DNA of 64,000 nt from positions 62,001 to 126,000 of the forward strand of contig JAHYJR010000003.1 in NCBI GenBank assembly GCA_019429005.1. The letters are read 5' to 3'. The notes beneath the pieces were generated by a model, which did no database searches, was not told the origin of the DNA, and saw only the letters and a list, made by a program, of their open reading frames with translations. How positions within the stretch are numbered: position 1 is the stretch's first letter; each line of letters starts with the position of its first letter. The stretch is from Nanobdellati archaeon (GTDB taxonomy: Archaea > EX4484-52 > GLR71). A program made the translations under genes and the position numbers. This document shows, piece after piece, positions 1 to 64,000 of the stretch.

Positions 1-2247
1 TCTTACACCAGTCTCGTCCTCAGCTCTCCAATCAGTAGCAGCCATTGCTTTACCATCTGCAGCAAGCTCAGCAACAAGTGTGTTTACAGCTGGACCACCT
101 ACAAGAATTAGGTTTCCGAGTTTCTCTGCGTCACTCACTTTACTGTCAAGTTTTGCAATACCAGCAGTTGGAATAGCTGGAACAGATACAGATGCACTAG
201 CACTGGATGTTGTACCATCAGTAGTTGAAGTTGCAACAGACATTCCTGGCTCACCTACGAATACTTGAGCTACGGATGGAGACTCAGCATAGGATATCTT
301 TGCATTCAATGGACCATTACTATCACCAGATAACTCAATAGAAGTACCCCATTTTGTTATACCAGTATATAGGTATGTATCGCCAACTTGTGCAAGAGAT
401 GCACTAGTACCTGTTAAGTAATTAGCAGTAACACCAGTTGATGTATATGCACTAATACCATATCGGTTTGTTGATGCAGCTGTATAAACTGCATTAACAA
501 CAATTACGGAATTCGAACCAAATACACTATCAGGAACTCTATCAGCACCATCTTCAGTTACAGTTACAGTTACATCACCAGAAGTCTCATTTACAGCACC
601 GATATCAATCTTTGCTGCATTAGGTGTATATATTGAAGTTACACCAGCATCCATAATATCACCATTTCCATTCATATCAACAGTCAAATTTGAAATTGAT
701 GGAGTAGCTGAATTAAAGTCTACAACATACTTAAATGGTATACCTGCAACATAAAAGAAATTGTCTTCTGCATCATTATATGAATATATAGTAGTTGCAC
801 CAGTTCCAAGATCTTTTATTGTTGTTTTGCTTGCTGTAGAACCTACATCAAAACTTGTTATTTGTAACAGTTTAGATCCAGTATCAGCTGTACCTATTGT
901 AAAGTATTCAGTTTTTTTAATAGCTATACCTTCAGTAAGAACAATTGAATAGTTAGATTTATCTGCAAGATAAAAATTTGTTCCATCAAAGTGTGCAAAT
1001 TGAAGTGTAGCCATACCAGACACAGTTGGTAAAGTTATAGCCATGGTTGAACTTCCATCCTGTTTAACAGTTATAGTTTCCCTACCAGCAGCATTCATTG
1101 CAGGATCAATTCCATTGAATTGGAATTTTATTGCGTTAAATACCGGCTCAGTAATACTATTACCAACAGCAACAAAAGAATCTTCATTTGGTGCATAAGT
1201 AATTGTCAAGGAACTGTTAGTTACAGTAGCAGTAGCCCCCTGTATTGTTTCTTCATCCTTTCCAGCTTTTACAGCATTACTTTCAAAGATAAGTTTATCA
1301 GAACCTACGAAAAGTTCAGCATAAGCAGACTCACCAGCTCCACCAGCAGCGGAAGGTGTTTTAGTTGCAGTAACTGTCTTTACATATATTTTAGAATCAA
1401 AACCAGCTATAGAGATATATGATCCTTGAGCGTATGTATCAGTAACACCGTTTACTGTAATAATTGCTTTTGCAGGTATATCAGATGTCCATGAACTCAT
1501 CTGTATTGTTACAGTTTTACCTTCAAGTTCTACTGATTTCTGAGCACCACCAGCATCAACTGTCATTTTCTCGCCACCACCATATAATACTAATTTCGTT
1601 AGTTGAAGCTCATCTACAGCACTTGAGAATGTGTAATCTTTACCGAACATATTGATTGTTTTTCCAGATAATGTTGTATAATCAACAGCATTCTCAAACA
1701 CAACTTTCATTGTAGTAAGTAATTCATCTGTAGGAACATCCATATATAATGTTGGTGTTGTTACATCAGTTGTTGGTTTACCGAAAGATACAGTATTACC
1801 ACCAAGGATTAATTGCTGTGTGAATTTTATCTCGTCCTGCTTTGTATTAAGAACAGTTCCGTCTGCAAGAACATTTGGAAGATCAGCTGAAGTAACTCTT
1901 CTTTTTAAAGTATCATTTAATGCACCTTCAAGATATAAGTTAGTTGCAACGGATTTTACTTGTACACCATCTGTTACAGAAGCTGAACCAGCATCGCATG
2001 ATACGGAAACAGTCTGTGACTCTGCACCAGTCTGTGCTAATTTAGCACCTATGTTAATAGCTCCAACAACATCTTCTGTTGCTGCAGTTGCACCTACTAC
2101 TATAACTGAACTGATCCCATCCACTGTTGCGAAAGGTGCTGGATATTGATCAAGAGTTGTAGCTGCAGATGCTGGACCTAATAGTGTTGCTCCCATTAAA
2201 AGAGAACCCATCATTATTGTCCCTAATTTTTTCATTATTTTCTGCAT
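1..2247 (-). CDS. S-layer protein, N-terminal 749 residues (runs off window edge)
   Basis: Open from the ATG at 2247 down to base 1 with no stop, so the C-terminus lies outside the window. The start follows an AGAGGT ribosome-binding site. The product begins with a charged n-region, a hydrophobic core and an AxA-type cleavage site (ending GPASAA), that is, a Sec signal peptide, followed by a Thr/Ser/Val/Asp-rich beta-type extracellular chain. Near the truncated end is a segment reading NLILVGGPAVNTLVAEL, which resembles the C-terminal domain of archaeal S-layer proteins. It probably forms the paracrystalline cell-surface lattice. A strong TATA box lies 148 bases upstream, giving a leader of roughly 120 nt with duplicated hairpins, as suits a very highly expressed gene. 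Family assignment rests on my reading of signal peptide, composition and the GGPAVN-like motif. Confidence 0.85.
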   Translation of the reverse strand, partial: MQKIMKKLGTIMMGSLLMGATLLGPASAATTLDQYPAPFATVDGISSVIVVGATAATEDVVGAINIGAKLAQTGAESQTVSVSCDAGSASVTDGVQVKSVATNLYLEGALNDTLKRRVTSADLPNVLADGTVLNTKQDEIKFTQQLILGGNTVSFGKPTTDVTTPTLYMDVPTDELLTTMKVVFENAVDYTTLSGKTINMFGKDYTFSSAVDELQLTKLVLYGGGEKMTVDAGGAQKSVELEGKTVTIQMSSWTSDIPAKAIITVNGVTDTYAQGSYISIAGFDSKIYVKTVTATKTPSAAGGAGESAYAELFVGSDKLIFESNAVKAGKDEETIQGATATVTNSSLTITYAPNEDSFVAVGNSITEPVFNAIKFQFNGIDPAMNAAGRETITVKQDGSSTMAITLPTVSGMATLQFAHFDGTNFYLADKSNYSIVLTEGIAIKKTEYFTIGTADTGSKLLQITSFDVGSTASKTTIKDLGTGATTIYSYNDAEDNFFYVAGIPFKYVVDFNSATPSISNLTVDMNGNGDIMDAGVTSIYTPNAAKIDIGAVNETSGDVTVTVTEDGADRVPDSVFGSNSVIVVNAVYTAASTNRYGISAYTSTGVTANYLTGTSASLAQVGDTYLYTGITKWGTSIELSGDSNGPLNAKISYAESPSVAQVFVGEPGMSVATSTTDGTTSSASASVSVPAIPTAGIAKLDSKVSDAEKLGNLILVGGPAVNTLVAELAADGKAMAATDWRAEDETGVR

Positions 2248-2282
2248 ATTTATAACCTCTTTACTTATTTGCATAAAAAGCA

Positions 2283-2368
2283 AATTACTCGTGCAATCAA
2301 AATCTATCTATAATAGATATTTCTTAATTACTCTGCAAAAAGAATCTATCTGTAAGAGATAGTTCCAA
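2283..2368 (-). repeat. 43-bp tandem duplication in the S-layer mRNA leader, each copy with a hairpin
   Basis: Two imperfect head-to-tail copies (2283-2325 and 2326-2368) both begin AATTACTC. Each holds a 6-bp stem with 5-nt loop: ATCTAT/ATAGAT at 2302-2318 and CTATCT/AGATAG at 2346-2362. The stems differ in sequence but are preserved in form, which suggests selection on the RNA structure. They lie between the S-layer TATA box and its start codon, so they would be in the 5' untranslated leader. A role in mRNA stability or translation is inference. Confidence 0.75.
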
Positions 2369-2393
2369 ATCACATAAACATAGATTGTGTGAG

Positions 2394-2408
2394 GGTATAT
2401 ATATACCT
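2394..2408 (-). promoter_or_regulatory. TATA box of the S-layer gene
   Basis: On the minus strand a run of TATATATATA is preceded by GAGAAAGG, a plausible BRE. It is the best archaeal promoter match upstream of the S-layer start. Transcription about 26 bases downstream would give an unusually long leader for this genome, where most genes look leaderless. Confidence 0.7.
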
Positions 2409-2954
2409 TTCTCGAAACAGTTCCAACACTATAAACAACCATTTTGAAAAACACTTTAAATTAAAAAAGAAGGTCAATTTAAACGTTTAAATGTTCCAAT
2501 GAGAATAATTAATGTTTAAATTAGTTATAAAAGACTTTTGAAGAGTTTAAAATTTTTAACAAAAAAACAGACCAATTTAAACACCATTTTAGATAGGTCT
2601 AATAAACAACAGAAAAATCCTAAAAGACTCACAATTTTAACCAGACTAAACCCTAAAATACCTGAAAACTTACAAAAATCAAGATAAATAAACCAAAAAA
2701 AAAACACAAAATAAAACAAAAAATCTGATAAAACAAAAATAATTCCATAAAATAACCTAAAAATCACCATAAAATAACCTAAAAAGCACCATAAAATAAC
2801 CTAAAAAGCACCATAAAATGACCTAAAAAGCACCATAAAATAACCTAAAAAAACCACTATATAACACAAAACAGCCCTTAACTAAAAACATAAAAATCAA
2901 ACCCATAACTAACACAACAAACACATATATATCACATAAATACAAATAGTAAAT
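2409..2954. other. AT-rich intergenic region without genes
   Basis: Between the S-layer promoter and the next gene I see only A/C-rich low-complexity sequence, the 22-bp repeats listed separately, and near 2922-2933 a TATA box (acatatatat) that sits about 26 bases before the ATG at 2955. Reading frames here are low-complexity and lack ribosome-binding sites. Confidence 0.6.
2745..2851. repeat. 22-bp tandem repeat, about five copies
   Basis: The unit CACCATAAAATAACCTAAAAAG recurs head to tail with one or two differences (for example TGACC in the fourth copy). Units are directly contiguous with no unique spacers, so this is a minisatellite and not a CRISPR array. Its function is unknown. Confidence 0.85.
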
Positions 2955-4742
2955 ATGACAGTAGAAACAAAAAAGACAATACTCCTTATAAAAGAAAGTC
3001 TATATATGAAAAAATGCACACACACAGACAAACTTACGACAACATTAAATATAGACAACAAAAAGATTGCAAAATACACTATAAAACTCAATAAAAAAGA
3101 CATAAAAAACAAACATATCAAAGAATGTTTGCCTGAAGAATACAAAATTACTTTAAAATTCGACATAAATGACATAAAAATAGATGAAATAAACACAATA
3201 GAACAAGATTATTTTATTTCAACAATACAAATCAATAATAAAAATGAGAACAACATAAACATATTATGTGAATCAGATAAGCATATTAAAAAAATAGAAC
3301 TCAATAAAGTTAGAAATTGTATAATCTTCCATTTAGAAAAGGGTGCAGCCATCCTAGGTTACATTTCAAAAGATATAGAAATGACTAAAAAAGAAAATTC
3401 AATTGATACAACAACAAACAATAATGAAATCAAGCTTATATTCACATTCTCAAAAAAAAATGTATTGTCTGCACTAGATAAATATGATACAATCAACCGA
3501 AACATAGCCCTAAACACAAAAGAATACCAACAAATTGATAACGAAACCGAAGATTTAACAACAAACAAAGAGATAAATGAAGCCTTCAAATGGTCTTCCA
3601 TACACCTTAAAAATATAGATCCGAACAACATACCAGAAACCCGAAAAATGACTTCAGAAGAAAAATTATATTATACACTTGGTGCAAACAGTATTGGAGA
3701 AACTAAAAAAGCAGAACTTATTTTTGAAGAAATATCAAAAAACATAGAAACACTAACTGAAAAAACATATCCATTATTCATCTTTACATTAGAAAACCAC
3801 ATAAATCATATAAATGACAGAATAACAAGAGAGCATTTAGAAAAAAGATTCAAAAACACAATTGATTATTGTATCACACAATACAAAATATACAAACATA
3901 AACAAAAAAATGATATAGAACTTGACGCATTATGGCTTTTAGCCTTAGATACAACAGACAAAAAAGAAGCAAGGAATATATTACACACAATAGAATCCAA
4001 ATGTAATACAGATGATATCACAATAAAACACATACTACCTCTTTTTAGCGGAAAAATTACAAAACTAAATGCAAATAACATAATCAAAATAATAAAACAA
4101 GAATTTATGACCTCTTATGGTATAAGAACAAGAAGCTGCCTTAATCCAAAATACAAACCCTCAATAGAACAAGAAGGCGCAATATCATTAATAAAAACTG
4201 CATTATTCACAATAGGTGTACTTCAATATGATATTGATGAAGGCCATGCAATGCTAAAAAACCTATCAAAACTAATGGGAACACACACAATAGGGCACTT
4301 TCAGAAAACATTAAATGCTGCAGATGGATCACAAATAAAAACAAGTCAAAATGACATATCGCTTGAAACGACAGCATTAATTATTTATGCAATTGACACA
4401 TATCTTGCAGGAATAAAACCTAAATTATCATCAAATAGGATATTTATAAGACCTAAAATATCACGAAACCTGAATGATATAATGCGTAATGACAAACAAA
4501 TTGGAACAAATAAAATGCACACATACATAAAATGGAACGATACAGAAGATAAAGACCTTATAAGCATGAATATAATATTTGAAAACAGACCAAACAACAA
4601 AGGAATAATTGAATTACCAGGTGAATTTAAAACATTTATAATAAATGGAAAAGAAACTGTTGGTCCAAAATGCGAATTTCGTATGAAACAGATCAACAAT
4701 ATATTAGCATTAAAAAATAAATCAATCAATATAAGTCGATAA
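2955..4742 (+). CDS. Uncharacterised 595-residue protein, C-terminal half possibly a six-hairpin glycosidase-like fold
   Basis: A Lys/Asn/Ile-rich cytoplasmic-looking protein with no signal peptide or membrane segment. A TATA box centred near 2929 predicts a leaderless mRNA starting at the ATG at 2955, which supports this start over M18. Residues 1-190 look beta-rich, 200-500 alpha-helical. Around residues 395-480 the stretch YGIRTRSCLNPKYKPS, then EQEGA and paired helices, recalls the C-terminal alpha/alpha barrel of glycogen-debranching-type glycosidases (a YG.RT..P..P.Y pattern). I do not see a convincing catalytic acid pair, so enzymatic function is uncertain. Its 3' end overlaps the convergent PAN gene by 21 bp. 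Confidence 0.75.
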   Translation: MTVETKKTILLIKESLYMKKCTHTDKLTTTLNIDNKKIAKYTIKLNKKDIKNKHIKECLPEEYKITLKFDINDIKIDEINTIEQDYFISTIQINNKNENNINILCESDKHIKKIELNKVRNCIIFHLEKGAAILGYISKDIEMTKKENSIDTTTNNNEIKLIFTFSKKNVLSALDKYDTINRNIALNTKEYQQIDNETEDLTTNKEINEAFKWSSIHLKNIDPNNIPETRKMTSEEKLYYTLGANSIGETKKAELIFEEISKNIETLTEKTYPLFIFTLENHINHINDRITREHLEKRFKNTIDYCITQYKIYKHKQKNDIELDALWLLALDTTDKKEARNILHTIESKCNTDDITIKHILPLFSGKITKLNANNIIKIIKQEFMTSYGIRTRSCLNPKYKPSIEQEGAISLIKTALFTIGVLQYDIDEGHAMLKNLSKLMGTHTIGHFQKTLNAADGSQIKTSQNDISLETTALIIYAIDTYLAGIKPKLSSNRIFIRPKISRNLNDIMRNDKQIGTNKMHTYIKWNDTEDKDLISMNIIFENRPNNKGIIELPGEFKTFIINGKETVGPKCEFRMKQINNILALKNKSINISR

Positions 4743-5885
4743 TGCATTTTTCTTCTTCTTAATACCTAAAACTTTATCTCGTGCTTTAAGGAAATCATCT
4801 GTAAAAACATGTTTACGATTTTCACGTATAGCAAAATAGCCAGCCTCAACACACACAGACCTTATTTCAGCACCAGTAAATCCTTTAATGTTTTTAACAA
4901 TAATTTCAGAATCAACAGATTTGTCAAGAGTCATCTTTTTTGTGTGAATCTCAAATATAGCTTTACGACCGTCTTTATCTGGTTCAGGTATCAACAATAT
5001 ACGATCCAACCTACCCGGCCTTATAACTGCAGAATCCAATATATCAATCCTGTTTGTCGCACCGATAACCTTAACATTATCAAGCGATTTAAAACCATCA
5101 ATCTCAGCAAGAAGCTGCATAAAAGTCCTTTGAACCTCACGCTCACCTGAAGTACCAACTTCAATCCTCTTTGAAGCAATAGCATCAATTTCATCAATAA
5201 ATATTATTGCAGGTGCCTTATCTCTTGCAAGCTGAAATATAGATTTTACAAGTTTTGCACCCTGACCTATAAATTTCTGGACAAGTTCACTCCCAACAAT
5301 CTCAATAAATACAGCATTAGTACTATTTGCAACAGCTTTTGCAAGAAGAGTCTTACCAGTTCCAGGAGGACCATAAAGCAAAATACCTTTAGGTGGTTCA
5401 ATACCTACTTCCTTAAAAAGTTCAGGTTTTGTAAGTGGTAATTCTATAACTTCTTTAATCTCAATAATCTCCTGCTTAAGACCACCTATATTTTTCCAAG
5501 TTGTATTAGGTTTTTCAATTATTACAAACTCATTTACATCATAATTCTTTTTCAACCCAATTTTCTGGACAACTGAAAGTGATTTCTGATCAAGTAAAAC
5601 TTCATCACCAGGAACAAGCTTAGAATCAAGAGCCTTATCTACAAACACAGAAAACTCATTACCATTCTTCAAACGTACAATAACATTATCATAAGATAAC
5701 AGTTCAATAACTTCCCCTACTAACAAAGGCGGTATCTTATATCGCATAAGTTCAGCTTTAAGCTCTGCTATCTGAGTTTTTGCATGTATAAGTTTATCTT
5801 CATCACTACCTGAATCAGAAACAACATTATATTCTGGATTATCAGAAAAAACATCATCATCATAAAAAGAATCTTCATCTGCCAT
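4722..5885 (-). CDS. pan: Proteasome-activating nucleotidase (PAN), AAA+ ATPase
   Basis: A 387-residue AAA+ unfoldase that feeds substrates into the archaeal 20S proteasome. Seen in order: acidic N-terminus, a coiled coil (about 28-50, ending in RYKIPP), an OB domain (about 55-110), then the ATPase with Walker A GPPGTGKT at 172-179, Walker B IIFIDEIDAI at about 227-236, and arginine fingers in IRPGRLDR. The pore-loop segment QKFIGQGA is also present. The last residues are LSTYID, so the canonical HbYX tail (penultimate Tyr, for example LYR), which opens the proteasome gate, is absent. It is slightly shorter than usual (about 400-430). No proteasome subunit genes are in the window. Confidence 0.95.
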   Translation of the reverse strand: MADEDSFYDDDVFSDNPEYNVVSDSGSDEDKLIHAKTQIAELKAELMRYKIPPLLVGEVIELLSYDNVIVRLKNGNEFSVFVDKALDSKLVPGDEVLLDQKSLSVVQKIGLKKNYDVNEFVIIEKPNTTWKNIGGLKQEIIEIKEVIELPLTKPELFKEVGIEPPKGILLYGPPGTGKTLLAKAVANSTNAVFIEIVGSELVQKFIGQGAKLVKSIFQLARDKAPAIIFIDEIDAIASKRIEVGTSGEREVQRTFMQLLAEIDGFKSLDNVKVIGATNRIDILDSAVIRPGRLDRILLIPEPDKDGRKAIFEIHTKKMTLDKSVDSEIIVKNIKGFTGAEIRSVCVEAGYFAIRENRKHVFTDDFLKARDKVLGIKKKKNALSTYID

Positions 5886-5941
5886 AACATAATCTTGTAG
5901 TAAATACCTTTAAATATTTGATAAGAATCCACAATACAAAA

Positions 5942-6766
5942 TCAAATAAGAGGTCTCAAAACAGGATAATTCAGTTTAAAATCAATATCACTAAGCTCAA
6001 ATACAGATTCACTATTACACACAGCTTTACACCTATGTTCTTTTGCTAAGGTCTCAATCAAATCAACATCTAAAGTATCACCTTCAATAATTAGGATTTC
6101 AGGATCATATGTTTTCAAATAATCAATATCTAATTGAGAAATATTTGATGCCAATACAATAATCTTGCAACCCCTCTTCATGATAAGTCTTGCAGCTTCA
6201 ACACCCTCTTTTGAATCTATAAGTGCAATCACCGAACCTTCAACACTAATAGGAAGACCACCCACACACGAAAAGGTATCTAAAAATAAATAAGTCTTAT
6301 CACTTCTAATTTCTAGATTAAAAGAGACATCAGGTTTTGAAAGATTTACCTTATTTGTAAAAGTATCAACGATCCAAGAACCAATCTCAGCTGCAAATTC
6401 TTGACTTGTAAACTCATGCTTTCCAACACGTTTAACTCTAACTGCAAAAGTCTTATTTTTTGTTAATTGAATTTTCGCCAAATCCAAAACAGATTTTTTT
6501 AAAATAGCTTTATCCGTATCAACCACAATAACTTGAGATACCGAAACAAGACCAAAAACCTTTTGAATTATACCGATTGCAACTTTTGTATCACTATTTG
6601 GCACAGATACAAAAATACGATTACGATCATACCGTACTTTAAACTTAACCATCCCACGATACAGATTACCTTTAATATTTTTGACAAGCTGAATCAAAAA
6701 TTTGTTCTTAACCTGATCAGATTTAAGCCAAAGTTCACCGAATTTACAAAGCAATAGATTATCCAT
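5942..6766 (-). CDS. ThiI-like THUMP protein lacking the PP-loop and C-terminus
   Basis: ThiI adenylates and thiolates U8 of tRNA. The 274-residue product keeps the N-terminal ferredoxin-like domain (KFGELWLKS near residue 7), a THUMP domain (about 60-165) and the first strand of the AANH domain. Where ThiI has GG-P followed by SGGxDS, this protein reads GGLPISVEGSVIALIDSKEG, so the ATP-binding PP-loop signature is gone. It stops right after PVLRPLI, a segment normally followed by about 100 more residues including the catalytic cysteine. It is therefore either a tRNA-binding remnant with a new role or a decayed enzyme. The ATG at 6766 (MDNLLLC) is preferred; an in-frame TTG lies at 6775. Confidence 0.8.
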   Translation of the reverse strand: MDNLLLCKFGELWLKSDQVKNKFLIQLVKNIKGNLYRGMVKFKVRYDRNRIFVSVPNSDTKVAIGIIQKVFGLVSVSQVIVVDTDKAILKKSVLDLAKIQLTKNKTFAVRVKRVGKHEFTSQEFAAEIGSWIVDTFTNKVNLSKPDVSFNLEIRSDKTYLFLDTFSCVGGLPISVEGSVIALIDSKEGVEAARLIMKRGCKIIVLASNISQLDIDYLKTYDPEILIIEGDTLDVDLIETLAKEHRCKAVCNSESVFELSDIDFKLNYPVLRPLI

Positions 6767-6855
6767 AAATACCAATCACAATAATTTATTAAAAGTTTGA
6801 TTTTAATAGACATTATAGAGTTAATTTAATAAAACTTACAGGAGATTATAAGAAA

Positions 6856-7845
6856 ATGATTACAATTGGTATTGAAGGAACTGCACACACCTTTGGAATT
6901 GGTATAATAGAAAAGAAAGGAAAAAAGTGTACAATTCTTTCAAGCATTAAAAAAACATATTTCCCAGACAAAGGTATACACCCACGAGAAGCTGCACAAC
7001 ACCATATAACCGTCGCAAAAGACATATATCTAGAGGCTCTCAAAAAAGCAGAAATAAAAGAAAAAGACATCGATCTTGTATCATTCTCAATGGGTCCTGG
7101 TCTTATGCCAAGCTTAAAAACAGCAGCTATCTTTGCAAGAACACTTTCACAGAAGCTTAAAAAACCAATCATAGGCGTAAATCACTGCGTAGCACACATT
7201 GAAATTGGAAAAATCTTGACAAACGCAAAAGACCCAATTGTAATATTTGTCTCAGGTGGAAATTCACAAATTATCGGATATTCTGGTGGAAGATACAGAA
7301 TATTTGGTGAAACCCTTGATATCGCGGTTGGAAATGCGATTGATAAATTTGCACGTATCGCAAAACTTGGAAACCCAGGTGGACCAAAACTAGATAAGGC
7401 TGCAATTGGTGGCAATTACATTAAAATGCCCTATTCTGTAAAAGGAATGGATTTCTCATTTTCAGGACTGCTCACTTCAGCCTCAACAAAAATAGACCAA
7501 AATAAAAATGAGCTCAAAGACATATGCTATTCATTCAGGCATAACTGTTTTGCAATGCTCACTGAAGTCGCCGAACGTGCATTATCACACACAGAAAAAT
7601 CTGAAATCTTAGTAGTAGGTGGTGTCGCTGCATCTGAAACTTTCAAAAACATGCTCAATATTATGTGCAAAGAGCGAGGTGCAAAAGCCTATGCAGTACC
7701 AACAGAATATTCCGGCGACAACGGTGCTATGATTGCATGGCAAGGTGCTTTAGAACACAGTGCGGGACGAGAACATAAGATTGAAGACACACATGTCACA
7801 CCCAAATGGCGCACAGACCAAGTTGAGATTGAATATATTAAATAA
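6856..7845 (+). CDS. kae1: Kae1/TsaD, KEOPS tRNA N6-threonylcarbamoyladenosine synthase subunit
   Basis: Transfers threonylcarbamoyl to A37 of ANN-decoding tRNAs within the KEOPS complex. The 329-residue protein has the ASKHA fold and the metal ligands H110 and H114 in NHCVAH. FVSGGNSQI (about residue 134) and GNPGGP (about 176) are nucleotide-binding loops typical of the family. The C-terminal Bud32 kinase fused to it in some archaea is absent, so Bud32 should be encoded elsewhere. The start is preceded by GGAG a short distance upstream (acaggagattataagaaaATG). Confidence 0.96.
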   Translation: MITIGIEGTAHTFGIGIIEKKGKKCTILSSIKKTYFPDKGIHPREAAQHHITVAKDIYLEALKKAEIKEKDIDLVSFSMGPGLMPSLKTAAIFARTLSQKLKKPIIGVNHCVAHIEIGKILTNAKDPIVIFVSGGNSQIIGYSGGRYRIFGETLDIAVGNAIDKFARIAKLGNPGGPKLDKAAIGGNYIKMPYSVKGMDFSFSGLLTSASTKIDQNKNELKDICYSFRHNCFAMLTEVAERALSHTEKSEILVVGGVAASETFKNMLNIMCKERGAKAYAVPTEYSGDNGAMIAWQGALEHSAGREHKIEDTHVTPKWRTDQVEIEYIK

Positions 7846-7890
7846 ACAAATCCACAAATCAAAACATTTCAAAATTAATTCAATAACAAA

Positions 7891-8853
7891 TCACAAATGC
7901 TTAATATAATCAAAAAAATCTGATATATTCACATCAATATTTAATTCTACAGCATCCACAATCCTAGAATCTAACGGTTTAGGTAAACAACCAGAATCAT
8001 AAAAATTATAATACCTACCTAAAACAGCGTCAATTTTTGACATATCACAATCATCAATAGAAAATGGAATTGTACACAATTTAAAATCCTTATAAGACAT
8101 ACCTTTCTGAAGACATTTATTCAAAAACAAACTTTCCATAGCAAGATTTGAGATATAATTATCAGACAATTCATGATAACCTCCCAATTCAGAAGATGTA
8201 TGATCAACACCAAAAAGACCATAACCACCATCAATCGTAGAAAATATATAATTTGCAGGATCAATCGAATCTTCAAATTTAACTATACCAATATTACAAT
8301 GTTTAAGAGAATATTGATTAAATCCTAACCACTCAACAACATTCAAGATAAAATCATCAACAAAATCAGTATCATAACTAAAGATTTCAAGAAATTTATT
8401 TAAAAAAGGTGTTAATCGCATTTCGCCATTTGTCTCAATAACATTACATGCAAGACCTTTAGAATCAATAGGATTATCATACAAATAATAACCACAAGGA
8501 TTATGAGGTGATACAACACCATAAGACTCATAAAATGTTTTAAGAACATCTGTCACCCTAAGTTCATTTAAAGCTTTTTCAGGACTTAATACACCAAAAA
8601 TAGAAGTACCTCTAAAATAAGTCCCATCATAAGGCCGACAACCTTTCAATTTATAAAAAGAATTACCATCAACACCCTCAACCAAAAACACCGAAGATCT
8701 ATAGCCTACAGAATATGCTTCTTGACCTCCAACATCACTCATTATCCATGGTGACTGCAATATTTCAGGCACATCAAAAGAACCAAAAGGAACAAAATAA
8801 CCATCAGTCTGCTTTAATTGTACTTTAGATTTACAATCTAAACTTATACCCAT
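7891..8853 (-). CDS. Uncharacterised 320-residue protein, possibly kinase-like fold
   Basis: I do not recognise this family with confidence. There is no signal peptide or membrane helix. The order of motifs hints at a protein-kinase-like fold: FYKLKGCRPYDGT (about 65-77) recalls the nucleotide-binding Lys strand with the LKG seen in SelO-type pseudokinases, ALNELRVTDVL could be helix C, and LKHCNIGIV followed by GLFGVDHTS could stand for the catalytic and metal-binding loops. These matches are weak. The ATG at 8853 is chosen because a TATA box (aaaattatac, 8871-8881) lies about 26 bases upstream, giving a leaderless mRNA. It ends 46 bp from the convergent kae1. Confidence 0.7.
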   Translation of the reverse strand: MGISLDCKSKVQLKQTDGYFVPFGSFDVPEILQSPWIMSDVGGQEAYSVGYRSSVFLVEGVDGNSFYKLKGCRPYDGTYFRGTSIFGVLSPEKALNELRVTDVLKTFYESYGVVSPHNPCGYYLYDNPIDSKGLACNVIETNGEMRLTPFLNKFLEIFSYDTDFVDDFILNVVEWLGFNQYSLKHCNIGIVKFEDSIDPANYIFSTIDGGYGLFGVDHTSSELGGYHELSDNYISNLAMESLFLNKCLQKGMSYKDFKLCTIPFSIDDCDMSKIDAVLGRYYNFYDSGCLPKPLDSRIVDAVELNIDVNISDFFDYIKHL

Positions 8854-8965
8854 ACAACACAATAGATAGAGTATAATTTTAAATAAGTTTTTAAAAACAA
8901 ATTAAAGCATCAAAAATATAAAGTAAGATAAATCACTAAAGATATTCTTACAATACAAAAAACAC

Positions 8966-10507
8966 TCAAACAAGATTCAACATCTTCTCAGCAGCCTCAA
9001 TCGCTGCAAGCGTCTGATCAGAATCAACACCAAGAGTCTTAAACCGTTTTCCGCCCAATTCCCAAATGATAGTTGTTTCAACAAGAGCATCGGTTTTTCC
9101 ACCAGGAGGTATTCTCACCTCATAATCAACAAGTACAGGTACTTGAAATTTAAGTTTAGGAGCAATCCCTTTAACACCATTCCAAAAAGCATCAAAACCA
9201 CCATCACCAATACCTTTAACATCCACTTCAATACCCTTATAATTCAACTTAAAACGTGCTTTCTGTTTTGAACCAGACCTAACAGAAATACAAACATCAG
9301 ATATTTTAGCATGAATCTCAAGTGGTGTACCTAAAACATCTGCGATAATATAAGGAAGATCGCTCGAAGTTATCTGTTTTTTCCCCATACCAAGCTCGAC
9401 CACACGCTCATACACACGTTTTTTATCACAATCAGAAAGACGAATTCCAAGCTTATCAAGATTCATCTCAACACTTGCCATACCACTCAATTTGCCAAGT
9501 GCATATGTACGCTCACGCCCAAATCTATCAGGTGTCAAAAGACTCATATACAGACCTTTTTTCTTATCGCCATCAGCATGAATCCCTGCAGTCTGAGTAA
9601 AAACATCATCACCAACAATAGGCTTATTTGACGCAATCCTTTTGCCCGAAAAAGTATTTACAAGCAGGCTCGCATTCAAAAGCTTAGATTCATCAATACC
9701 CGTAACATACAAACGACCATCAACACTACGACTATCCCGCAACACATCTTTAACCGAAACAACAACCTCATCAAGAGAAGTGTTTCCTGCCCGTTCACCA
9801 AAACCATTCACAGTCGTATGAACTCCAGAAACACCGTTCACAATCGCAGCTAAAGTGTTTGATACTGCAAGACCATAATCATTATGTGCATGAAAATCAA
9901 AATGAACCTTTGGATATTTCCTTACCAAATCAGATACAAAATCTGATACTTGCATAAAATTAAGCATACCAAGCGTATCAGCAAGCATAATACGTGAAAT
10001 CCCAGAATAAACTGAAAGATTATCTATAAGAAAATAAACATAATCTCTTGAATTAACCATACCTGAAGACCAATCTTCAAGATACACATTTACAACCATA
10101 CCTTTAGATACTGCATAATCAACTGTTTTTTTAATATCAGACACATGTCCTTCAGGCGTTTTCTTAAGCTGACCCTTAAGATGATTCAAAGAACTTTTAG
10201 CAAGAAGATTCATCACTTTACAACCCGCACCTGATATCCAATCAACAGATTTCACACCATCAACAAAACCTAGAACCTCAACTTTTTCAAGCATATTTTT
10301 AGACCTTGCAAAATCACATATAGCTCGTACAGATTCAACCTCTTCAGATGAAACTCTTGCACTCGCAACTTCAATCCTATCAAGCTTAAGATCACATAAA
10401 AGATATTGTGCGATTTCCAATTTTTCTTTAGAAGAATAACTTACAGAAGGTGTCTGCTCACCATCACGTAATGTAGTATCCATAAGTTCAATCTTAAACG
10501 AATCCAT
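8966..10507 (-). CDS. 2-isopropylmalate synthase / (R)-citramalate synthase family enzyme
   Basis: A DRE-TIM metallolyase that condenses acetyl-CoA with a 2-oxo acid. It opens with MDTTLRDGEQTPSVS, carries the metal motif HAHND in HFDFHAHNDYGLAV and LADTLG, and has a C-terminal LeuA-type allosteric domain (about residues 390-513). Motifs such as IEVASARVS and VEVLGFVDG are shared with a LeuA-like subgroup that may make citramalate for isoleucine synthesis. Substrate choice (2-oxoisovalerate or pyruvate) cannot be settled by eye. No other branched-chain biosynthesis gene is in the window. Start: the ATG at 10507 lies just downstream of a TATA-like tttataat; an ATG at 10522 and a TTG at 10525 are alternatives. 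Confidence 0.88.
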   Translation of the reverse strand: MDSFKIELMDTTLRDGEQTPSVSYSSKEKLEIAQYLLCDLKLDRIEVASARVSSEEVESVRAICDFARSKNMLEKVEVLGFVDGVKSVDWISGAGCKVMNLLAKSSLNHLKGQLKKTPEGHVSDIKKTVDYAVSKGMVVNVYLEDWSSGMVNSRDYVYFLIDNLSVYSGISRIMLADTLGMLNFMQVSDFVSDLVRKYPKVHFDFHAHNDYGLAVSNTLAAIVNGVSGVHTTVNGFGERAGNTSLDEVVVSVKDVLRDSRSVDGRLYVTGIDESKLLNASLLVNTFSGKRIASNKPIVGDDVFTQTAGIHADGDKKKGLYMSLLTPDRFGRERTYALGKLSGMASVEMNLDKLGIRLSDCDKKRVYERVVELGMGKKQITSSDLPYIIADVLGTPLEIHAKISDVCISVRSGSKQKARFKLNYKGIEVDVKGIGDGGFDAFWNGVKGIAPKLKFQVPVLVDYEVRIPPGGKTDALVETTIIWELGGKRFKTLGVDSDQTLAAIEAAEKMLNLV

Positions 10508-10586
10508 ATATTTCAACCACATCAAAAATAAAAATGATTATAAAACAACTTAATAAGTAAATTTTAAATAAATACCCAATAATCTA

Positions 10587-12950
10587 CTAAGAACCAAGAC
10601 ATGGAATTATTCTCCACACAACCGGCGTATTCACACCATTAGCATACAATTTAACTGATGCTCGACAACATTGAGAGTTATCATCAAGCTTCAAATCACC
10701 TAAAGGATATGTAATTGTAGAATGATTTGGAACATTAACAAAAACTCCTGATGTTGCAGTAGATGAAGATGTGTTCGTAACAATACAACGCGAATAATCT
10801 TCGCCAAACATATCAATACGCACAACAGTATCCCTATCACCAGCATTTGTTAGGCTAACATCCATAAGTGTAAACGAAGAAAGCGGTGAACTATTACTAA
10901 CATTATCAATCACAAGAACAGGTTCTAAATCAACATCATACAAAACAGCATCATCAATATATGCATCAATAAATGAATCCAATTGAACTGATGAATAATT
11001 GTATACTAACTCAGAACCATCATTAATAATATGTTCAGTAGACGCACCATCAAATATCAACATGTTAACATCAGTATTATCATACAAATATAATTGTGCA
11101 TTTGAAAAGTACGCACTACCACCGTAAGCTAGAAGAACCTCTTTATTAATAGGACCAACAACAGTAATATTATATAATACAGATTTACTCAACAGAATAT
11201 CAACCACATCTTCAGATAGCAAAAGTTCCGATTTGGGTATAGACACGCGGAAATCATTACTAATTACACTAATTTTAGAATAAAGTTTTCTTGAAAGTTC
11301 TGAAATACGTACATCTTTAAGTTCCTGACTAAAATCAACAGAACGTATACCAATAGAAGGTGAATTAAAAAAAGATGTATCAAAATCATAAGTAATAGAA
11401 CTATTTGTATAACTAAAAATTTTACCGCCGATACTATTGACCTTAATCTGAGATCCTTGATTTTCAAAGATGATATAATCACCACTTAAATAGCTATTGA
11501 CTTTAAACTCAGAACCAGATGTTAGGAGTGATGAGAACACACCGCTACCAAGAGAAAATAATGCTTTATCAGATTCACGACCATTTACATCACCGTTAAT
11601 TATAAAATTAATATAAACACCTTGCTTTGATATTTCAGAAAGCACCCAACCTAAATCAGAATCAAAAAGATAAGGCATATCAGATGATAATAAATCAGAA
11701 CCTTTATATACAATTTGAATTTCATCACCCCTATTATAGGTTCCAGATAAAATCAGCTCACGAATCAATCTTGAATTATTGTAACTTATAGCTTGTAATG
11801 ATGCACTATTCCAGGGTGTTGAAAAAAGGTCCCATGTTTCAAAAAGCCCTTCTGAAGACAGATTATATTTAGCTTTAGTATATAATGTGCCAGCACCATA
11901 AGTTGGTTGAATTGTTCTAACACCAGACACAATCAGATCCGTATACACACCCAAATTATACTGATATGTATCTCCATCAATATATACTTCAGTAGGCGAA
12001 ACACCTGTTTTCTGATCAAATTTTAAACCATCGTCCATAAGTCCTGCAAACGCATTAACACCAATCTTTGAAACAAATAAATCTGAAAGATTTCCAACAA
12101 ACTTGACATCAACTTCACGCTGAAGTGCTGCTGAAAGAGAATCAATAATACTCAGATCAATCAACTTATCCATCTGATTTGAATAAAATATTATTTCGGC
12201 ATCAGCCTGATTAATTTTGGATTTTAGATTATCCATAAGAATATTATGCGTATTTATCTCAGATATGACATGCATCTGATTAAGTAAATTTGAAGCATCA
12301 GTAACTGAAAAAGTATAATTAATAATCACTTCAGATTTTAAGACGGGATCATAAATTTCATATAAATCAGTAATAAACATTTTTCCAGCACAATCAGAAA
12401 CAACAATCTCAAAAACTTTAGAATTATCTAATATTAGATAATCTGTTTCGATACTAGAATCATGAAGTATATAAAAATCTGAATCAGATAAGATAGTTGA
12501 AAATATTGTTGAACCCATCTGATATTCAAGATCCATTGTAACAGGACCTCTTACATAAACCTCTTTTGACGACAATAAAGACTGTATTGATGATAACATA
12601 CTGCCACTAAAGATAAGATCCGTATGATCCGTTACAATACGCACAGACGAACCAACAGAATTCATCTTATTAACAATATCATCCTGTACACTTAATTGCA
12701 TAGCCTTACAATGATAAGCATCAGTTATAGTAACAAACTGCTCATCAAAACCTTCTAATTTAGATTCCATTTCGTTTTGTATAAAATCTTCTTGAGAACC
12801 TAAAAGACCTTTGACAAAATTAAGAGCCATACTACCCATTACAACAGCAAGCGTTACAAGTATGACCGCAGCAAGTATTGAAGATACAGCTTTTTTGCTG
12901 GATTTTTTATTTTGATTATAACAAAAATACAACTGTTTCACAAATACCAC
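10587..12950 (-). CDS. Large surface protein with archaeal type IV pilin-like N-terminal anchor
   Basis: 787 residues. The N-terminus has a Lys/Ser-rich region and then KKAVSSILAAVILVTLAVV, a class III (prepilin-type) signal and hydrophobic helix as in archaeal pilins, with cleavage expected before or near AVSS. The remainder is a long, Ser/Asp/Val-rich, beta-type extracellular domain with a Cys pair near the end (SQCCRAS, IIPCLGS). It is far larger than a normal pilin (about 130-200 residues), so it may be a membrane-tethered adhesin or minor pilin. There is no ATG; the GTG at 12950 lies about 25 bases after a TATA box (12968-12980), so a leaderless GTG start is likely. Transcription is in the same direction as the subtilase further upstream, with the HD gene inserted on the other strand. 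Confidence 0.78.
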   Translation of the reverse strand: MVFVKQLYFCYNQNKKSSKKAVSSILAAVILVTLAVVMGSMALNFVKGLLGSQEDFIQNEMESKLEGFDEQFVTITDAYHCKAMQLSVQDDIVNKMNSVGSSVRIVTDHTDLIFSGSMLSSIQSLLSSKEVYVRGPVTMDLEYQMGSTIFSTILSDSDFYILHDSSIETDYLILDNSKVFEIVVSDCAGKMFITDLYEIYDPVLKSEVIINYTFSVTDASNLLNQMHVISEINTHNILMDNLKSKINQADAEIIFYSNQMDKLIDLSIIDSLSAALQREVDVKFVGNLSDLFVSKIGVNAFAGLMDDGLKFDQKTGVSPTEVYIDGDTYQYNLGVYTDLIVSGVRTIQPTYGAGTLYTKAKYNLSSEGLFETWDLFSTPWNSASLQAISYNNSRLIRELILSGTYNRGDEIQIVYKGSDLLSSDMPYLFDSDLGWVLSEISKQGVYINFIINGDVNGRESDKALFSLGSGVFSSLLTSGSEFKVNSYLSGDYIIFENQGSQIKVNSIGGKIFSYTNSSITYDFDTSFFNSPSIGIRSVDFSQELKDVRISELSRKLYSKISVISNDFRVSIPKSELLLSEDVVDILLSKSVLYNITVVGPINKEVLLAYGGSAYFSNAQLYLYDNTDVNMLIFDGASTEHIINDGSELVYNYSSVQLDSFIDAYIDDAVLYDVDLEPVLVIDNVSNSSPLSSFTLMDVSLTNAGDRDTVVRIDMFGEDYSRCIVTNTSSSTATSGVFVNVPNHSTITYPLGDLKLDDNSQCCRASVKLYANGVNTPVVWRIIPCLGS

Positions 12951-13039
12951 TTACAATTATTTGTTGATATATAATATATATTTTAAACGTAGAGATACAA
13001 CGAAAAATATAGTGAATAATTACAAACAAAAACATTTTT

Positions 13040-13084
13040 TTAGAATAAATATAATTAATATTTTATTAGAATAAATATAATTAA
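13040..13084. repeat. Two direct copies of a 19-bp AT-rich element, 26-bp period
   Basis: TTAGAATAAATATAATTAA occurs at 13040-13058 and 13066-13084, immediately upstream of the HD-domain gene and in the gap shared with the divergent pilin-like gene. The units contain TATA-like AAATATAA, so they may be duplicated promoter elements. Confidence 0.7.
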
Positions 13085-13129
13085 GGTCAAACACACTTAA
13101 TTATGATACAATCAACAAAGGTCCTACTT

Positions 13130-13681
13130 ATGAAACGAGACGAAGCAATCAAACTGATAAAAGAAAACGTAAAAACACAATCATTGATAAATCATATGTT
13201 TTCAACAGAAGCTATAATGGAAAGGCTTGCTGAAAATATGGGCGAAGATAAAACACAATGGGCACTTTGCGGACTTCTACATGATATAGATTTTGACATA
13301 ACTCGAGATAATCCAAAAGAACACGGTACTTATGCATCTAAAATACTTAAAGATACAGACGTGGATAAAGACATCATACATTCAATCCATGCACATAATT
13401 TTGAATATACAAATATAACCCCTGAAACTAAAATGGATTTTGCACTTATATCGGCAGATGCAATGACAGGACTAATTATAGCGTGTGCAATGGTCAAAGA
13501 AAAAAAACTTGAAAATGTTAGTGATAAAACAATCAAAAAAGCATTTAAGAAAAAAGGTTTTGCTGAAGGATCAAAAAGAGATAACATCAAACTTTGTGCA
13601 AAAGCAGGTATATCTTATGACGACTTTGTGACAGAAAGCAGAGAAGCTATGATGACAATTTCAGAAATATTAGGTCTTTAA
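13130..13681 (+). CDS. HD-domain phosphohydrolase
   Basis: A metal-dependent phosphohydrolase of the HD superfamily. LLHDIDFD (about residue 50) provides the HD pair, preceded by conserved helices with NHMFSTEAIM and followed by IHAHN and ISADAMTG as further metal and phosphate contacts. The length of about 183 residues suits stand-alone HD hydrolases. The substrate is unknown. The ATG at 13130 (MKRDEAIK) is chosen because AAGGTCC precedes it; an upstream ATG at 13103 lies in frame without a ribosome-binding site. The 3' end overlaps the convergent subtilase gene by 4 bp. Confidence 0.82.
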   Translation: MKRDEAIKLIKENVKTQSLINHMFSTEAIMERLAENMGEDKTQWALCGLLHDIDFDITRDNPKEHGTYASKILKDTDVDKDIIHSIHAHNFEYTNITPETKMDFALISADAMTGLIIACAMVKEKKLENVSDKTIKKAFKKKGFAEGSKRDNIKLCAKAGISYDDFVTESREAMMTISEILGL

Positions 13682-16600
13682 AATAAATTAGATACAAAAA
13701 ATAACAAAATAATACTAAAAATCACAACAGTATAAAACGTAATATCATCATAAAAAAGCTTTACAGAATTATCAAAAACATCGTTTGAAGAATTACCATC
13801 AATAGATAGATTTTCAAGATTATTCATAAACACAAGATTGTCATCAACGGCAGAATCATCAACAACAATAGTTTCATTAGAAACATCAATATCAGAACCA
13901 TCACTAGATTCATTTGAAACGTCTTCAGTCAAATTTAAAGACTCATTTGTATCATTTATAACCACAACAGGACTCAAGATATAACCACCCCCGCTACTAG
14001 ACGGACTATAGATAATGACAATATCCTTACAACTTGAATCGCATGATGCACCACCATCACATTCTTCACCCGCATCAACATTGCCATCACCGCAATATGG
14101 CTGAAGTTCTCCCAAAACAAATCCTGAAAAATTTGTAACCTCTGAACATAAAAAATTACTAGTAAAATAATTCTTTTCTAATACAGATAATTCACTTTGT
14201 GATGAACCGATACACGATTCTAATGACGCGTTCCATCCACATTTATAAATTCGTGATTTTTGCACATTTATAGAAATATTAGTAACATTAAAACACACTA
14301 AGGTATTATTCCATGATGAGTTTGTACTGAAATCAAAAACAAAAGGTTCACTTTTAAATATAACATTTGATATCGAAGAGAAATCAGATATATTTGCATC
14401 TTTATAGGTAATATTCAAAATAACATCATTTGTAAGATTCATATTTTCAACAATAACAAAACTAATATTATTAGGATGTATCGAAACATCATAAATACCT
14501 TCAACAACAGTACTATTATGTGTCATATTTGAATAATAAACATTTGAAAAATAACTAGTGTTTGAATTATAGAACTCTAAATTAAGATAAGAATTATTTG
14601 CTACATCACTATTAACAAAAACAGATACAGGATTTTTGACCTCAAATAAAAATGTTTTGTTATTCCTAGTTCCAACACTATCATTGACATACAATTCAAC
14701 ACTATAATTACCAATACTTGATGTGTTCAAAAAAGAATAATTATATTGAATTAGATATTCTAAAGACTCATTAATTTTCACAAAAATATCATCCAAAATA
14801 TAAGTTCCATTAAAATAAAAAATACCCCACACTGTAACATTTGTAAAATATATCACACCAATATTCAAATCATATGAATCATTAATATAGATTATATCGT
14901 TCTTAATCAAATTACCACTTATTACAGGATCACTAAAATCTAAAGTTGCAAAATAATCATAAGTGATATTTGAATTACCCGCAAAATCATAAACTATTGC
15001 ATTGACATGATACACACCTTCGGTCAAGTTTGTATAATTTAAAGATACAGTATTATTTGTATACACATTAGAAACCAAAAAACCTGTTGAATTATAAAGA
15101 GTAATTGTCAAATTTGCAAAATTTAAATCAGACGCAGTAATATTTACAAAAATCCAATCATCAGAATATGTTGAACCATTTAAAACCATATTCGAACCAT
15201 ACGAAACAGACGGATTTATAGTATCTATAGTAAATGTCCTAATTCCAGATAAATTAAAATGTCCAAACGTGTCATTCATATAAACGGAATAATTATATAT
15301 ACCTTCAGATAATTCAGTAATATTTGCATAACAAGTGTTTTGTAACAGATTCATCACAACGCTTTCATTACTATAATTCAAAATACACATATCAAAATTA
15401 GGTTCAATAAAAGTCAAATTAACATAAAAACTGTTTTCTGAAACATAAGTACCATTATCATTCGTTGGATAAACAAAAGATAATAGTGGTCCTATAGTAT
15501 CTACTTCAAAAATAACAGGATTTGAAGAAATAAAACCTAAACTATTATTTGCATATAAAATTAAATAGTTAGCACCTTCAGATGCTACAATCTGTATTGA
15601 ACCGTTTGTCATGTTTGAACCAACTGATGAATTAACTATAGTAATGTTACCATTCAGATCGTACCAGATTGTACTAATATTATAGACATCCATAACAGAA
15701 TAATTCAACAAAAGGGTATTATTAGTATAAGTGATATTTGTTGGATTCAAAATAGTAACATTAAAACTAAAAACAATTGTAAAATTAACAGAAGACACAT
15801 TATAATTACCCTCAGCATCAAAAACAGTCACATAAACAGTATGACCACCATCAGACAAATTAGAAATATTAATAACAGAATACAGCTCTTCAGATTTAGA
15901 ATCAAAAAGACCATCTAAAGCAGTCATATTGTAAATCGTACTATTTGTATCAACATAATATTCGGCAGAACTTATGTTATTCAAAGCATCATAAACCGAA
16001 ACATTAAAACTGGGATTAATATTTGTAACATTCGGCACAATACTTATTTCAGATATTATTGGTGCATCATTATCAAGCGATAAGATTGCAGCAAAAACAT
16101 TAATCCGGCTAAAAATTGTACTTGTCCCAACATCATAGATAGGTTTTCCCGTATCATTTAATATTGACCGAATCTGCACAGGCGTCAAAGTTGCACCATT
16201 CAACTGTTTATTTGCCTGCTGAATCAATGCCGCAGCTCCCGCAACATGCGGTGTCGCTTGAGATGTCCCCCACATCAAAACATAAGGCGTTGAAGCGTAT
16301 GTCGAATTTATTGATGCACCAGGTGCAAGAAGCATATATGGGAACTTCACACTTCTATCTGTAAAACATGCAACCTCATCAAACTCTGAATCTGTATCGT
16401 TACAAATAGTCCATGATTTAGACCCGTAATCTTCCTTATAAGTCGCACCAACAGGAATAACTCCCGAAATACATGCAGGAGATGAAATTCCTGTAGAATT
16501 CCCACTATTTCCTGTAGCAACAACCACTGTAATATTATTGTTAATAGCCGAACTGATAGCAGCAGCTAAAGTACTATAACTAGAATCACAATTTGAACTA

Positions 16601-17421
16601 TGTGAACTGAAACCAAGACTCATAGAAATTACTGAAATATTATACACAGTACGATTAAAATTACAATCATCAATTGCAGCAATAATATCTATAAGATTAC
16701 CAAAACCACTTGAATCCAATACTTTCATTGAAAAAATTTTCGCACCTGGTGCAACACCCATAACAGTACCATTTGCAGCGACAATACCAGTCACATGCGT
16801 ACCATGGCCATTATCATCCATAGGGATGCCATCATCATTCACATAATCATAACCACCTATGACCTTATAAGAACCACCAAAACCACCACCTAAATCAGGA
16901 TGTGAATAATTAACACCTGTATCTATAACACAAACAGTCTCGTCAGCACCTGTAAAATTAACACCGCTAGACTGGACATCCCAAACATCACTAGCTGAAA
17001 TCACACCAACAGAATCCATAAGCATTGTATAAAATCTCTTATTCTCTTCAACATACAAAACATTAGGATCTTTTACAATACGGTCCAATGCCGAACGCGG
17101 AATTTTAGCCGAGACCGCATTCACAGTCTCATACTTATACTTAACATCACCACCAAAAGATTTAATATCAATCTCAAGAGAATCCGAAACTACAACATCA
17201 GCACTCAAAACACCAAAAAATTTTTTCTTAACAACAGTCCTATCCCTATACGAGATTATAACATCAACAAAGTCATCATCTACACCAGAAAGCGTTTTTT
17301 CAATCTTAGAATCAACTGCAAAAGTCTTGAACTCACCCCCAGACGAAAAAGAGGGAATAATAACTAACAAAAAGATTAAAGAAATTACAAATATCAAAGA
17401 TTTACGCGTATAATAAGACAT
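13678..17421 (-). CDS. Secreted, membrane-anchored subtilisin-like (S8) protease with Ig-like repeats
   Basis: 1247 residues. A signal peptide (1-28) precedes an I9-type inhibitor prodomain (about 50-130, ending VLYVEENKRF). The S8 catalytic triad is complete: D167 in VIDTG, H206 in GHGTH and S387 in WGTSQATPHVAG. After about residue 450 come tandem Ig/fibronectin-like segments rich in Asn-X-Ser/Thr, several with the recurring pattern NGTY...FVNLT. A Cys cluster CGDGNVDAGEECDGG (about 1120) is like those in many archaeal and bacterial surface proteins. A Ser/Asp-rich stalk and a C-terminal helix (YTVVIFSIILLFFVSNLF) anchor it to the membrane. Probable role: processing of cell-surface proteins or use of external peptides. 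It overlaps the HD gene end by 4 bp. Confidence 0.93.
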   Translation of the reverse strand: MSYYTRKSLIFVISLIFLLVIIPSFSSGGEFKTFAVDSKIEKTLSGVDDDFVDVIISYRDRTVVKKKFFGVLSADVVVSDSLEIDIKSFGGDVKYKYETVNAVSAKIPRSALDRIVKDPNVLYVEENKRFYTMLMDSVGVISASDVWDVQSSGVNFTGADETVCVIDTGVNYSHPDLGGGFGGSYKVIGGYDYVNDDGIPMDDNGHGTHVTGIVAANGTVMGVAPGAKIFSMKVLDSSGFGNLIDIIAAIDDCNFNRTVYNISVISMSLGFSSHSSNCDSSYSTLAAAISSAINNNITVVVATGNSGNSTGISSPACISGVIPVGATYKEDYGSKSWTICNDTDSEFDEVACFTDRSVKFPYMLLAPGASINSTYASTPYVLMWGTSQATPHVAGAAALIQQANKQLNGATLTPVQIRSILNDTGKPIYDVGTSTIFSRINVFAAILSLDNDAPIISEISIVPNVTNINPSFNVSVYDALNNISSAEYYVDTNSTIYNMTALDGLFDSKSEELYSVINISNLSDGGHTVYVTVFDAEGNYNVSSVNFTIVFSFNVTILNPTNITYTNNTLLLNYSVMDVYNISTIWYDLNGNITIVNSSVGSNMTNGSIQIVASEGANYLILYANNSLGFISSNPVIFEVDTIGPLLSFVYPTNDNGTYVSENSFYVNLTFIEPNFDMCILNYSNESVVMNLLQNTCYANITELSEGIYNYSVYMNDTFGHFNLSGIRTFTIDTINPSVSYGSNMVLNGSTYSDDWIFVNITASDLNFANLTITLYNSTGFLVSNVYTNNTVSLNYTNLTEGVYHVNAIVYDFAGNSNITYDYFATLDFSDPVISGNLIKNDIIYINDSYDLNIGVIYFTNVTVWGIFYFNGTYILDDIFVKINESLEYLIQYNYSFLNTSSIGNYSVELYVNDSVGTRNNKTFLFEVKNPVSVFVNSDVANNSYLNLEFYNSNTSYFSNVYYSNMTHNSTVVEGIYDVSIHPNNISFVIVENMNLTNDVILNITYKDANISDFSSISNVIFKSEPFVFDFSTNSSWNNTLVCFNVTNISINVQKSRIYKCGWNASLESCIGSSQSELSVLEKNYFTSNFLCSEVTNFSGFVLGELQPYCGDGNVDAGEECDGGASCDSSCKDIVIIYSPSSSGGGYILSPVVVINDTNESLNLTEDVSNESSDGSDIDVSNETIVVDDSAVDDNLVFMNNLENLSIDGNSSNDVFDNSVKLFYDDITFYTVVIFSIILLFFVSNLF

Positions 17422-17475
17422 TAGTCTTAAATTATAGATAATCGTTTAAATCTTTAATTGAAATAAAATATAAAA

Positions 17476-17550
17476 CGCCTCTGACGCGATTTGAACGCGC
17501 GACCCTTAGCTTAGGAGGCTAATGCTCTATCCAGACTGAGCTACAGAGGC
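17476..17550 (-). tRNA. tRNA-Arg (anticodon CCT)
   Basis: The minus strand folds into a full cloverleaf of 75 nt: acceptor GCCTCTG/CAGAGGC with discriminator G, D-stem GCTC/GAGC, anticodon stem TTAGC/GCTAA with loop CTCCTAA (anticodon CCT, reading AGG), a 5-nt variable loop and T-arm GCGCG/CGCGT with loop TTCAAAT. No CCA is encoded and no intron is present. Confidence 0.95.
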
Positions 17551-17642
17551 ATACTCCGCATTCAATTTATATCTATTAAGTTATTTAAAATTAATCAAAA
17601 AAGCACAATTAAATTAAAATAGTTAAGAAATCATCTATAATT

Positions 17643-18287
17643 ATGGAAAAAAACTATAATTCTACAATTATCAAAAGCCTTAAACAAGAATATGAAATCA
17701 AAAAAAAAGATATAAAAAAGCGCCTTGATGATTTCAAAAAAATATCAAAACAAGATAATGATACAATATTCTATGAGCTATGTTTCTGCCTCCTCACACC
17801 ACAATCAAGTGCAGTATCCTGTGATAAAGCAATCCAAAAACTCAAAAAAGATCAATCAATAGAAAGTGAAGAAAAAATCAAAGAAGCACTTCAAGGAATA
17901 AGATTCAAAAACAACAAAACAAGATACATTATCGAAGCAAAAGAACAATTTTACAAAAAAGACAACCTAAAACATATTATAAATAACCCAAACAATCAAG
18001 AATCTCGTGAAATAATAGTTAAAAACATCAAAGGTATAGGATATAAAGAAGCAAGTCATTTTCTTAGAAACACAGGACACGGAAAATCAATTTCAATCCT
18101 TGACAGACACATATTAAAGAACCTGAAAGCAAGTTATGTGATAGATGAAATACCCAAAACAATAACTAAAAAAAGATACATTGAAATTGAAAATAAAATG
18201 TTAGAATTTGCTGAATATATATCAATACCAATTGAAGAATTAGATCTATTGTTCTGGTCAAAGGAAACAGGAATAATATTCAAATAG
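17643..18287 (+). CDS. N-glycosylase/DNA lyase, Ogg2-type 8-oxoguanine DNA glycosylase
   Basis: Excises 8-oxoguanine in base-excision repair. The 214-residue protein is alpha-helical with the HhH-GPD core: IKGIGYKEASHFLRN (about residues 129-143) contains the hairpin and the Lys expected to form the Schiff base, and ILDRHIL (about 151) carries the catalytic Asp. N-terminal FYELCFCLLTPQSSA and the C-terminal end WSKETGIIFK match the archaeal Ogg2 subgroup as I know it. The size agrees with Ogg2 (about 205-215). It overlaps the convergent methyltransferase gene by 8 bp. A leaderless start fits the short AT-rich upstream region. Confidence 0.9.
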   Translation: MEKNYNSTIIKSLKQEYEIKKKDIKKRLDDFKKISKQDNDTIFYELCFCLLTPQSSAVSCDKAIQKLKKDQSIESEEKIKEALQGIRFKNNKTRYIIEAKEQFYKKDNLKHIINNPNNQESREIIVKNIKGIGYKEASHFLRNTGHGKSISILDRHILKNLKASYVIDEIPKTITKKRYIEIENKMLEFAEYISIPIEELDLLFWSKETGIIFK

Positions 18288-18918
18288 ATTTTGAAAATTC
18301 ACAAAAATAATTATCGTGAGACCTTTTACTCAACCCACAAACAAGACCTGATTCAGAGATAACCCTATCAAGTTCCCCTTCTTTAAAAAGATGATAAAAC
18401 CGTTCATAAACATTATTCCACATGACATTAACATCTTGTGATTTTTCATCCTTAAAACGCTCCTGTTCATACACCCATGCACTTACAAGACCACATCCAT
18501 CAGATTTTAAAACAGTCTTTATTTCTAACAAAGAATCAAGTCGTGCCTTATCACTTACCATATGATGAACTGCAGCAATAAAAAGCACATTATCAAATAC
18601 ATCAGACTTAAACGGAAGATTTAATGCATCACAACAAATTAAATTAATTGTCACATTTTCGCACTTAGCTTTCTCTTTTACAAGCTTTAAAAGAGCTAAA
18701 GAAATATCAACACCAACAACATAAAGCCCTTTTTTTGCAGCATAAATAGAATTTCGGCCGTTACCACACGCAACATCTATTAATAACCCTTTATCCAAAA
18801 CATTTATAAAATCAGAACAATCTTTCCATATATAACCACGTGTAGCATCAAAATGCTCTGCGATAATATCATAAGTATCTTTAATATTATCACGTAATTG
18901 ATTTTTAGATTGAACCAT
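18280..18918 (-). CDS. SAM-dependent methyltransferase, Trm9/ABH8-like
   Basis: A class I Rossmann methyltransferase of 212 residues. Motif I is LIDVACGNGRNS (about 46-57), motif II ends in VVGVDIS, and motif IV region reads FDNVLFIAAVHHM. The N-terminal YDIIAEHFDATR and C-terminal RFYHLFKEGEL are features of the Trm9/KIAA1456 group, which methylates side chains on wobble uridines of tRNA. Target is inferred from these motifs only. The ATG at 18918 is followed by a normal coding start and there is no earlier in-frame ATG. Confidence 0.85.
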   Translation of the reverse strand: MVQSKNQLRDNIKDTYDIIAEHFDATRGYIWKDCSDFINVLDKGLLIDVACGNGRNSIYAAKKGLYVVGVDISLALLKLVKEKAKCENVTINLICCDALNLPFKSDVFDNVLFIAAVHHMVSDKARLDSLLEIKTVLKSDGCGLVSAWVYEQERFKDEKSQDVNVMWNNVYERFYHLFKEGELDRVISESGLVCGLSKRSHDNYFCEFSKSI

Positions 18919-19056
18919 AATACAGTTTTATACTAAATATCTTATTAAATCTACTCAAAAAACAAAAACCTTTTAAAGCTTTTAGACATATAATTTTACT
19001 AACAGATAAGAAACATAATCTTATTCTATTAATTTTACACAATCAAGGGATTATAA

Positions 19057-19587
19057 ATGACACGATGTGAAATCTGCGGTAGTGCTGCAAAAATTAGAAA
19101 AGTAAATCTTGAAGGCGGGACTATAGAAGCATGCTTTTACTGCGTACCACGTACAAAAGTTGAAAGCCGAACTAAATTCGTTAAACGAAAACAGTTTGAA
19201 AATACAATAAACCGACCAAGAAAGGCATTGATAGATAACTATGCATCTTTAATCAAGAGTGAAAGAGAGAAAAATAATCTCACTCAAAAAGAATTTGCTC
19301 ATAAAGTCGAAGAACATGAATCAATTATTGTAAAAATTGAACAAGGTACATTCAGACCAAATTTTGCAGTTGCTAGAAAAATTGAACAATTATTCAAAAT
19401 AACTCTTGTTAAACAGCTTGAAGTCAAAAAAGAGTTCGTTAAAAGCAATTACAAAAAAGATAATTACAAACCTAAAAATAAACTGGACAATATAATACAT
19501 ACTGAAAACAAAAAAAGACCAGCACATAGTATAGGTTGTACAATTGCAGATTATATTAAGATAAACAAAAAACAATCTAAATCTTAA
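19057..19587 (+). CDS. MBF1-like transcription factor (Zn ribbon + HTH)
   Basis: Archaeal homologue of multiprotein bridging factor 1. The N-terminus has a zinc ribbon (CEIC at residues 4-7, CFYC at about 26-29). A Cro/C1-type helix-turn-helix follows at about 68-122 (SEREKNNLTQKEFAHKV ... EQGTFRPNFAVARKIEQLF). The C-terminus ends with IADYIKI, equivalent to the conserved tail of aMBF1. Length 176 residues. Role is probably as a transcription or ribosome-associated regulator. It overlaps the convergent DUF457 gene by 11 bp. Confidence 0.92.
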   Translation: MTRCEICGSAAKIRKVNLEGGTIEACFYCVPRTKVESRTKFVKRKQFENTINRPRKALIDNYASLIKSEREKNNLTQKEFAHKVEEHESIIVKIEQGTFRPNFAVARKIEQLFKITLVKQLEVKKEFVKSNYKKDNYKPKNKLDNIIHTENKKRPAHSIGCTIADYIKINKKQSKS

Positions 19588-20035
19588 TTTTATCTATTAT
19601 AATATGCGATAAATAGCCCACAAAACCAAATAAACCAGGGCTTATATTTCTATTTAATATAAAAGCTATAGCAGATAATACAATCAAAAAAATAATGCTA
19701 GATGTAAACGTATGTGTAATACCTCTATGTTTTGGTTTTAAAAACAAAATTATTTTATCTGCTGACAAAAACCATACAAATAACATAAACAGCATAAGAG
19801 GGACATCATTTACAAGTGATACGATAATATAAATTGAAAATAATATTATTATTAAATCCCTTAACGTTTTAAACGCTTTTGAATTCTTATGATCTATATC
19901 CGGAAACAAACTTCCAATAAAAAGACATAATGCTGATAAGAAAAGAATCCCTTTATTTGCTATTGGAAAAATCGCATATAAAGCAATAAAAAACAAAAAT
20001 CCAAACAATAGATGTGTCTTATAATTAGGCATCAA
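19577..20035 (-). CDS. DUF457/YdjM-type membrane-bound metal-dependent hydrolase
   Basis: A 152-residue protein with four to five hydrophobic helices. Conserved polar motifs within the membrane are typical of this family: THLLFGF near the N-terminus, GSLFPDIDHKNS (about 44-55), KHRGITHT (about 100-107) and GYLSHIIID at the C-terminus. Those His and Asp residues are the presumed metal ligands; the substrate is unknown. It starts 3 bases after the stop of the small zinc-ribbon gene, so the two form an operon. Start could be M1 (20035) or M2 (20032). Confidence 0.85.
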   Translation of the reverse strand: MMPNYKTHLLFGFLFFIALYAIFPIANKGILFLSALCLFIGSLFPDIDHKNSKAFKTLRDLIIILFSIYIIVSLVNDVPLMLFMLFVWFLSADKIILFLKPKHRGITHTFTSSIIFLIVLSAIAFILNRNISPGLFGFVGYLSHIIIDKIKI

Positions 20036-20038
20036 AAA

Positions 20039-20221
20039 TCAACTGAAATATCCTGTAGCATGATTCTCTTTTCCACATTTTGGACAAACATAATCAAAAG
20101 TATATTTAATCTGACTTATCATTGAACCATCAACAACAAATATTTTTTCCATCTTTGGATTATCTAATCTAAATGTATTTCCGCATTTACATTTAATATA
20201 CATCTGATTTTCAACACTCAT
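20039..20221 (-). CDS. Small zinc-ribbon protein, 60 residues
   Basis: Two zinc-knuckle pairs, CKCGN and CPKCGK, separated by about 33 residues, make a single rubredoxin-like or zinc-ribbon module filling the whole protein. Function unknown. The ATG at 20221 (MSVENQMYIKC) is used because the upstream in-frame codon at 20230 is TTG. A TATA-rich stretch (20241-20258, tatatatatatagta) lies about 26 bases upstream, so the mRNA is likely leaderless. First gene of the operon with the DUF457 hydrolase. Confidence 0.75.
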   Translation of the reverse strand: MSVENQMYIKCKCGNTFRLDNPKMEKIFVVDGSMISQIKYTFDYVCPKCGKENHATGYFS

Positions 20222-20267
20222 AATAATCAATTAGTTTTTATTATATATATATATAGTATAGAAGAAA

Positions 20268-20282
20268 GCGGGCATAACCCGC
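20268..20282 (-). terminator. GC-rich hairpin after the small-ORF operon
   Basis: GCGGG-CATAA-CCCGC, a 5-bp all-GC stem in a very AT-rich region, followed on the minus strand by a T-rich stretch. It lies 23 bases beyond the stop of the last small ORF (20305), and so probably ends its transcript. Confidence 0.55.
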
Positions 20283-20304
20283 AAAAAAATATGAAAAAAT
20301 GACT

Positions 20305-20412
20305 TTAATAAAGCCATTTCATTGCTCTTGAACCAGTATAAACTTTATTTTTTTTATGCTGTTTCAAAAGCTGTGTCCACATTAAAGTTGGTTCTTCTGT
20401 ATTTATCACCAT
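20305..20412 (-). CDS. 35-residue small protein, last gene of the small-ORF operon
   Basis: ATG at 20412 follows a strong ribosome-binding site GAGGTGAT, which overlaps the TGA stop of the preceding gene. Product: MVINTEEPTLMWTQLLKQH then a basic KKNKVY segment and a short helix ending MKWLY. No family recognised. Translational coupling and the good ribosome-binding site are the evidence that it is expressed. Confidence 0.55.
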   Translation of the reverse strand: MVINTEEPTLMWTQLLKQHKKNKVYTGSRAMKWLY

Positions 20413-20417
20413 ACATA

Positions 20418-20663
20418 TCACCTCGAGATTAATTGTGTTATATATTCCTGTGCATATTGCTCTTTTCGATAAGTTCCAAATGCGTAAGGAAATAATTTTT
20501 CAAGCTCATCAATACGCAACCGTACTTTAGTTTTAATATTATGCCATTTTTTCTGATCATCCATATTCATATCCCTAAATTCTTGTAACAAAATGCCTTT
20601 TGTAGAAAATCCTTCATTTCTTAATTCATTTTTAATCATAGCCAATTCAATAGATGTTCTCAT
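20418..20663 (-). CDS. 81-residue alpha-helical protein of the small-ORF operon
   Basis: Begins MRTSIELAMIKNELRNEGF and is predicted helical and charged, with RDMNMDDQKKWHNIKTK and RIDELEKLFPYAF in the middle. No recognised domain. The ATG at 20663 lies 2 bases after the stop of the preceding 44-residue ORF, so a coupled start is more likely than the ATG at 20678, which would overlap that gene. It could be a small nucleic-acid-binding or antitoxin-like protein, but nothing in the sequence proves this. Confidence 0.65.
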   Translation of the reverse strand: MRTSIELAMIKNELRNEGFSTKGILLQEFRDMNMDDQKKWHNIKTKVRLRIDELEKLFPYAFGTYRKEQYAQEYITQLISR

Positions 20664-20665
20664 AC

Positions 20666-20800
20666 TTAAAACCCCCATTTTTGTTTCATATGCATCTCAT
20701 ATCTTTTCTTTTTAAAATAAGGTACAGAGCTCCATGCGGACTCAAACCCGATTCCATATTTGGAATTCATCAATATCATCTGATCATCACTTAATTGCAT
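20666..20800 (-). CDS. 44-residue small protein of the small-ORF operon
   Basis: ATG at 20800 is preceded by AGAGGGGATATAT, a good ribosome-binding site. Product begins MQLSDDQMILMNSKYGIGF and ends in a basic, aromatic tail (YFKKKRYEM..KQKWGF). It overlaps the previous small ORF by 14 bp and is followed 2 bases later by the 81-residue gene. No family recognised. Confidence 0.6.
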   Translation of the reverse strand: MQLSDDQMILMNSKYGIGFESAWSSVPYFKKKRYEMHMKQKWGF

Positions 20801-20882
20801 ATATATCCCCTCTTAAACGAAAAAAGGTGTATTGGTTCTTTTTATGGTATAAATCCCAAAGACCAAAAGCACCTGTTATCAT
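20787..20882 (-). CDS. Putative 31-residue first ORF of the small-ORF operon
   Basis: ATG at 20882 lies about 18 bases after the predicted transcription start and is directly preceded by AGGTGGT. Product MITGAFGLWDLYHKKNQY then TFFRLRGDIYAIK. The frame stays open upstream to a TAG near 20951 without another ATG. The spacing of the ribosome-binding site is tight, so this ORF could instead be a short leader peptide. The opposite-strand frame here looks like a shadow. Confidence 0.4.
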   Translation of the reverse strand: MITGAFGLWDLYHKKNQYTFFRLRGDIYAIK

Positions 20883-20920
20883 ACCACCTGGATTGGTAGG
20901 TAAAATTAGATTAACATTCT

Positions 20921-20931
20921 GGATATATACC
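20921..20931 (-). promoter_or_regulatory. TATA box of the small-ORF operon
   Basis: GTATATATCC on the minus strand, centred near 20926. A start of transcription about 26 bases on (near 20900) would include the first small ORF with its ribosome-binding site. Confidence 0.55.
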
Positions 20932-21111
20932 CCTTCTGGATACAAATACTACCGGTTGGGCCGGTTAAGAATTAATTACAAAATCAAAAAAAAATCACCA
21001 GATAACACATTTTCAGATTTAAACGGTTATTAATCAAATTTAAAGATAAAAATAAAATTATCTAATCACAATATGTCAAGATATTTAAACATTAATTCTA
21101 AAAAATACATT

Positions 21112-21840
21112 ATGACTGCAGAAAACATAATCTTTTACAGTATACTTGCTGCTGTGATTACAATAGGTTCGGCAGGAATATTCCTAAAATATAAAAAATG
21201 GACACAAAATAATCTTATATTTCTTATTTCGTTTGCTTCCGGTTTTCTCCTTTCTGCCGCATTCATACATCTTATTCCTGAAGCAATTGAACTTTCAGGA
21301 AATAACGCAATGCTTTTACTTTTAATTGGTTTTTCACTCATATATGTTCTTGAAAAAACAATCATAATACATTCCTGTGCTGAAGCAAGTGAAGAACACT
21401 GTGAAGTACATAGCATGAGTAAAGGTGCAATAATTGGATTATCTATCCATTCCATATTTGATGGTATTGCAATCGGTGCTGGCTTTGAAATTAGCCAAAC
21501 TATAGGACTTATTGCTGCAATAGGTGTTATCATACATAAACTTCCAGAAGGCCTATCAATTATGAGCATCATGCTTGCCGCAAAATATGATGATAAGAAA
21601 GCGATGACAAATGTAATAGGAATTGCACTTTGCACACCACTAGGTGCTATTCTCGCATATTTATTCTTACAAAATGTATCTCAAATATTTATAGGTTACG
21701 CACTTGCATTTTCAGCTGGAACATTCATCTATATCGCGGCATCAGACCTAATCCCACAAACCCATGAATACAAAAGTATCAATACACTTTTGATGTTTGG
21801 ATTAGGAATTATTGTTTTATGGGCAATTGTTGGGATTTAA
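21112..21840 (+). CDS. ZIP-family metal transporter (ZupT-like)
   Basis: A 242-residue membrane protein with about eight helices that imports Zn2+, Fe2+ or other divalent ions. Helix IV and V signatures are present: IGLSIHSIFDGIAIGAGF (H and D ligands) and IHKLPEGLSIMSIML. A short cytoplasmic His/Glu/Cys loop (HSCAEASEEHCEVHSM) before helix IV may bind metal. The ATG at 21112 is chosen because atatttaa at 21081-21088 lies 27 bases upstream (leaderless); an in-frame ATG at 21073 is possible but lies before this TATA box. Confidence 0.92.
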   Translation: MTAENIIFYSILAAVITIGSAGIFLKYKKWTQNNLIFLISFASGFLLSAAFIHLIPEAIELSGNNAMLLLLIGFSLIYVLEKTIIIHSCAEASEEHCEVHSMSKGAIIGLSIHSIFDGIAIGAGFEISQTIGLIAAIGVIIHKLPEGLSIMSIMLAAKYDDKKAMTNVIGIALCTPLGAILAYLFLQNVSQIFIGYALAFSAGTFIYIAASDLIPQTHEYKSINTLLMFGLGIIVLWAIVGI

Positions 21841-21941
21841 GATAATTAAATCTAAAAATACAAACCTAAAAAACAAAATTTAATAATTCTTTAAAACATA
21901 TACCCAAACAGACTTATAAAGAACCGTATAAATACAATACT

Positions 21942-23114
21942 ATGTTTGATTTCATATTACCAAATTATCATGATGGAAGTATTATCAATTTGATGAGCTC
22001 AATCTCAAATAATTTTGAACAGAAACATGAATACAAAGAACTACCTTCACTGACATCTGAAGAATTAAAGAGATCTCATAATGTCATATTGCTTGTGATT
22101 GATGGTCTTGGTTATGAATTTCTTAAAAAACAAAAAGAATCATACCTATTCGAAAATCTTAGAACTAATATTACTTCAACATTCATATCAACAACAGCTT
22201 GTGCCAACACAGCATTTAATGTAGGTTATCCGCCGCAACAACACGGATTAACTGGTTGGGATATCAACTTAAAAGAGGTTGGTTCAATAACAACAATTTT
22301 GCCTTTTGTACCTTTATTTGGTAAAGAGTCTTTAGATAAATCCAATTTTAAAATGGAAGATATCATAGATATGCCGTCATTTCATAAGAATTTTAATGCT
22401 AAATGTTTTGCATTAATCAATAAAAAACTAGCATCAAGCCAATTTACAAAAAATACATATAAAGACATGAAAATAATTCCAACAGCATCATACACAGATA
22501 CATTTACAAAATTAAAAAAAATAATTAATACAAAATCAAACAAACGAAAATTTGTTCATGCATACATAAACGATTTTGATTCTTATTCACATAATTACGG
22601 AATAAATAGCAGAACTGTTAAAGAACTATTTTTAGATTTAGATAAAAAAATCAAAACATTTTCAAAACAAATTAAAGACACAAATACAAAACTAATTATT
22701 GTTGCCGACCATGGATTAATAGATGTCGAGATAGATAAACAAATTTGGGTTGAAAACATAGAAGGTTTAAGTGAATGTTTAACAATACCTCTTACAGGCG
22801 AATCCCGTCTTAGATATTGTTTTGTACGCCCACATAAAGTAAAAGATTTTGAAAGGATTATGAAAACAAAACTTTCTAAATATTGTTGGTGTTACAAGGG
22901 CGAAGAATTAATTAAACAAAATTTATATGGACTTGGAAAACCAAATAAAAAAATATTTGACCGTGTTGGAGATTATGTTTTAATCATGAAAGATAATTAT
23001 CTCTTAAACGATAAATTAGCCAACTTCGAAAAACCAAAAAGATCTCTGAAATCACACCACGGTGGAGTCAGTCCCGACGAAATGCTTGTACCTTTAATTG
23101 TTTTAGATTGTTAA
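21942..23114 (+). CDS. Type I phosphodiesterase / nucleotide pyrophosphatase family (alkaline phosphatase superfamily)
   Basis: 390 residues, no clear signal peptide, so probably cytosolic. Metal-binding motifs: LLVIDGLGYEFL (about 47-58), a Thr nucleophile in STTACANTAFN, DFDSYSHNYG, VADHGLID (about 254) and SHHGGVSPDEM near the C-terminus, which together supply the two-metal centre of the family. The natural substrate (phosphodiester, phosphonoacetate-like or cofactor-independent mutase type) cannot be read from the sequence. It stands alone on its strand. Confidence 0.88.
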   Translation: MFDFILPNYHDGSIINLMSSISNNFEQKHEYKELPSLTSEELKRSHNVILLVIDGLGYEFLKKQKESYLFENLRTNITSTFISTTACANTAFNVGYPPQQHGLTGWDINLKEVGSITTILPFVPLFGKESLDKSNFKMEDIIDMPSFHKNFNAKCFALINKKLASSQFTKNTYKDMKIIPTASYTDTFTKLKKIINTKSNKRKFVHAYINDFDSYSHNYGINSRTVKELFLDLDKKIKTFSKQIKDTNTKLIIVADHGLIDVEIDKQIWVENIEGLSECLTIPLTGESRLRYCFVRPHKVKDFERIMKTKLSKYCWCYKGEELIKQNLYGLGKPNKKIFDRVGDYVLIMKDNYLLNDKLANFEKPKRSLKSHHGGVSPDEMLVPLIVLDC

Positions 23115-23246
23115 TATTTTATATTTTTGAGATTAATAACTATTCAAAAATTAAATAAATACATAATATTAAATAAAAACAAAATATTCTTGAAAATTAA
23201 ATCATATACCAAATATTTAATAAATCCCATACACAAATTTAAAAAT

Positions 23247-23417
23247 ATGGATAATTTGAAACCAGGACAAATTATCGATATGAACGGCGAAGAAAACAGC
23301 TCTCTTTTTTATAAATTATTAAAAGATGTTATTAATCAGACTAATTTTGATGAGATACAGACAAAAGTAAATAATTATCTTAAAAAATATGAAGATGATT
23401 CAACACCAAATTCTTGA
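23247..23417 (+). CDS. 56-residue uncharacterised acidic protein
   Basis: Begins MDNLKPGQIIDMNGEENS and continues as a single amphipathic helix (LFYKLLKDVIN..) ending in an acidic tail. The ATG at 23247 is supported by a TATA box (atatttaa, 23213-23220) about 30 bases upstream. A longer in-frame reading from 23127 would begin in low-complexity sequence and is not supported. No family recognised. Confidence 0.5.
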   Translation: MDNLKPGQIIDMNGEENSSLFYKLLKDVINQTNFDEIQTKVNNYLKKYEDDSTPNS

Positions 23418-23566
23418 GGTTCTAAATTATAAAGAATAAATATTTAATTCAAACAATATCTCATTTTAGATTCACTTTTCCTTAAATAAATAGAACTCAG
23501 ATAAACCAAACAATTTATAAAGAAATATAGATATAATGAATATTCCACAAAAAATAAGTGATATCA

Positions 23567-24100
23567 ATGGTAAAAATAAAAGGACATGAAATTAATCCGG
23601 TACTTACTAAAGTAGCATTTAATCGTAAAGCTTTACAATTCAAGAATGATCTAATTTCAATCTTAAAAGAAATTGGTGTTGATGAGTACGACATAAAAAT
23701 ACCTCTAGAAGCAATCGCAATAAAAAATGTAAAAGCATCTGCAACTTGGTATGTTGATAACCATAGAATGCATTATAGTTATAATTTACAAAATAAATTT
23801 GTAGATAACCTATATGTTGTATTGAAAGTTATACAACTTGAAACAAAACAGGTTCTTTCTAAAGAAAAAACAATTAACGAATTTGTTTCAGCATTCAAAG
23901 AAGACAAAGATGTTGATAAAAAACGAATCGAAGCAAGGAAACATCTAGGCCTCGAACATGATGAAACTGATTTTAACGTAATAAATAAAAAATACAAAGA
24001 CATGGCAAGAGTATTACATCCAGATATGCCAACAGGAGATATCGAAAAATTCAAAGATTTAAATGAAGCACATAAAACTCTGAAACGTGAATTAAGTTAA
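23567..24100 (+). CDS. J-domain (DnaJ-like) co-chaperone with novel N-terminal domain
   Basis: 177 residues. The C-terminal third is a J domain with the HPD motif at about residues 151-153 (YKDMARVLHPDMPTGD), preceded by helix II and followed by FKDLNEAHKTLKRE. Residues 1-110 form a separate alpha/beta domain (ATWYVDNHRMHYSYN) that I do not recognise. It should stimulate a DnaK/Hsp70 ATPase, with the N-terminal domain probably choosing the client. The ATG at 23567 is preceded by AAGTGAT; the in-frame GTG at 23558 is part of that site. Confidence 0.85.
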   Translation: MVKIKGHEINPVLTKVAFNRKALQFKNDLISILKEIGVDEYDIKIPLEAIAIKNVKASATWYVDNHRMHYSYNLQNKFVDNLYVVLKVIQLETKQVLSKEKTINEFVSAFKEDKDVDKKRIEARKHLGLEHDETDFNVINKKYKDMARVLHPDMPTGDIEKFKDLNEAHKTLKRELS

Positions 24101-24319
24101 AAACGTCTTTTCATTAATAGAATATAACAACCAATAATGAAAAGTCTTAATTTTTGGAATACATAAAACATAATTTTTGAAAGTATCCAAAATGGTATAC
24201 AACCAAAGAGAATATCTTATAAATTAAATATAACTTTTTTTGAAAAAATATAAAACATATGATACAAATAGTATCGGAAGTGATTCTTAGGGAACAACAA
24301 AAAAATAAAAGAAAATAAA

Positions 24320-24682
24320 ATGAATGCAATTTATACAGCGTCAGATATAAATCTAAAAGATATAAAAGAACTTTTTAATTATAATATAATATCTTTTAAA
24401 AGAACAACAATCATATATAAAATAGTCGAAAACAGCTACCTATTTATCTATAAATTAGGTTCTGTTATATTTTACAATGTAGATAAAAACACACAAGAGA
24501 TGATAATTAAAAAAATTAAATCAAAAATAGATACAAAAAATATTATTGATACATATTTCTATGAGACCTATAACCTATATGAAGATAAATCCTTAAAATC
24601 AAATCATATAATAGAATTCAATAGCACAAATCTTAAGAACATAAACTTTGAAAATATCAATATATTAAGCATGATTCTTGCA
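24320..24682 (+). pseudogene. 5' fragment of a DUF155 (RMD1/Sif2-type) gene
   Basis: The first 121 codons of this frame match the N-terminal part of the DUF155 family: TASDINLKDIKELF, then YLFIYKLGSVIFYN, a helix and NINILSMILA. In the family the frame would go on as MILAQSVAL and another 100 or more residues including two C-terminal helices. Here it runs at 24673-24682 into reverse-strand ribosomal protein sequence, after which the frame is meaningless up to its stop at 24838. The start is intact and could still be translated. Confidence 0.75.
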
Positions 24683-24981
24683 ATTTTATCAACAGCAAGG
24701 AATCTTTCAACAACTTCTTTAGCAACAATACCTTTGATTTCTTTACCCCTTGGTTCAAGTGTATCTTGTAATAATATAGCTGTATTTTCTGCAAATTTTA
24801 TCCTGATTCCATTAGATCTTCTATATTCTGCTCTTTGAGTAACTATAACAGCTTTAACAATTTCATATGCAATTTTTTGGTTTCCTTTTTTTACAGCACA
24901 GACTACAACATCACCAACACCTGCTTTAGGTTGTCTTCCACGTACACCTCTATAACCTCTAACAGATATGATTTCTAGCAT
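24673..24981 (-). pseudogene. Ribosomal protein uL14 (L14p) fragment, antisense insertion, N-terminus missing
   Basis: About 103 of the usual 132 or so codons of archaeal uL14 are preserved without a stop: LEIISVRGYRGVRGR, KAGVGDVVVCAVKKG, IVKAVIVTQRAEYRR, IKFAENTAIL, LEPRGKEIKG, VAKEVVERF and DKIARI. The first 30 or so codons, including ADNTGAK, are missing, and the end fuses to DUF155 sequence. A functional rpl14 must exist elsewhere, so this is a displaced copy or an assembly chimera. The intact frame argues for a recent event. Confidence 0.85.
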
Positions 24982-25671
24982 TCCATCAGGAAATTTTGGA
25001 GATATGATGGGGACAATATTAACAAAAGAAATGGGATTACCTATTAAAAAAATCATTTGTGGCGTGAATGAGAATACAGAATTTCCACATTTCATAAACA
25101 CGGAAAAATATGTTGTTTCACAGTCAAAAAATACACCTTCATCTGCAATGGATGTTTCACACCCAAGTAATTTGGCAAGATTAATTGAATTTTATGGTGG
25201 CTATATGTTTGATGAGAAAGATCCACAAACAAATAATATTATAAAACAAGAAATAATTGATAAAATGCCAAATTTAGAAACAATGAAAAAAGATATATAT
25301 TCAATTGGAATTACAAATCCTAAACATTATGAAACCATGAAAAAAGTATTTTATAAATACAACATAATCCTAGATTCTCATGGTGCTGTCGGATGGGACG
25401 CTCTTGAATATTACTTAGAAAATAAACATAACCAACTTTCAATAATTTATGAGACACAAAACCCTGAAAATTTCCAAACGCTGTTAAAAAAGCAATTGGA
25501 ATCACACCAGAAATCCCTAATAGGATGAAAGAACAAACAAAATCAAATGAAATATTTAATTCAATCCATAGCAGTCCATATAAGACTGAACAGGGTTTAA
25601 AATTAAGTAATTCTCAAATAACTAAAGCTAAATCAAAGATTAAAGATTTGTTTATAACAGTAATTATTTGA
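24982..25671 (+). pseudogene. Threonine synthase (thrC) 3' fragment with frameshift
   Basis: Sequence begins abruptly at SIPSGNFGD, the middle of pyridoxal-phosphate enzyme threonine synthase, and continues with KKIICGVNEN, SSAMDVSHPSNLARL and LDSHGAVGWDALEYY, all typical of the C-terminal half. The N-terminal half with the PLP lysine is absent. At about 25465-25475 (gaaaatttcc) the frame shifts by one base. In the first frame it ends at 25528, whereas the other frame resumes the family sequence (FPNAVKKAIGITPEIPNRM) and runs to TGA at 25671. It is therefore 5'-truncated and frameshifted, and cannot be active. Confidence 0.85.
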
Positions 25672-25893
25672 GAAACAACTGATTTAATCTTTCCAGAATA
25701 TATTAAAAGAATTCGTTAATTTTTATCAACAATTGCAACAGTTATTGGTTTTATAGAACCCTAAGCAATTAATTGTCTCATTATTTTTTTATTTGGATAA
25801 ATCATAATAATAATTAACTTCAATCATTAAAATAGTCTAAGTTTATAACCCAATTATCAAAAAAATATATACTTTAAACGTTAATATAAAATT

Positions 25894-26343
25894 ATGAAGA
25901 TTAATTTTATTTATTCACAAGTCTATTTTAGAAGTCTCAATCAACACAAGTCTGTAAAAAGAACATGGGATGAAGTCAAAAAAATAGGTACACAATTTGA
26001 AATAAAATATAAAACTGAAATAAATAAAATTATTGATATAATCCCAAAAGTCACAAAGAAACCTTGGAGAAAAGAAAATACAGACATATATATTATCGAT
26101 TGGGTCGGTCCTAGTTTTTCTCACCCCCTCACATTAAAAGTTAGAAATGACTTACTCCTTATGCTTGTAATATTAACTCATGAACTGTTACATGACTTTT
26201 ACTTAAATGAAAAAGACATAGAACACATCGAGGAAACAATCAACAAAAATGTTGAAAATGTATTTAAAGAATTAAATATTGATGTTAAAGAACAACTACA
26301 TATTCTACAAAGTTTTCACGAGAAACGATTTGGAAAAAAATGA
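25894..26343 (+). CDS. Putative zinc metallopeptidase-like protein (HELLH)
   Basis: 149 residues with a gluzincin-like HExxH motif, ILTHELLHDFYL (His about 106 and 110), inside a predicted helix, followed by an acidic helix EKDIEHIEETI that could give the third ligand. No signal peptide. The preceding TATA box (aaatatatac, 25863-25872) fits a leaderless start at 25894. Substrate and family name are not known to me; the motif alone is suggestive. Confidence 0.7.
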   Translation: MKINFIYSQVYFRSLNQHKSVKRTWDEVKKIGTQFEIKYKTEINKIIDIIPKVTKKPWRKENTDIYIIDWVGPSFSHPLTLKVRNDLLLMLVILTHELLHDFYLNEKDIEHIEETINKNVENVFKELNIDVKEQLHILQSFHEKRFGKK

Positions 26344-26428
26344 AAAAAATAACTGATCTGATTCATAAACAACCAAATCAAACCAGATTCAAAATAAAAA
26401 ATCTCTAACTATTCTCAGTCTTCCCAAC

Positions 26429-27862
26429 CTATTTGATTTCCTTTTCCTTACCTGAAAAAAACGTAATTGCCTCAGCAAGTTCAGGATGTTTTTTTGAATA
26501 TTTAACAAGTTCAATACCCTTAAGATACGCATCACATGCTTGAACTAACGCACGAGCTCCAGCCTTTGTACCACTCGGATGTGCATGACACCCAGCACCC
26601 ATGGTAGTTATAAAATCTACACCGCCAATTGCATCAATAAATGGTTTTAATAGTACGGGATTAAGACCGCCTGATACAATAGGACAACATTTTTTCAAAC
26701 CTCTCCAACTATCATCAGATAATATAACATGGTGTGCAACATCTTCATGAACAAGTCTCAAAACATCTTCATCATTTTCAGGAACGTTTGCCCAGGACTG
26801 ACTAAAGAAATGCCCTTGTGCTGATAGATTCAATATATTATGTGCTGCAGTAATATCCTCTTTTTTATCACCCTTCATCTTTCCGATACCAGCCGTACCT
26901 GTATGAATTCCTGATGCACCAGCCAAACGCGCAAACTTAGACAAGACTAAAACTGAAAAACCGAATGGGCTTTCAGGCCGTGTAAATGCACCATGGGCAG
27001 CTCTATGGAAATGCAAAAACACACCAGGATACCGTCTCCTTAAAGTCTGCACAGCCATCCAACCTGCAGTAATACCATCAATCAAAAAAGCATAACTTCC
27101 AGATTCAAAACCAGCATTACGAATCAATTCACAACGCTCAATCATTGTATCAAAATCGGATGCAGATACATTAAAAGAATGCACTTTTTTCCGCCCAGTC
27201 TCTTTTACAGCCTTATCCATAGCTTCCTTAACATGCCGGACCATCTTATCATAAGGACAAAAATCTTGATTTGCTTGAGGTTCATCATTTTTTACAAAAT
27301 CGCCACCACCAACCCAGAAATCATAGCAGACTTCTGCATATTCGGCTGATGTAAGCCCCATCTTAGGTTTTACAATAGTCCCTAATATTGGTCTATCATA
27401 TACATCAAGATATTTTCGCATATCATCAATAGTATAACTAGGACCATCATATTGTTCAAGCATAGCTGGAGGGAACCAAAGGTCAAGTAACTTAAGAGCA
27501 TCAACCTGTTTCATTCCAAGAACATTACCAACAACATATGTCAATATGTTCTGAATATTACCCATACGATCAAAAAGTCTCCATGGATATGCAATCCACA
27601 CAAGATTTTGTTTCAAGTCAACCTTATAGACAAGTGCATTCATCTCCCTTGAAAAAGGAGTTTCAGTAGTAACTTTAAAATTGGTTCCAGTTGATGACTC
27701 TGCCGCGATTTCAGCAGCAGCTTGAAGCGTATTTAAACCATCACCAGGAATAAAATGAAAAACACATAAAAGATATTCTCCATTACGTGGATTAGATAAA
27801 TCCAGATTAACATAAGCCGCTTGTTTTGAGTTCAATGATTTCAAATATTTCTTCAATGTCAT
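26429..27862 (-). CDS. rbcL: Ribulose-1,5-bisphosphate carboxylase/oxygenase large subunit, form II/III-like
   Basis: 477 residues. Active-site motifs are complete: K165 and K167 in GTIVKPKMG, carbamylated K191 with D193 and E194 in GGDFVKNDEP, HFHRAAHGAF, SGIHTGTAGIGKM (loop 6 region) and SGGLNP. A long stretch between GHFFSQSW and SGGLNP (with WANVPENDEDV and DDSWRGLKKC) resembles the insertion of form II/III enzymes of DPANN archaea and CPR bacteria. Such enzymes act in AMP salvage, turning ribulose bisphosphate from nucleotides into 3-phosphoglycerate. The partner genes (AMP phosphorylase, ribose-1,5-bisphosphate isomerase) are not in the window. The ATG at 27862 is preferred over the TTG at 27880. 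Confidence 0.95.
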   Translation of the reverse strand: MTLKKYLKSLNSKQAAYVNLDLSNPRNGEYLLCVFHFIPGDGLNTLQAAAEIAAESSTGTNFKVTTETPFSREMNALVYKVDLKQNLVWIAYPWRLFDRMGNIQNILTYVVGNVLGMKQVDALKLLDLWFPPAMLEQYDGPSYTIDDMRKYLDVYDRPILGTIVKPKMGLTSAEYAEVCYDFWVGGGDFVKNDEPQANQDFCPYDKMVRHVKEAMDKAVKETGRKKVHSFNVSASDFDTMIERCELIRNAGFESGSYAFLIDGITAGWMAVQTLRRRYPGVFLHFHRAAHGAFTRPESPFGFSVLVLSKFARLAGASGIHTGTAGIGKMKGDKKEDITAAHNILNLSAQGHFFSQSWANVPENDEDVLRLVHEDVAHHVILSDDSWRGLKKCCPIVSGGLNPVLLKPFIDAIGGVDFITTMGAGCHAHPSGTKAGARALVQACDAYLKGIELVKYSKKHPELAEAITFFSGKEKEIK

Positions 27863-27891
27863 TTTAAAGCACCATTTCAAGTTTTAAAAAT

Positions 27892-27910
27892 ATCATAATA
27901 ATATTATGAT
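27892..27910. promoter_or_regulatory. 19-bp perfect palindrome upstream of the RuBisCO TATA box
   Basis: ATCATAATA-A-TATTATGAT, arms of 9 bp around one central base. It lies 30-48 bases before the RuBisCO start and abuts the TATA-like tttttaaa (27884-27891). Its position would let a dimeric regulator block or aid TFB/TBP binding. The palindrome is seen directly; the operator role is inference. Confidence 0.5.
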
Positions 27911-28156
27911 TTATACAAATAAATGTTATTAACAATAACACAAATTAAACATAATACATAATATTCAATTAATTTAGACAGATATAAATATATTCATACT
28001 AGCTTATCAAAAAGATATACAAACATAAATTGCTTTTAAAAAACACAATAAAATGTAAAAATTAAATTAAAATTTAAATAGATTTTAAACTAAATAATTA
28101 CTCTAAATATATTTAAAACTAAGATTATATATATGAAAACTAAATTAACTCAATTA
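27911..28156. other. AT-rich intergenic stretch
   Basis: No gene is supported here. At 28134 an ATG opens a 20-codon frame (MKTKLTQLITILIITLFAYI, then TAG) that looks like a signal peptide cut short and may be a trace of a lost secreted protein. Confidence 0.4.
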
Positions 28157-28464
28157 ATAACGATTTTAATAATAACACTTTTTGCCTACATTTAGATAAA
28201 AAATCAGAACCTAACGATTCTAGATTATAATCAACCCGACCATCCATCATATGTCATTCTTCTAAAAACTTTTCATCTTCCATTTCTTCTAAAATACGTT
28301 TAAATTTTTTCCAAAGAAACGTCATCATCTTAGGCATAATCTTTAAGTTTATTTACAGTTAAAAAATTCCTAATCGATAAAAAGGTATGTCCTATATGAA
28401 CACCAGAATAAGTCTTTTGTGTCAATAAATATAAAATTCCACATTTAATACAAAGTTTATCCAT
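28157..28464 (-). pseudogene. Degraded small gene of unknown family
   Basis: From the ATG at 28464 the frame reads MDKLCIKCGILYL, then HIGHTFLSIRNFLTVNKLKDYA and a TAA. If read through that stop and a one-base shift near 28290, coherent sequence goes on (FKRILEEMEDEKFLEE, then TGA where Trp is expected, then HMMDGRVDYNLES). The conserved CIKCG start, smooth acidic helix and lack of other features suggest a short zinc-binding protein gene with two stops and one frameshift. Reconstruction is by eye. Confidence 0.5.
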
Positions 28465-28479
28465 AATATTATACTAAAT

Positions 28480-28596
28480 ATTCCTTTTTATTAAACTATT
28501 TATAACAAAATAAACAGTATTCCTTTTTATTAAACTATTTATAACAAAATAAACAGTATTCCTTTTTATTAAACTATTTATAACAAAATAAACAGA
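28480..28596. repeat. 39-bp tandem repeat, three near-identical copies
   Basis: Copies at 28480-28518, 28519-28557 and 28558-28596 begin ATTCCTTTTTATTAAAC and end AAATAAACAGT. Only the last two bases of the third copy differ, so amplification is recent. Each unit contains TATTTATAAC, TATA-like on both strands. It lies between the degraded gene and the arsR operon. Confidence 0.9.
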
Positions 28597-28657
28597 ATTT
28601 ATAAAAAATAATTAATTCTAACAACCCATCTAAAAAGAAAAATTTATAAATATCAAA

Positions 28658-28677
28658 ATATCAATACATATTGATAT
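28658..28677. promoter_or_regulatory. ArsR-type operator, perfect inverted repeat over the start codon
   Basis: ATATCAATA-CA-TATTGATAT: 9-bp arms, perfect match, with the first two bases of the arsR start codon inside the right arm. An extra half-site (atatcaaa) lies at 28650-28657. A TATA box (tttataaat, 28641-28649) lies about 30 bases before the ATG, so the operator covers the transcription start of a leaderless mRNA, ideal for autorepression. Confidence 0.8.
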
Positions 28678-28933
28678 GAATAAAGACTTAGCCTTAAAAA
28701 TATTCAAAACGTTGGGCGAAAAAACACGATTTAAAATAATTGAAACCTTACTAGATAAAGAACTTTGCGCTTGCGAAATCCCAAAAATTATAAACAGAAC
28801 ACAAAGCAATACATCTATGCACCTTACAAAACTGCAAGATCTAGATATGATTAAATCAAGACGTGATGGCAAAAAAAGATTATATTCAATAAAAAATGAA
28901 AATATCAAAAAAATTATGAAGATGATTAAATGA
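28676..28933 (+). CDS. ArsR-family winged-helix repressor
   Basis: 85 residues, the minimum winged-helix size. The helix carrying ELCACEIPKII contains the C-x-C pair of the classical ArsR metal(loid) site (ELCVCDL in known repressors), and QSNTSMHLTKLQDLDMIKSRRDGKKRLYSI is the recognition helix and wing. It should repress its own operon and release DNA on binding As(III) or a similar thiophilic metal. It overlaps the next gene by 4 bp (ATGA). Confidence 0.93.
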   Translation: MNKDLALKIFKTLGEKTRFKIIETLLDKELCACEIPKIINRTQSNTSMHLTKLQDLDMIKSRRDGKKRLYSIKNENIKKIMKMIK

Positions 28934-29163
28934 AAATTGAAATACTTGGAACCGGTTGTAATAATTGCTTAAAACTTGAAGAAAACGCAAAAAAAGCATT
29001 AAAAGACATAAATAAAAAAGATGTAGAACTCATAAAAATTACAGATATAACAGAAATACTAAGGTACGGTATAATGTCAACCCCTGCAATAATTATTGAT
29101 GGCGAAATCAAAGCATATGGCAGAATCCCTGATATTGACGAGATTAAAACATGGGTAAAATAA
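28930..29163 (+). CDS. Thioredoxin-like small redox protein (CNNC)
   Basis: A 77-residue glutaredoxin/thioredoxin-fold protein with active site GTGCNNCLKL (Cys 10 and 13) and the cis-Pro segment STPAIIIDGEI. It belongs to the redox-active disulfide protein 2 type that is often encoded next to DUF318 permeases. It probably hands a metal(loid) or reducing equivalents to the permease or repressor. It is coupled to arsR by a 4-bp overlap, and its stop is 2 bases before the permease ATG. Confidence 0.92.
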   Translation: MKIEILGTGCNNCLKLEENAKKALKDINKKDVELIKITDITEILRYGIMSTPAIIIDGEIKAYGRIPDIDEIKTWVK

Positions 29164-29164
29164 A

Positions 29165-30118
29165 ATGATTGATTTATTCTATCCATTTCAATGGGTTGCA
29201 AACAATATTACAAATAGACTTAATCTTGAAGGACACATCGCAGATAGTGTAAACTTCATAATCTATGACGTAATAAAAATATTTTTTTTACTTATTGTGA
29301 TGATATTCGCAATTTCATACATTAGAAGCTATATCACACCTGAAAAAACAAGAACAGTTATAGGCAATAAAAAAGGTCTTCGCTATCATTTTCTAGCATC
29401 AATAACAGGTGTCTTCACACCATTTTGTTCATGTTCATCAGTACCATTATTTATTGGTTTTATTGAAGCTGGCGTTCCTTTAGGCGTAACATTCTCATTT
29501 TTAATAACAAGCCCGCTTGTTAATGAAGCCGCAATTGCGATTCTTTGGGCAACATTCGGACTTAAATTAACAATAATATATGTGATATCTGGAATATTAA
29601 TCGGTGTTATCTCGGGTTACATAATTGGACTTTTAAAAATGGAAAAATATGTTGCAAGTTTTGTCTATGACATTAAAATGATGAAAATTAAAGAAGAAAA
29701 AAAGACACAAAAAGATAGAATCAAATATGCTAAAAAAGAAGTCAGAAATATTGTATCAAAAGTATGGCTATACATCATAATAGGTGTCACATTAGGTGGC
29801 TTATTCCACAGTTTTGCTCCAGAAGGTATACTTGAAAAATATGCAGGAAACAGTATCATTGGAGTACCCATCGCAACATTAATAGGTATACCATTATATT
29901 CAAATGCAATCGCAATGATACCAATCATTGAGAGCCTTGTTGGGAAAGGATTACCACTTGGAACTGCCTTAGCATTCCTTATGGCTGTAACCGCATTATC
30001 ATTACCAGAAATAATTATATTAAAAAAAGTCCTTAAAAAAGAATTAATTGCTGTTTTTGTAGGAATAACAGGATTTGCGATAATGATTACGGGGTACTTG
30101 TTTAATTTTATCGTTTGA
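29165..30118 (+). CDS. DUF318/ArsP-type permease
   Basis: 317 residues with about eight transmembrane helices and a charged central cytoplasmic loop (about 165-200). FTPFCSCSSVPLFIGFIEAGVP (shown here only for its CxCSS core) and LITSPLVNEAA are hallmark motifs of the UPF0718/DUF318 family, members of which export organic or inorganic arsenicals. Placed after ArsR and a thioredoxin-like protein, it most likely performs thiophilic metal(loid) efflux. Substrate is inferred from context. Confidence 0.9.
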   Translation: MIDLFYPFQWVANNITNRLNLEGHIADSVNFIIYDVIKIFFLLIVMIFAISYIRSYITPEKTRTVIGNKKGLRYHFLASITGVFTPFCSCSSVPLFIGFIEAGVPLGVTFSFLITSPLVNEAAIAILWATFGLKLTIIYVISGILIGVISGYIIGLLKMEKYVASFVYDIKMMKIKEEKKTQKDRIKYAKKEVRNIVSKVWLYIIIGVTLGGLFHSFAPEGILEKYAGNSIIGVPIATLIGIPLYSNAIAMIPIIESLVGKGLPLGTALAFLMAVTALSLPEIIILKKVLKKELIAVFVGITGFAIMITGYLFNFIV

Positions 30119-30208
30119 TAAAATAATTATAAAAATTATATCAAATTTTACAGAAACTGTTATAAAGTTATCTTTACTAAGTAATAACATATAAACTAGG
30201 TGTTAATT

Positions 30209-31684
30209 ATGATTAAAGAAATCAAAATAAATAATAATAATAAATCGTTAATGGGTACCCCCAAAGAAATGAGACTCATTCTTCAAAAAATTGGATATGA
30301 TAATGTTATTGTTTATGGATACGCTGGTACGCTTATTGCAGATAGTATCGATGACGAAACTAATGAAAAAATGAAAGATTTTAACAGAAAAAAATTACTA
30401 TCTAACGTAACATACCATGAAACACCGATAGGTACAATATATAACACAGAGGGTAGTCTAAATAAACATGCAATTGCAGATGACCTTAAAATAGCAGTAC
30501 TTGATAAAGAAATAGAATCTCAAGAACTTGTTGCCACAATAAAAACAGTTGCAGATCAAGTTTCAAAATATATTGGTGATGAATTATTAACAGGAACTGG
30601 TACTTTATCAGCAATAAGTGCCTATTTTAGCAGCACCCTTACAGACGAAGATATTAATAAATATCCAGAATATTTTAATGAAAAAAATGGACAGATAACA
30701 CTTTCTGAAGAAGGAAACAACATGCTAAATATACTTAAAGACAGTTGGGATTATCTTCCACGAAATCTACGTTCTGCATGTAAAATGAATATAAAACCAT
30801 ATCTTTTAGAAGTATTTAAAGATGTATCTGAAAATATACCCGTACAACTGGATAAATTCCAAGATTATATTCAAAAAGAATTAACATCAGAAACAATCAA
30901 GAAAAAAATCGACCAAGATTCTAAATTATTACGAAAATTAATTGATGATGGATATTATTGTGATTATTTTATTAATACAGATTATGATGAATTAATAAAA
31001 ATCATAGAAATGGATCAAAATAATTTAATCAACAATGAGACTTTTAAGAAAATAAAAAAATCAATACCTGTAAGACATCTAGACTCACAAAAATACCAAC
31101 GACATCAAAAGGATAAAAAATATTATGAACTAGAACAAGAACATAAATTATATAACGAATGGGGAAAAAAAATAAAAGATACAATAATGTCAATTGAAAC
31201 AAACCAAAAAATAATCGAAGGACATGGTATAGACCCATTAAAACAACTAAAAATGCTTGAAGATACAGGATATATTTTTTTAAGAGAAGATGATAAAAAA
31301 ATAAATATATACAAAGGACAAAACTTTAATCTGCTTAATGAGGATAACACATCTTTCTGTCCAATAGGTCTTTCAGATAAATGGGATTCATGGAAAATTG
31401 AAAGACAGGGAAATATAACAATTTTAACAAAATATTTTAAAAATGTAAATGATAAATTAATAAGAATCTCAGTTAATTCATTAGGAAAATATAGCGTTGA
31501 AGGTAATGATCTAACTGTTTTTGATGAAAATGTTAAAAAGGAATTAAATCTTGTTGAAGAAGTTATAAATTATAATCTTCCTAAAAACAAACGCAAAACT
31601 TTAGATTGGACAGAATATAATGAATCACAACCAAAAACAAATACAATAAAACCTGTTAAACAAATCAAAAAACAATTATTTTAA
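30209..31684 (+). CDS. Uncharacterised 491-residue soluble protein
   Basis: No signal peptide, membrane helix or motif that I recognise. The N-terminal 80 residues are alpha/beta (NVIVYGYAGTLIADSIDD), the middle (about 100-340) is strongly helical and charged, and the C-terminal 130 residues look beta-rich (WKIERQGNITILTKYF). The ATG at 30209 follows AGGTGTTAATT. It is isolated between the ars-like operon and a broken MazG gene. Its Asn/Lys/Ile-rich composition is that of other plus-strand genes here, so no sign of recent transfer. Confidence 0.65.
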   Translation: MIKEIKINNNNKSLMGTPKEMRLILQKIGYDNVIVYGYAGTLIADSIDDETNEKMKDFNRKKLLSNVTYHETPIGTIYNTEGSLNKHAIADDLKIAVLDKEIESQELVATIKTVADQVSKYIGDELLTGTGTLSAISAYFSSTLTDEDINKYPEYFNEKNGQITLSEEGNNMLNILKDSWDYLPRNLRSACKMNIKPYLLEVFKDVSENIPVQLDKFQDYIQKELTSETIKKKIDQDSKLLRKLIDDGYYCDYFINTDYDELIKIIEMDQNNLINNETFKKIKKSIPVRHLDSQKYQRHQKDKKYYELEQEHKLYNEWGKKIKDTIMSIETNQKIIEGHGIDPLKQLKMLEDTGYIFLREDDKKINIYKGQNFNLLNEDNTSFCPIGLSDKWDSWKIERQGNITILTKYFKNVNDKLIRISVNSLGKYSVEGNDLTVFDENVKKELNLVEEVINYNLPKNKRKTLDWTEYNESQPKTNTIKPVKQIKKQLF

Positions 31685-31721
31685 TAATAAACGACCAATA
31701 CAAATATTATAAGGTAAGATT

Positions 31722-32021
31722 ATAGATATTAAAGAAGCTCAAGACACAGTTTATGAACACTTAGTAAAGATATGTTATACAAAAAGCGAGACAACACCAA
31801 CACATTCATTTTTGCATCTTGTTGAAGAAGTGGGTGAAGTCTCAAGAACATTGTTATACAAAGAAACAGAACGTGTTAACTTCAAAAATAACACAGATCC
31901 AGGTAAACTTGAAGATGAGATTGCTGACATATTCTGGCAGACACTCAAACTAGCGTAATATCTAAAAATAGATCTTGACCAAGCATTCATCAATAAGCTA
32001 GAAAAAAATAGGAATAAATAA
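31722..32021 (+). pseudogene. MazG-like nucleotide pyrophosphohydrolase, start lost and stop in frame
   Basis: The 100-codon frame reads DIKEAQDTVYEHLV, then LHLVEEVGEVSRTLLY (the EExxE metal motif), LEDEIADIFWQTLKLA, TAA, YLKIDLDQAFINKLEKN. The helices and the second metal motif (EDEIAD) are typical of short MazG-type NTP pyrophosphatases. The expected start codon after AAGGTAAGATT is ATA, and a TAA at 31956-31958 interrupts the last helix. Two separate lesions suggest a true pseudogene, although ATA initiation cannot be excluded. Confidence 0.8.
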
Positions 32022-32105
32022 AACTCAAAAACAGATAAACAAATATCTAATAATTTATCAAAAAAATAAACCCAATATTAAATATATAACATAACAAATA
32101 TTATC

Positions 32106-32756
32106 ATGGAACAACAAAAAATTATCAATAAAACTATTGATTTTGTAAAAGAAACATTACAAGATACAGAAAGTGGCCACGACTGGTGGCATACATATCG
32201 TGTCTGGAAACTATCTAAACACATTGCAAAAACAGAAAATGCAGATAATTTTATTGTTGAATTAGGCGCACTATTACATGATATAGCAGATTCAAAATTT
32301 CATGATAAAAACGAAAATATTGGACCCAAAAAAGCAGAAGAATTTCTAAAAACCTTAAACTTAGACAGTAATATTATAGAACAGATCAAGAATATTATAA
32401 GTAACATATCTTTCAGAACACGGAATGAGACAACATTCAAATCAGTAGAACTTGACATTATACAAGATGCAGACCGCTTAGATGCACTTGGAGCTATCGG
32501 TATTGCAAGAGCCTTCAATTTCGGTGGCCATAAAAACAACACAATATATAATCCCTATATAAAACCAAATACTAACATGACAAAAGAAGAATACAAAATG
32601 CGAGATAAACCGACAATAAATCATTTCTATGAGAAACTCTTATTATTAAAAGATCTTATGAACACAAAAGGCGGACAAAAAATTGCAGAACAAAGACACG
32701 CATTTATGGAACAATACCTTACCGAATTCTATAATGAATGGGAAGGTAAATCATAA
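32106..32756 (+). CDS. HD-domain phosphohydrolase (YedJ-like)
   Basis: 216 residues. Motifs are GHDWWHTYRV (first His, about 24), LLHDIADSKF (the HD pair, about 57), ISFR and IIQDADRLDALGAIGIARAF (about 121, Asp ligand), which together match the YedJ/YpgQ type of HD proteins that act on nucleotides or dinucleotides. It lies in a run of nucleotide-handling genes (MazG-like, 5'-nucleotidases). An AT-rich, TATA-like region (aaatatataac, 32081-32091) fits a leaderless start. Confidence 0.9.
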   Translation: MEQQKIINKTIDFVKETLQDTESGHDWWHTYRVWKLSKHIAKTENADNFIVELGALLHDIADSKFHDKNENIGPKKAEEFLKTLNLDSNIIEQIKNIISNISFRTRNETTFKSVELDIIQDADRLDALGAIGIARAFNFGGHKNNTIYNPYIKPNTNMTKEEYKMRDKPTINHFYEKLLLLKDLMNTKGGQKIAEQRHAFMEQYLTEFYNEWEGKS

Positions 32757-32807
32757 AGATATTAAAAAAACATAAAGCTTTTAAAGAGAATCCTATTAAA
32801 TAAAATC

Positions 32808-33347
32808 ATGAAAATCTTAGTTGACATGGATGGAGTTATTGCAGATTTCGAAAAAGGATTCCTGACCAATTTCACAGAAAAATACCCTGAAGAACAATTC
32901 ATACCACTTAATAAAAGAACAGAGTTCAAACCACGAGATCAATACACAATAAAACAAAAACCTCTTGTTGAAAGCATATACAACGCACCTGGTTTTTATA
33001 CGTCCTTACCGCCTATTGATGGTGGACTTGACGCATTAAAAGAAATTTCAGATAAAGGCCATAATGTATTTATTTGTACATCGCCACTTTCAAACTATCA
33101 AAATTGTGTTTCTGAAAAATATCAATGGGTAGATAATAACCTTGGTATAGATTGGACTAAAAAAATTATTATTATAAAAGATAAGACATTAATTTCAGCA
33201 GACCTACTTATCGACGATAAACCCGAAATAACAGGTTTAGAAACGCCATCATGGGAACATATAATATATGACCAACCATATAATCAAAATGTTAATTATA
33301 AAAGACGGATTAATTGGGCGAATTATAAAACTATTTTAGACCTTTAA
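32808..33347 (+). CDS. 5'(3')-deoxyribonucleotidase-like HAD phosphatase (NT5C family)
   Basis: 179 residues. HAD motif I is ILVDMDGVIADF (residues 3-14, nucleophile D6), with FYTSLPPIDGG, ICTSPLS (motif II Ser/Thr) and LLIDDKPEIT (motif IV). The pattern is that of the NT5C family, which removes phosphate from pyrimidine deoxynucleotides. It fits the nucleotide-salvage neighbourhood. Start ATG 32808 has no clear ribosome-binding site; a leaderless mRNA is likely. Confidence 0.9.
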   Translation: MKILVDMDGVIADFEKGFLTNFTEKYPEEQFIPLNKRTEFKPRDQYTIKQKPLVESIYNAPGFYTSLPPIDGGLDALKEISDKGHNVFICTSPLSNYQNCVSEKYQWVDNNLGIDWTKKIIIIKDKTLISADLLIDDKPEITGLETPSWEHIIYDQPYNQNVNYKRRINWANYKTILDL

Positions 33348-33481
33348 AAACGTACTCTTGTAACACACTAACCTATAAACCAAAATTACTTTTTTCTTAA
33401 AAACACAACTAAATCAACATAAAATCACTAATTTTATTATAATATATAATATATTTAAAATTTACTCGACATCATAACATT

Positions 33482-34347
33482 ATGAATCCAGATATAATCA
33501 TATCTAATCCAAAAAAACTTGAAATTCTTAAAAATAAAATAGCTTTAGATGGAATAAAAAACATACATATTATCTCTGATTTTGACAGAACCTTTACAAA
33601 AGCATTTGTTAATAGACAAAAAGTACCGTCTATGATTTCAGAATTACCTAATGGAAATTACTTAACAGACGATTATGCAAAAAAAGCTCATGCACTTTTC
33701 AATAAATACCATCCTATTGAAATAGATATAAACATAACCGAAGAAAACAAAAAAAAGCTATGCATACTTGGTGGACTGAACATTTCAACCTTCTTATTGA
33801 ATCTAAACTAAACAAAAAAGATCTTGATAAAGTAATAACCTCCGAAAATATCTGTCTTAGAGATGGCTCATATGAATTCATAAAAACCTTACATACAAAT
33901 AATATACCGCTTATCATCATGTCTTCAAACGGTCTTGGTGGCGATACAATTTCAATGTTTCTTGAAAAAGAAAAAAGATTATATAATAATATTCACATAA
34001 TATCAAACACATACATATGGGATAAAGATGGATTTGCTATTGATATAAAAAAAACAATAATACATGTTGCAAACAAAGATGAAACCTCAATAAAAGATTA
34101 TCCTGTTTTTAATAAAATAAAAGCAAGAAAAAATGTTATCCTTATTGAAGATTCCCTAACAGATGTTGATATGGTTAAAGGCTTTGATTATGACAATATT
34201 ATAAAAATAGGATTTATAAATGACAATATAGAAAAACATCTTGATTCGTACAAAAAAACTTTTGATGTTGTAATACTAAATGATTCAGATATGAGTTATA
34301 TAAATCAATTATTAGATTATATAATAAACAACAAAAAAGTCAAATAA
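33482..34347 (+). pseudogene. Pyrimidine 5'-nucleotidase (UMPH-1/cN-III-like), split by a frameshift at an A8 run
   Basis: Two frames make one HAD enzyme. 33482 onward: HIISDFDRTFTKAF (motif I, D-x-D), then PIEID and EENKKK. The run of eight A at about 33748-33757 shifts the frame; one extra A would join EENKKKAM directly to MHTWWTEHFNLL, a motif of UMPH-1, and continue through LIIMSSNGLGG (motif II) and VILIEDSLTDVDMV (motif IV). The first frame instead stops at 33811. This may be an authentic mutation, a sequencing error in the homopolymer, or slippage that restores the protein. Apart from this point the gene looks intact. Confidence 0.8.
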
Positions 34348-34356
34348 AAAACAATT

Positions 34357-35376
34357 TCAATTAATCTCATAATTTCGCCATCTACCAGAACCTATAGATT
34401 TCACAAGATTTTGTCTAACTAGTGATTCCATATGTTTACGATATGTTCTCTCAAGAATATCATCACCTGTAAGCTCAACATATTGTCTTAAAAGATCTCC
34501 TGAAGATATAGGACCTGAAGATTTCAAAATATCATAAAGTGTCTTTTTAATATCATCAAGAACAACCGTACGCTCATCTTTTTTGGAATCACAAACATTA
34601 TCACATGCACGAATAACATCTTCTATAGAAATTGTATCCTTCGCCTGATTTTCAGCAAAAAGCGCAGAATTCCGTAAAATATCAATTGCAACACGCGAAT
34701 CCCCATGGGATTTATGCGATATTATCTTAAGATATTCAATCTTAATAGAGCCTGGATACAAAGCATATTCCGAACGTTCTTTCAATATATCAAAAAGCTC
34801 ATCTGGTTTATATTCTGGAAATTCAATAGTTTCAAACGCAAGAGATGATTTAATCCTAGAATCAACATCAAAAAAGGCATACTTATTGTTTGAAACAAGA
34901 ACAAGACCATAATTTTCTCTTGAAAACACATAAAGAAGTTCTTTTTCTTTCAACTGATCAACTTCATCAAGACAGATTATTACTTTTTTAGATGTTTTTT
35001 TTACATAATTACTAATAGCTTTAACAAGCTCATCTCGCGGCTGCTTAAGATTTGTAAACACATTAAGAGAACTCACAATCTCATTAAGTATAGAATGTGA
35101 AGTCGAACATTTCCAACAATTAACATAAACCGTTTTTACAGATTGTGTATGTCCCTCAAACTCCGAAAATATCCATTTAACAAGAGATGTCTTTCCAACA
35201 CCCGTTGCTCCAAATAAAAATATATTACGAGGGGTTCGACCAAAAGATGCGGGTTTCAAAGCATTTGCAACGGCTTCAACTTGACCTTCACGATGCAATA
35301 TTTTCTCAGGAATAAATACCTCAAGAAGTATTGATTCGTCTTTTATCACAGATTTTACCATATCAAAAAGTCCCAT
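34357..35376 (-). CDS. cdc6: Orc1/Cdc6-family replication initiator
   Basis: A 339-residue AAA+ protein. Walker A GATGVGKT is at residues 56-63, Walker B VIICLDEVDQL at about 135, sensor 1 in LVLVSNN, sensor 2 in DSRVAIDILRNSA (the arginine of the Orc/Cdc6 lid), and a C-terminal winged helix (about 255-335) ends in SGRWRNYEI. It is somewhat shorter than typical Orc1/Cdc6 (about 380-410). It recognises replication origins and loads MCM. Only about 100 bp separate it from the divergent SemiSWEET gene, and I see no clear origin-recognition boxes there. Confidence 0.92.
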   Translation of the reverse strand: MGLFDMVKSVIKDESILLEVFIPEKILHREGQVEAVANALKPASFGRTPRNIFLFGATGVGKTSLVKWIFSEFEGHTQSVKTVYVNCWKCSTSHSILNEIVSSLNVFTNLKQPRDELVKAISNYVKKTSKKVIICLDEVDQLKEKELLYVFSRENYGLVLVSNNKYAFFDVDSRIKSSLAFETIEFPEYKPDELFDILKERSEYALYPGSIKIEYLKIISHKSHGDSRVAIDILRNSALFAENQAKDTISIEDVIRACDNVCDSKKDERTVVLDDIKKTLYDILKSSGPISSGDLLRQYVELTGDDILERTYRKHMESLVRQNLVKSIGSGRWRNYEIN

Positions 35377-35476
35377 ATTATGGTTTCATCTAAGATAAAA
35401 TATAAATATATCTATACTTTAATAAACCGAACAACAAACCAAACAGATTTAAATCAACTAACACCAAAAAAACAAC

Positions 35477-35728
35477 ATGGAAACACTCATAATTGGATTT
35501 ATAGCATCAATCCTTACAACAATATCCTTTATACCTCAAATTGTAACAATATATAAAACTAAAGACACTAAAAGCATCTCACTAAAAATGTACTTATTAT
35601 TCTGTTCAGGTATAACATTATGGTTAATCTATGGACTACTAAAAAAAGATTTGCCAATAATTTTAGCAAATAGTATCACTTTAATATTATCTCTAATAAT
35701 ATTATCTATGAAATTAAAATATAAATAG
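35477..35728 (+). CDS. SemiSWEET / PQ-loop sugar transporter
   Basis: 83 residues with three transmembrane helices. The PQ-loop motif SFIPQIVTIYKTKDTKSIS (helix 1, about residues 18-36) and LWLIYGLLKKD (helix 2) are diagnostic. SemiSWEETs work as dimers in bidirectional sugar transport. Start ATG is about 26 bases after an AT-rich box, and transcription is divergent from cdc6. Confidence 0.9.
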   Translation: METLIIGFIASILTTISFIPQIVTIYKTKDTKSISLKMYLLFCSGITLWLIYGLLKKDLPIILANSITLILSLIILSMKLKYK

Positions 35729-35764
35729 ATTAATCAGAATGACACAACATAAAATATCAAAAGA

Positions 35765-36334
35765 TTACCTTTTTAAAACAGCATATAATTCTTTATTTAG
35801 AACAATCTTATTGATTTTACCATATCTCTCTTTTTCGATTATACCTTTTAATTTAAGATTTTCTAAAATCCTATGAGTTTTTACTTTGTTAAGATCTGGA
35901 AGACGGCTTAACTCATATTGTGGAATACTACCACCTGACGATATTAAAGTATCAATCACTTTCTGTTCATATTTATTCAAAAATTTAAGTATTATTCGTG
36001 TATTTACATCAAGACTTTTTTCTTGTATGAATATCTTTTCAGACATGATATAATAAACAATAAGACCAACAATAATCCCTAAAAAGGCAAAAAAGGGTAA
36101 AAAATAAAAACTAGGTATTGCGATAGTATCATTTTGACGCTCAACTATGGATTCTTTCAATTCGTCAAGAGACATACTATCAATAAGATCTACATTTAAT
36201 CTTGTGCTCTGCTTAGTATCATGTTGATAATTATAATACATACTTACCGTCAATGCCAGAAATATAAAAGACATTATAATACCTATACCTAACAACATAT
36301 TTCTGTTATTAGTAGATGGTTTTAATTGTGCCAT
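35765..36334 (-). CDS. Membrane-anchored winged-helix transcriptional regulator
   Basis: 189 residues. Two hydrophobic helices (about 15-36 and 79-102) flank a short loop that should face outward, and the C-terminal 90 residues form a cytoplasmic winged helix (ILKFLNKYEQKVIDTLISSGGS, then a recognition helix near KVKTHRILENLKLKG). This is the layout of archaeal one-component membrane regulators. A TATA box at 36356-36366 gives a leaderless start at the ATG 36334. It faces a divergent promoter with four repeated boxes, probably its own binding sites. Confidence 0.82.
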   Translation of the reverse strand: MAQLKPSTNNRNMLLGIGIIMSFIFLALTVSMYYNYQHDTKQSTRLNVDLIDSMSLDELKESIVERQNDTIAIPSFYFLPFFAFLGIIVGLIVYYIMSEKIFIQEKSLDVNTRIILKFLNKYEQKVIDTLISSGGSIPQYELSRLPDLNKVKTHRILENLKLKGIIEKERYGKINKIVLNKELYAVLKR

Positions 36335-36402
36335 AAATATAAAGTACAATTAAACTTTAAATAAATTAAACATAAAAACAACCAAAAATACGCAATTTCG
36401 TA

Positions 36403-36474
36403 ATAGTTTCAAAAAAACAAAACAATGTTTCAAAGAATAATCAATAGTTTCAGAAAGGTATATCTATAGTTTCA
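36403..36474. promoter_or_regulatory. Four ATAGTTTCA boxes spaced 20-22 bp
   Basis: Boxes at 36403-36411, 36424-36432 (AATGTTTCA), 36444-36452 and 36466-36474, all on the plus strand, with the TTTCA cores 21, 20 and 22 bp apart, i.e. two helical turns. The third and fourth flank a TATA-like ggtatatct (36457-36465) that would drive the secreted-protein gene. They lie between the divergent membrane regulator and that gene. Cooperative binding by a regulator is the likeliest explanation. Confidence 0.75.
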
Positions 36475-36509
36475 AACTAAAAATATTTAAGAATGTGGAG
36501 GTGTCTACA

Positions 36510-36941
36510 ATGACAAAAAATACAAAATATAAAATGAGTGTCTTGTTAATCGGCGCTTTAGTATTATTTAGTATAGTTGGTATGGTAAGTGCATACAAAG
36601 GTAATGCTACACCTGTAGGTCCTAACTATAATGAAGACATACATGAAGCAATGAAACAGGCTATAGAAAACGGAGATTATGATGCATGGATACAAATAAG
36701 AGAAGATAATAACATGCCAATGCATTGTCGAATGTTTTCTATAATAAATGAAGAAAATTTCCATCTTTTTGCAGAAATGCATGAAGCAAATGAAAATGGT
36801 GATTTAGACAGAGCTGCAGAAATAAAAGCTGAACTTGGTCTAGGTCAAGGAAATGGAAACTGTGGAATGGGAACTCATATGGGAAATAAAGGAAACGCAC
36901 AAGGAACTCAATCAAATTTTGGTAACTGCCAATATCATTGA
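36510..36941 (+). CDS. Small secreted Met/His/Cys-containing protein
   Basis: 143 residues. A signal peptide (about 1-29, ending MVSA) is followed by two related helical segments, HEAMKQAIENGDYDAWIQI and FAEMHEANENGDLDRAAEI, and a Gly/Asn-rich tail with CGMGTHMGNKG and CQYH. The spread of Met, His and Cys suggests metal binding. The start at 36510 is set by GGAGGTG eight bases upstream, one of the best ribosome-binding sites in the window; an in-frame GTG-type start at 36495 is unlikely. It is preceded by the four regulatory boxes. Confidence 0.8.
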   Translation: MTKNTKYKMSVLLIGALVLFSIVGMVSAYKGNATPVGPNYNEDIHEAMKQAIENGDYDAWIQIREDNNMPMHCRMFSIINEENFHLFAEMHEANENGDLDRAAEIKAELGLGQGNGNCGMGTHMGNKGNAQGTQSNFGNCQYH

Positions 36942-36969
36942 GATGAGTAACAAACAAAAAAAATAAGTT

Positions 36970-36993
36970 TTAAGGGGTTTAAAAAACCCTTAA
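36970..36993 (+). terminator. Hairpin after the secreted-protein gene
   Basis: TTAAGGG at 36970-36976 pairs with CCCTTAA at 36987-36993 around an A/T loop, 29 bases after the stop codon. There is no long T-run, so it may stabilise the 3' end or terminate weakly. Confidence 0.5.
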
Positions 36994-37038
36994 GAACCCT
37001 AATATAATAAAATAATATACGAACAAAGGTGATAATAT

Positions 37039-37242
37039 ATGTATATGTACCCCGGATTAAATTTTATATCAATGATATTATTCAATGGACTCTTTTTCAT
37101 AATAACTGTTGTATTAGTGTTATGGCTTGCAAAAAATATCAAATTAAGTTCAGACCCAATAAAAATACTTGATTCAAGATATGCTAAAGGTGAAATTACT
37201 AAAAAAGAATATATCGAAATAAAAAAAGATTTACAAAACTAA
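37039..37242 (+). CDS. Membrane protein with SHOCT-type C-terminus, 67 residues
   Basis: One long hydrophobic segment (about residues 10-32) is followed by ILDSRYAKGEITKKEYIEIKKDL, here noted for its LxxRYAKGEI core, the SHOCT motif of short oligomerisation tails. The ribosome-binding site AAAGGTGAT lies 5 bases before the ATG. It is in the same direction as the Met/His-rich secreted protein and may be co-regulated with it. Function unknown. Confidence 0.8.
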   Translation: MYMYPGLNFISMILFNGLFFIITVVLVLWLAKNIKLSSDPIKILDSRYAKGEITKKEYIEIKKDLQN

Positions 37243-37244
37243 AT

Positions 37245-37282
<38 letters not shown>

Positions 37283-37334
37283 AAAAAATTAAATTATATA
37301 ACATATCAGATAGAAATATCTCTTGTTGATAAAA

Positions 37335-37690
37335 ATGCCACAAATAACACCGATTAAAAAAATGTTTTTCAAAGAAAAATACATAAATATGATTCTTAAA
37401 GGTGAAAAGAGTCTTGAAGGAAAATCGGTTACAATAACATCAAAAAAATAAAAGTTAATGATTATATCTATATAAATGAAATCCATAAAACAAAAATCAT
37501 AAGTATACACACTTATGACACATTCGAAAACGCATTGAAACATCATAATTTCAAACAACTTATACCAGATGCAAAATCACTTGAAGACACATTAAAAATA
37601 TACAATAAATTATTTCCATCTTGGAAACAAGAAAAATATGGTGTATATATTTTCGGGATTAAGTTATTTAAAACGAAATCAAATTTATAA
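37335..37690 (+). pseudogene. ASCH-domain gene with frameshift
   Basis: From the ATG at 37335 the frame reads MPQITPIKKMFFKEKYINMI, then LKGEKSLEGKSVTITSKK and stops at 37449-37451. One missing A in the run caaaaaaat at 37441-37449 accounts for this: in the other frame the sequence continues KVNDYIYINEIHKTKI, SIHTYDTFENAL and QEKYGVYIFGIKLF to 37690. The K.GEK..EG start and the GV..F/I end are typical of ASCH (PUA-like, RNA-binding) domains. A homopolymer sequencing error is an alternative. Confidence 0.75.
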
Positions 37691-37708
37691 ACATCAGACA
37701 AAAATACA

Positions 37709-38058
37709 ATATTTATCTACAAACTTATCCGACGTTATATTCTCTATCTTGTACGATGGCAGTTAAGCACACCAATATTAGCAATAGTCTTGATTGCCTT
37801 ATCAATAATGAACAAATGGCATGCAACAGCAATTGCAAACCTTATCTGAGGTCTCATGTTTTTTGGGGTAGATAGATTCATATTTACCTCAGATCTCTAG
37901 GTACTCAATGGGATGTCAAAGACAATATTAAATGTTCAGATTGTAAAAAAACGGCTCGAAGATACCGTCTTATAAAAACACGAAACTATGACAAGACCAA
38001 AGATAATAATCCAAAATTTAGATGTGAAACTTGCTCCCAAAAAAAACAAAACAACTAA
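37709..38058 (+). pseudogene. Degraded membrane protein with zinc-ribbon tail
   Basis: YKLIRRYILYLVRWQLSTP, then a hydrophobic segment, WHATAIANLI, TGA (37847-37849), GLMFFGVDRFIFTS. After a frame change near 37895 the sequence goes on TQWDVKDNIKCSDCKK, RLIKTRNYDKT, FRCETCSQKK to TAA at 38058. Two membrane helices and a C4 zinc ribbon form a conserved small protein that I have seen across archaea and bacteria. No start codon remains (ATA at 37709), so there are three lesions. It directly follows the ASCH pseudogene. Confidence 0.7.
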
Positions 38059-38148
38059 AGAAAAGTGGGGTTAAAATCTAACAAAAACCCAAAAATACAA
38101 TAACAAACTCAAAAGAAATATAATAATAACAACACAAATAATTATTAT

Positions 38149-40401
38149 ATGAAACCTATAAAGATAATAACATTAATTTCAATAATTCTGCTCTTATTAC
38201 CTTTTACAGTTTCAGGTCTTCTCGGATATTATCACGAACAAAACATTGGTATCTCAACAGGAAACAATAATTATGAATTAAGAAATCCTACAAGTGTTAC
38301 ATCCACACTTGAATATATCTATATTGTAGATTCACTTAACAATAGAATACAAGTTTTTAATAAAAATAATACTTATGTAACAACAATAGGTGGTATCTTT
38401 GGTTCGGGAGATTATAGCTTAAAATATCCAAGAGATCTTGCAATAGATGGTGACATAATATACATAGCAGATACCGAAAATAATCGTATACAAATCTTCA
38501 AAGGAATATCCTATTATGGAACAATCGGAACATATGGTACTGAAAATGGTAATTTCAAATACCCAACAGGGGTTGAAACAGACGAAAACGGAACCTTATA
38601 TGTAGCAGATAAAAATAACAACAGAATACAGATATTTTATCCAAATGGAACTTATAAGACTAAAATAGGATATAACAACGGTACTGGAAATTATGAATTC
38701 CAAGCACCAACAGATATTGCAGTAACATCAAAAAATGATATACTAGTTATTGATTCAAAAAACAATAGAATTCAAATATACAACAACGATTTGACATACA
38801 AAAAAACTATTGGTGGAACTGAAGGCGTTGGAGATTATCAGTTTAATAACCCTAATGGAATTTCAATTGATGATTATGACAATATATATGTTTCTGATAC
38901 AGGAAACAATAGAATTCAAATATTTTCTAAAGATTACAAATATTCAAAAACACTTTTTTATAATGGACAAAGTGAATTCGCACTATCTAAACCTTCAAAT
39001 TCTTATGTAGATTACAGAACATTATATATCGCAGATACTGGAAACAATAAAATAAAAATATTTAGAATGGATTGCCTTACAAATTCAGATTGTTATGATA
39101 AAAATCCGGGAACTATTGACACTTGCATAAAAACAAGTACTGAAAATTATTGTAAAAATGAACAGATTACAAACTGTGTTACAGGAGATAATTATTGTCC
39201 AATAACATGCACATATAAAACAGATTATGATTGCACACCAGAATGTGGAAATAATATTTGTGAAAAAGATGAAAATCAAACATGCTGTATTGACTGTGGA
39301 AACAAAGAAGGATACTCTTGTGCAAACAATTTCTTATATGAAAAGATACCTGTCTGTGGCGATGGTGTCTTAGATGACAATGAAATCTGCTGTCTTGATA
39401 GTGGCTGCAAAGAGGGTTATACTTGTGTTGATGACTATACATGCCGAATCGATGGAACTTGTGGCGACAGAACCTGTAACTGGAATGAGAATGAAAAAAA
39501 CTGTTGTACGGACTGTAACTATTGTCTTCCAGGATACACTTGCATTACAAACCAATGTAGTCCTTCAAACATAAATAAAATACAAAATTACTGTGAAAAT
39601 GACGCTTCTTGTAATGATAACAACACATGCACAAAAAATACATGTAATTTATACCCTCGATATTGTATAACTGAAACAATTGAACAATGCATAAATGATG
39701 ATAGTTGTTGTCAAAGCCCATGCACACATCTAAACGATAATGATTGTCAAAAACCAATAGCACCAGAAAAAACCTATGGCGCTATATGTGGTAATAAACA
39801 ATGTGATATATTAGAATCAACTGAAACTTGTTGTATTGACTGTGGATGTAAAACAGACTATGAATGCGGCAAAGAAACAAACAAATGTGAAAAAACAAAA
39901 GAACTTCTAATAAAAGAAAGTATAGAAAAACAAGATTCATTCAAAACAAAAGATATGAACCTAAAAGATAATGGATTCACCCTTATCTCAAGTGCAATAA
40001 TAACAGACACATTAGAAAACAATAATATCATTAAATTTGTATATACTTATTCAAACAATAAACAAGAAACAGTAAACATTGAAGGTATAGCAGACGGATC
40101 TGGATACATTACATATATTGAAGGCAGCTATGTAAATATCACAATATACTTTGTCTACGCATTCATATTTTTCATAATATTTATTATAATACTGTTCTTA
40201 TACATAAGACAAAAATTAATTAAAAAAGAAATTAAAAAAACAAAAGATAAAACACGAAAAATATTCAATGACCACATAACCGAATTTGATCAACTTATAG
40301 ATAACTTAAAAAATAATGAAAAAGGATTTTTGAAAAGACGTCTTAATAGATGGGAAAATGAAGTTAAAGAAACTTATAAAAAAGATAAGAGTGAAGATTA
40401 A
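38149..40401 (+). CDS. Surface-exposed NHL-repeat, Cys-rich membrane protein
   Basis: 750 residues. Signal peptide 1-22; six NHL repeats (about 25-310), each with the core NNRIQIF or NNKIKIF, forming one six-bladed propeller; a Cys-rich region (about 310-600) with four related modules of the form CGN..C...E....CC.DC; a juxtamembrane beta segment; one transmembrane helix (about 662-688); and a basic, coiled-coil cytoplasmic tail of about 60 residues. The propeller would face outside to bind proteins or sugars and the tail could signal inside. It is followed by a K+ channel and a coiled-coil gene on the same strand. Confidence 0.85.
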   Translation: MKPIKIITLISIILLLLPFTVSGLLGYYHEQNIGISTGNNNYELRNPTSVTSTLEYIYIVDSLNNRIQVFNKNNTYVTTIGGIFGSGDYSLKYPRDLAIDGDIIYIADTENNRIQIFKGISYYGTIGTYGTENGNFKYPTGVETDENGTLYVADKNNNRIQIFYPNGTYKTKIGYNNGTGNYEFQAPTDIAVTSKNDILVIDSKNNRIQIYNNDLTYKKTIGGTEGVGDYQFNNPNGISIDDYDNIYVSDTGNNRIQIFSKDYKYSKTLFYNGQSEFALSKPSNSYVDYRTLYIADTGNNKIKIFRMDCLTNSDCYDKNPGTIDTCIKTSTENYCKNEQITNCVTGDNYCPITCTYKTDYDCTPECGNNICEKDENQTCCIDCGNKEGYSCANNFLYEKIPVCGDGVLDDNEICCLDSGCKEGYTCVDDYTCRIDGTCGDRTCNWNENEKNCCTDCNYCLPGYTCITNQCSPSNINKIQNYCENDASCNDNNTCTKNTCNLYPRYCITETIEQCINDDSCCQSPCTHLNDNDCQKPIAPEKTYGAICGNKQCDILESTETCCIDCGCKTDYECGKETNKCEKTKELLIKESIEKQDSFKTKDMNLKDNGFTLISSAIITDTLENNNIIKFVYTYSNNKQETVNIEGIADGSGYITYIEGSYVNITIYFVYAFIFFIIFIIILFLYIRQKLIKKEIKKTKDKTRKIFNDHITEFDQLIDNLKNNEKGFLKRRLNRWENEVKETYKKDKSED

Positions 40402-40430
40402 TATAATATACATAAAAAAGGGTAAACGCT

Positions 40431-40724
40431 ATCGAAAAAAAATTATTTATTATTGTCTTATTGCTTTTCACAACGGGAACAATAGTATATCATGAACTTG
40501 AAACTTGGTCTTGGGTTGATTCCATATATTTCTCAGTCACAACACTTACGACCATAGGTTACGGTGATCTTTATCCAACACGAGATATAACAAAAATATT
40601 CACTGTATTATATATTTTCAGTGGTATCTCAACAATATTTTATGTAATTACACACTCTAACAAATATATAATGCGACTTGAAAGAAAAATAGAAAACCTG
40701 TCAAAAAAAGTGTTAAAATCTTAA
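40431..40724 (+). CDS. Two-helix potassium channel, start codon unclear
   Basis: Contains the K+ selectivity filter TTLTTIGYGDLYP between two membrane helices, then a short coiled tail (LERKIENLSKKVL). It works as a tetramer. The first helix needs IEKKLFIIVLLLFTTG, but there is no ATG, GTG or TTG before it: the frame opens at 40416 after a TAA and the codon placed correctly behind AAGGGTAA is ATC at 40431. The first standard start is TTG at 40461, which would cut the helix. So initiation is unusual or the ATG has mutated (or been misread) to ATC. Confidence 0.75.
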   Translation: MEKKLFIIVLLLFTTGTIVYHELETWSWVDSIYFSVTTLTTIGYGDLYPTRDITKIFTVLYIFSGISTIFYVITHSNKYIMRLERKIENLSKKVLKS

Positions 40725-40765
40725 TAAACTAATAAATAACAAAATCAAATAATAAGGTGATTTGA

Positions 40766-41074
40766 ATGAATTACGACAAAAAAATTGAAACTCTTTCAAA
40801 AAATATTGAAGATCTTAAAAAGATGATATTAATTATTGGAAAAAATATAGATTCATACAAAAAAACTATAGATACTACAAATCAAAATCTTGAAACATTG
40901 CCTGTAAAATTAGAAGCAATATTTTCAAAAATAGATTCTGAAGTAACATTAAGTCAACTTAAAGCGGGACTAGATGAACTTAAACTTACAACAAATGATA
41001 TACAGACAAACGTTGATGAGATTTCAAGAATACTTATTGAAGAAGTTGCAGAAGGATCAAAAAGACTTTACTAA
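40766..41074 (+). CDS. 102-residue coiled-coil protein
   Basis: A continuous heptad pattern from residue 4 to about 95 (KKIETLSKNIEDLKKM; IDTTNQNLETLPVKLEAIF; LTTNDIQTNVDEISRIL), no membrane helix. The ribosome-binding site AAGGTGATTTGA precedes the ATG. It lies between the K+ channel and the HisRS-like gene, 42 bases after the former and 18 before the latter, and may be in their operon. No family recognised. Confidence 0.75.
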   Translation: MNYDKKIETLSKNIEDLKKMILIIGKNIDSYKKTIDTTNQNLETLPVKLEAIFSKIDSEVTLSQLKAGLDELKLTTNDIQTNVDEISRILIEEVAEGSKRLY

Positions 41075-41092
41075 CTTAAAAAAGTGATTATC

Positions 41093-42355
41093 TTGCCTGA
41101 ACAAAATATAGATATATCTAAAAATGTATATCCCGCAGACATAATTAAAATAAAATGGATATATAAAAATATTAGAGATACACTAAACAGCATTGGATTC
41201 AAAGAAGTTGAACCGACTTCAAAAAACAGTAAAGATTTGACCGAAATACTCCAAAAAGAAGGTGTAGAGGATTTATGCCTAATTAATTATGAAAATAACA
41301 AAAAAGACTCCTTTGTATATGATACTTCAACTAACATAATTGAAATGTCAAAAGAAGTAAGATTACCAAAACCAATGAGATGGTATGCAATCTCAAAAAT
41401 ATACAGAAAAGAACAGAATAAATTAAAAAACAAAAGATCATGTTCAGCATGCATAATGGGTTCAAAAGATGTTTTTGCAGACTCTGAACAAATATATGCA
41501 ATATTAAATATTCTAACACCTCTTGGAATTGAACCCGTTGTACATATAGGACACAGAGAACTTATGTCTGAAATTTTAAAATATATGGGCATCGAAGAGA
41601 ACGTTATAGACCAAGCACTAACTATATTTAAAGACTCAAAAATTGATGGAATTCAAGCAACATTTAAAAAATTTAATTTGTTAGGCGTTGAAAAAATTAT
41701 TGTAACAGAAATACTTAATTTACTCAAATTTGAAGGATTATCAAAAGACCTTATAAATCATCTTAAAAACACATTTAATGACAATGATGAAATTAGTATA
41801 CTTATAGAAGAACTCAATCTGTTTATAGATGAATTAGACAATTATAATATATTACGATTCTGTAAACTAGATCTTAAAATAATAGGTACAACCTACAACG
41901 ATGGTATTGTATTTGAAGTATATGATATTAAAAATAATAAATTCCAAATTGCTTCAGGTGGACGAGTTAACATGCTTGCCGAACTTCTTTCAAACAATGA
42001 AATGCCATCAACTGCATTAAATATAGATGTTGATATGATTTACAATTTAATTGAAAAGAAAAAAATTGTGACTAAAATTGAACAAACTATAGATATTTAT
42101 GTCGCACCAGAAAGCCTAAATTCTAGACGTAATGCAATAATGATTGCAAAACAATTTAGAAAGAAAAAAGGTATCGTTGAAATTGACATAAGTGGCAGAA
42201 GTTTGGACAAACAAATATTACATGCAAAAAAACTTAAAATTCCAAAAATAATAATAATACGAGATGATGACCTTAAAAATGGATTTGTCATAATGGAAGA
42301 TTTTAAAACAAAAGAAAACACAAAAATCATTCTAAAAGGTAAAACAATAAAATAA
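41093..42355 (+). CDS. Divergent histidyl-tRNA synthetase-like protein
   Basis: 420 residues with the layout of class II HisRS: catalytic core (about 15-320) with a motif 2-like LPKPMRWYAISKIYRKEQ, HIGHRELMSEILKYMGI, GGRVNMLAELL (motif 3 region), and a C-terminal anticodon-binding domain (DIYVAPESLNSRRNA to the end). The HisRS signature LVRGLDYYTG is replaced by IIGTTYNDGIVFE and the motif 2 loop GR.REF.Q.D by KNKRSCSACIMG. Thus residues that bind histidine are changed, and it may be a non-canonical HisRS or a paralogue with another role (such as HisZ-like). Start: TTG at 41093 preceded by GTGAT. Confidence 0.75.
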   Translation: MPEQNIDISKNVYPADIIKIKWIYKNIRDTLNSIGFKEVEPTSKNSKDLTEILQKEGVEDLCLINYENNKKDSFVYDTSTNIIEMSKEVRLPKPMRWYAISKIYRKEQNKLKNKRSCSACIMGSKDVFADSEQIYAILNILTPLGIEPVVHIGHRELMSEILKYMGIEENVIDQALTIFKDSKIDGIQATFKKFNLLGVEKIIVTEILNLLKFEGLSKDLINHLKNTFNDNDEISILIEELNLFIDELDNYNILRFCKLDLKIIGTTYNDGIVFEVYDIKNNKFQIASGGRVNMLAELLSNNEMPSTALNIDVDMIYNLIEKKKIVTKIEQTIDIYVAPESLNSRRNAIMIAKQFRKKKGIVEIDISGRSLDKQILHAKKLKIPKIIIIRDDDLKNGFVIMEDFKTKENTKIILKGKTIK

Positions 42356-42374
42356 TTTTAAAGGGATGTCAAAT

Positions 42375-44165
42375 ATGATATACATACCAGATACTAGTGT
42401 AATTATTGATGGAAAAATAACTGAACTAATAAAAAACAAAAAATTAAAAGGTACTATAATTATTCCAGAATTTGTAATCTGTGAACTTGAAAATCAAGCA
42501 AACCGTGGACGTGAAACTGGTTTTATTGGTCTTGACGAAATAAAAAATATTCGAGAATTAGCTAAAAAAAATAAAATAACAATTTCTGAACTTGGTCGAA
42601 AACCAACATCTGAAGAAATCAAACTTGCAAATACAGGCCGTATTGATGCACTTATTAGGGATATTGCAAAAAATGAAAAAGGCGAACTTCTTACATCAGA
42701 CATTGTACAAGCAAAAACTGCTGAAGCTCAAGGTATAAAAGTAACTTATTTTGAAAAAATAAAAATAAAAACAGAACATCTCAAAAAATACTTTGATAAA
42801 AACACTATGAGTGTACACCTTAAAGATGGTATGAGACCAAAAGCAAAAAAAGGTCTCCCTGGACAATTTAAACTAGTTGAAATTGGAAAAGAAATATTAA
42901 CAAAAGAACAACTTGAAGAGATTGCAATTGAGATACTTGAAGCACAAAGAACAAGCGATAAATCATTTATTGAAATAGCAAAACATAAAGTAACAGTAAT
43001 ACAACTTGGAAATTGTAGAATTGCAATCACAAGACCACCTTTTTCAGAAAAGATGGAAATAACAGCAGTAAGACCAATTGTAAATGTAAACCTTGATAGT
43101 TATAAAATACCAAAAAGACTTAAAGAACGTCTTGATACAAAATCAGAAGGCATAATTGTTGCAGGACCTCCAGGTCATGGGAAATCAACATTATCACAAG
43201 CACTTGCAAATTATTTTGACGAAAAGAAAATGATTGTAAAAACAATGGAACAACCAAGAGATTTACAATTAAATCCATCAATAACACAATATGGGCCACT
43301 TGAAGGTAGCATGGAAAAAACAGCAGACATACTTCTTCTTGTAAGACCTGATTTAACTATATATGACGAAATTAGAAAAACATCAGATTTTAAAATATTT
43401 GCAGATATGCGACTTGCAGGTGTCGGTATGATTGGTGTTATACACGCAACAAGACCAATTGATGCAATACATAGATTTCTCGGACGAACCGAACTTGGAC
43501 TTTTACCACAAATCATTGATACAATACTTTTTGTATATGAAGGTAAGATTTCTAAAGTTTACTCACTTAAGCTTATGATTAAAGTGCCAACAGGCATGGT
43601 TGAACAAGACCTTGCAAGACCTGTCATAGAGGTTACAGATTTTGAAACAGGTACCTTAGAGTATGAGATTTACACCTATGGTGAACAAACAATCGCAATA
43701 GCTATAGAAGGCGAAGCAACTTCAAAAATACAAAAACTCGCAGAAGAGCAGATTAAAAAAGTTGTAGGTCAATTTTCAAAAGATATAAAAATCACAATCG
43801 TATCAGATGATCGTGTTGTACTAAATATACCAGATAGAGATATTGCGTCATTTATAGGTACAAAAGGTAAAAATATTTCAAAAATAGAAGAAAAACTAGG
43901 AATACATATTAGCGTAGAACCAATTATAGACACACTCAAAAGAACCGTATCCTATGCTATTACAGAATCTGGAGGATATCTCAATATGCAAATTACAGAC
44001 ACATTAAAAATAAATGAAAAATTTGCAGACATCTACAAAGATAAAGAATTTCTTTTTAATGCTACAATAGGTAAAAAAGATATAATTAAAATAAAAAAAA
44101 TCTCTGAAATTGGACAAAAAGTGCTTCAAGCATTCACACTTAAAAATTTGAGAGTTCTTGTATAA
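42375..44165 (+). CDS. PIN-domain / PilT-type ATPase / KH-domain protein
   Basis: About 596 residues, conserved across archaea. The PIN domain (about 1-125) has acidic residues in IPDTSVIIDGK, CELENQANRGRE and LLTSDIVQA; the RecA-like ATPase has Walker A GPPGHGKST and Walker B-like ADMRLAGVGMIGVIHATRP; the KH domain near residue 490 has IGTKGKNISKIEEKLGI. It is likely a ribonuclease coupled to an RNA-remodelling ATPase. An ATG at 42366 overlaps the ribosome-binding site AAGGGATG, so the ATG at 42375 is preferred. It lies close behind the HisRS-like gene and probably shares its mRNA. Confidence 0.93.
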   Translation: MIYIPDTSVIIDGKITELIKNKKLKGTIIIPEFVICELENQANRGRETGFIGLDEIKNIRELAKKNKITISELGRKPTSEEIKLANTGRIDALIRDIAKNEKGELLTSDIVQAKTAEAQGIKVTYFEKIKIKTEHLKKYFDKNTMSVHLKDGMRPKAKKGLPGQFKLVEIGKEILTKEQLEEIAIEILEAQRTSDKSFIEIAKHKVTVIQLGNCRIAITRPPFSEKMEITAVRPIVNVNLDSYKIPKRLKERLDTKSEGIIVAGPPGHGKSTLSQALANYFDEKKMIVKTMEQPRDLQLNPSITQYGPLEGSMEKTADILLLVRPDLTIYDEIRKTSDFKIFADMRLAGVGMIGVIHATRPIDAIHRFLGRTELGLLPQIIDTILFVYEGKISKVYSLKLMIKVPTGMVEQDLARPVIEVTDFETGTLEYEIYTYGEQTIAIAIEGEATSKIQKLAEEQIKKVVGQFSKDIKITIVSDDRVVLNIPDRDIASFIGTKGKNISKIEEKLGIHISVEPIIDTLKRTVSYAITESGGYLNMQITDTLKINEKFADIYKDKEFLFNATIGKKDIIKIKKISEIGQKVLQAFTLKNLRVLV

Positions 44166-44296
44166 AATTAATACATAACCACACACAAAAGATAAAGGTA
44201 CCGTAATTCACATCTTTAAGTGGTAAGGCGTATATAATTACAAAAAAATACATACTAATTCTATAACAGCAATATAACTCAAAAAAGGAGATAGCT

Positions 44297-44527
44297 ATGG
44301 TAGAATTTATAACAATAAAACAAAAAGAGATGAAATTTGGGACCAACAACTTTGTTGAAGTCGCAAACAAGAAAGCAGTGACAAGTGACGGTGAAAAGCC
44401 ATTCATATCAATAACAAGAGGCTATTACACAGAAGACAAACAAAAAAAATTCACAAAAGCAATATCACTACCACTAGAAGAAACTTTAATAAATGAAGTA
44501 ATTGACGCAATTGGAAAAGTTATTTAA
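44297..44527 (+). CDS. 76-residue conserved small protein, paralogue of the gene at 46868
   Basis: Beta-rich body (EMKFGTNNFVEVANKKA, PFISITRGYYT, KKFTKAISLP) and a C-terminal helix. It aligns without gaps in the core with the protein at 46868-47122: shared pattern KFG.NNF.E.A.KKA, ..GE..FISI.RG..T, ...K..A/S..., end helix. The ribosome-binding site AAAAGGAG is 8 bases upstream and a TATA box (gtatataa) lies at 44229-44236. The fold may be PC4-like, a single-stranded nucleic-acid binder, but I cannot show this. Expression level is probably high. Confidence 0.8.
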   Translation: MVEFITIKQKEMKFGTNNFVEVANKKAVTSDGEKPFISITRGYYTEDKQKKFTKAISLPLEETLINEVIDAIGKVI

Positions 44528-44562
44528 GCGATTCATTTCGCTTATTTTTTATTTTTTTATTA
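44525..44562 (+). terminator. Intrinsic terminator-like hairpin with T-run
   Basis: TAAGCGA-TTCATT-TCGCTTA, a perfect 7-bp stem that begins at the stop codon, followed by TTTTTTATTTTTTTATT. This is the clearest stem plus T-run in the window and ends the 76-residue gene before the convergent zinc-ribbon gene. Confidence 0.8.
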
Positions 44563-45339
44563 TGGCACAAGCTCAAGTCTTAATTTGCCATCTTTAAACT
44601 CTTTCTTTTCAAGACGCCACTCTTCTGGAATTTGTATTATTTTAAAATATAATTTATCTTGAGTCAATGCACGAATTTCAATAGATTCTTTAAACCGCTT
44701 AATCTCAATATCAGATACAGACTTAACATCTGGTAAATTTGTCTCAATAATAATTTCGGTAGGAAGTCGTTTTATATTTATTTCAGGTTCTTCAGTTTTT
44801 GTTGGTATTTTTTTTAGATTAGACAGATCCTCTTTTAGTTCAGAATCTTTTCGGATAGAAAAATCACTTTTAGGAACACGAATACCAAATTGATTTGCAA
44901 TTTCTTTCTCAAGATGAGCTTTATCAACATCGCCAATAGTCCGTATATTCACTATAGGTTTCATACCTGAACCTGTTTTTATACTGATGCTAAAACCGGA
45001 TTTCTTTATATTGGGCTTAGCACTCATATTAAAAGGTGTTATATTAAAGAATTCAATATCTCTGTCTCTATTTTTAATATCTTTCTCAAATTGTTTCTTA
45101 ATAAAACCCATATCCTTATTTAGACTTTCAAAAATATTGTTAATAGAAAAATCACCGCTTATATGCAAAGGTTTGCCAGAAGGCAAAGGTTTATCAGATT
45201 GCATAGGTTTATCAGAATGTATAGATTTACCAGATTGCATAGGTTTATCAAACTGTATAGGTTTTAATAACTTAAATCCGCACTTGGAACAAAATTCCCA
45301 AGTTTCGTCAACCTTATTTCCACATTTAGGACAATACAT
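44560..45339 (-). CDS. Zinc-ribbon protein with linker repeats and Hsp20/CS-like C-terminal domain
   Basis: 259 residues. An N-terminal zinc ribbon (CPKCGN ... CSKCGF, residues 3-23) is followed by a linker with five KP/KS-x-x-S repeats (KPMQSGKSIHSDKPMQSD..., about 30-60), a basic/acidic helical region, and a C-terminal beta-sandwich (about 190-259: TEIIIETNLPDVKSVSDIEIK, LRLELVP), which resembles the alpha-crystallin/CS fold. It could be a small chaperone or adaptor. Start: ATG at 45339 (MYCPKCGN) rather than 45348. Confidence 0.75.
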   Translation of the reverse strand: MYCPKCGNKVDETWEFCSKCGFKLLKPIQFDKPMQSGKSIHSDKPMQSDKPLPSGKPLHISGDFSINNIFESLNKDMGFIKKQFEKDIKNRDRDIEFFNITPFNMSAKPNIKKSGFSISIKTGSGMKPIVNIRTIGDVDKAHLEKEIANQFGIRVPKSDFSIRKDSELKEDLSNLKKIPTKTEEPEINIKRLPTEIIIETNLPDVKSVSDIEIKRFKESIEIRALTQDKLYFKIIQIPEEWRLEKKEFKDGKLRLELVP

Positions 45340-45667
45340 AGATACCAAAGATATATAGTTTCCAATATTTTTTATAATTTTCTATTAATTAAAAAATAAT
45401 AACTCCTTATAATCCTAAAAAAGATTTAAAAATTAATAACAACAAATTAACAATATAATATCAACATTAACATAATAACTCTCGTCGACAATATAGGATT
45501 TAACAGACATTATTAATTATATATCTAAAAACAACAAAAAAAACTAAAAACAACAAAAAAAACTAAAAACAACAAAAAAAACTAAAAACAACAAAAAAAA
45601 CTAAAAACAACAAAAAAAACTAAAAACAACAAAAAAATATAAAATATAAGATTATTAAGATGATTAC
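45340..45667. other. AT-rich intergenic region with minisatellite
   Basis: Holds the promoter region of the divergent zinc-ribbon gene, low-complexity A-rich sequence and the 19-bp repeat array listed separately. No gene is supported. Confidence 0.6.
45525..45638. repeat. 19-bp tandem repeat, six copies
   Basis: Unit CTAAAAACAACAAAAAAAA begins at 45525, 45544, 45563, 45582, 45601 and 45620. Copies are identical apart from the last end. It ends 30 bases before the ATG of the 370-residue gene. Confidence 0.9.
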
Positions 45668-46780
45668 ATGGTTATCCAAAATATTAAAAATAATGTTATA
45701 GACAACATAAACAAATATCTAAAAATAATGTCAGATATAGAAAAAAAACAAATAAAAGATAGAATAACAAAAATAAATTCAAAATATAAAACAATAATAA
45801 GCCTTAAAAACTCTGAAAAAACAAAAAAAGACATCGACACAACCTTTTTCAGTTTTGAAGACCTACCACCCACTGGAAAAGAATATTGGTTTCTTAAATT
45901 CGTATCAACTAAAAAAGACGATAACAGACAACTTATCTTAATGTTTGGCGAAGGTGCTGAAACAATAAAAATAAATAAACAGCAAATAGATCAAAATACA
46001 AATCAAGATAACAAACAAGATAAAAATGGATATATGACCGTTTGGTATTATGATTCAAATAAAAAATTAATATTTGACGAAAAATGTACAATATCAATAG
46101 ACAAAAATAACATAAAAACCACAAACAAACAAAACCATATCAATTATAATGGTAAATTTCCAAAATATTCACTTGATATAACAAAAAATAACAAAACAAT
46201 ATGTAACCTTAAAATAAAAATACCTGAAAAAACAACAAATTCTTTTGAATTTTATCATAACTTCAAATCCCTCCTTGGTTTTGCATTAATTAATATATAC
46301 CTCGATTTTGATGGAACACTTAATGGTAAAAATTTTAAAGGTAAAGCATATATCCAAAAAGTAATTGTTATAGGTCCATTTATACCTTGGAGATGGGGTC
46401 GAATTGTATTTTCAAACGGGTCCATATTAACATATTATGTACCAACAATAGATATAATGAAACTCAGTTACAAACTAGATTCAATTCTTGAATTTTATGA
46501 TAACACTACAAACAAAAAATATAGTTATCAAGATATAAAAATCAAAAAAATTGGACATATCAACCCACGATGGATTATTACAGCAGATAATGATAATTTT
46601 TTTGTATCTATAAAAACATATTCATCCCATAAATTTGGATTTAAAAAAATAGGATCTTTCACTTACATAGAATATTTAAGCAAAGTGACTGACATATTTA
46701 TAGAAAATTCAAAAATAGATACAACAAAATTAGGTTCTGGTTTGGGATTAACCGAAGATGCAACAGGTTATATTTTATAA
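45668..46780 (+). CDS. Uncharacterised 370-residue beta-rich protein, possibly lipocalin-like
   Basis: N-terminal 70 residues are helical and basic; the rest is rich in beta strands. A central conserved-looking block GKAYIQKVIVIGPFIPWRW followed by GRIVFSNGSILTYY recalls the GxAYxQ..GP.PW.WG pattern of CrtC/AttH/DUF2804-type lipocalin-like proteins. No signal peptide, so an intracellular hydrophobic-ligand or enzyme role is conceivable. I am not sure of the family. No clear ribosome-binding site; TATA-like aaaatataag (45643-45652) fits a short leader. Confidence 0.7.
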   Translation: MVIQNIKNNVIDNINKYLKIMSDIEKKQIKDRITKINSKYKTIISLKNSEKTKKDIDTTFFSFEDLPPTGKEYWFLKFVSTKKDDNRQLILMFGEGAETIKINKQQIDQNTNQDNKQDKNGYMTVWYYDSNKKLIFDEKCTISIDKNNIKTTNKQNHINYNGKFPKYSLDITKNNKTICNLKIKIPEKTTNSFEFYHNFKSLLGFALINIYLDFDGTLNGKNFKGKAYIQKVIVIGPFIPWRWGRIVFSNGSILTYYVPTIDIMKLSYKLDSILEFYDNTTNKKYSYQDIKIKKIGHINPRWIITADNDNFFVSIKTYSSHKFGFKKIGSFTYIEYLSKVTDIFIENSKIDTTKLGSGLGLTEDATGYIL

Positions 46781-46820
46781 AAATAAGTGAAAACAAGACT
46801 AAAAATCAAAAATAAATATA

Positions 46821-46848
46821 ATGTCTACCAAAAATAATGGTAGAACAT
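46821..46848. terminator. Bidirectional hairpin between convergent genes
   Basis: ATGTCTACCA at 46821-46830 pairs with TGGTAGAACAT at 46838-46848 across an AAAATAA loop, with one bulged base. It lies midway between the stops of the 370-residue gene and the 84-residue gene, as expected for a shared terminator. Confidence 0.6.
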
Positions 46849-46867
46849 AAAACCAACAAAAAATAAT

Positions 46868-47122
46868 TTATTTTGTCTTTAAAACATCAAGAAGTGCTTT
46901 TGATATTGCTTCAATTACTTCTTTATCACTAGGCATAGCAACAGATTTCTTAAATCGTGGTTCTTCTTCTTCTTTTGTGAAGAAACCTCTTGAAATGGAG
47001 ATAAATGTATTCTCTTCACCATCTTCAGGTATCGCTTTTTTCTTAGCAATTTCAATAAAGTTGTTTTCACCAAACTTAACTTCAATAGATTTTATTGTTT
47101 CAAATGTTACGTTTCCAGACAT
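46868..47122 (-). CDS. 84-residue conserved small protein, paralogue of the gene at 44297
   Basis: Shares with the 76-residue protein the blocks VKFGENNFIEIAKKKAI, NTFISISRGFFT and a final amphipathic helix (DKEVIEAISKALLDVL). It has an acidic EEEE loop where the paralogue has Asp-Lys. ATG at 47122 is preceded by a GGGTGAAAT ribosome-binding site on the minus strand. Probably a small nucleic-acid- or protein-binding module; function unknown. Confidence 0.8.
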   Translation of the reverse strand: MSGNVTFETIKSIEVKFGENNFIEIAKKKAIPEDGEENTFISISRGFFTKEEEEPRFKKSVAMPSDKEVIEAISKALLDVLKTK

Positions 47123-47346
47123 TTATTTCACCCAAATCAAAGATTATTGATTCAAATATAATAACACACATATTTTTATATATCTTTTGTTAACAAAAAA
47201 GGACTGCTAGACCTATAAAAACGACAAATACCGACATAATCGTGCAACCTTAAAAAAGTTTTATAAAACAGCATCAACTCAATAGAATTATATTCTATTT
47301 GTATCTTAAATAAAACAAAAATAACTAAAAAACAGAAATAACCATT

Positions 47347-48243
47347 ATGTATAACAAAAAAAGAACCAATTCTAATTAAAGCACCTTACACAGATAAAAG
47401 AACCATAAATAATAAGATATGGCAAAATAACAAATGTGAATGCACATTAAGAGATGGTTCAGACGCCTTATTGAACAATATAAACCCACAATATAATATA
47501 ACTACAATAAATATCCCCAATTATATTAAAAGCGAACTTAATGTTCAAAATTACGAAAGATTTGAACAATTCTATTCAGACAAATACAAAAACGACAAAA
47601 TCCCAATAACAATCGGTGGTGTACATGGAATTAGTGTTCCTGCAACAATTGCACTTTCAAAAACAAATAAAAAAGAATCAACAATAAAAGACTAAACAGA
47701 GATCTTGATGCCCTAGGATATAAACAAGATAATATATCACCATGGAATTGAACAAAACCTTGGCTTGATAAATTTGAATTTTATATGATAATAGATTCAG
47801 TACCAAAAATAGATGCAATGCATATCAGAAGTTATTATGATGAAAAAAATAACAATAACAACCTATTTACACGAAGTCTTGAAGAAGAAATAAGTAGAAC
47901 AATAACAGCAATTAAAACCGATAAAAATATTGAATTTATAACAAAACAAAACATACCCAATATTTTAGATAAAACAAAAGAATTTTGCAACAAATTAAAT
48001 AAAAAACCATTATATTTATCAATAGATGTTGACGTTTTCAAAGAGGTTAATGCAAGTAAAATAGGTTTAACGTCATTAACTTATGGAACTATTGATGTAA
48101 ACCATTTTGAAACAATATTTGACACAATATTACAAAACGCAAATATATGTGGTATCGATATAACAGAAGTAAATACACTAGACCCTAAATCTATTGATTG
48201 TGGAAATATCGTTTTATCCACAATACTTGAAAAATTAACATAA
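47347..48243 (+). pseudogene. Arginase/agmatinase-family (ureohydrolase) gene, multiply broken
   Basis: Read across frames: KEPILIKAPYTDKRTINN, CTLRDGSDALLNNI, IPITIGGVHGISVPATIAL (first metal His motif), later KKPLYLSIDVDVFKEV (third metal motif) and NICGIDITEVNTLDP (catalytic Glu region). Lesions: a frameshift in the A7 run after the ATG at 47347, a stop (TAA) at 47693-47695 with a change of frame, and a TGA near 47749. The DAHxD ligand motif is not recognisable. The 3' part (47785-48243) stays open, but the gene as a whole cannot make an active ureohydrolase. Confidence 0.75.
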
Positions 48244-48384
48244 AAACTAAAAAATATAAAAAAGTTATCAGCCCGCCCATCAATCATCATATATCAGTAT
48301 CAAATAAGCTCATCATCTAACTAAATTATTATTAGTAAGTTATCTTTAAAAAAACCATATTATATTTATAAAAATCAAAATAAA

Positions 48385-48415
48385 CGTCAAAACACGTATA
48401 AAACGACATTTGACG
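48385..48415. promoter_or_regulatory. Inverted repeat upstream of the HAD gene promoter
   Basis: CGTCAAA at 48385-48391 and TTTGACG at 48409-48415 with 17 bases between, just before the TATA-like ctttatatcg (48422-48431) of the HAD gene. GC content is above that of the surroundings, so it may be an operator. Confidence 0.4.
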
Positions 48416-48476
48416 AACGAAACTTTATATCGTAACGAATTAAAATATAGATACAAGTAACTAACAAGGTAATTAA

Positions 48477-49226
48477 ATGAATAAAAAAGGACTTTTTATA
48501 ACAGATCTTGATATGTCTGCAATAAACATGCATTCTGTACTTAAACTTGCAATAGATACAATAGACTATTTCAAAAAAACAGATGACCCTAGATATGAAT
48601 ATGCAAAAGAGACATATAAACAAATAATGCACTCAGATAAAAAAAGACAAGAAACAGGTGAAATAGATACAATCCTACATAATGGTAAAAGAATGAAAAT
48701 ACTTACAGAGAACATAATAGGATTACCTGCAACATATCTTGATGCAATAAAAAAACAAGTAAATAACACAATCATGCCAGGTTTTGATAATGCAATCAAT
48801 CATGCAAATAGTAAAGGATTAAAATCACATATTATCACAATGAGTTTTGATTACTTTATTTCTGACATTGCAGACAAATGGTCTTCAAATTATTATGCAA
48901 ATAAAATCAAACTCGATGAAACGCACCAAAATATAGAAAGCACAAATATTTTAGTTCAAGATGGGATATCTAAAGCAAATATAATCGACACACTTATACA
49001 AAATTATACAGATGAAACGGGAGAACTACCAGACATACACATCCATGGTGATGGTGAAAGTGATATGGATATGTTTAGAAAAGCTATAAAACTTAAAGAA
49101 TTAGGAAAAATAGAACAATTATTCATATATGTGCCTATAAATGGAACAAAAGAAGCACTAGATATTGCAACAAACCCATATACCATAGGTGATATAGACA
49201 CACACCTTATAAATAATACAAAATAA
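48477..49226 (+). CDS. HAD-superfamily phosphatase-like protein
   Basis: 249 residues. Motif I is GLFITDLDMSA (nucleophile D about 10, second D 12), motif II Thr in SHIITMSFDYF (about 119), and motif IV HIHGDGESDMDMF (about 184). A helical cap is inserted between motifs I and II. The ATG follows AAGGTAATTAA. Substrate unknown; the FITDLD and GDGESD form resembles phosphoserine phosphatase-like enzymes. Confidence 0.85.
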   Translation: MNKKGLFITDLDMSAINMHSVLKLAIDTIDYFKKTDDPRYEYAKETYKQIMHSDKKRQETGEIDTILHNGKRMKILTENIIGLPATYLDAIKKQVNNTIMPGFDNAINHANSKGLKSHIITMSFDYFISDIADKWSSNYYANKIKLDETHQNIESTNILVQDGISKANIIDTLIQNYTDETGELPDIHIHGDGESDMDMFRKAIKLKELGKIEQLFIYVPINGTKEALDIATNPYTIGDIDTHLINNTK

Positions 49227-49263
49227 TTTAAAAAATATGATTAATAACAATTAAAAAAACAGC

Positions 49264-49283
49264 TTTGTGTCAATTGACACAAA
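49264..49283. terminator. 20-bp perfect palindrome between convergent genes
   Basis: TTTGTGTCAA followed directly by its reverse complement TTGACACAAA. It lies 38 bases after the HAD gene and 64 bases after the aTrm56 stop on the other strand. As RNA the stem would have no loop unless two central pairs open; it could be a bidirectional terminator or a protein-binding site. Confidence 0.5.
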
Positions 49284-49346
49284 ATTAAAAATTAATTCTA
49301 AAAAACTGAAAAAGAATCAAACAAAATCATAAAATATAAATCAATT

Positions 49347-49889
49347 TTAATCTTCTGGTATAATAGTACTTTTGCCTTTAGCTTGAGGTATAACACGTAT
49401 ATTTGCACCACTAAATTCTTTCTCAAGCTGCTTACCTGAAAATATACGATCTAAAGTTAATGCAAGCGCACTCACTTCTGAATGCGGTGAATTACCAACA
49501 GCAACATTAAAATCTGCAAGATCATACATCTCACCAGGAACTTTTTGTGAACCTATTACTATTAACATACTACCTTTTAACTTAATACTATCTTTAATTT
49601 TATCAATCACAGTCGGTAAATTAAGCCCATACATAGTTAAGTGAACAATCACTGAAGTATCAATATATGGTTTTATTGCTTTTTTCCAGTTTTTAATATA
49701 TTCTACAGTAAAATCACCACCCCAACGAGAAGATGTTTTCTTAAGACTTTCAATAGTATTATCTTCCCTATCTCCTGTAATAATTATTTTAGATGCACCA
49801 AAAGACCGTGCAACAAGACCACAATGTGTAGTAATTCGTGAATCTCTACCAATCCTATGTCCAAGACGCAAAACTGTTATATCAACCAT
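49347..49889 (-). CDS. tRNA (cytidine(56)-2'-O)-methyltransferase, aTrm56
   Basis: A SPOUT methyltransferase specific to archaea that methylates the 2'-OH of C56 in the T-loop. The 180-residue protein begins VDITVLRLGHRIGRDSRITTH, keeps HLTMYGLNLP, the SPOUT knot segments LIVIGSQKVPGEMYDLADFN and NSPHSEVSALALTLDRIF, and has the usual family length. ATG at 49889 (MVDITV) chosen over 49898. It stands at the edge of a tRNA-maturation cluster. Confidence 0.95.
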   Translation of the reverse strand: MVDITVLRLGHRIGRDSRITTHCGLVARSFGASKIIITGDREDNTIESLKKTSSRWGGDFTVEYIKNWKKAIKPYIDTSVIVHLTMYGLNLPTVIDKIKDSIKLKGSMLIVIGSQKVPGEMYDLADFNVAVGNSPHSEVSALALTLDRIFSGKQLEKEFSGANIRVIPQAKGKSTIIPED

Positions 49890-50074
49890 ATTTATCAAAT
49901 ATTATAGTATATCCAAAATTATATTATATCGATTATTATATTATATCCAAAATGATATTATATCTAAACTCATATTATATACAAAACTTTAAGTTTATGT
50001 GTATATTTACATCAAAAATACAATCTACAATAAAAACAAGACACACCAACAATAATTTAAAGATTCCGTAATAC

Positions 50075-50098
50075 TTCAGTGAAGTAAAGTTCACTGAA
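50075..50098. promoter_or_regulatory. Inverted repeat TTCAGTGAA-N6-TTCACTGAA
   Basis: Perfect 9-bp arms with spacer GTAAAG. The same arm sequence recurs beside a TATA box at 50332-50340, which makes it a candidate binding site of one regulator. Confidence 0.6.
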
Positions 50099-50320
50099 CA
50101 ATTAATACATAACTTAATAAATTAATAATAAAACGCCATTATTTTTATAAAAATCAAATAAAGATCAAATAACAAACTATAAATTAAAAAAAATAAAATA
50201 AAAAAGATTTAAACATATTCAAAAAATCTTGAAAATTATTTTTTATAAAAATATAACAAAATAAGTAACAAAAATAAAAAAAGTAAACATAAAAACAGAC
50301 ACCCTTTCAAATAAATACAG

Positions 50321-50350
50321 TTCAGTCTTAATTCACTGAAGTATATATAA
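50321..50350. promoter_or_regulatory. TTCAGT / TTCACTGAA element abutting a TATA box
   Basis: TTCAGT at 50321-50326 and TTCACTGAA at 50332-50340, an inverted pair related to the one at 50075, followed directly by GTATATATAA. The TATA box is nearly symmetrical, so the direction of transcription is open: leftward to aTrm56 with a long leader, or rightward into a region without genes. Confidence 0.5.
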
Positions 50351-50486
50351 CCCAAACAACACAAATTAATACAAAATCAAAAACAAAATATAAAACAACA
50401 AAAGGGATAATACAACATATAAAATCGATAACAATCAAATAAGTATCTATTTATAGATATACTCTACAACCCATAAAAATTCAAGA

Positions 50487-51410
50487 TTATTTACGTTCAA
50501 GAAGAACAACACGACTTGCTTCACTTTCATTAGTAACTGAATAATTTAATAATTTTGCAAGTTTTTCTGCAAAATGTAAAACTTCACTATGAACAGGCAT
50601 AGCATCATAATCTAAACGATGCTTAGAAAAACCAACCCACATATAGGCTTTAACCTCAACAAACTTTGGATTTACCTTCAATATCAATTTCACATAATTC
50701 TCAAAATCATCCATATTGAGTCCTTTTACAAGAGTAAGTCTAACTGCTTTTTTACCTTTGAATTTACTAAGAGTATTAATAGTCTTTTCAAACCGAGACC
50801 AATAATCCTTAAACATAGGAACACAGGTTTTTTTATACAGCTCTTTTGTTGGTGCATCAATAGATAAATAAAATTGAGTCGGCCCACCCATATCACAGAT
50901 TTTTTGAACAGTATCAGGAAATTGTCCATTTGTTACAAGAAATGTCGTAAACCCTCGCTTATTACAAACATCAATAAGACCCGCAATCTTAGGATATGCT
51001 GTAGGTTCCCCAGTTAATGATATTGCAACATTTATAGGATCTTGTGCTTCTTCCCATTTAACCATATCAGTACCACTAAAACCCTTAAACCCCGTTATAA
51101 GAGACCTCTGCATACGAATTGCACCATCAAGTATTTCTTCAGGATCATCAGAATCAGAACCCAATTCAGAAGCTTCAGTTTTATCAGTAGAACGCCAACA
51201 AAACACACATTTATTTGGGCACCAGGCCACAGCAGGTGTCATTTGCAAACAACGATGACTTTTGATACCATAAAATTTTTCTTTATAACAAACACTGTCA
51301 CCACGAAGACTTTTCTTTAACCAAGTACATAACTTTACAGCCGAATGATTACCTACAATACGATATTGCTGTTTTTCAAGAAGTAATTTATAATTATCAT
51401 CAAGTTTTAC
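50487..51410 (-). CDS. taw1: Taw1, 4-demethylwyosine synthase (radical SAM)
   Basis: Forms the tricyclic base of wyosine at G37 of tRNA-Phe from N1-methylguanosine and pyruvate. The 307-residue protein carries MTPAVAWCPNKCVFCWR (CxxxCxxC, the radical-SAM cluster), an N-terminal Cys-bearing segment (VKLCTWLKKSL and GDSVCYKEKFYG) for the second cluster, NVAISLTGEPTAYP (GGE-like SAM motif) and FYLSIDAP. The ATG at 51410 (MVKLDDNYK) is preferred to upstream ones that start in a hydrophobic run. It is near aTrm56, RNase Z and Trm-G10. Confidence 0.95.
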   Translation of the reverse strand, partial: VKLDDNYKLLLEKQQYRIVGNHSAVKLCTWLKKSLRGDSVCYKEKFYGIKSHRCLQMTPAVAWCPNKCVFCWRSTDKTEASELGSDSDDPEEILDGAIRMQRSLITGFKGFSGTDMVKWEEAQDPINVAISLTGEPTAYPKIAGLIDVCNKRGFTTFLVTNGQFPDTVQKICDMGGPTQFYLSIDAPTKELYKKTCVPMFKDYWSRFEKTINTLSKFKGKKAVRLTLVKGLNMDDFENYVKLILKVNPKFVEVKAYMWVGFSKHRLDYDAMPVHSEVLHFAEKLAKLLNYSVTNESEASRVVLLERK

Positions 51411-51465
51411 CATAATAACTATTAGAATAAACAAATTTTATTAAATAATAAGTCTAAAAAAACAT

Positions 51466-53145
51466 TCATTCAATATAATCTAAAAGGGATTTAAACACAA
51501 CAGGATCATCAATAAGTACTTCAAGATCCATTTTACTTAAAGGCCGATTATCTACGATAGTTAAAGCACGTTTTGGTCCAATTCCAGGAACAAATTCAAG
51601 ACATTTTTTAGAACAATTATTAATATCAAGAGGATAAGGCACACAAGTTATAGACCTATAACCCCACCCAACAACTTTTGCATCAAACATACCTTTGTTT
51701 ATAACGCAAGGAATTCCAACAAGAATTGGATAAGATCCAGATTGCCTTGCAAAAGCAATATCTTTATCTTGAAATTCAAATTTAAGATTTGTAAGCAAAA
51801 CACCTTTAGGCACTAGTCGTTCTAATATCACACGATCTATCTCAGTACGCACTTTATATTTATAATGAGTAAAGTAACGATGATGTTTACGCACTAACTT
51901 ATCACCTAAAGATTCCATACGCGTACCTGGAAAAACTGCAACCTGCCTAAGATTAATTCTGCGAACAAGAAGACCCTCATCAAGAAGAGATTTAAGAAAC
52001 GCAAAATTAAGTTGAAATGTCTTTTTAGTCTCACCAAAAAGCCCAAAAACAAAATTAATTCCAGGGAGAAGCATAGGCATACCGTTATTACCACGAACAG
52101 CACCAACTTTATTTAAAAGCCGCACTGCAAAAAGAACCTCATCAGGTGTAGTATTAAGATTATTTGCCAAAATCACAACAGGATCAGCACTTTCCATACC
52201 AAAAGCAGCAACATTACCAGGTGTACAATATTTAACAAGTGTTTTTGCTATTTTTTCGCATTCGACTGGATATTTTGCGATAACGTGAGGATTCGCATTA
52301 TCTATATGAAGTGTTTTTAGTTCGGGTGCAACTTTACATATACCCGAAAACAACAATTCTATAGATTCAGGATTAGGAACACTATCTTTTGACATATATG
52401 AAAAGATACATGGTTGTCTACCTAAACGAAAATGCCTAGCTCCAAAGGAATAAAGAGCTTGAACCTCATCAATTATATCTTTCTCTAACCTAAACTTAGA
52501 TTTACCAAAACGCAACGGCTCAGTACAAAATGAACAAAACGAATCACGACCACAACCACGATACGACTCTAACTCACACATTAACAAACTATCAAAATCA
52601 GGATGCTGTGTTATAATTTCAGCACCAAGTATTGCAAAATCACGTAAAAGTTTGTAATCACGCAATTTTGTAACATCTAAAGATTCAGCAGAACCGCCCG
52701 ATTTAAGATAACTATAAATAAAAAGTTCAATATCTCCAGAAACAACAAAATCAAAGACAGATTTAAGTTTTTCAAGTTCAGTATTCTTTATTACAGAACC
52801 GCCACAAGCAGATGTCCCTGAAGCTGCAACCGGACCACCTAGAAACTTTAAGCATTTAAGAGGTACAAAATAAGTAACAATTTCTTCAAAAGAAATAGGT
52901 GTACCTGCAATATACTTACCAGGCGTATGAACTCCTGCTATTGCAATAACAATATCAGCCTTATACAATAGAGCAGATTTATCATTTTGAGAACGCACAT
53001 CATCAATTGTCAAATAATTAATTTCTTCAGATATACCTAAAACTTTACGTATAGCACCAAAAACATATCTCGGATAGGTACCAATGTAGGGTGGCACACC
53101 AAGACCTGCAGGTTCATCTGTATATCCATCAAAAATGACAATCAT
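51466..53145 (-). CDS. Radical SAM protein with C-terminal helix-hairpin-helix (COG1031-type)
   Basis: 559 residues. N-terminal B12-binding-like/Rossmann region (about 1-170), radical-SAM core with CGRDSFCSFCTEP (cluster cysteines about 197-204), FRLGRQPCIFSY, a GxNxxxGLFGET segment, a beta domain and a C-terminal HhH (FVPGIGPKRALTIV, about 525-538) that suggests binding to DNA or RNA. The family is widespread in archaea, and its reaction is not known to me. The ATG at 53145 lies about 25 bases after a TATA-like tttttaaaatta. Its neighbours modify or process tRNA, which hints at an RNA target. Confidence 0.85.
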   Translation of the reverse strand: MIVIFDGYTDEPAGLGVPPYIGTYPRYVFGAIRKVLGISEEINYLTIDDVRSQNDKSALLYKADIVIAIAGVHTPGKYIAGTPISFEEIVTYFVPLKCLKFLGGPVAASGTSACGGSVIKNTELEKLKSVFDFVVSGDIELFIYSYLKSGGSAESLDVTKLRDYKLLRDFAILGAEIITQHPDFDSLLMCELESYRGCGRDSFCSFCTEPLRFGKSKFRLEKDIIDEVQALYSFGARHFRLGRQPCIFSYMSKDSVPNPESIELLFSGICKVAPELKTLHIDNANPHVIAKYPVECEKIAKTLVKYCTPGNVAAFGMESADPVVILANNLNTTPDEVLFAVRLLNKVGAVRGNNGMPMLLPGINFVFGLFGETKKTFQLNFAFLKSLLDEGLLVRRINLRQVAVFPGTRMESLGDKLVRKHHRYFTHYKYKVRTEIDRVILERLVPKGVLLTNLKFEFQDKDIAFARQSGSYPILVGIPCVINKGMFDAKVVGWGYRSITCVPYPLDINNCSKKCLEFVPGIGPKRALTIVDNRPLSKMDLEVLIDDPVVFKSLLDYIE

Positions 53146-53170
53146 ACTAATGTTTAAGTAAGTTAATTTT

Positions 53171-53230
53171 AAAAACAATAAGACAAATTTAAAAACAATA
53201 AGACAAATTTAAAAACAATAAGACAAATTT
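53171..53230. repeat. 20-bp tandem repeat, three copies, over the promoter of the radical-SAM gene
   Basis: Unit AAAAACAATAAGACAAATTT repeated exactly three times (53171, 53191, 53211). On the minus strand each unit brings a TTTTTAAATTT-like box, so the array extends directly from the TATA box of the radical-SAM gene. Confidence 0.85.
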
Positions 53231-53312
53231 AAAAATAATTTAAAAATAAAAAAAGATTCAAAAACCTTTAAAATACCTTTAAAAATTAGTCTCAACTCTC
53301 ACATTTAAAAGC

Positions 53313-54221
53313 CTATTTTATCTCAAGAGTTAAAAAATCGTATGCAAGCAGAGTATTCTTAAACACAGAAGTTGCATCCTTAAGAAGTTCTAATAAAGTA
53401 TCATCACCCTCATTCTGATACCTCCTACTTATATGCGTAAGAATAAGTTGTTTCACACCTGCAAGCTTTGCAACATTTGCAGCATCGAGAGATGTGGAAT
53501 GTCCTCGCTCATCAACATGTTCCATATTTGATGAAAATGTCGCATCATGTATAAGAAGATCTGCACTTTCAGAATATTTTATTACGTTACGACTATACCT
53601 AGTATCACCAGTATATACAACTTTACGACCAGGAATCTCAACAACTATATCTTCAGGACGAATAACTTCACCCTTAAACTTTATTGTCTTACCAGACTTA
53701 AGTTCCCCTACAATAGGACTTGTTTCAAGTCCCAGAGCTTTTGCTTTATCCATATCTGCTTTTTTCCGTAAATCCTCACAAAGTGAATACCCAAGAGATG
53801 GAATGCCATGAAGTGTCTTAAAAGCTATTATCTCATAACCATCACACCTAACAACATCAGCATCCTTAAGCTCAATTGCTTCAACTTCAAAACCCCTATA
53901 ATAATAACCAATATTCAAAAATTGTTCTAAAAACTTTTTTGTTCCCTCTGGACCATATACCAAAAGTTTCTTTTTTCGACCCTCAAGAGACATTGTCTGC
54001 ACAAGACCAAGGATACCCGCAAAATGATCAGCATGCCAATGTGTAATAAAAATCTTATCAATTTTCATAAATTTAAGATTCTTATCCATAAGCTGTCTTT
54101 GAGTACCTTCACCACAATCAAAAAGAATCCGATCACCTTTGAACATAACAAAGACAGATGGTAAATTTCTTTCACGTGTTGGTATACTTGCAGTTGTTCC
54201 AAGAAATGTAACTGTAATCAT
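53313..54221 (-). CDS. rnz: Ribonuclease Z (tRNA 3'-endonuclease)
   Basis: Cleaves the 3' trailer from pre-tRNAs. The 302-residue metallo-beta-lactamase-fold protein starts with TFLGTTASIPTRERN, a hallmark of the family, followed by FDCGEGTQRQL, the zinc motif THWHADHFAG (HxHxDH, about 60-66), TLHGIPSLGY, the YTGDTRYSRN Asp and the final LTHISRRYQ with its His. Length is normal for short-form archaeal RNase Z. Confidence 0.97.
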   Translation of the reverse strand: MITVTFLGTTASIPTRERNLPSVFVMFKGDRILFDCGEGTQRQLMDKNLKFMKIDKIFITHWHADHFAGILGLVQTMSLEGRKKKLLVYGPEGTKKFLEQFLNIGYYYRGFEVEAIELKDADVVRCDGYEIIAFKTLHGIPSLGYSLCEDLRKKADMDKAKALGLETSPIVGELKSGKTIKFKGEVIRPEDIVVEIPGRKVVYTGDTRYSRNVIKYSESADLLIHDATFSSNMEHVDERGHSTSLDAANVAKLAGVKQLILTHISRRYQNEGDDTLLELLKDATSVFKNTLLAYDFLTLEIK

Positions 54222-54313
54222 AATAATATTTTAACACCAAATCTTTTATTTTAATAAGCAAACTCTCACATTTTAACAATCATTTTAAAAAAATAAATAT
54301 ATATAATACAAAA

Positions 54314-54763
54314 ATGGTAAAATACCCACTAGCAGTAAAAAATAAAATCCCAAACCCTGAAGAACAAGATGAATTTGATGAGTCTTGGGAAGCTGTATAT
54401 AGACTTTTGGGTGTTGGAAATTCATTTGATACAGAAAACCACAAAATGCATACATTACCAACAACAAACACAAATACAAAATTCATCAACTACCTTGACA
54501 CACAGACAGATACAATAACAAACATAAAAGAAGACCTTGAATCAATGAACATCTTTGGCTATGAAAGTCAAGATAAAACATACCTTGAAAAACTTGTAAA
54601 AGATATTTCTGAAAATCTAGAATATGGCGAAATCAACAAAAAACAAATTGAAGACGCAAAAAATCTTAGAGACTCACTCAAACAAGAATACATAACATGG
54701 CAAAATAACAATTCACGCAAAGATTTGCACGAAGAAACAAAGGAATGGTATAAAATACGATAA
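54314..54763 (+). CDS. Uncharacterised 149-residue acidic helical protein
   Basis: Begins MVKYPLAVKNKIPNPEEQDE, then FDESWEAVYRLLGVGNSF, a Thr/Asn-rich linker and long charged helices to the end (ISENLEYGEINKKQIEDAKNL). No recognised domain, no membrane helix. TTTTAAAAAA at 54281-54290 lies about 27 bases before the ATG, in line with a leaderless transcript. It is flanked by divergent RNase Z and convergent Trm-G10 genes. Confidence 0.65.
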   Translation: MVKYPLAVKNKIPNPEEQDEFDESWEAVYRLLGVGNSFDTENHKMHTLPTTNTNTKFINYLDTQTDTITNIKEDLESMNIFGYESQDKTYLEKLVKDISENLEYGEINKKQIEDAKNLRDSLKQEYITWQNNNSRKDLHEETKEWYKIR

Positions 54764-54844
54764 AACATCAAAAAAAGCAAACAAATTAATTAAACAGCTA
54801 ATTCTCCGAAAAATACAAAAAACAATCTAAAGTACACTTTACCC

Positions 54845-55837
54845 TTATACCAACTTAAAAAGATAAATGTATTTTGTAAGATTTTTATGTATGTAACTCT
54901 CACATTTTCTAACCAATTTTAAAAAATGAGGTATTTCTATATCGCCCACATTGGTTGATACAGCAGCATAACATCCAATTTTAAGCATATTAGGAATCAA
55001 TAACAAAAATTGTTGCATAAAATCTTTAGGTGTGACATCAAGTTTTGTATTTCGACCATAAGGCAAATCTGTAACAATACAATCAAACTTATCCTTAAAA
55101 GACTTAGATGCAATAAAAGAATCCGCACATAAAATATTATGCTCCAAAATACCATAATGTTTAAGATTAGCTATTGTACCTTCAACCATTACCCTATCAA
55201 GATCAATTCCAGTAATTTTTGCACCAATAAGAGCTGACTCAATCAAAAGCCCACCTGTACCTACAAAAGGATCAATAACAGATTTACCCGAAGAAACTCT
55301 TGCAATGTTACACATAGCTTTTGCAACTTTAGGCTTCAAAGACACAGGATGAAAAAAGGGACGTTTAACAGGCATTCTTTCTGAAAATGACGACACTCCA
55401 AATTCTTTGATAAGTATACCAAAAATCTGTTCACTACCAAAAAGATAAACACGGAAACTAGTCTTTGGATCCTTAAGATTAAACTTATACCCTAAGTTAA
55501 ACAAAAATGCACCCATCTTCTTTTCAATAACACTTCTATCTTGATTTTGTTCGGGATTTATTCTTGTAACTCTCACATTTACAGGTGATTTTATTAGATG
55601 TTGATACATATTAAAATCAACAACATCAAGACCATTCATACCCCCTATACACAGACCAACCTCTCTAGTATGTGACAAGTCAGTAAAATCAATGTTTTCA
55701 GCTATAGATTCAATAATAATTGCATTATCTAAATCCTGCTTAACAGAATACGATATATTTTGCACCTCAAGGCGTGAAAAAAGATCTTCTTTCGCAAGAC
55801 AAAGATTATCTTTTGAAAAAACAATAATATACTCCAT
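54845..55837 (-). CDS. tRNA (guanine(10)-N2)-methyltransferase, Trm-G10/Trm11 type
   Basis: 330 residues: N-terminal ferredoxin-like and THUMP regions (about 1-150) that bind the tRNA acceptor, then a Rossmann methyltransferase with MPVKRPFFHPVSLKPK, DPFVGTGGLLIES (motif I, about 196) and VTDLPYGRN (motif IV, D/N-PPY type, here DLPYG). It forms m2G or m2,2G at position 10. Completes the neighbourhood of tRNA genes with aTrm56, Taw1 and RNase Z. Confidence 0.94.
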   Translation of the reverse strand: MEYIIVFSKDNLCLAKEDLFSRLEVQNISYSVKQDLDNAIIIESIAENIDFTDLSHTREVGLCIGGMNGLDVVDFNMYQHLIKSPVNVRVTRINPEQNQDRSVIEKKMGAFLFNLGYKFNLKDPKTSFRVYLFGSEQIFGILIKEFGVSSFSERMPVKRPFFHPVSLKPKVAKAMCNIARVSSGKSVIDPFVGTGGLLIESALIGAKITGIDLDRVMVEGTIANLKHYGILEHNILCADSFIASKSFKDKFDCIVTDLPYGRNTKLDVTPKDFMQQFLLLIPNMLKIGCYAAVSTNVGDIEIPHFLKLVRKCESYIHKNLTKYIYLFKLV

Positions 55838-56478
55838 ATTTAACCCAGTTCAATACTTTAAAACGTAATTTTATTATATTTACTGCATTTTTAACACTTT
55901 TTAGTTATTTTTTAAGATTTTTACAAACATTATCATATTTTAAATTTTCGGCATAACACACAATAAATCTATAGCTATATATCAATATAAAATTATACTT
56001 AATATACACAGATATTTAATATATTTTTATAAATTTATGAAAGTATAAGATAATACAAATATACAATAATATATTTAGATATTTATACAATTATACAATT
56101 ATACAATTATACAATTATACAATTATACAATTATACAAATATAAACAAAACACAATACATAACTATACACTTATAATAAAATATAATTACAAAATAATTA
56201 TAATACATAATAATAAATTAATACTAATATATTATCATAAAACAATAATCAAAGATAAGTATAAAAGCATATTAAAAAACGAAAGAGATAAATAGATTAG
56301 ATTAATTTAAATATAGGCACTAGGCACTTTAAAAATTTAAAAAAATAAAAAATAAAAAATAAAAAATAAAATTCAACTAAATGAAAACTAAAAATAAAAA
56401 TAATACAAAATTCATGCTTAGACACTAGTAACCAAAAAATAAAAACGATAAATTAAAAACAAAAATTATTAGCAATTT
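55838..56478. other. 641-bp AT desert with 8-bp tandem repeats
   Basis: Almost pure A/T with no gene, no convincing ribosome-binding site and one minisatellite (56083-56138). Other short words such as AAAAAATAAAAAATAAAA near 56340 recur. Unlike the rest of the window the A/C bias of the + strand is weak here. Together with the neighbouring hisD it may mark foreign DNA, an unwinding element or a nucleoid-binding region. Confidence 0.5.
56083..56138. repeat. 8-bp tandem repeat TTATACAA, seven copies
   Basis: Seven exact contiguous copies of TTATACAA from 56083 to 56138, in the middle of the AT desert. Confidence 0.95.
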
Positions 56479-57726
56479 CTATTTTTTTATTCTTATATCT
56501 GCTGCATTTTTATGTCCTTTAAGTCCTTCAAGATCAGCCATTCGGGATGCAATTTTACCTAAAGCAATACAACTATTTTTATCAATCTCTTGATAAGTTA
56601 AAATTTTAATAAAATCTTTAACAGATAATCCTCCAGTATATTTTGAAGCACCATTAGTTGGTAATGTATGATTAGTCCCACTACAATAATCACCAAATAC
56701 TTCTGCAGAATAATTTCCAATAAACAAAGATCCATAATTAGTCAATTCAGAAATTAACTGTTCCTTATCTTTAACTTGTATTTCTAAATGTTCTGGTGCT
56801 CTTCTATTAGCGATTTTAATTGCTTCAGTCAAATTATTAACAAGAACAATTTTACCATTATTCAAAGCGATTTTTGCAACATCTTTAGTTGATAATTTTT
56901 CCAATTGAATTTTTAACTCATTATTAACTTCTTCTGCTAGTTCTTTAGAAGTTGTCAATAAATCACATCTTGCATTTGGATCGTGTTCTGCTTGAGCCAA
57001 TAAATCTGCTGCAATAAATTCCGGATTACCCGTTTCATCTGCAATAATCAAAACTTCGCTTGGACCAGCAATAAAATCAATACCTACAAAACCATAAACT
57101 TCTTTTTTTGCAACAGCAACAAATTCATTTCCCGGTCCAACTATTTTATTTACTTTAGGTACTAATTTTGTACCATAAGCCATAGCTCCTATAGCTTGAA
57201 TTCCACCAATATTAAATATTTTATCCGCACCAGCAATATCTGCTGCAACAATAGTTATAGAATCAATTTTAGGTGAACATACGATTATTTCTTTTACGCC
57301 AGCAACTTTTGCAGGAATCACACTCATCAAAGCTGAAGAAGGTAAAGGATATCTTCCCCCTGGAACATAACAACCCACTTTTTCTATTGGAATTATTTTT
57401 TGTCCAAGTATAACTCCGTCTTTTTTAATTTCGAAATTTTTAAATGTTTTAAATTGTTCTTTTGCAAAAAATGTTATATTTTTGGCAGCTTCCTTAAGAA
57501 TTGAAACATCTTCTGAATTAACTTTTTTATATGCATCTTCAATTTGTTTTTTTGTAATTAAAGTATTTTCTAAATCTAAATTATCAAACTTCTTTGTGTA
57601 TTTATTAACGGCTTTATCTCCATCTGTTTTAACTTCATTTAATATTTGATTTACAACTTCAATTTTTTCTAGTTCTAGATATTCATAATATTTATTTGTT
57701 AAATCATTAGAATTTATTATCTCCAT
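56479..57726 (-). CDS. hisD: Histidinol dehydrogenase
   Basis: Catalyses the last two oxidations of histidine biosynthesis. The 415-residue protein has VGCYVPGGRYPLPSSALMSV, KIVGPGNEFVAVAKKEVYG, IDFIAGPSEVLIIAD, LLAQAEHDPNA (zinc-binding Gln/His), RRAPEHLEI (Glu/His pair) and YCSGTNHTLPTNGASKY, all typical. Alone here with no other his gene. Its codons favour AAA, ATT and GAA in the minus sense, so its + strand text is T-rich, opposite to all other minus-strand genes, and it follows an AT desert: likely acquired late. The bacterial-like motif wording agrees, but donor is unknown. Confidence 0.95.
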   Translation of the reverse strand: MEIINSNDLTNKYYEYLELEKIEVVNQILNEVKTDGDKAVNKYTKKFDNLDLENTLITKKQIEDAYKKVNSEDVSILKEAAKNITFFAKEQFKTFKNFEIKKDGVILGQKIIPIEKVGCYVPGGRYPLPSSALMSVIPAKVAGVKEIIVCSPKIDSITIVAADIAGADKIFNIGGIQAIGAMAYGTKLVPKVNKIVGPGNEFVAVAKKEVYGFVGIDFIAGPSEVLIIADETGNPEFIAADLLAQAEHDPNARCDLLTTSKELAEEVNNELKIQLEKLSTKDVAKIALNNGKIVLVNNLTEAIKIANRRAPEHLEIQVKDKEQLISELTNYGSLFIGNYSAEVFGDYCSGTNHTLPTNGASKYTGGLSVKDFIKILTYQEIDKNSCIALGKIASRMADLEGLKGHKNAADIRIKK

Positions 57727-57826
57727 AGTATTACATTACATTATTGTTATATATAAATCCTTTTATAGAGAATTTCAAAACTATAATTACATATAACAAC
57801 CTTTAAACAACAAAAATAATAACATC

Positions 57827-58621
57827 TCATACAGATTTAATCCAACTCTTAAACAGCAAAGCATCTTGTTCAATAAGGGGACTTTCAGAAATGATTGTAA
57901 CATTATACTGATTTTCATTAAGAATTTCTGCCAAAAGCCTAAAGTCTGGCTCACTTGAAGACAATGGAAGATGATGCTTTTCGTTACCATTCTCATATTT
58001 TATACCAGTCATATGACAATGCAACTGCTTTACACCTATTTTATCAAACTTGTCAAGAATTACCTTAAAATCCTCTTTAGTTTTCAATCCACCATTACCC
58101 CTTGCATGTACATGCGCAAAATCTATAACAGGCGCAACATTTTCACAATCTTCAGTTAATTTTACAATTTCATTAACCGTACCAAACTGTTTCTGACGAC
58201 CCATCGTCTCAATACCAAGTTTAGCTTTACTTTCAAATTGACAACATGCATCCTTTATCATTTTATAAACATCTTGTGCAGGTCGCTCCATATAAAAACC
58301 AGCATGAACAACAACAATTTTAGCACCGCAAATATCTGCAATGTTTAATGTTTCAGCTATAAGATTTTTACTATTTTCAATAACTTTTGGATTTTTTGAT
58401 GCAAGATTAATAAAATATGGTGCATGGCACGACAGAGAAACATCAAATTTGCGCGCAACTTTACCTACTTCTCGTGCAGATTCCTCTGTAAGATAAATAC
58501 GTTTGACAAACTCTAATTCAAGTGCAGACAAACCTAACTTTGACACGCAATCTATTGCATCAGCGGTTTTCTTTCCCTTACAAATAAGCGGAATCCCTGC
58601 AGAACCAATACGAATTCTCAT
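57827..58621 (-). CDS. Endonuclease IV-like AP endonuclease (TIM barrel)
   Basis: 264 residues. Metal ligands of the AP endonuclease 2 family are seen in order: LSCHAPYFINL (about 62-72), VVHAGFYM (about 104), IETMGRQ (Glu about 142), VIDFAHVHARG (about 168-178), LHCHMTGIKYENGNEKHHLPL (in two short blocks, His pair) and SESP near the end. It should incise DNA at abasic sites. An archaeal short version of Nfo (about 280 residues in bacteria). Start ATG 58621 leaderless. Confidence 0.9.
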   Translation of the reverse strand: MRIRIGSAGIPLICKGKKTADAIDCVSKLGLSALELEFVKRIYLTEESAREVGKVARKFDVSLSCHAPYFINLASKNPKVIENSKNLIAETLNIADICGAKIVVVHAGFYMERPAQDVYKMIKDACCQFESKAKLGIETMGRQKQFGTVNEIVKLTEDCENVAPVIDFAHVHARGNGGLKTKEDFKVILDKFDKIGVKQLHCHMTGIKYENGNEKHHLPLSSSEPDFRLLAEILNENQYNVTIISESPLIEQDALLFKSWIKSV

Positions 58622-58723
58622 AGCTTATTATTAGGTTTTAGGTTATATATTTCTTGAGAAATATTACAAAACTTATACTAAACAAAACCAACCTTTTTAA
58701 ATTTAATTCTATGTACACAGATT

Positions 58724-59450
58724 ATGTCTAAAGTCTATTTACTACAAGACGGTGATATTCAACCTAGTGACGATGATGAAATATACGCACCTCTAACAAT
58801 TAAACTGGTAGAATATATTATGGATCCAGCATCAGCTAAATTTAGAAATCTCAAGATAAATATGAATCCACAATACCTATTAATTGACGCAGGTGGACCA
58901 ACAGATACTGTAGAAGACCTTAATACTTAGCTAGAAAAAGCTAAAATCACAAATCAAGATATTAATTAAGTCATAACCACGCACAACCACCCCCAATCAC
59001 GTAGGACTTGCAAAATTTATAGGCGATGAAAATGGCACAACAATATATGGTCCTGATTCAACATACCACAACAGAAAAGGTTTATATTCAGAAAGAACAC
59101 CTGAACATAATTTTAATTGGGACATAACTTTTGTTGACACATCGGGCCACGAAAGTACTAAAGACAGATCTGTAATTGTAACTAAAGATGATGGTTTTAC
59201 AGCAATTGTAGGCGATTTAATGCTTAACAGACTAGAATATGACGAGCCATATAATATAAAACAATGGGAACCAGACAACAGCTCAGACATTAACAACTCA
59301 AGACTAGATATACTTATGGGTTATCCAGACATTACTGAAATAATACCTGGCCATGGTGCACCTTTTAAAGTAAACAGAATTAAAAAAATATCAAAATTAA
59401 AAAACAAAAAAAATATTGAATTTAAGATAAAATCAAAAAAACAATCTTAA
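58724..59450 (+). pseudogene. Metallo-beta-lactamase-fold hydrolase, inactivated by two stops and a frameshift
   Basis: MSKVYLLQDGDIQPSDDD..., then YLLIDAGGPTDTVEDLNT, TAG (58928-58930), LEKAKITNQDIN, TAA (58967-58969), VITTHNHP. At the C5 run 58990-58994 one base too many shifts the frame; in the next frame the sequence continues NHVGLAKFIGDENGTTIYGP, TFVDTSGHESTKDRSV, TAIVGDLML and ITEIIPGHGAPF to 59450. THxHxxH, HES, GD and GHG metal motifs are all traceable, so the gene was a normal MBL hydrolase before decay. Confidence 0.85.
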
Positions 59451-59456
59451 TTTATC

Positions 59457-61394
59457 TCAATCAATCTTTTTAGTATCAATCTTATCTGTAATTTCTTTTA
59501 TAAAAGCATCAACCGATACACCATATGTAACTTTACCCAAACGTGTCCTGACTGTAACTGATTTTTTCTCAATCTCTTTATCACCAACAACTAGCATATA
59601 CGGGATTTTCTGAAGCTGAGCCTCACGTATCTTATACTCAACAGTCTCAGTCCTGAAATCACTCTCAACACGAATACCTAAAGCAGATAATTTAGCAATA
59701 ACTTCTTCAGCATAATCTTGATGCCTATCAGCAATTGTTATCATCTTAACTTGAACTGGCGCAATCCATGTTGGGAATGCTCCTGCATATTTCTCAATAA
59801 GCATAGCAAGCGTTCGCTCATAACAGCCAATAGATGAACGATGTACAACCATAGGTCTTTGCTTAGAATTATCTTTAGCCACATAAGTCATATCAAATCG
59901 CTCAGGTAATGCAAAATCAATCTGTACAGTTATGATAGTATCTTCTTTACCATACACATTTTTAGCTTGAATATCTAATTTAGGGCCATAAAATGCAGCT
60001 TCACCATTGGCCTCAACATAATCAAGTTTAAGATGATCTAAAATAGTCTTCATCATCTTCTGTGATTTATCCCAAGCATCCGGATTATCAATATATTTTT
60101 TCTTATTAGCAGGATCCCATTTAGAGAACCTATACCAAATATCTTTATCAATACCCAATATTTTCATAACTGATGTTATAAAACTAAGAGCCTTCTTAAA
60201 TTCATCCTCAAGCTGTTCCTGCATACAGATGATATGACCTTCAGATAAAGTAAACTGTCTCATCCGTGTAAGACCATGCATCTCACCTGAAGACTCATTT
60301 CTAAACAAACTAGACGTTTCATAATATCTTAAAGGCAAATCTTTGTAACTTCGTTGACTTGATTTATAAATCATAAATTGGAAAGGACATGTCATAGGCC
60401 TTAAAGCTAAAATCTCATCTTTACCATCAATCAAAAACATATCATCTTTATAATGATCCCAATGCCCAGAGATTTTATACAAATCACTTTTTGCCATAAA
60501 TGGTGTTTTTGTAACTTGATATCCTCTTTTTTCTTCTTCATCCTCAATAAATCTCTGAAGAATCTGTATAATCTTTGCACCCTTAGGCATAAGAAGCGGT
60601 AACCCTTGACCTATAGCATCATTAGTTGTAAAAAGTTCAAGCTCACGCCCAATCTTGTTATGATCCCTCTTTTCAGCCTCAGCAATCATCTCAAGATGCT
60701 CTGATAACTCACTTTTTTTAGGAAAAGACACACCATAAATCCTTGAAAGCATCTTATTCTTAGAGTCCCCCTTCCAATATGCACCAGACACTTTAGTAAG
60801 CTTAATAGCTTTCAAAACACCACTTGATGCGACATGAGGTCCACGGCAAAGATCAATAAAATCACCAGATTTATAGAATGTAATTTCTTCACCATCAGGA
60901 ATCACATTGATAAGCTCCACCTTATACTCATTTTTATCTTTCTTGAAATGTGCCAAAGCATCCTTTTTGCTCATTACAATTCGCTCAAAAGATTCATCTT
61001 TTTTAATAATCTCTTTCATCTTAGATTCAATTTTGTAAAGGTCTTCAGGCGAAAAAGGTTTAGCTACATCAAAATCATAATAAAAACCATCTTCAATTGA
61101 AGGACCAATTGTAGGTTTTGCATCTGGATAAAGTGTAATTACAGCCTGTGCTAAAACATGTGCAGTTGAATGCCGAAATATGTCAAGACCTTCAGGAGAT
61201 TTCATTGTGATTATTGATATCTTTGTATCGCCCATAATCTTATGTGTCATATCAACAAGGGTGCCATCAATCTTTCCAGCAACAGCAGCTCTCGCAAGAC
61301 CCTCACCAATCGATAATGCCACATCTTTGACTGTTGTGCCCTTAATGACTTTAATCTTAGAATTATCCGGAAGTATTATTGTAATATTGCTCAT
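59457..61394 (-). CDS. thrS: Threonyl-tRNA synthetase, bacterial type
   Basis: 645 residues. TGS domain (1-60), editing domain of the bacterial/eukaryotic SAD type with HSTAHVLAQA and DLCRGPHV (HxxxH ... CxxxH), class II core with LALRPMTCPF, LRYYETSSLFRNE (motif 2), EAAFYGPKLDIQ, and motif 3 HRSSIGCYERTLAMLIE, then the anticodon-binding domain (from VQVKMITIADRHQ). Many archaea use a different, D-aminoacyl-tRNA-deacylase-like editing domain; the SAD type suggests ancient transfer from bacteria, as in other DPANN archaea. Upstream of the ATG there is a RBS-like AAAGTGAT. Confidence 0.97.
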   Translation of the reverse strand: MSNITIILPDNSKIKVIKGTTVKDVALSIGEGLARAAVAGKIDGTLVDMTHKIMGDTKISIITMKSPEGLDIFRHSTAHVLAQAVITLYPDAKPTIGPSIEDGFYYDFDVAKPFSPEDLYKIESKMKEIIKKDESFERIVMSKKDALAHFKKDKNEYKVELINVIPDGEEITFYKSGDFIDLCRGPHVASSGVLKAIKLTKVSGAYWKGDSKNKMLSRIYGVSFPKKSELSEHLEMIAEAEKRDHNKIGRELELFTTNDAIGQGLPLLMPKGAKIIQILQRFIEDEEEKRGYQVTKTPFMAKSDLYKISGHWDHYKDDMFLIDGKDEILALRPMTCPFQFMIYKSSQRSYKDLPLRYYETSSLFRNESSGEMHGLTRMRQFTLSEGHIICMQEQLEDEFKKALSFITSVMKILGIDKDIWYRFSKWDPANKKKYIDNPDAWDKSQKMMKTILDHLKLDYVEANGEAAFYGPKLDIQAKNVYGKEDTIITVQIDFALPERFDMTYVAKDNSKQRPMVVHRSSIGCYERTLAMLIEKYAGAFPTWIAPVQVKMITIADRHQDYAEEVIAKLSALGIRVESDFRTETVEYKIREAQLQKIPYMLVVGDKEIEKKSVTVRTRLGKVTYGVSVDAFIKEITDKIDTKKID

Positions 61395-61657
61395 AAAAAA
61401 TCACTTTTATCTATAATTATATTTCTAATACTAATAGAACTAGTTATATTTAAATTATATATAGGATGAACTAAAGAAACCACTGATTCAAATTTACCGT
61501 ACTGTAAAGCATCCACCCATAAAAACCAATTAATAGTTAGATATTTAGCTTTATAAATGTTTTTAAAATTAAATAAAAGAAAAAGATATTAAGATTCACA
61601 CAAACCTATACTTTAAAAAAAATTAAACGGTTTATTAAAAATAATCCTTAAACAAAC

Positions 61658-62518
61658 CTATTTTTTAAATTCCTTATCAAAAGAAGCATCAACACGTTTC
61701 TGATATTCATCAATGTCCTCATCAGTCAAATGCTTAAATCTCTTCTGAGCACGCAAATAATCCTTAACAGGTACACCCTTAGGCTTATGAGTTAAAGTCT
61801 TTTCACCATCAATAATCTCAAACAAGGACCACATCTTACTTTCAACTGCAAGCTTTGCAACGTCAACAGTCTTTGATGACTCAAAATACCATCCGACAGG
61901 ACACGGTGCATGGATATGAACATATTTAGGACCCTTGATGCTAAGTGCTTTTCTAATTTTCATTTTTAAATCAGCCGGAAATGCAATTGATGCAGTTGCA
62001 ACATAAGGCAGATTATGGGCAACAGCAATAGCAGGCACATCTTTTTTCCATTGAATCTTACCTTTACTTACTAAACCCGATGGTGTTGTAGTAGTTGACG
62101 CACGCCATGGAGTTGAACCAGATCTCTGTATACCTGTATTCATATATGCCTCATTATCATAACAAATTACAAGAACATCTTGACCACGCTCCCAAAGACC
62201 GCTTACAGCCTGAAAACCAATATCAAGCATACCACCATCACCGCCTAAAGCAATAACAGCCGTTTTATCATTACCTTGAGCAATAAGTGCTTCCTTAACA
62301 CCAGATGCAACAGCTGCCGCATTTTCAAATGTTACATGTATCCATGGAACTTTCCAAGATGTCATAGGATACTGACTTGTTGTAACTTCAATACACCCTG
62401 TAGCATTACATATAACAATATCTTCACCTGTAGCTTCAAGAAGAGTCCTTATAGCAATCGCTGGACCGCATCCAGCACAAGTGCTATATCCCGGTGCAAG
62501 TAAACTTTTATCATCCAT
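61658..62518 (-). CDS. porB: Pyruvate:ferredoxin oxidoreductase, beta subunit
   Basis: Binds thiamine diphosphate and the proximal [4Fe-4S] cluster. The 286-residue protein has CAGCGPAIAIRT (two cluster cysteines, about 13-16), CNATGCIEVTT (third), GGDGGMLDIGFQAVSG and CYDNEAYMNTGIQRS (thiamine-diphosphate/Mg2+ site, GDG..NN-like) and CPVGWYF (fourth Cys). Together with the alpha, gamma and delta subunits it oxidises pyruvate to acetyl-CoA. It is the last gene of porCDAB, 15 bases after porA. ATG at 62518 (MDDKSLL) chosen over 62527. Confidence 0.95.
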   Translation of the reverse strand: MDDKSLLAPGYSTCAGCGPAIAIRTLLEATGEDIVICNATGCIEVTTSQYPMTSWKVPWIHVTFENAAAVASGVKEALIAQGNDKTAVIALGGDGGMLDIGFQAVSGLWERGQDVLVICYDNEAYMNTGIQRSGSTPWRASTTTTPSGLVSKGKIQWKKDVPAIAVAHNLPYVATASIAFPADLKMKIRKALSIKGPKYVHIHAPCPVGWYFESSKTVDVAKLAVESKMWSLFEIIDGEKTLTHKPKGVPVKDYLRAQKRFKHLTDEDIDEYQKRVDASFDKEFKK

Positions 62519-62533
62519 AAATATCACAAATTT

Positions 62534-63673
62534 TTAACTTAACCACACAATCTTCCCATTATCCATAGTATCTGCAGATTCAATTATCTTTTCAATGTCA
62601 TCAGTTTTCACATCAACACCGCCAATACCACAAACAACACCAATTATTTTCGGTTTTTTATCCAATGAATAAAGAGCACTTCTAATCTCTTCAAAAAGAG
62701 ATCCACCAGAAGTTCCAAGAGATATATCTTTTTCAAAAATTATTACAGTTTCTTTATCTTTAAGTGCATCTATAATGTCACATTTAGGAAACGGTCTAAA
62801 TGACACAATCCTAAGAAGCCCGCAATCATCCCGTTTGTTAACAACATAACGCAAATTTCCTGCAAGAGAACCCATTGTAATTATAGATATTTTCCTATCA
62901 TTTTTATAAGTATCAATAAGACCATTACCAGATGACCTCTTGAACTTTTTTGAAAACTCCTCATTCACTTCACGTATAACAATATTAGATTTATCAATCG
63001 TTTTACTAAGCTCATGACGAAGTGTATTATATGGCTTAGGATATGCAAATGTCCCTTGAGACATTGGCCTTTTAGAATCTAAATAAGCATGCGTAGGTTT
63101 ATATTTTGGAATAAAATTACCGATACTTTTAGGGATATCAACAGGTTCCATTGTATGTGATAAGAAAAATCCATCCATACATACCATAATCGGTAACAAA
63201 ACACGTTTGTCTTCAGCAATCCTAAACGCTTTAATTGTAAGATCAACAGCTTCCTGATTAGTCTCAGCATAAAGCTGTATCCAACCAGTATCTCTTTCAG
63301 ATACAGAATCTTGATAATCATTCCAAATATTAATAGGTGCAGATAACGCACGGTTTACAACATTCATAACAATAGGAAGTCTCATACCAGCTGCAGCAAA
63401 TAAAACCTCATGCATAAGAGCTAAACCTTGAGATGATGTTGCAGTATAAGATCTTGATCCTGCCGCACTTGAACCAATAACAGCAGAAAGTGCAGAAAAC
63501 TCCGATTCAACCTCAATATGCTGACACTTCAATTTGCCATCTGCGATAAGTGTTGCAATCTCTTGAGCAATATGTGTCTGCGGTGTTATAGGATAAAATG
63601 CAATTACATCAGGATTGCACAACCTAACAGATTCGGCAACAGCCATACTTCCTTCAAGAACATTAAGTGTCAT
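62534..63673 (-). CDS. porA: Pyruvate:ferredoxin oxidoreductase, alpha subunit
   Basis: 379 residues: GSMAVAESVRLCNPDVIAFYPITPQTHIAQE (quoted in two blocks: GSMAVAESVRL and FYPITPQTHIAQ) is the domain I signature, with the Thr that contacts pyruvate; EVESEFSALSAVIGSSAAG carries the Glu that activates thiamine diphosphate; then SSQGLALMHEVLFAAAGMR and the C-terminal domain II with GGSLFEEIRSAL. Its ATG overlaps the porD stop by 4 bases (ATGA), a sign of translational coupling. Confidence 0.95.
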   Translation of the reverse strand: MTLNVLEGSMAVAESVRLCNPDVIAFYPITPQTHIAQEIATLIADGKLKCQHIEVESEFSALSAVIGSSAAGSRSYTATSSQGLALMHEVLFAAAGMRLPIVMNVVNRALSAPINIWNDYQDSVSERDTGWIQLYAETNQEAVDLTIKAFRIAEDKRVLLPIMVCMDGFFLSHTMEPVDIPKSIGNFIPKYKPTHAYLDSKRPMSQGTFAYPKPYNTLRHELSKTIDKSNIVIREVNEEFSKKFKRSSGNGLIDTYKNDRKISIITMGSLAGNLRYVVNKRDDCGLLRIVSFRPFPKCDIIDALKDKETVIIFEKDISLGTSGGSLFEEIRSALYSLDKKPKIIGVVCGIGGVDVKTDDIEKIIESADTMDNGKIVWLS

Positions 63674-63942
63674 TTGTCTTCCCTCTTACTTGTTATAGAC
63701 TTAAAAGGACACACATTTTCACAAATAAGGCATCCTTTACAATAATCATAATCAATAATACATTTTTTATTTTCAATAACAATACAACCATCTGGACAAA
63801 ACTGCTTACAAATACCACAACCAGTACATATATCCATGTTGACAGTGGGTATCTCAGTTCGCCATGAACCTGTTTTTTTCATTTTAGTGTTTCCAACATC
63901 TGTTACAATACCAGCAATATTAACTTTTTCATCTTCTGCCAT
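63670..63942 (-). CDS. porD: Pyruvate:ferredoxin oxidoreductase, delta subunit (2[4Fe-4S] ferredoxin)
   Basis: 90 residues. Two CxxCxxCxxxC motifs, CTGCGICKQFCPDGC and CKGCLICENVCPF, hold two [4Fe-4S] clusters that pass electrons to ferredoxin. The N-terminal extension contains TGSWRTEIP, typical of PorD. ATG at 63942 (MAEDEKVN) is preceded by AGGTGATGTC, a strong ribosome-binding site overlapping the end of porC; a start at 63969 would lie within porC. Confidence 0.95.
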   Translation of the reverse strand: MAEDEKVNIAGIVTDVGNTKMKKTGSWRTEIPTVNMDICTGCGICKQFCPDGCIVIENKKCIIDYDYCKGCLICENVCPFKSITSKREDK

Positions 63943-63946
63943 GACA

Positions 63947-64000
63947 TCACCTACACTCCTTATATGCACGCTTCACAGCTTCAACATTTTTATCAGCAAT
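63947..64000 (-). CDS. porC: Pyruvate:ferredoxin oxidoreductase, gamma subunit, C-terminal end only
   Basis: The last 17 codons, IADKNVEAVKRAYKECR and TGA, run off the right window edge. The pattern N.EA.KRAY.E just before porD is the usual C-terminus of PorC/gamma. Gene order gamma-delta-alpha-beta is the classical archaeal arrangement. Confidence 0.75.
   Translation of the reverse strand: MADKNVEAVKRAYKECR

Follow-up and report, generated by a model that had tools for sequence, protein, structure and literature searches.

A mosaic of gene fragments with a copied piece of rpl14 in a Nanobdellati archaeon, probably the relic of a composite insertion

The stretch of DNA analysed here (the window) comprises 64,000 nucleotides of a 143,923 bp contig (C8) from a Nanobdellati archaeon, whose 1.08 Mb genome is split into 15 contigs. 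An intact DnaJ-like gene (23558 to 24100, plus strand), conserved in the family with 65-73% identity, forms the left flank of the locus. The right flank is the gene of the RuBisCO large subunit (26429 to 27880, minus strand), which is 89-90% identical to the sister genus. Between them lies a 2.3-kb insertion relative to the sister-genus genomes (24104 to 26428), the limits of which are the ends of the homology to relatives: DNA homology ends at 24103 and restarts at about 26453. In the sister-genus genome G002 the slot is empty, with a gap of about 40 bp between the DnaJ-like gene and RuBisCO, and in a second sister genome, G007, a single different gene of 203 amino acids is found there (L148 2552-3163), so that the gene content of the slot varies. 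Since the flanking genes are found together in the sister genomes, the contig is collinear at this locus. Elsewhere in the window, the spacer upstream of RuBisCO contains a 43-bp direct repeat (28479-28521 and 28557-28599, 98% identical), and two overlapping frames of 109 and 195 amino acids at 33482-34347 resemble, judged by eye only, one frameshifted gene of a HAD-type hydrolase.

The insertion contains three gene pieces joined to a mosaic and, to the right of them, a 149-aa ORF with an HExxH-like motif (HELLH; 25894 to 26343, plus strand), for which no relative was detected among the 40 genomes searched. A preliminary description, made from the letters of the window, had named the three pieces as parts of a DUF155 gene, of the ribosomal protein uL14 and of threonine synthase. 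The latter two names are confirmed by profile searches, whereas DUF155 is only probable.

The left part of the mosaic (24320 to 24670, plus strand) is the truncated 5' head of what is probably a DUF155 (RMND1/Sif2/Mrx10-like) gene, as suggested by a match to the DUF155 Pfam profile with an E-value of about 1e-3 (9e-4, 19.8 bits, positions 1-81 of 174). This is below the Pfam gathering score of 27 bits, but a truncated gene could score equally low. Out of six residue-shuffled controls of the head, four gave no match and two gave E-values of 0.1 or worse. Searches of 33 relatives of the phylum, viral contigs, thrC loci and the PDB turned up nothing related to the head, and DUF155 was not found beside thrC in any locus examined. 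The single-sequence AlphaFold model of the head has a mean pLDDT of 46.

The middle part (24671 to 24982, minus strand) is a 312 bp copy of codons 31-133 of rpl14, with matches to the uL14 Pfam family (E=3e-23) and to TIGR03673 uL14_arch (E=1e-33, model positions 27-130). It lies in a minus-strand frame that is open over 165 amino acids (24604-25101). The reported antisense stretch of about 103 uL14 codons, which lacks the N-terminus and contains no stop, is indeed present. The native rpl14 gene is intact and located on another contig, inside a standard ribosomal-protein operon (G000:C13:17413-17820), which supports the earlier reading of the fragment as a displaced copy. Copy and native gene are 97.8% identical, while the best rpl14 of any relative is about 74% identical to the copy. 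A direct base comparison over the whole block gave seven substitutions and no indels. Four of these are non-synonymous (G128D, P125L, V71I and H69Y) and three synonymous; five of the seven are GC to AT. Two of the four alter residues that hardly vary among relatives, H69 and G128. In a functional uL14 of another strain, at least four non-synonymous changes out of seven would be expected with P of about 0.02 at an assumed dN/dS of 0.05, or 0.11 at a dN/dS of 0.1. This favours relaxed constraint on the copy. The lack of a stop had been taken as a sign of a recent event, but seven random substitutions would leave the copy free of stops with P=0.71, and the missing stop is therefore uninformative.

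The right part (24968 to 25668, plus strand) is a pseudogene of the 3' half of thrC, the threonine synthase gene, at most 63% identical to its best homologues and with a match to TIGR00260 (E=2e-17). The alignment begins at residue 264 of a 487-residue homologue, so that the PLP-binding N-terminal half is missing. The match to homologues runs in frame 3 from about 24965-24968, then changes to frame 2 and ends at a stop near 25668, which agrees with the one-base frameshift described before. We place this frameshift at about 25463-25475, where the sequence CCTGAAAATTTCC is one A short of the expected P-E-K-F-P; the base may truly have been deleted or its absence may reflect a homopolymer error. 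With the N-terminal half absent and the frame broken, the tail does not have the make-up of a functional threonine synthase gene. The genome yielded no other thrC, and neither did the eight relatives of the family. The best thrC homologues, with about 60-63% identity, occur here and there among DPANN archaea and bacteria, which suggests that thrC has spread horizontally.

As the whole mosaic lies inside an insertion that is absent from the sister genus, the DUF155-like head, thrC and the 149-aa ORF are foreign to this spot there, and none of the relatives carries intact DUF155 and thrC at the locus. The sister genus may instead have lost these genes. Against such a loss stands the wider absence of all three, namely of the head from the 33 phylum relatives, of the ORF from the 40 genomes and of thrC from the eight family relatives.

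The two junctions of the mosaic differ in how clearly they point to short shared sequences. At junction 1 (24671 to 24682, ATGATTCTTGCA) the bases said to be shared by DUF155 and uL14 are present and identical to the end of native uL14, with the uL14 identity starting at 24671. They possibly also encode M-I-L-A of DUF155, although the continuation of the DUF155 similarity to 24682 adds just 1.5 bits (from 17.6 to 19.1), and the sharing can be proposed only weakly. At junction 2 (24967 to 24982, ATGATTTCTAGCATT), an overlap that the preliminary description did not contain, the bases are near-common to the uL14 antisense strand and the thrC motif MIxSIP. The parental sequences are ATGATTTCAAGCATT in the uL14 antisense strand and ATGATTGCAAGCATT in the thrC homologues, that is ATGATT-TCAAGCATT in uL14 versus ATGATT-GCAAGCATT in the thrC homologues. 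Around the seam, the uL14 antisense strand reads GATATGATTTCAAGCATT followed by TTTGC, the window reads GATATGATTTCTAGCATT followed by CCATC, and thrC homologues typically read ATGATTGCAAGCATTCC (L041). By comparing these three, the seam is placed inside bases that are nearly shared by both parents, where the length of the overlap is deduced from thrC homologues of 40-63% identity. Among random position pairs in the window, a fraction of 7.5e-5 share 14 bp or more with no more than two mismatches, a figure that serves as an estimate because homologues stand in for the true thrC parent. On this comparison of sequences, microhomology is better supported at junction 2 than at junction 1, and the proposed joining by microhomology is plausible.

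The mosaic could be an artefact, in which the assembly or the library joined reads of unrelated loci, an alternative that the preliminary description had left standing. The division of the genome into 15 contigs and the position of the thrC frameshift within consecutive A bases, a frequent site of sequencing errors, would fit such a chimera. However, the flanks occur together in two sister genomes, and a chimera would need several mis-joins that led back to the right neighbour. Moreover, the uL14 copy deviates by 2.2% from the sole native copy, with non-synonymous changes at conserved sites that are unlike those expected in a functional uL14. The collinear contig, which is the chief argument, and the decay of the copy make a chimera very unlikely. 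The junctions are very probably real. The undamaged native donor implies that the uL14 piece is not an excised one: it was either copied or derived from a different chromosome copy or a different cell. Related genomes share the flanking genes (G002 and G007); no relative shares the uL14 fragment.

Another explanation is that a mobile element or virus brought the mosaic ready-made. DUF155, thrC and the 149-aa ORF are all absent from the sister genus and the slot of G007 is occupied by another gene, both of which would be consistent with this. On the other hand, apart from weak A+T-rich matches no terminal inverted repeats were found near its two ends, and the insertion had no match in plasmid and phage collections. 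Furthermore, the uL14 piece originates from the own or a very close species, which requires a capture within the lineage. We regard the arrival of a ready-made mosaic as improbable.

It is more improbable still that the antisense uL14 frame at 24604-25101, or its RNA, acts as a regulator of rpl14 or as a fused protein. The frame is open over its 165 amino acids and an RNA from the plus strand would be antisense to about 312 nt of the rpl14 mRNA. Yet this openness is expected by chance, non-synonymous changes have altered conserved residues, the start codon and the first 30 codons are missing, as a functional uL14 gene would not allow, and the fragment is found in no relative. The locus of the mosaic probably has no function.

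The explanation we favour, and consider probable, is that the mosaic is a dead composite insertion, in which a copied piece of rpl14 was joined as filler through short matches and is now decaying. A broken end or a stalled fork in the DUF155 part would have annealed to rpl14 via about 10 bases, and 312 bases of rpl14 would then have been copied from the annealed end. The new end would have annealed to thrC via about 15 bases in the MIxSIP motif, which thrC would share by chance with antisense rpl14. The whole route would amount to microhomology-mediated template switching. What the data show are the pieces, the intact donor and its degree of identity to the copy, the nearly common bases at junction 2, the flanks as neighbours in relatives, and the decay; that the filler was copied, in which order things happened and which enzymes acted are parts of this explanation that we infer. 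Alternatively, end joining could have captured a fragment of rpl14 from another chromosome copy or from a lysed sibling. Considering the intact donor, the inverted insert and the short shared bounds together, template-switch copying fits best and is the most likely route, with capture by end joining as a near alternative.

A variant that is compatible with the composite insertion assumes two events, in which intact genes were inserted and a later deletion was healed by the rpl14 filler. The remains of thrC and DUF155 share one strand and both break off at the filler, a layout that a filled deletion between neighbouring genes would produce. However, DUF155 never adjoins thrC in the loci examined, and here the two-event course looks the same as a single event. 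We consider it a serious possibility, at slightly less than even chances.

Besides the mosaic, we looked at displaced fragments in the genome. In 188 kb of the genome's sequence, no dispersed duplication other than the uL14 copy exceeds both 95% identity and 100 bp, so such events are either rare or quickly erased. A 0.9-kb tandem duplication is located at G000:C13:939-1829 and 2040-2930, with 90% identity. A query with the ribosomal operon against the genome detected a second displaced piece, an intergenic fragment of rps4e (eS4) at G000:C11:162439-162896 (L136 5440-5897). Its alignment score is 93, whereas 300 dinucleotide shuffles reached no more than 41, and it is heavily decayed, with stops in its frames. 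This much older eS4 relic hints that displacement of a fragment happened more than once. Taking uL14 and eS4 together, one could speculate that the copying of ribosomal-protein operon fragments into breaks, by microhomology template switching, is a recurrent process in this archaeal lineage, which we hold to be doubtful. If true, the repeated copying would have recorded such repair naturally, in organisms for which it is unstudied. A natural copied filler with an intact donor means that the signature of joining can be read from genome sequences even of archaea that are not in culture; how frequent such joins are could be gauged by searching systematically for core genes of single copy with displaced fragments.

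Sulfolobus and Haloferax are archaea with known microhomology-mediated end joining (PMC12019639, PMC8708640), and one review of archaeal alternative end joining names Haloferax volcanii and Sulfolobus islandicus only (PMC8708640). The replicative primase of Saccharolobus islandicus, PriSL, anneals strands by very short matches, which was proposed to be a widely used archaeal pathway (PMC12019639). Like this primase-dependent pathway, which the conservation of PriS and PriL may make a widespread one (PMC12019639), the mosaic has joins at short shared sequences. The Saccharolobus cases are laboratory-induced breaks with mostly small indels and deletions, whereas the mosaic is a natural join with a 312-bp filler copied from a distant locus. 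With its intact donor, inverted piece and short matches at a seam, it resembles the templated insertions and the microhomology-mediated break-induced replication of eukaryotes (PMC2621351), although, unlike these, the archaeal mosaic is known as a relic only. It also resembles ordinary prokaryotic pseudogene clusters, in which truncated, frameshifted and horizontally distributed genes occupy a slot of variable content, but it differs from them in containing a piece of a ribosomal gene that is essential and present as a single copy in its own genome.
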